This document shows, in pieces, positions 1 through 21,748 of a DNA stretch of 21,748 nt (within the stretch, counting starts at the first letter, position 1; every line of letters starts with the position of its first letter). Made by a program: the position numbers and the translations under genes. Source of the stretch: Ectocarpus siliculosus (lineage: Eukaryota; Sar; Phaeophyceae; Ectocarpales; Ectocarpaceae); assembly GCA_000310025.1 (NCBI GenBank), contig FN649727.1, positions 465,452 to 487,199 of the forward strand. Direction: 5' to 3'. Below the pieces are notes generated by a model. The model was not told the DNA's origin, did no database searches, and worked only from the letters and a program-made list of their open reading frames with translations.

Positions 1-49
1 GGTAGGGCTTCGGCATACCGCCATCGATGCTGCTGCCGCCGCTACCGGG
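1..49 (-). CDS. Exon 24 (partial): continuation beyond window
   Basis: A CTGCAG acceptor at 50-51 opens a frame [16 protein letters not shown] that continues in phase 0 from exon 23 without a stop to the window edge. It is short and low in information, so it is only a candidate. Confidence 0.45.
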
Positions 50-3000
50 CTGCAGAACGAAGGGGGGGGGGGGGGGGGGGGGGCAGCGAGTGCGACCATG
101 AATAAAGGGGCTGCTTGATGTACTCGAACTATTTAGTTATGATACACGGGGTCTCAATGGGTGGGTGTTGTGTAGGTACTGACTGTAGGGTCCCCCGTCC
201 CTGGTGCATGAATGAGCCTCCTGTTTTCTCTGTCTGTCTTCAATCTACTCATAAACAGGAGAAGGCTACCGGAGAGCACCCAGGAAAAAAACAGGCTGTA
301 TCGCTTCCGCGCGAGACCTCACCGCGTCCGGCAAGTTAACGCAAGCAAGAAAAAACGGCAAGATTGTTGCACCAAGTCGCTCTTGCCCCGACCTGCACCA
401 AGACACTGCTGTTTTGGACCTCGTCAAGCGATTCTATCCATCACTTACTGTGCAAACGTTCTTCGTTTCTCCAGGTGCGGAGAAGACCCCACCAAGACCA
501 ACCGCACTGAAAACCCCTCCGACGTAACCACAGAACAACTTACCGTTGAACCTATCAACCCCCCAACACATGTTCTTGACATCTGTGCACACCTTCCTCC
601 CCTCACCCCCCCGCCTCCCGTTCCCCGGAGCCCCCCACCTACCTTCCTGGCCCGCTTCCCCAAGACACTCCCGTGCACGCCCCCCCCGAACAACCCGCCG
701 GACTTCCCATCCAGCTGCCGGAGATCCGCCTCCCTCAGCCCCCGCGAGCGGGACGGGTTTTTGTCCCCGCTCCCTACCTTCCTCTTCCCGCCGCCGCCGC
801 CGCCGCCGCCGCCGCTCCTACCGCTGCTGCTAGCCGTCGGTGAGCCGAACCGACCGGCGACTGCAAGGGCGTTCGCTATCGCCGTCGCCGCCGCTGTTGT
901 TGCCGCTGGTGCGGTGGCGTGGCCGGCTGACGGAGACAAAGGCGGGCTTTCTCTCCCCCCCCCCGAGAGCGTTGTGCTGGGAGAGGATGGGGTTGCGATA
1001 AGCGCGTCTAGCTCTGCGTCCGTGAGATCGCCGTCCTCCTGAGGGGGAAGGGAAAAGGCGGGGGAGGTATAAGGGACAGGAAGCGAGTGGGGTAAAAGGG
1101 AAAGGAGCGAGGGAGAGGGAGGTAAAAGGGAAAGGAAGCGAGTCGGGTGTGAAGGAAAAGAAGCGAGTGGTGAATAAGGGAAAATACGCGAGTCGGGTAT
1201 GAAGGAAAATAAGCGAGTGCGGAAAAGGGAAAAGAAGCCAGGGAGGTACAAACAAGGAGAGGAAGCGCAGGTTCGCAGGTATGCGGGAGAGGAAGCGTGA
1301 GGTGAGGGTGAGATTCAAAATATGCGAGGGATCCGAATCGCACACGCAGGAACTGCACGGAGGTGTTCAGCGCCAACACTTAGCAGACTGTTGTCCATGT
1401 TCTCCAACTCACACTCTCATAGGTCTACAGTATCTCCAAAAATAGAAGAAAAATAAGCCTCGATGCTTGACTGAAGCGCAGTCATGCCTTGGCGCACCTT
1501 TTGCAACAAACGAATCACAGCGATAGCAGTCCATCGCGCGGACACAACGTCGCCGCCACACCACAACAATAACAAGTCTCTTCAAAGAGGCGACGTTATT
1601 TGTACCTGGGGTTCGACCACGGCACGCGCCCCCTCATGGATGAGCGATGCCAGCTCTCCCTTGGACATGGAGTCTTCCTCCCCCCCAACCGCCAACGCCT
1701 CCTGCGCGTCTTTCTCATCCCTGTGGTCGCGGCCCCTGTGTCCCTTGGCAGAGTCTGGCGAGCCCCACTCATCCACGTCCTGTTGTTGTTGTTGTTGTTG
1801 GCATTGTTGTGGTAGTGGTTGTTGTTGTTACAGTTGTAGTTGTGTTTGCCTTCACAGCAAAACACAACTAACTTTCCATTGCACCATACCAGCCAACCAC
1901 AAACAGCACCCATTAAACACTCACCATTTTTGCGCAGTCATAATGTCGTCTTCTTTCCGCGACTATCCTCTCTTCCACGGAACGCCTACACAACAGGCGG
2001 AAAACCTTCACCGGCTTGGACTGGCCGATTCGGTGCACCCGTTCTATCGCTTGCAGGTCCACCTTTGATGTGCGGAAAGGGGGGGGGGGGAGTTAGGGAT
2101 CATTGTGCCGGTTTTCCCCAAACGTGGTCCAACATTTGACGGTTTATCGCTTGCTATCGGTTTTCCCTGGACAGCAAGCAGTACCGCAGCAGCCCCAGTA
2201 CGGCTTTCCAGGTGTGGTCGGTCTGGATTAACTCCCCGGATCACCCATCCCTCCAAAATTGCCTACTTGTACATAAATACCTTGGGTTGCATAAAATACC
2301 ACACACCCCGGACCGATTTTCAAAGCCCGGTTAATCTGCACAGGACAAACACCGACGGTGCCCCAAATGGCGGCCTTGGAACAGTCTCCTCCAGAGCTTT
2401 CCGGAAAAGTACCGTTTGACTGTGGCTTCCTCCTCCTCCCGGAACACTTGGCCATTGAAATTCGGTCCAGGGTTTGTGAGCCTTACGTCACCTACCGCAC
2501 ACTACGCTGCGCTCAAAACAAAAAAAAACACACACACGTCCTCACACCGGAGGCCCTCACCAACCCACATGCCCACATGCAAACCACACCACGATGCTCT
2601 ACAGCTCCCACGAAACACACGAACACGCCCGTGCTACGCCGAAACTCTCACGAAACACACGCACACGCGAAAGTCCCACAAACAAGGCCGGGACCCACCT
2701 GGGGGTTCCAGTGGCTATCGTACAGGATCACCGTATCCGCGGCGGTGAGATTGAGGCCGCCAGACGCCCCCGTCATCCTAGTCGGCACGAGCAACACCGA
2801 AACCTTCGACTCCGGAGCGTTGAAGCGGCGCGCGTCCAGTCTTGTCTGGGGGCTGCTGGTCGACTCGTCCAGGCGACCGTGCTCATAGCCTCTCGCCAGG
2901 CAGAGGTCCTGTAGGATGTCCAGCATGGACGCGAACTGCGAGAGGATCAAGCAGCGGTGCCCCTTCGCCTGAAAACGAAAAAGAAACAGAACCGGGGGGG

Positions 3001-6000
3001 GTTAAGCGAGGACGGAACGGGGGGGGGGTATACTCATAGCCGTGCATGCCATAGTCGTTGAAGCATAGACCTCGCATTCCTACAAAGCCGGGACGGAGCA
3101 CTGGGGGGGTTACAACATCAAAATCTCAATACTGTCACCAATCCCAACTCCACACCACAAGCGAGAGGATGGAAGGCGTAGGGAGTGCTTCCCGTCGGAG
3201 GCGCGAACAAAATTTGACTCAGGACCTTGCCTGTCATCTACTAGCGAAGAGGGCACGCTGGCCCAGGCACACACCAACATGATCTCCGCAGATCCGTAGC
3301 TAGAGCCGAGATTCCCCAACAAGGGGGGCCGGGTGGGCTAAACATAAAAATATCACCACCAACACCAACAACAAACCGACCTGGAGCCTGGGCAGCATCC
3401 TGTCCAGCAACGCCAGCTTTCCCGAAGCCGCCACCGTGTAATCCACCGTCTGTGACTCCGTCTCCCCAACACTGCGCTCCACGTCCACTAGCATGTGCGG
3501 ATGATTGCACGCCTTGCTGTGAGAGTTAGAGTTGGGTAAAGGTGGCGAGAAAAGGACCGAATCGCGAAAAAACAAGACACAAAAAGAGTGAAATGAAGCC
3601 CGCGGGACAATTCTACGAAATGAAATGTTACATATCCCATCTATTCAGAACAAGTAGTCGTGTGAATGGCATCTTTGCATGCTGTCAGAGGGTGTCACTG
3701 GCAAAAACAGTACCTCCCGCGCTGGCAAAAATTCCCTTCGAAGGTCTCTTCCTCTCTCCTTCTCTCAGTCTCGTATACTCCCGCGAGACAACTTCCACAG
3801 CCAACCTAGAACCGATACGGGCAGCGACAGCAACGATACCGCTATCACCCCCCACTAACCCACCGGAGGTGCACCAACAAGGTCATCAGCTTCTGGTAGT
3901 GCTCGTCCTCCCGCTTGACCACCGCCGCCATCTCATCCTCCCGGCATTCCCCGTTCGCGTCCCCCCTGCCCTCCCCGCAGCTCTCCCCTGCCACCGCACG
4001 ACCCGGGGACATGGGCCCACCGTCCCCCCCTCTTCCTGCTCCAACTCCGTCGTGTTTCTGCCCCTCCACCCTGATAGCATCGGCCAATTTTCGGTCTTGG
4101 ATGACCAGCAGGTGGCGATACACCAGGTGCTGGGCAGGGGTAAGCTTGACCAATATCTTCACCTCTTCTCTCGGCGGCAAGTCCAGCTTGACCTGTCGGG
4201 GGGGGGCGCGAAGAGGTCACGCTTGCCGATTAGCGCGCACCCTACATACCACAACACGTTTGCGGTTTGCTCCCGAAGAGAGTCGCAGTTGGCATTCAGG
4301 AACTCCAAACGCCCGTACGACTTGCTTCCCTACAGAGGTGCCGCTAAATATTGGGCACTCGACATGAAGTTCTCTCAAGAAGACGCTTAAACCTTTTTTC
4401 AATGAGGGCACCCGTTCGCTTCCTACGCCAAAAACCGCGGCAAACAGCAGCCCAAGGCTAAGGGTAGGGCTAGGTAACGGCTACATAGGGTGATTCGCCA
4501 GCAATAGGTTTAGGGTTTCCCCGACAGATCAACGTCCAACACCTCGAAACGTCGACAAAAGAATGGCCATCACGCCCTTTCTTCTCGACTTCGACGGTGG
4601 TGCATCAAAATACACAAGTCACCGCCGGACCTGTGTCTGCTTCTAGTCTCTGCCCTTCGCCAGCTGCCTGCACCCCAACGCTAACCACACTCTCTCCTCT
4701 CGCACACCGAAAAATTAATCAGCGCAAATCACTATTGTACCGAAGGGAAGACAGGACAACTTCTGTGCAGCTATAAACCGGAGCGCTCCTTCGTAGCAAC
4801 GACGAGAGACAACAAGAAAGCAAGAGGGTCGGGAGGTATTTGGCTTGCCTGCGCCTTTGCTCTCCGGAGCATGAACACCGAGAGAAGGTCGTTCGCCTGG
4901 TCGACCCTTCGAGGATAGCAAGCCCCCGTTGCCGCGTCGACTCCGTCTTCGAACCTTTGGGCGATCACAATCAAAGCGGGCGAAAGCACGCGCAACAAAG
5001 GGAATCAAGACACTCGGAGATGTCGGAGGTGTCGCAACGCGGCTGCAGTAAAACGCGACAAAAAAAAACGCCGTACTGACTGACTGCTGGCTGGCAACAG
5101 CGCGCTCTCGGTACCGGTTACGTCACCGATGCTGTGGTGGTGTCAGCCTGGTGGGTGGCGCAGCAGTAGCCACGGCCGGAGCCTAAAGACATAGCCCACA
5201 GGTGGCGACGAAAAACCGCGCAAGAACAAAATAATTTTTTTCTTTTTGCAAAAACTCTGAACTGAACGCACTGCTATAAAATGCAGGGGCGAGAAACGCA
5301 TCACTACGCGGAGACGCCGGCAGCGGCGATACAGCGGCCACGTCCACGCCTCCTCACACACGCATACAAAAACCCTGCTGCCTGTCTGCACGCACACATA
5401 CCTCTCCGCGGTGTCCTCGGGGAAGACGTCTGGCACGAGGAAGTGCAGCACCGCCCAGAGCTCGCGAAGGTCGTTCATGCCACCGTCGGTCCTCGGAGGC
5501 ATGCCCGTGAGAAGCACCCGGCACATCGTATTCACCTGCAGGGTTAGGGTCAGGGTTATGGTAATGGTAATGGTAATGGTAATGGTTAGGGTCATGGTTA
5601 GGGTCATGGTTAGGGTTAGGGTTAGGGTTAGGGTTGGGGTTTTAGAGGGAGGATCACCATCACGGGAACAAAAACAAAACCGGACGGCGCTCGTTCACGA
5701 ACATGAGATACTGCTGTACCTGCTGGCTGTCGGTGCAAGCAGCTAAGTTTCGTGGGGACGAGCCCACTTCTGCAATGGGCCGTGCCCCGTGCCCACTGCA
5801 GCATGGGGCTGGAGGCTACTCATTGCTGTGACTCGGGCGATTGCCGCTACACGTATGTATGATACATGGGCGCATACATAAAAATTGCTCTTTCGGGCCG
5901 AAATTACTAGCCGTCCAGGTGCGCTCGTGGCGCTCATTTTCAAGACACCGTCCGCTCGTAGTCCGCAAGAAACGAGAGAGTTTGGATAATGCCTGGCTGC

Positions 6001-9000
6001 CTGGGGCCTTTTTCATGATTATTCACTCAGCGCTGAGAGCGTAAGAGGAGCTCAGCAACGCAGATACCATCGCCGTATGTCTCCCCACCCCCCCCGAAAC
6101 AATATGCATATTTCTCCCTCTCCCCCTCGAAACAACATGCATACAATAATAATAAAAAAAAACGCAATATCTGCCCATACCCTCTTCTTTCGAACATCAT
6201 CTCGTGTTTGCTGTTATTGCTTCAGGCGTTTGGGACATGAGACAAACCTGCTTGAGCTTTTGGCTGAGCTGGGACTTGTCGTTTTTCAGTTGGCGGTGCC
6301 CCTCATCGACGACTACCAGCTGCCACAGCACCGAGCGCTTCTTGAAAAAGCTGCCTTCCGCCGAAAACGTCTCGTGTGTCGTCACCACCACTTCCGACTC
6401 GACCAAGTCCTTCATCTCCGTCTGCCGCGTTACACAGCAGGGTATATGCCAGGGTAACAACCGGTTGGCACAAGCGGCGTGAGGGAGACCGAAATCAAGT
6501 CAACCAAGAACGTCAAAAGCCAGGTGCTTCTCCACATATACGCTGCGTATCAACACCCATCGATACACTGCTTATCTACCGGTTTCTCGCTCCTCGTGAC
6601 GTGGGGTCCACGTCAAAGTAACAAAACATTCGGTCCAGGGGGTATGATACCTCGTTCGACCTACCGATAAGTCTAGAGATCGTCCTAATACAGCAGCAGA
6701 TAGAGCGGTAGGTTTCACCCTTCACAATGTATCGTACCTCCTTGATGCGACTTCTCTCCTCCTTCGACCCGTGGAAGCGTACTGTGCGCAGGCTGGGGCA
6801 GAACTTGTCAATCTCGGACATCCCTGAAACGGCGACACGTGAAAAAAGGTCCTCGGTTGGGAGACGGGCAAACAATTCGCACTGTAGAAGGTGCCGTGCA
6901 ATACACCACCGCATGGCCGGCGTGCCGAGAGGACGCGCACAATAAAGTGGACAGCACTAAAAGTCGACAAACCGCCGAGTAAACACCCCAGGACACCATT
7001 AATCCCCACACCACTTCATAATTCATTTGGACGCTTAGAAAGCACCAAGGGTCGCGTGACGTCGAGGAGGAGTCGAGGTATCAGCGGCGGCAACTTAGTT
7101 CTCTGCGTGTCCAAGACACCGGGGGTTATGACTACCGCGTCCTCGACCCTCCCCTTCGCCGAACAGGCGAAATAGTACTCACAGGTGCCGAGGGCGTCAG
7201 AGGGCACCACGATGAGGAAGGGGCCGCTCACGCGTTCCGTGTCCTCCTGCAACTGCTGCAGGTGGGCGATGAGAGCGATGCCTTGGAGGGTCTTGCCGAG
7301 ACCCGTCTGATCCCCCTGTTGGTGGAGGCACCGAAGGCGAGAGAGGGGGGGGGGGTTCGGCGCCGTTAACCTTTAGCCTGATTCCGATCCAGGTTCGTGC
7401 CCGTTTTAGGGGCACCACACTTTCCAGGAACCCTAATTATGCCGACACATGGGGGAGAAAAAAAAATGTTTCTACACGTCTTCGACAATCCATAGCCTCC
7501 AGCGACCGCGCTCCGTGATCCCGTAGACGAGAGCACGTCGTTGTAGCACAACAGTCGCACCGCATCAATCCGTCAGGATTTCCTTTCTCACCAAGATGAG
7601 GGGCATGCCGTTGTTGTACATGTGCACCATCCAGCTCAGCCCGTCTCTCTGGTAACCTTGGAGAGTTGCCTTGATCGACTCCGGCACGTTGACGGCGGGC
7701 ACCTTGAGGGAAGCCATCGCAGAAAATATTCGATACAAACGCCGGCGACGCTTCGTCATGACGTGGGCCGAGCGTCAACAGGTCGAGGTGCGCAAGCTGA
7801 CGCCGTGCGTAGGCCGTAAGAATGCCCGTCGGCGTGGAAGAAAATCAACCAGAAACGCTTCAGGAACGCACAACATGCAGAGCACCACTCCAACAGCAGG
7901 AAGCACCTACGAGTGAGCTCAAAGAGTCCCTCCAAGCTGCTTTACGGCCCCATGGCTTCGATGGAAGGATCGGCACCGCGACGACAAAAGACAAGAGACA
8001 AAAGACAAACATAACGCACAGACACCACAAACAAGGACGCTCGACAAAATAGAAACGCTTACCCCCTTGAGAACATTCGAGGGGTCGAAATCCTCCGCCG
8101 CCATATCTACGTCTTCATCCTCTGCCTTTCTCTCCGACAGGGGCTCCTCCACATTCATCCCCTCTTCTTTCACCGCCTCCTCCGCTCCAGCTCCGCCCTT
8201 CACCTCCCGCGGTCCCTCCTGCTTACCACCATCTCCGCCCGCTCTTTCACGTCGAAGCTGTTCCTCCTCTCTCCCATCAAACAGCGCCTCCGCCTCCGCC
8301 TCCGCCTCCGCCTCCGCCTCCGCCCCTCCCCCGTTCGCGCTTCGTCGCTCGCTCGTAACGCCACCGCCGTTCTCCCGCCGTGCCAGTGTCACCTCCGTCG
8401 CTGCCCAAGCAGCGTGATGTCGGTCTCGCGCCGTGTCCGGCTCAACGCGAATCTTGTCCGCGTGGCTGTCTGAGCGATGAGCGGGGGCAGGAGCAACGGC
8501 GGCGCCGCCCTCACCCCCGGCCGCCCGCCCCGGCGGCCCCCTGACAGCACCCGAAGACCCACAACTCTCCTTCGCGGCCGCGGGGCCCCTTCCGCCCCTG
8601 CCCGCAAACACTTCCGCTCCCAGCCCCAGCATCGCCGCCGCCGCTACCGCCGCGTCGTTGGCGCCCTCGGCGCCAGCCACCGCGGCGGTGACATCGGCGG
8701 AGCTCACCGACCGGACGTGCATCCGCCCCGCCCCGCCGCCGCCTTCCAGCGGAGGGTCCTTTGCCGGGCAAGACAGGATGTCGATACCCCCGGGGCCCCG
8801 CGGCAGCTGGTGGCTCCTCCTGGGCGGCGACAGCGATGCAGATCGGGGGTGGTGGCGCGACCCGTTGCCCACTCCGCCGCCCCCCCGCCCTGCCCCAGTC
8901 GGCGAGCGCTCCAAGCCGGCTGCCGCCACCGCCGCCGCCGCCACCGCCGCTGCCGCCGACATCGAAGGTCGTTCGGCGGCGTCCCTGCTGCGGCCGTCGC

Positions 9001-12000
9001 TGCCGCTGCTGCCCCCGTGGCTACTAGCTCTAGATGGATCGCCCGCGGCGAGCGCAGCGGTGGCGTCCGCGACGCGTCGTGCAGAGGATGGCGCCTGCCG
9101 GGTGACGACGGGGGCGAGGGAAAGGTTCTTGCGCAGGGTGTCCTTCAGGAGGCGCTTGTAGATGGCCGCGTAGTACGGCGCCGCGCAGAACTCTCGGGTG
9201 ACGTTGTACCGCCGTTGGGTGTGCGGGTTGATGATCTGCGGTGATCAGCAGGCGGTGGGGGGGAGGGTCAGGGATCATCTTCTATGGCCACTAAGGACAG
9301 TATTGGGTGGTCGTGACATGTTTTTTATCCAAAAGACACAACGCCGTACATGATTCCTACCGAACGGAATATCCACGTCGGACGTGATTTATCCCTCAGC
9401 AGCGGTGCACGATGTGTCGTTTCTTTTCGCAGTGCCTCACGGTATCTACAGTGCCTTGTTACTCGCTCTCCGGGTTGAATACCGCTAGTTAGAATCTGTT
9501 GCCCGTGGAAGAACATGGTCTGACCTTGGCCTGCTTGAACAATTCAGCATTGTACCACCCGTTTTTTGAAAAATTCTCTGACTTAAAAATGGTACGGGAG
9601 AGGAGGTACTGGATGGAGTGCAAGAGAGGGCTCAAACTACAACAACAACCTGGATAGTCGCAACATACACACGGCCATCAGCACACAACCAAGAACGTTC
9701 GCTCACGCTGAAGGTCACGAGGTTGTCCACGGGGATGTTGTTGCGCTTCGCGTACGACTGCGTTCGCTTCATGAAGCCGCTCCGGTGCTGAACGAACTCC
9801 CCCGACCTCAGCCTGAGCGCGGTCGTGCGGCCGATGATCCGTGGCACGGGCGGGGGTGGGTAGACCCACCCGTGGGGGCCGAGGACCGGCTCGGGCGGGA
9901 GCGGGGGTGCCAGGCTCTCCCGCTTCTCGAGGTAGTACACGTGGTTGTAGTTGAGGTCCACCTGCAGCTGAGACAGCTGCGAGCGTGCACGAGGACGGGA
10001 GAAAAGAAAGGGGGCTCGCATTGTTGAAAATAAATGAGTGTGTGAGGATGAATTCGGGAGCCGCCTTCGTGTGGCCCGCATATGTCCGGTATGCGGCACT
10101 TGCCAATAACGCACACCATATCCAAGAGCAAAAAAACAAAAAGAGGTACAGCTTTTATTTTTGGTATTTTTTAGGGTTGCTGAGTGATGGTTCAACAGCT
10201 CCGAAGAAGGCCCGCACGTAGCCCCCTCCGGAGCCAAAAAAATACACACGCGGAGACCGGAACGGTTTTTAATGTGAAGACAACAACAACAACACACTCC
10301 AACAATATGAAGCGAAAACCTACCTCTCTCTGCCTCCCGGACCTAAACAACCCCCCCCCCCCCCCCCCCCCTTTTGGGGGGGGGGGGGGGGGGGGGGGTT
10401 TTGTGGGGGTGGGGCTGCGTTGTAAAAAAAGGGCGCCGGTTGGGGGTTTGTGGGGGGGGGGGGGTTTTTGGGTGTGGGGTGGGGGGGTTTAGAAAAGGTG
10501 GTTTTTTTTTGGGGGTGGGGGGGGGGGGGGTGGTTTTTTTTTTTTGGGGGGTTCTGGGTGGGGGGGGGGGGGTTTTGTTGGGGGGGGGGGGGGGATTCAG
10601 TCTGGGTGGGGGGGGGGGGGGTGGTCTGGGGGGGNNNNNNNNNNNNNNNNNNNNNNNNNNNNNNNNNNNNNNNNNNNNNNNNNNNNNNNNNNNNNNNNNN
10701 NNNNNNNNNNNNNNNNNNNNNNNNNNNNNNNNNNNNNNNNNNNNNNNNNNNNNNNNNNNNNNNNNNNNNNNNNNNNNNNNNNNNNNNNNNNNNNNNNNNN
10801 NNNNNNNNNNNNNNNNNNNNNNNNNNNNNNNNNNNNNNNNNNNNNNNNNNNNNNNNNNNNNNNNNNNNNNNNNNNNNNNNNNNNNNNNNNNNNNNNNNNN
10901 NNNNNNNNNNNNNNNNNNNNNNNNNNNNNNNNNNNNNNNNNNNNNNNNNNNNNNNNNNNNNNNNNNNNNNNNNNNNNNNNNNNNNNNNNNNNNNNNNNNN
11001 NNNNNNNNNNNNNNNNNNNNNNNNNNNNNNNNNNNNNNNNNNNNNNNNNNNNNNNNNNNNNNNNNNNNNNNNNNNNNNNNNNNNNNNNNNNNNNNNNNNN
11101 NNNNNNNNNNNNNNNNNNNNNNNNNNNNNNNNNNNNNNNNNNNNNNNNNNNNNNNNNNNNNNNNNNNNNNNNNNNNNNNNNNNNNNNNNNNNNNNNNNNN
11201 NNNNNNNNNNNNNNNNNNNNNNNNNNNNNNNNNNNNNNNNNNNNNNNNNNNNNNNNNNNNNNNNNNNNNNNNNNNNNNNNNNNNNNNNNNNNNNNNNNNN
11301 NNNNNNNNNNNNNNNNNNNNNNNNNNNNNNNNNNNNNNNNNNNNNNNNNNNNNNNNNNNNNNNNNNNNNNNNNNNNNNNNNNNNNNNNNNNNNNNNNNNN
11401 NNNNNNNNNNNNNNNNNNNNNNNNNNNNNNGGAACAATATTTCGTCCTCTGGAGGACGCGTGGTCAATGGTTTAACAGCTATAAGGCATGCAATACACAA
11501 GAGTACCCCTCCCCCCCCCCCGCTGCCTGGGAGTCGCATGGTCATGCTGTTGGCTAGTGGCCGAACTTCATGGAATCACCGCCAACATTCCAACCCCGCT
11601 TTCGTAGCTTCGCTTACGCCAAATCGAACGCCTCGAGCAGTCAGCACCAGCCCCAAACCTGCACACATAACACACACACACGAGGCTGACAGCGGGGAGC
11701 CAGCCCACTGACGAAAAACATGTCGTGTTCGCCTTTTGTTTACTACGCTGTAAGACTTGGGCTTCTTTTCCATTGATCAGTCCACTATAATCGAGCGGTC
11801 GATGCCAAAACAGAGCAACCTATACACACGCACGTACTAGCCTCCCACACGCCCAATCACGGAGCCCCCACAAGCGTTTTCCTATTTTGGCGGCACTATT
11901 TGATACTGACGTCTTTTCACTGGTCAGCCCGTTCGCGCGGTCGATGCCAACCAAATAAACACACACACCACACATAAGCAGGGGGCCCACGACAACTAAA

Positions 12001-15000
12001 CCACAGACCACCGCACCCACCTTAACCAGGGTCTCCGCCACCGTCATCGGGTCCGCGGGGATAGCCTTAAAGTCGATGTCGTCCATGGGGTTAACCTCTC
12101 GCGGAGGTGCCGGTACTGGTGCCGCCGGCGGCGGCGGCGGTGGCGGCAGCGGCGGCGAAGGCTGTCTCTCCTCCGGCGAGAGCGCCCCTCTCTCTCCCCC
12201 CTTTCCACCGCCGCCCTCCCCGGCTTGACCATCACCCCCTCGTTCGGCATGGGATTCTTCTGTGGGATGCCGACTTCGCTCCGTCTCTACTTCTGTCTTT
12301 CGGAGATCCGGGTTTGCGGCTTCAACGGCGGGTTTTTCTGTCGCCTTGTCTCTATCCTCCTCCTCTAGCTGCTGCTGTTGTCCCAGAGCGAGGGACTTAT
12401 CCATCCTGGCGAAGAAGTTGTCGCTGGCTTGCATGAAGGGCAGCAGAAATGCTCTCCTGACGTTGTGTTGGTGGTGGCGATGGTGGGAAATAGAACGGTC
12501 AACGAGAAAAGCCAGGCAGGGGCGGGGTGAGTCGTCGTCGTCATGACGGCTGAGGGACTCGAGAGAATATCTTAGCTTAAAAGTACACTTCTCAAAGCAA
12601 AAGACGATCAAAAAGCAATACCATCTCTTAGATTCCGCGTACACTGCGGTCTGTCGTGCACCTGGCCACCAAAATAAGGGAACTATGGTCACGTTGGAGG
12701 GCGAGGGACGAAAAATCATTTCACCCCCCAAACCAGAGCCCCCCCCGCGAAATCGCACATTTTCACCCCCATGCCCCACCCTCCCACCCTGTCGTGAAGC
12801 ACCAGCCTGCAAATCTCCAACCTCAAAAAGCTTGTCTCGCAGCAACAGCAACAGCATCACCACCGCCGACACACACCAATGCTCACCCCCACCACGACTC
12901 CCACCGCCACCACCACGTCAACAAAAAAACATATTAGGAACAATGAATAAAAATACTTCGTGTTACATATCTACGTTGGAGAGAAATCACACCTACCAAT
13001 CCTATGCATGCAACAAAAAAACAAAGTGTACATGTATACCTCTTGGAGAGAAACTCGTTTCGTTTTCGAGCTACTTCCTCCATCGTCGCCCGCATCTTCC
13101 TGTTCGCTTCCGCGGCCTCCCCTCTACCCCCCGTTGCCCTGGGCGCAGCAGGCTTTCGACCCGTACCGGAAGGTTTCCGTCCCGTCTTGGCCTGTTTTAT
13201 TTATTTTTTTACGGAAAAAGCGAGCGCGTGGGCAAACACCGGGTCAGCGACGCTGCCGAGGAAGCGCGCCAGGGTTTGTCTCCTCCTCGAGCATACATGG
13301 TTCGCTACGCTAAGCATTGTTGGGTTTGGGTTTGATCAGGTATCGCGCGTCCTGGACCGATTTTCAGGGCTCGCTCGAGTACTCCGCAACACAACACAAA
13401 CCGTGGCTGTCCCGAAAACGATGTCGTTGGAACCGTCTACCCGAGAGCTTTCCCACAACGTACCGTTTGATTTACTGCTGTACTTCCATTATACAACCTC
13501 TTCATCGTGGAGGAATGGGGCGTTGGAAAATCGCTCCAGGGTTTTTGATGTTCGATGTTAGCTACGGGCGGTAGTTTGTTGTAGTGCAACGGAGACTGTA
13601 GTCGAGCTCCCTCCCAGCAATCACTTAACTTTTGAAGGCGCTGCTCTACCAACGAGCGGGCTTCGTTCTTGTCTATGTATCAGTACGCGAACAACACGAC
13701 GTCCCCTGGGCAGCGCCCAATACGGCCAGCGGCCGTTCGCTCCGTTGTGAGTATGTCCGCACGTATGTTTCGAAGTGCAATCGGCGCGCTACATAATATC
13801 GTGGCCAAATTGTTTGCACGGCCGTCCCAAAACGACTTGTCTCGTGCCAGACCTCTCTGTACCTTGTGCGCTGTCACAACCCTATCACCAACCAACTCCC
13901 TAAACGACCGGGATGTGCAAGGGCATAAGGCGGTAGCAGCCAACAAACCGCATCAGCGTAGAGCAGCCAGTCGGTCAGCCAACGCACCTCCTCCTGTTCT
14001 CACCTGCGGACCGAAAAATACATCCCAACTCATAGTATATCGGCCAAAAACAGTGCCAGAGACCGTCTGAATAGGCGAAGGAAGCCCCCTCCCCCCCCCC
14101 CCCATCTTCCTCGCTATCACCTGTGGGGTTAGCACAGCAGGAGTGCTCCCTCCCTTCCGCCGTGGCTCCTCCTTCGCGCTAGCCTTCTCGTCCGCGACGC
14201 ACTTCGGAAACAGGCGGTACGAGTGCTTGACCTTCTCCACCACCCCCTCGGACACGAGTTTCATCACGGCCTGCCCAGGGATTTTGGTTGAAAAACGGCC
14301 GGAAGAGGACCGAAAAAAAAAAACAGGGTTAAAAAGGCTGACCGCACACAATCGGGACACGATGTTCGTCAAAGCTTTGCTAGGAGATGGTTGAATCCGA
14401 CACTACTGTACTGCCGAACGAAGAAAACAAGAAACTAGATATGCTACGTACACTAGACCAAAAGCATCGGCAATTATTCGGAACCCGCCATTTGGTTCAA
14501 CGGCTCGCGAAAACGCCTCCTCGGTAGTAGAGAATTCGAAGGGGCCACGTGTGCACACACCTACGGGATATGTAAGTATATCGATGGCAGATGATGCCGA
14601 TCCCCGTGAGGGGTAGAGGGCCTGGAAGCCCAGTTGCATCAGCTTTTGCGGTGTTATCGGAAATGCTTCAACAGAAAAGGCTCGTTCGAGGTCTTACCGC
14701 ACGGTCCAAGCACAACGACCAACTCAGAGTTGGCAAATCTAGATGGCACGCGATAGCGAGGAGCCCTGTGTACGCTGCAGCAGCGCCGACAGCTGCTTGT
14801 GCCTTCGGGTACCAAGGGTCGAACCTGCACCTATGTATGCACTTCATTGCTGCAGCAAGCGATCAACACATGCTCTGCAGCCCGAAAAATCAAGCAAGTG
14901 GTTGCCGACACCGAAATACCTAACTGTTCTGACAGGAGGCCACCATCGGTGATTAATCCTGCGCCGTTTGACGTCTACTGAACAGAGAAGATTTTGTCTT

Positions 15001-18000
15001 TTTCTAAACTTGTTGTCTGTAACAAGAACAGCATGCAAGAAAATAATGTCGAGTGGCACCAGCAGTAACTTACCTTGATGGTGAGATTGTTGAAGCTGGC
15101 CTTCTGCTTCTCCTTCGTCTCGGGGTGCTTGTCCTGGATCCACTTGCGGATGGAGGGTAGAGATACCCCGCTCTTTTCGTTGAGCGCGCTGATAGACTGC
15201 CGCACGAGAGCAGCAGAAAAGACAGACAAATAATTATATGAATAGTACCAATAAACAAATACCGGTTGTACAGCAGTAGGAGGCCCTCAGGAGTGTCGGC
15301 ATGGACCAGACCACGATCCCGGCACCATTCAGAAGGACCCGTACCATTCAACGTACCGAATGACTTGTGATTCAGTCGGTGCCCGCCCAGAACACCGGCA
15401 CTACACCGGCCGTCGGCACGATTCAAACCGGCGCTGCTGAGGGCCCCTGTCTGTACACTCGGAGGAGAGACACTTGCTCATGCGAGCTTGGGAGGGCACC
15501 ACAAAACCTATTGCTGGCACGCTATTCAAGACCATGTGTGCGAGCATGCCAAACCCGCTTGTTGCGTGTGTGAGGGCATGACGAAACCCATCGCTGACAC
15601 GCTATTTGTAATCGCCTCCCGCATGTGTGCGCGTGGATGCCATCCCACTTGCTTGTGCATACTGCACGACAATCCATGCATTGCAGACGACATGACATGC
15701 TAGTCTCCGTCTCCGCCTTAAGAAGGTGGTGTCTGTATGCCATCCCAAGATGCTGGAAATGAGATGTTACACCCGTGTCTTGGGTTTGACATCATACTTC
15801 GCAAGTACAAATTGCGAGGCGTTTCTTTTTCGGTGTTTTTCGGCGCACCCCATGCAAGCTGTTGCTCAGCGGGATGCTGATAATTTCTCTGTTCGCGTTG
15901 CAGGGAACAGAGGACGCGCAGCACAGCAGCACGTTTTCGCACCACAGTACATCACCCGACACAGACTGGGTGACAACCAAAAACACCGGGCAAAGAGAGT
16001 TGATTGCAGCACCTCGATGTTTGTACAGCAAAATCCGGTATACTTGTCGACGCGAGTTTTTCCGTACAATATCGACCTCAAACTCCTCGCGATGGCGACA
16101 GAAAGGCCGTCATGTGCGCGTCTGCTCAAACACTTCAGGAAACGTTACATACTCGCCCACGCACGAAGTGCTTACCACCAGTACGTGAACACGGACGGAC
16201 GGACCGTGGGGCAACTCGTCGTTGTCGGTGCCGAACAAAATGTTTCCGAGGACGACACATAATTATTCCACACCCTGAGAGAGCTACAATCGAAGATGTA
16301 ACGCCCCTCTCTTGCGTACACAGCAGCACACACGTGCATCCTTCCTTTCAGTAGGCTGCCACTGGCGTGGAGGAGACGGCACTGCAGCGTCTACCTGCTG
16401 TGAGTGTACCGCAGCACCTTTGCCCTTCTTTGCGAGAAAAACCTGAGCTCGCAGGAAACTCTTCTCCCCCTCTCCCTCCGGAAAGTAGTTCAACGCGTCC
16501 GTCCCACTTTGAATCCCGAGAGCGGGCAATCCTTGCGTGACGTCATACTAAGGTGCGCTTCGTACGAAAGGGCCACCGGCTCAAGACAGAGCATTACTCG
16601 AGCGGATGTGATGGAAGTCAGCTACATGTCACACACCAGATGGTCAGCGACGCTGCCCGAGAGGCCCAGCATCAATAACCGGGTAGGAAGCAAGGTCTCC
16701 AGTCACTCACAGAACAGTGCCGCCCCACAGATAGATACCCTTCCCTCTTTTCAAACACAAAACTTTCCCGACATCATTCCCCCTGAGAGTTCGTCCGCAC
16801 TTGAAACTCACCTCCAGCACCATTGTCAGGTACTTGGACTTTCTCCCCGTTGGAGTGGTCGCGCCCCCTCCGGACTGCGATGATTCGCCAACCGCCTTCT
16901 TAGCTTCTGCTGCCCCCGGCTCGCCGCCTTCGGTTGCTCGCTCAATCTCCCACTTTTTCGGGGGGCGGAAGGCGAGCAAGGGCGCGACCCAGGCGAAACA
17001 GAAACAAGAGCGGAGGGGGAGAAGGCGAAGCCGGCGCGTTTGAAGTTTGGCTCTTTCTGGGGTTTGGTGCCGCGTTCCTGTTGTGCGGCCAAAACAAACA
17101 CCCCTTCGATGCAAAACGCTGCAGCACGGAGAGGGATGGGACATGCCGGATGCCCACTCGCCGCTCCAGCCTACCGCCGGCTAGAAGTTGCGGACTCCTT
17201 GACAACGGGGTGAACTTCTTGATTTGCTGCTATTAATAGCAGCTTCACACCCGAAAGTCCGAAAGCAGTCCGTCCGTTGTATGGTATGTTGTACGGCGGT
17301 ACATATCTGCGCATCTGCCGACACGCCGACATGCGAAAAAAAAAAAATGCACCTGTTCTGAACCCGATTCCAGGTCCTCGATGTACACATCCGTGTCCAC
17401 GCCGTCGTAGATGAGCTGGTGCTTCGCTGTGGCCGAGTCGTAGCTGCGACCGCCATCACGTCAGGGTATGTGGGGTCGGGGTCGGGAGGCAGAAGAGCGT
17501 CGAGGGGGGGGGGGAGCTTTGGGTGTGTCGTCCATGTACACACACACACACGCCGCAGCAGCAACGAGGTGGTGGTGACACATGACCGTTTGTCTCTTTT
17601 TTCTGATTTTTTTTTTTATCCAACAGCGACGAAAAAGGCGACACGCTTTCCTCCCTGCGCATGGAGAGGCTTGCTTCGGTAGAGAGGACAGAAGGGGCTG
17701 AGAGGGGGCGGATATCACACATCAAGAGCTCCGGCAAGTCGGCGGCCGAAACGAGGGCGAACCGGTCGGGGCTGTGTGTGTCGGCACGTGATAGAAGCCA
17801 GCGGGGTTTCATCACCCAACAACTCGCCGCCGCCTGCTGCTGCTGCGGTTTGAACACAGGTTGCTCCCTCTCATATTTTCGTGCGCGTCGTGTCTCGTGT
17901 TGCTGGAAGAACACAGGCAGCTACACCGAAACCCTTCAGAATTAACGGCCTTTTGGCCTCTACCGCGTGGGGACAGCAGGTACCCAACCCCTCCGTGGGC

Positions 18001-18784
18001 GGGAGACAGACTCCCGTCACAAGCTTTTCGCTCACCCCTGTTTGCTTACATCGAACAGACCGTCTCGCTCTCTCTCTCTTCTGTTTCTCCACCAACGACA
18101 TTTTCCGCTGCTGTCTCACACTCGCACATACGTGCCCACTCACCCTACGACCTTCCCTTCGTACCACACCATGTCTCCATCCCACCAGATGCGGATTCGG
18201 CTGCCAATGAGAGCTGCTCCGCGCTCCTCCTCCTTCGCCTCCTCCCAGAGAACTTCCACCATCTTCGCCTAAAACTCTAAAAATCAACAACGTCGCCGTG
18301 TTCAAAAACCGGGAGCGAGAGGGCCCGTCTTCCCCTGCGTGTTTGCCGAAAGCACAGCCGGGGGCGAGCCTCCGAACGCCAGGAGAAGCGGCGCCACGCT
18401 GGCGGTGTTGATGGAAGCAAGTGCTTGGTCTGACCCCTGTGTGCTTCTCGGCAGCAAGAGAGCGCGGTTTGAAGAGTCCGAGCACACACCACACTACTTG
18501 CTTGGAGGAGACAATTGGAGACAACGGGCGGGGGCACCACAACCAGGAATTTACGTGATGCCCCTGCTGGCGGTATCATTTCAGCATTTGTCCTGCACAT
18601 TACATCATTTGCTCCGCCGTTGCCGCGTGGCGGTGCACAGGTTGCTGTTGCAGGGCTTACGAGAGGAAAGTGTGGTGCTGCTTGAGAGAGACAGGATGGG
18701 CGTTGCGCACTCCTCCCAGGGGCTCACCTGCCTGGAGAATCCGCCGAAAAAGTGAGTCCCAGGTCCCAGAAAACACACACGCAT
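1..18784 (-). CDS. SNF2-family chromatin remodeller with Tudor-like and linker-histone (H15) domains, 24 exons, 3' end off window
   Basis: Exons read high to low: 18784-18728, 18268-18144, 17443-17353, 16952-16812, 15196-15074, 14270-14121, 13191-13040, 12456-12021, 9976-9707, 9575-9525, 9235-8063, 7702-7592, 7315-7183, 6823-6738, 6421-6248, 5535-5402, 4954-4849, 4192-3864, 3516-3381, 2968-2699, 2062-1925, 1779-1606, 1038-643, 49-1. Every junction has an AG acceptor and a GT donor except one GC donor (4848), and phases agree throughout, so the domains form one frame of about 1,668 residues with no stop. ISWI proteins are usually 1,000-1,100 residues; the excess is the N-terminal half. It should act in the nucleus, using ATP to move or restructure nucleosomes. 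The motor resembles ISWI and CHD1L/ALC1 most; the subfamily is uncertain. Weakest points are the first exon, the small exon at 9575-9525, the last exon and anything hidden in the assembly gap. A split into two genes cannot be excluded without transcript data. Confidence 0.9.
50..642. other. Intron 23 (593 bases)
   Basis: It holds a 22-base G run near 61-82 and C-rich sequence at 590-642. Open frames here are low in information. No further exon was convincing. Confidence 0.5.
643..1038 (-). CDS. Exon 23: end of post-motor segment and low-complexity tail
   Basis: It opens [20 protein letters not shown], matching the E-I-T-D-E-D-I-D-x-I-L element that follows the G-A helix in ISWI; exons 22 and 23 join in phase 0. 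The remaining about 110 residues are Ser/Pro/Ala/Gly-rich, with a poly-glycine run encoded by CCG triplets at 788-815 and basic clusters ([16 protein letters not shown] and GKRARK) that could act as nuclear localisation signals. The donor is AAG|GTAGGT. No HAND-SANT-SLIDE domain is visible inside the window; it could lie beyond the left edge. Confidence 0.75.
1075..1245. repeat. Minisatellite, about 25-bp unit, in intron 22
   Basis: The motif GCGAG recurs at 1083, 1107, 1138, 1163, 1188 and 1213, each followed by a GT- or GG-rich stretch and A/G-rich sequence such as GAAGGAAAA. Units diverge at several positions and one is longer. The plus strand is almost pure purine, so the transcribed strand of the gene carries a long pyrimidine tract ahead of the acceptor at 1039. 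Confidence 0.85.
1606..1779 (-). CDS. Exon 22: post-motor segment
   Basis: After an acidic/basic linker ([20 protein letters not shown]) the exon carries [20 protein letters not shown]. This corresponds to the L-x-K-x-E-L-x-x-x-I-x-x-G-A segment that follows the motor in ISWI and CHD1-type remodellers and folds back on lobe 2. The acceptor sits directly at the end of the TTG/CAA triplet repeat (1781-1830); the donor is CAG|GTACAA. Confidence 0.82.
1781..1830. repeat. TTG/CAA triplet repeat at a 3' splice site
   Basis: A run of TTG triplets, then interrupted GGTAGTGGTTG-type copies. On the gene strand this is (CAA)n ending in CAACAG, whose AG is the acceptor of exon 22. Length change here would alter the distance between branch site and splice site. 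Confidence 0.9.
1925..3516 (-). CDS. Exons 19-21: SNF2 ATPase lobe 2, motifs IV-VI
   Basis: Exon 3516-3381 begins [20 protein letters not shown] and ends [16 protein letters not shown]. Exon 2968-2699 has motif [21 protein letters not shown], the [13 protein letters not shown] segment, and motif V in an altered form, [20 protein letters not shown], then LYDSHWNPQ. Exon 2062-1925 gives motif [22 protein letters not shown], with the arginine finger in HRIGQ (about residues 1426-1430) intact, then [19 protein letters not shown]. The exon order is exactly that of the family. Motif V normally reads S-T-R-A-G-G-L-G-I-N-L; here it is three residues longer and substituted. Confidence 0.93.
2280..2505 (-). 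mobile_element. Inverted-repeat element copy 1 (MITE-like)
   Basis: It lies in intron 20. The left end reads CCCCGGACCGATTTTCAAAG and the right end, read inward on the other strand, CCCTGGACCGAATTTCAATG: a 20-base terminal inverted repeat with 3-4 mismatches. Outside this core the ends still resemble each other in a looser form. It has no coding capacity. The internal part aligns with copy 2, for example GAGCTTTCC and GTACCGTTTGA. Confidence 0.65.
2508..2690. repeat. A/C-rich low-complexity tract
   Basis: It begins with an A run and a short CA repeat. It contains a near-copy pair: CACGAAACACACGAACACGC at about 2609 and CACGAAACACACGCACACGC at about 2650. It fills intron 20 immediately after the exon 20 donor. 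Confidence 0.6.
3864..4954 (-). CDS. Exons 17-18: end of lobe 1 and inter-lobe region
   Basis: Exon 4954-4849 reads [19 protein letters not shown] and exon 4192-3864 continues [20 protein letters not shown], matching the conserved F-L-L-R-R-x-K-x-x-V-x-x-x-L-P-P-x-x-E segment of SNF2 motors. The join needs a GC donor at 4848 (CAG|GCAAGC). After [20 protein letters not shown] the exon holds an insertion of about 60 Gly/Ala/Asp/Glu-rich residues, not present in ISWI, before resuming with [15 protein letters not shown]. The split arginine codon (CG|C) leads into the conserved R-K-A-C-N-H-P motif. Confidence 0.9.
4193..4848. other. Intron 17 (656 bases, GC donor)
   Basis: This intron starts with GC on the gene strand. 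The stretch 4450-4530 contains degenerate telomere-like words (GGCTAAGGGTAGGGCTAGG and TTTAGGGTTT). No exon or RNA gene is evident. Confidence 0.5.
4955..5401. other. Intron 16 (447 bases)
   Basis: Nothing recognisable. A-rich and T-rich short tracts occur near 5058 and 5235. Confidence 0.5.
5402..6421 (-). CDS. Exons 15-16: SNF2 ATPase lobe 1, motifs II and III
   Basis: Exon 6421-6248 carries [20 protein letters not shown] and motif II as [18 protein letters not shown], so the Walker B Asp-Glu (about residues 1072-1073) is intact. Exon 5535-5402 has motif III as [14 protein letters not shown] followed by [19 protein letters not shown]. The segment after motif III is typical of ISWI-like motors, but the normally invariant T-G-T-P-L-Q-N is replaced by [10 protein letters not shown] with a few extra residues. 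The intron between these exons contains the telomere-like array. Confidence 0.93.
5541..5645. repeat. Interstitial telomere-like repeat (TTAGGG variants) in intron 15
   Basis: About 105 bases of GGGTTA units with interrupted forms GGTAAT and GGTCAT, purest at the 5607-5640 end. On the gene strand it is (CCCTAA)n ending CCCTGCAG at the acceptor of exon 16, so it occupies the position of the branch site and pyrimidine tract. Confidence 0.92.
5646..6247. other. Remainder of intron 15
   Basis: It includes two related stretches near 6085-6150 (CCCCCC..CGAAACAATATGCAT and CCCCTCGAAACAACATGCAT), a short imperfect tandem repeat. No gene seen. Confidence 0.5.
6577..6670 (-). mobile_element. Inverted-repeat element copy 3 (partial)
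   Basis: In intron 14. The right end reads CATTCGGTCCAGGG and is followed by a stretch ending CCTACCGATAA that aligns with CCTACCGCACA beside copy 1. Part of the interior (ACCGGTTTCTCGCTCCTC) weakly matches. No left terminal repeat was found, so it appears truncated. Confidence 0.45.
6738..7702 (-). CDS. Exons 12-14: SNF2 ATPase lobe 1, motifs Q, I and Ia
   Basis: Exon 7702-7592 gives [20 protein letters not shown], the Q-motif region found in SNF2 motors as L-x-x-Y-Q-x-x-G-L-x-W. Exon 7315-7183 supplies motif I as [20 protein letters not shown], with the Walker A lysine present (about residue 968), and motif Ia [13 protein letters not shown] tryptophan codon split T|GG joins exon 6823-6738, which reads [20 protein letters not shown] and EERSRIKE, as in ISWI and CHD1L. 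In motif I the usual D-E-M before GLGKT is D-Q-T here. This lobe binds ATP and DNA. Confidence 0.93.
8063..9235 (-). CDS. Exon 11: 391-codon, mostly disordered exon
   Basis: This is the largest exon. Its first about 45 residues ([20 protein letters not shown], then [17 protein letters not shown]) complete the ordered block encoded upstream. The rest is Ala/Gly/Ser/Pro-rich: alanine runs, Gly-rich stretches, and an (Ala-Glu)n run encoded by a CTCCGC hexamer array at 8285-8324. The last 40 residues turn strongly acidic ([20 protein letters not shown]) just before the motor. The donor is GGG|GTAAGC. Acidic patches before ISWI-type motors often regulate the ATPase, but here that is only an analogy. 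Confidence 0.85.
8285..8324. repeat. CTCCGC hexamer array, coding
   Basis: Tandem CGCCTC hexamers inside exon 11. On the gene strand they encode an alternating Glu-Ala run. Hexamer-length change keeps the frame. Confidence 0.9.
9525..9976 (-). CDS. Exons 9-10: unrecognised, ordered block before the motor
   Basis: Exon 9976-9707 (90 codons) reads [20 protein letters not shown], then a proline-rich turn containing [18 protein letters not shown] and a basic end ([17 protein letters not shown]). A small 17-codon exon, [17 protein letters not shown] (9575-9525), is supported by an AG acceptor, a GTCAGA donor and by joining both neighbours in phase 0. The run continues into exon 11 with [20 protein letters not shown]. 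Aromatic and basic residues are dense and there is little low complexity, so this is probably a folded, conserved module of about 140 residues. I do not recognise it as HSA, SANT, PHD or chromodomain. Confidence 0.65.
10250..10293 (+). repeat. Dispersed repeat, copy A
   Basis: It contains GCGGAGACCGGAACGGTT followed by TTTAATGTGAAGAC and a CAA-rich tail. The same sequence with one substitution in the first 32 bases occurs at 19150. Similarity stops at GCGGAG on the left, which suggests an element boundary. Confidence 0.75.
10351..10634. repeat. C-run/G-run fold-back and long G-rich tract
   Basis: Twenty-one C, four T, then 23 G form a perfect potential hairpin, followed by about 235 bases of almost only G and T up to the gap. 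The composition is unlike the rest of the window and is probably at least partly a sequencing or assembly artefact at a hard-to-read locus. Confidence 0.85.
10635..11430. other. Assembly gap (796 N)
   Basis: Unsequenced bases within intron 8. Long open frames crossing it are meaningless. True size and content are unknown. Confidence 1.
11764..11955. repeat. Diverged direct duplication in intron 8
   Basis: CTTTTCCATTGATCAGTCC..GCGGTCGATGCCAA (from 11764) recurs as TCTTTTCACTGGTCAGCCC..GCGGTCGATGCCAA (from 11912), offset about 148 bases, each followed by an ACACAC-rich stretch. Confidence 0.6.
12021..13191 (-). CDS. Exons 7-8: basic helix and proline-rich linker
   Basis: Exon 13191-13040 opens with an H1-tail-like basic segment ([17 protein letters not shown]) and then a long charged helix, [20 protein letters not shown]. 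The split arginine codon runs into exon 12456-12021, which begins [20 protein letters not shown], a compact hydrophobic motif I cannot assign. The remaining roughly 115 residues are disordered: a glutamine run, acidic/basic repeats, Gly-rich sequence, a polyproline run encoded by GCC/GGC-type triplets at about 12120-12175, and a short acidic end ([20 protein letters not shown]). The two phases fit, and the helix plus hydrophobic motif reads as one continuous structure across the junction. Confidence 0.75.
13192..14120. other. Intron 6 (929 bases)
   Basis: It holds element copy 2 and, at 13640-13662 on the minus strand, a tRNA D-arm-like sequence (GCTCGTTGGTAGAGC). An 88-codon minus frame at 13946-13680 has no splice support. 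Confidence 0.5.
13325..13575 (-). mobile_element. Inverted-repeat element copy 2 (MITE-like)
   Basis: In intron 7. The left end at 13351 is CCTGGACCGATTTTC and the right end, on the other strand, CCTGGAGCGATTTTC: 14 of 15 identical. Interior blocks shared with copy 1 include TTGGAAC..TCT, GAGCTTTCC and GTACCGTTTGA in the same order. It is non-coding. Confidence 0.65.
14121..16952 (-). CDS. Exons 4-6: linker histone H1/H5 (H15) winged-helix domain
   Basis: Exon 16952-16812 ends [12 protein letters not shown], exon 15196-15074 reads [20 protein letters not shown] and ends ASFNNLTIK, and exon 14270-14121 starts [20 protein letters not shown]. Joined (all phase 0) they match the H1/H5 globular fold: helix 1 with Y-x-x-M-x-x-x-x-I-x-A-L, a K-S-G-V-S-L-P-S-I turn, helix 2 ending in a lysine-rich stretch, then helix 3 with L-V-x-x-G-V-V-x-x-V-K-x-S-Y-x-L as the wing. 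The domain covers about residues 131-202 and is near the usual 70-75 residues. It is followed by a Lys/Arg/Pro-rich stretch like an H1 tail. H15 domains bind linker DNA at the nucleosome dyad, so this should anchor the remodeller to linker DNA. Exon 4 begins with an acidic, Ala/Gly-rich linker. Confidence 0.82.
14271..15073. other. Intron 5 (803 bases)
   Basis: It interrupts the H15 domain between helix 2 and helix 3. Nothing recognisable apart from an A run near 14313. Confidence 0.5.
15485..15655. repeat. Diverged tandem duplication in intron 4
   Basis: Two units of about 80-89 bases. Shared words in order are GAGGGCA, AAACC..T..GCTG.CACGCTATT, CATGTGTGCG, ATGCC and the CCCGCTTGT/CCCACTTGC end. 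The second copy carries about 9 extra bases. There is no coding potential. Confidence 0.7.
15656..16811. other. Remainder of intron 4
   Basis: An 81-codon minus frame (16529-16284) looks superficially coding, but an exon here would interrupt helix 1 of the H15 domain, whose flanking exons already join perfectly. Otherwise nothing recognised. Confidence 0.5.
17353..18268 (-). CDS. Exons 2-3: Tudor-like domain
   Basis: Exon 18268-18144 ends with [20 protein letters not shown] and exon 17443-17353 continues [20 protein letters not shown]. The split glycine codon joins in phase (GG + C). The pattern of a small basic strand, W-x-D near a W-Y-x-G turn, then Y-D-x-x-x-x-K-H-x-x-x-Y-D-G is that of Tudor/PDS5-type Tudor-like barrels, which bind methylated lysine or arginine or serve as protein-docking modules. 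It covers about residues 40-88. A glutamate-rich helix (LWEEAKEEE) precedes it. The ligand cannot be told from sequence; the aromatic residues (two Trp, Trp-Tyr, Tyr) could form a cage. The 700-base intron 18143-17444 shows open minus frames, but an exon there would break the barrel. Confidence 0.7.
17444..18143. other. Intron 2 (700 bases)
   Basis: It splits the Tudor-like barrel. It contains a G run at about 17505, a CA dinucleotide repeat near 17537-17550 and a T run near 17610. No additional exon fits. Confidence 0.5.
18728..18784 (-). CDS. Candidate first exon (19 residues or 5' leader)
   Basis: An ATG at 18784 opens a 19-codon frame beginning MRVCFLGPG that ends in CAG before a consensus GTGAGC donor. 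Its phase fits the acceptor at 18269, giving Ala-Lys-Met-Val at the junction. The peptide resembles nothing I know, so the exon may be only a transcribed leader, with translation starting at the in-frame ATG at 18262 instead. No firm TATA box is visible upstream. Confidence 0.35.
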
Positions 18785-19149
18785 GATGCGGGCCAACTAA
18801 ATAAGGATTGCTTGGGCGTTGGAGGCAGCTGCTGCACCGCGTCTCCTGTGTTGGAAGCGATGAAGCCCGTATGCTAGAGTGTACGCGACGAACGTTGTGT
18901 GCTGCTATGGTGATCGGTTTAGATAAAGGAGGGCGCTTAGATGTGGGGTGTCCAAGCGCGTTTGACGCATATGCATAGCTCAAGTTGAAAATGATGTCCC
19001 AAAAACGCTAAATGCAGCTCGAAGACTATACCTACAAGTACAAGCGGTTAGTCGAGTCTCGTCTGCCGCTGCTGTGTAACATGGTCGACAGCGGCGGATC
19101 ATTTTACCGTTTTACCATGAGTGGATATTAAGAGGGTACTGAGTACTGA
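18785..19149. promoter_or_regulatory. Presumed 5' flank of the remodeller gene
   Basis: This is the sequence upstream of the first candidate exon. A/T-rich words CCTTATTTAG (minus strand, about 18800) and CTTTATCTAAA (about 18925) could be core promoter elements, but neither is a clear TATA box. A short hairpin (GCCGCTG/CAGCGGC) sits at about 19070-19097. The assignment rests on position only. Confidence 0.25.
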
Positions 19150-19196
19150 GCGGAGACCGGAACGGTTATTAATGTGAAGACCACACCAACAACAAT
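19150..19196 (+). repeat. Dispersed repeat, copy B
   Basis: GCGGAGACCGGAACGGTT, then ATTAATGTGAAGAC and a CAA-rich tail, as at 10250. It lies in the intergenic region, outside the remodeller gene. It may be the end of a transposable element, but no coding part or partner end was recognised. Confidence 0.75.
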
Positions 19197-19710
19197 AAAA
19201 CAACCAATTTTAATTTTTCTCGTCGGTCTGCGGGAGGTCTTGCCTTCAACCTAACTGATGCTAGGATTTCATGGTGCATGAATGTCTATCAGGAAGTCGA
19301 AGCGATGGTAGGTGGATAGGTACATATGTATCGTGTTTTGCGTATGTTAAGTATGCTGCAGCAAATATCACACATCCAGTAGTCCTCTCGCAACAGGAGT
19401 CTCTGCCTGGCGTGCACCGGACTATTCATGCACCCGTAGACCATAGCAATCCAACAACCCCAAGCCTCGTCGTGGCAAAAGTCCTGAGTTCACCCGGCAA
19501 GTGAGCCACCTCGACGTCCTTCTATGCTATGCGGGCGTAGGACGGATCCGCGGATAATCTGACCCTGAGGCTCTAGCATGATTTACCAACCGGGTCGATT
19601 GGCACAAACCGCGGGGGGGACAACCTATGAAGGAGCCGGGGGGCTGTGCACGGCGTGGCCCCCTACCAGAGCGAGGGAAGAGCAGGAGCACCGGGACAAT
19701 CGGGGCGTGA
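19197..19710. other. Intergenic sequence, no gene recognised
   Basis: A 77-codon plus frame (19271-19504) resembles nothing and has no supporting features. The stretch is otherwise without visible structure. Confidence 0.4.
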
Positions 19711-19953
19711 ACCTGTACGTTACAACGGGCACGCACCGGACCTAAACGGCGGCTGAGAGTTCGTGACGCCATCGTCGACACGGAGGACAAAGAAGAAAAG
19801 GCGCGGAAAAAAATTGAGGAGAGGGCCGAGGTGGACGTAGACTTGCAAGGGAAACGGCGTGTCTTAGCGCGGGAGAGGCAGAAGAAAGGAGTTGCTGTGA
19901 GCGGAGCCAACGCCGACGTTGAACGGGTTAGCAACATTGGCGGTAGTGGGTAG
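19711..19953 (+). pseudogene. Charged open frame without start codon, possible gene relic or unplaced exon
   Basis: An 80-codon frame lies between stops without an ATG. It is rich in Lys, Arg, Glu and Asp: DAIVDTEDKEEKARKKIEER, then GKRRVLARERQKKGVAVSGA. The composition looks like a coiled-coil coding region rather than random sequence. It could be an exon of the downstream plus-strand gene or a decayed transposon gene. No family recognised. Confidence 0.3.
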
Positions 19954-20101
19954 TGGGGATCCTAAGGAGACCAGAGCGGACAGACTCTAAAGCGCTCTTT
20001 TGCAGCGGTCCGGTACAAGGTGGGGTAGCAACCCGTGGCGCTGGCGGGTGTGGAATCGATCGCCACACGTCAAACTTCATCCGCGGAGATGTTGGTTCCA
20101 A

Positions 20102-20152
20102 GGTACACCGGGAACTCACACCAAGGGACACCGGGCACTCACAGGCGGACGG
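20102..20152 (+). repeat. Short tandem repeat, 24-bp unit, two copies
   Basis: TACACCGGGAACTCACACCAAG is followed by GACACCGGGCACTCACAGGCGG. Confidence 0.6.
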
Positions 20153-20586
20153 GACGAGAAAACGCTGGGCCAGGTGCGGAGGGTGAGTTAAGGGGAATGC
20201 TTAGCGACGGCGATGTTGGGGCTGTATCCAGATCGTGGGCCGGTCGGGGCTACCAAGAATGGTGGCGTGATGTCGTGGGGTGGGGCGCGTTTGGCTTAGG
20301 GGGGGGAGAGGAGAAGACGGAGATTCTTTGGAGGCGGACACCAGCGGCAACTCGGGAAGCCAGGAGGAAGCACCACACCGCGATCTGTACCAGCGCTGGA
20401 GGCCAGGCGGTCAGGCATAACTCCCCGACAAGAAAAAAGCGCGGTATCTCGGCGGTGAGGCTGGGGTTGGAGGGGCGGAAACGTCATGGGACTTCCCGAT
20501 AAAAAAAGAGTGCATCGCCTTGGCCGCGACGTTGGGGTTGGAAAGTATGAATAAGTCGACCAGACTGGAAGCATAGGGGGGGGGGT

Positions 20587-20731
20587 CTCATTACCGAAGA
20601 TGCCGACCTCACGCAAGAGCTACAACCGCCGCTCCAGAATCGTTTGGTGATGCTTGGGTTTATCCATGGAGGTAGCTGTTCGAGCGGCCAAGCGGACCGC
20701 AGAGGCTGAAGGTTCGGCTGCTGAACGCTGA
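20587..20731 (+). pseudogene. Two overlapping short frames, possible frameshifted relic
   Basis: One frame reads LITEDADLTQELQPPLQNRL and continues to VMLGFIHGGS; in the next frame MEVAVRAAKRTAEAEGSAAE follows from 20666. Together they look like one degenerate coding segment with a frame change, but I cannot name a family. Confidence 0.25.
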
Positions 20732-20904
20732 GGCCACGGAGGCTTTTTGCGGGTGCATTGTGTGAGCACCCCCGTGAAAGGATCTCTGCAAGTCGTTAAG
20801 TCAGGACCACTCGCCACGAGCTCCTTCAGCAGAGAGGCCATCGGGGGCACCGTCGCTTTCGCAACCCCTATCGACAGCACTTATCGACACATGTTGTTAT
20901 CTAG

Positions 20905-21153
20905 AGCCCTCACGAACAAGACTCAGGGCCAAGTTGTGGGAACCAACATTTTCGCGAGCTGCGGCTGCTTTGGTTCGTGGAGACCATGTCCAGACAGCAG
21001 TGGGACGAGCAACTCCCGGAAGCGGTTGTGGATAGGGGGGGCCAGCCGGCACAGCGCTGGCGAACACTCAGGGGACGATTTCCAAGCACTCGGAGCTATG
21101 CGCGGATCTTCACCCGCAGCCTGGCGGATTTTTGGAGCCACCAGACTATTTAG
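20905..21153 (+). pseudogene. Open frame of 82 codons, no start, unrecognised
   Basis: The frame between stops includes FRELRLLWFVETMSRQQWDE and ends TRSLADFWSHQTI. Tryptophan and arginine content suggests a coding origin, possibly a transposon-derived protein. It overlaps a longer plus-strand frame (20747-21238) that looks less protein-like. Confidence 0.25.
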
Positions 21154-21564
21154 TACTTGTCTGCGCAGATGCGGCGCAAAGAGAGGACGGGAGGGCCGTG
21201 GTACGCAGGGGCTCTACTGGAGGCGGAGAGGTGCATGACGTCGTGGCACTAGAGCCAAGAGGAGGTTATTTAGCTGCCTACAGGCAGTAAACCGAGCTCC
21301 TACAGAGCTACTGGCGAACCTTAGCAGGGAAACCAGGAGGCGGGGAGCGGAGTGTGGAGACGGAAATGTAGGAAAAGCCTGTTATTTTGCTTTGACGTTG
21401 TATTGTTCCGGGTATACGTGATGCCTTGATCTATTTCCGCTTTGGGGACTGGTTTGCCCTGGAACAAATTCGACCTGATCGATTTTCCCTAGTCGCACCA
21501 ATACAAGACACCCACCCACCCTTCCCTCTTATCATCACCCCCCCCCCCCGCCCCCATTCATCAG
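21154..21564. other. Sequence upstream of the acyl-CoA synthetase exon
   Basis: Presumably the 5' intron of the plus-strand gene; it ends in a C-rich pyrimidine tract (21,500-21,560). No upstream donor could be assigned. Confidence 0.4.
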
Positions 21565-21748
21565 AAGCAAGGCCGGGAAGCCGTACTCAATAGTGGTGCC
21601 GAACACGGAAACGCCGGAGAGGGGCGCCACGCGAAGATGCGGCCTGCCGCAGGCCCACGTTGGGGCGGTGCTGGCTCTCAACGGGGCGCAGACCTCCTAT
21701 GAGAGCTTCCGCCGCGGCGTGAGAGTAAACCCGGACGGGCCGTGCCTG
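21565..21748 (+). CDS. Long-chain acyl-CoA synthetase, N-terminal exon (partial)
   Basis: A strong 3' splice site (pyrimidine tract with a long C run, then TTCATCAG) at 21564 opens a frame to the window end. It reads SKAGKPYSIVVPNTETPERG, then LALNGAQTSYESFRRGVRVN and PDGPCL. This matches the start of eukaryotic long-chain acyl-CoA synthetases, where a V-x-x-T-x-T-x-x-x-G-A-T-R-R element is followed by T-x-Y-x-x-F-x-R-G-x-x-x-N-P-x-G-P-C-L-G. The family activates fatty acids to acyl-CoA with ATP and CoA; it is membrane-associated. The adenylate-forming motifs lie beyond the edge, so function rests on this N-terminal signature alone. The first coding exon, with the start codon, must lie upstream and was not identified. 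The gene is divergent from the remodeller. Confidence 0.65.

Follow-up and report, generated by a model that had tools for sequence, protein, structure and literature searches.

The window analysed here, a stretch of 21,748 nucleotides of the Ectocarpus siliculosus genome (contig C2, 465452-487199, in an assembly searched over 189 Mb and 492 contigs), carries a gene on the minus strand whose 21 exons run from 18,262 to 643. With exon borders drawn by hand, these join into one stop-free frame of 1,611 amino acids. The phases agree at every joint and all introns are GT-AG, with the sole exception of a GC-AG intron after exon 15. Exons 1-5 (18,262-14,121) encode a Tudor-like barrel and a linker-histone globular (H15) domain. 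The barrel (17353..18262) is formed by exon 1 (18262-18144) and exon 2 (17443-17353), as placed by the gene model and by comparison of a family profile with PDB chains, and its start codon at 18262 is shared by the relatives P0001-P0003. The H15 domain (14121..16952, residues 109-173), located by PF00538 and by the genome search, is spread over the end of exon 3 (16952-16812), exon 4 (15196-15074) and the start of exon 5 (14270-14121). Exons 6-7 (12021..13191) supply a basic linker, a conserved segment (residues 236-281) and a low-complexity stretch, and exons 8-9 (8063..9967) a conserved middle region followed by a long low-complexity stretch. A run of N lies at 10635..11430 (no strand), where about 75 amino acids of the middle region, present in all four close relatives, are absent from the model; in the alignment with those relatives the missing residues occupy columns 509-589. 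The stretch 10347-11430, adjoining the run of N, is rich in C/G homopolymers and probably reflects an assembly problem.

Both lobes of an SNF2 motor are encoded by exons 10-19 (1925..7702, minus strand, residues 891-1413; PF00176 and PF00271). Motif I (7289..7315) reads GDQTGLGKT, the commonest family form being GDQMGLGKT, and motif II (6281..6307) reads DEGHRQLKN, with one residue inserted relative to DEGHRLKN. Altered sequences stand at 5470..5508, where motif III (TGTP.QNN) is expected, and at 2747..2785, where motif V (STRAGGLG[IL]NL) is expected, and motif VI (2021..2062) has both arginines. Exons 20-21 (643..1779) encode a post-motor segment, with the sequence SKGELASLI, that resembles the region after ISWI motors. 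The 3' end of the gene lies outside the window and the adjoining 10 kb on that side reads N, as does approximately the first 8.9 kb of the 5' flank. In addition, telomere-like repeats (ccctaa and variants) occur at about 5545-5640 in the intron preceding exon 14, and an intronic copy of a dispersed repeat occupies 2290-2510. This repeat has at least 46 genome matches including itself (40 of 153 candidates scored); the other long copies show 70-81% identity, and six short matches of about 36-47 bp run in reverse at one end, like the terminal inverted repeats of MITEs. In the upstream flank (9759-9998, + strand), a frame resembles part of an acyl-CoA synthetase or AMP-binding enzyme, as named by eye.

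Pfam analysis of the joined protein detected Linker_histone (PF00538) at residues 109-173 (E 7.7e-12, 45.7 bits against a cut-off of 22.4), SNF2-rel_dom at residues 899-1248 (E 6.2e-60) and Helicase_C at residues 1273-1388 (E 2.8e-16), and gave nothing above cut-off at the Tudor-like barrel. A barrel profile built from nine family members retrieved the PDB chain 7de9, 'Transcriptional regulator' (E 2.8e-13), the lamin-B receptor (E 4.5e-5) and, weakly, SGF29 and SMN, all of which we take to be Tudor domains. Compared with PDB chains, the motor scored 326 bits with SMARCA5, 310 with ISW1, 291 with HELLS and 259 with CHD1L; in rank order SMARCA5 and ISW1 are followed by HELLS and DDM1 and by BRG1, and the intact motor of Chrysoparadoxa ranks SMARCA5 and ISW1 before DDM1 and HELLS. 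Because SMARCA5 and ISW1 outscore HELLS and CHD1L, the motor is correctly called ISWI-like. An HDA2/HDA3 match (PF11496) on lobe 2 reaches 27.3 bits, barely above cut-off, and the ISWI control P0083 scores 36.7 bits with the same family. HDA2/HDA3 have an SNF2-like fold without remodelling, and their architecture is unrelated to that described here.

An earlier note on this DNA had proposed that a Tudor-like barrel, a complete H15 domain and an ISWI/CHD1L-like motor share one frame, and had advised an HMM search of the joined protein. The joined model agrees with the predicted single frame and the H15 domain is indeed complete; H15 and SNF2 were matched above cut-off and the Tudor-like part was recognised only through the family profile against PDB. 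As for the motor, the ISWI half of the label holds and CHD1L scores lower. The gene also extends past 14121..18268, the span originally assigned to it.

Close relatives and the wider family

A search with residues 1-880 as query, in which 7,978 candidates were scored, yielded four close relatives: P0001 from Ectocarpus sp. 12 (Phaeophyceae, Ectocarpales; 92% alignment identity to this protein), P0002 and P0003 from two EukProt species, and P0004 from Scytosiphon promiscuus. The two named relatives both belong to the Ectocarpales. P0002 and P0003 fall inside the brown clade of the motor trees and are therefore treated as brown algae. The order of Tudor, H15, middle region and motor is identical in all four, and in comparison with Ectocarpus sp. 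12 the Tudor region is 94%, H15 97%, the middle region 97% and the first motor lobe 93% identical. In the exon 15 region the P0001 model reads WCDLSGSPQQ, unlike this gene, and a GC splice donor was probably missed in its annotation.

Open models of 2,025-2,236 amino acids with a conserved C-terminal part exist for P0002-P0004, and these continue beyond the equivalent of the window and carry a PHD region downstream of the motor. PHDvar_NSD was matched above cut-off in P0003 (E 1e-9, two stretches) and P0002 (E 2.1e-6) and below cut-off in P0004 (E 6.4e-5, two stretches), whose cysteines align with those of the other two. A profile of the C-terminal part, built from seven of the 11 members having it, gave weak bromodomain matches (PBRM1, E 1.1e-5; BAZ2B, about 7e-4). 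A PHD query run without a positive control against the genome assembly, where the adjoining 10 kb reads N, matched nothing.

The gene belongs to a wider algal family that has apparently not been named before. Profile searching led to the metagenomic protein P0005, which combines H15 and the middle region with a canonical first motor lobe; a search with its motor added 35 further proteins (P0044, P0045 and P0047-P0079; 53-79% identity), so that the family counts 41 with this gene and its four close relatives. The border was drawn at the fall in score from 187 to 174 bits that follows P0079, among the best 120 of 3,186 matches (of 7,988 scored); identity by itself does not define it, being 53-79% inside and up to 55% outside. 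P0046 from Mesotaenium (43% identity, rank 4) was excluded because its identity is low and it has two ADEM motors, and is in no tree, and P0077, also ADEM, was retained on the basis of 65% identity and tree position. In a FastTree motor tree of 49 sequences with nine hand-picked outgroups the family splits off with support 1.000, and in a wider one of 122 sequences, which took in 82 of the 83 matches P0080-P0162 (P0082 dropped), all 40 family tips stand together, again with support 1.000. The brown clade has support 1.000 in the motor trees, and its grouping with Chrysoparadoxa, P0064, P0066, P0070 and P0078 has support 0.974 (49 sequences) and 0.999 (122 sequences). Named sources are Chrysoparadoxa australica (PX clade), Scytosiphon and Ectocarpus. 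The family is algal and probably ochrophyte; since names are few and most members are metagenomic, the latter is what we infer.

Among the 41 proteins, the Tudor region was found in 10, H15 in 20, the middle region in nine, lobe one in 41, lobe two in 40, the PHD region in 34 and the C-terminal part in 11. Where present, the modules keep a constant order, with H15 before the motor (20/20), Tudor before H15 (10/10) and PHD after the motor (34/34). Tudor, H15 and middle region had no match in the retrieved proteins outside the family. The brown-algal PHD profile matched 27 non-family proteins at 34-74 bits, some of them green-algal SNF2-PHD proteins, indicating that the SNF2-PHD core is older or wider and that Tudor and H15 mark the family. 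The green-algal proteins (P0080, P0081, P0085, P0095 and others) share an SNF2 motor and a PHD region with the family but form a separate clade, and none of them matches Tudor, H15 or the middle region.

Besides the motor, a similar post-motor segment (SK.EL.S.I..GA) links the family to ISWI (SMARCA5, ISW1). Unlike ISWI, it has Tudor, H15 and PHD modules where HAND and SLIDE are not reported, and its brown-algal motor is eroded. A scan of 12 family members at E 0.1 (P0068 among them stops within the motor) reported neither HAND nor SLIDE, both of which appear in the ISWI control P0083; they are also absent from the precomputed domains of the 35 members found with the P0005 motor. HAND-SANT-SLIDE was likewise not reported after the motor in P0002-P0004, whose models run past it, the present gene being cut by the window. 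An extra HMG box stands between H15 and motor in P0068 and P0072.

H15 was not found in 21 of the 41 proteins, and 20 of these begin at most 237 residues from the motor, as pieces of ORFs would. They include P0077, an MMETSP transcript, and P0073, P0074 and P0076 from the source 'merc', presumably transcripts. The annotated Chrysoparadoxa protein has 330 residues ahead of its motor, with H15 absent. Given these apparently transcript-derived members and the Chrysoparadoxa model, some of the short forms may be genuine. The brown H15 profile scores nine non-brown family members at 57-76 bits and six others at 20-35 bits, and seven other H15 loci of this genome, read regardless of introns, at 15-20 bits. 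The seven further linker-histone loci lie on contigs C27, C15, C241 and C3, and one has a stop inside the match. Histone H1 shares the globular domain family with this gene; here, however, H15 lies within a large protein, as part of the 1,611-residue frame, rather than in a small basic stand-alone one.

These comparisons add to the earlier picture. The combination is not a one-off fusion and belongs to a family including the PX-clade Chrysoparadoxa and many metagenomic proteins; the suggestion to look for the same order in other brown algae or stramenopiles was rewarded in Ectocarpus sp. 12, Scytosiphon and the two EukProt species. The remark that no PHD domain is seen came about because the window ends before the post-motor part, and three relatives reaching further have the PHD region.

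Erosion of the brown-algal motor

Motor integrity was scored at 97 columns that are constant across all nine outgroups and, with one exception allowed, across the remaining family members. This gene carries 13 changes at these columns, P0002-P0004 carry 18, 21 and 23, and P0001 carries eight of 58, some of them in the part where the GC splice donor was apparently missed in its annotation. In the leave-one-out control, 32 of 36 other family members showed 0-1 changes and the outgroups 0-4. The exceptions were P0005 (4/36), P0044 (3/85), P0048 (12/93) and P0078 (8/93), whose excess has been put down, as an unchecked attribution, to ORF ends read into introns.

The changes reach the motifs that define SNF2 remodellers. 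Motif I is GDQMGLGKT in 32 of 36 non-brown members; it is GDQTGLGKT in this gene and P0001, GDEAGLGKA in P0002 and P0003 and GDQPGLGKT in P0004. DEGHRLKN of motif II is found in 36/36 non-brown members versus 0/5 brown ones, which have DEGHRQLKN (this gene and P0001), DQGHR (P0002), DEGHRLF with an insertion (P0003) and DEGQDRLRN (P0004). Motif III, TGTP.QNN in 34 of 36 non-brown members (P0005 being too short to reach it and P0062 differing), is altered in all five brown proteins. TRAGG.G.NL of motif V occurs in all 35 non-brown members covering it (33 with STRAGGLG) versus none of four brown proteins, P0002 reading STRLGGPTVKL, P0003 STRVDGSAVKL and P0004 ELSTAAALTINL; P0001 ends before this motif. 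Both arginines of motif VI are kept in the brown proteins except P0004 (ETAHRIGQ). Lesions differ by relative: P0002 and P0003 have A for T in Walker A, P0002 also has Q for E in motif II, and P0004 has T for R in motif VI. The motor had earlier been treated as working, a view at odds with the erosion of the brown-algal copies examined. In this gene, neither the TRAGG.G.NL of motif V nor the TGTP.QNN of motif III expected of an active remodeller is found. Nevertheless, this copy retains the residues most directly involved in ATP hydrolysis (GKT of Walker A, DE of motif II and the two arginines of motif VI), and ATPase activity is therefore still possible.

The distribution of constraint has also changed. 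The comparison covered 18 proteins with H15 and both lobes, the partial P0001 and P0005 being excluded. In all 91 non-brown pairs the motor was more nearly identical than H15, by 0.29 on average and by at least 0.04; these pairs come from 14 proteins and are not independent, and the non-brown H15 segments were cut with the brown-algal profile, which may lower their identity. In brown pairs, H15 was the better conserved in five of six (e.g., 0.80 versus 0.65). In the sixth, this gene with P0004, the two values agree to two decimals, and another alignment (A1) gives 0.67 for the motor and 0.66 for H15. Conserved H15 beside an eroded motor would be expected if selection continues to act on the reader parts and has relaxed on the motor.

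Searching this genome with P0001, P0045 and PF00176 for another copy with an intact motor turned up other SNF2 loci. All of these with a readable motif I keep it intact among the loci examined (8 of 22, 8 of 36 and 30 of 52 matches, several showing no motif I), in forms such as ADEMGLGKT, ADDMGLGKT, GDEMGLGKT, GDDMGLGKT and ADEMGMGKT; GDQM appears in none. It is unlikely that an intact copy has been overlooked.

Weighing the explanations

The preferred explanation, to which we attach a fair degree of probability, is that a linker-DNA-reading remodeller has turned into a remodelling-dead reader or scaffold in brown algae. Its main competitor, an unlikely one but to be taken seriously, holds that remodelling continues in a protein with a built-in linker histone, the motor motifs having diverged without ceasing to work. 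Retention of Walker A, the DE of motif II and both motif VI arginines in this gene speaks for an active motor, as do the frame open throughout the motor and the close match of lobe 1 to Ectocarpus sp. 12. Smith and Peterson are said to have reported in 2005 that STRAGGLG couples ATP to remodelling. PMC6019379 records, by citation, that removing motif V from yeast Snf2 has an effect on viability, and also that SMARCAL1 functions with a divergent motif V, point mutants there losing only about threefold in efficiency, that is, retaining around a third. Against continued activity stand the 13-23 changes at otherwise invariant columns, the breakage of motif V in 4/4 proteins, the loss of different catalytic residues in different relatives and the shift of constraint from motor to H15. 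Loss of remodelling is thus the better-supported prediction from these comparisons, and loss of ATP hydrolysis itself is less certain for this copy.

The other explanations carry very little probability. Eroding motor motifs with lesions peculiar to each lineage would also suit a pseudogene in decay; yet 21 open exons with good splice sites, the 94-97% identity of Tudor, H15 and middle region to Ectocarpus sp. 12, and the long open models of P0002-P0004 with their conserved C-terminal part make this improbable in the extreme. Slightly less probable again are two adjoining genes, one for a Tudor-H15 protein and one for a separate SNF2 protein. This arrangement could account for the large gap with its run of N between exons 7 and 8 and for the models or ORFs of some relatives that begin after the H15 position, but all four close relatives are modelled as a single protein across the joint, every H15-bearing family protein runs on into the motor, and the phases match throughout. 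Least credible of all is that the gene is the brown-algal SHPRH, from which the earlier note had rightly set it apart. The domain order inside SHPRH differs from the Tudor-H15-motor-PHD order. SNF2, H15 and PHD do occur together in both (SHPRH features as given in PMC6702750), but here H15 precedes and PHD follows the motor, and RING is not reported in the five brown proteins and the twelve family members scanned, an IBR match of E 0.13 in P0004 being located in its PHD region. Among the PDB chains compared, the motor is closest to ISWI, then DDM1, HELLS and BRG1, and by this indirect measure is not of the Rad5 type.

Proposed function and its meaning

The predicted family order runs from a Tudor-like barrel and H15 through a conserved linker to the ISWI-like SNF2 motor, with a PHD region and a bromodomain-like end behind it. 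In the ancestor, with its motor intact, and judging from the domain family, H15 most likely gripped linker DNA in place of the HAND-SANT-SLIDE of ISWI, the Tudor, PHD and bromodomain-like parts would have read histones and the motor would have shifted the nucleosome; sensing of linker DNA by H15, as the earlier note imagined, is a reasonable inference for members with intact motors. In the brown-algal line the motor decayed. ATP and DNA binding may persist in Ectocarpus, the coupling of ATP to DNA movement was probably lost, and the protein would now be an ATP-independent reader or scaffold on linker DNA. DNA and histone binding and the scaffold role are predictions, and we hold it probable that the brown-algal protein has lost remodelling and acts in this way.

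The plant protein MOM1, which is not known to have an H15 domain, offers a parallel. It is likewise a chromatin protein of remodeller ancestry with a degenerate SNF2 region, and that region is dispensable for silencing (PMC2507757), which provides a precedent for a remodelling-dead chromatin protein. Unlike MOM1, which derives from CHD3 (PMC2507757), the brown-algal protein keeps constrained Tudor and H15 regions.

Brown algae are reported to have lost DNA methyltransferases other than DNMT2, as well as the PRC2 subunits EED and SUZ12, and Schizocladia, their sister, keeps DNMT1 (PMC13076208, main text), a text in which SNF2, ISWI, linker histone and PHD receive no mention. A link between motor decay and the loss of DNA methylation and PRC2 is speculation. 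A broader scenario, which we regard as rather doubtful, is that ochrophytes have their own remodeller class in which H15 replaces HAND-SANT-SLIDE, that the brown motor was switched off at about the time DNA methylation and PRC2 were lost, with the protein kept as a giant H1-like reader, and that the family may have acted in ochrophytes as DDM1 acts in plants. If true, there would be a DDM1-like role in ochrophytes, clearing linker histone for DNA methylation, and such a role before the loss of methylation would explain why the motor became unnecessary.

No description of a stramenopile H15-SNF2 protein was found among the literature matches listed, most subscription journals lying outside the coverage of the search. 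The family represents a remodeller architecture without a description in the literature searched, with linker-DNA reading probably built into the enzyme itself. In its brown-algal members nature offers an example of motor decay alongside constrained reader parts, which allows a direct test of the remodeller functions that require ATP. They may also bear on how chromatin is regulated in brown algae after the loss of DNA methylation and PRC2 described in PMC13076208.
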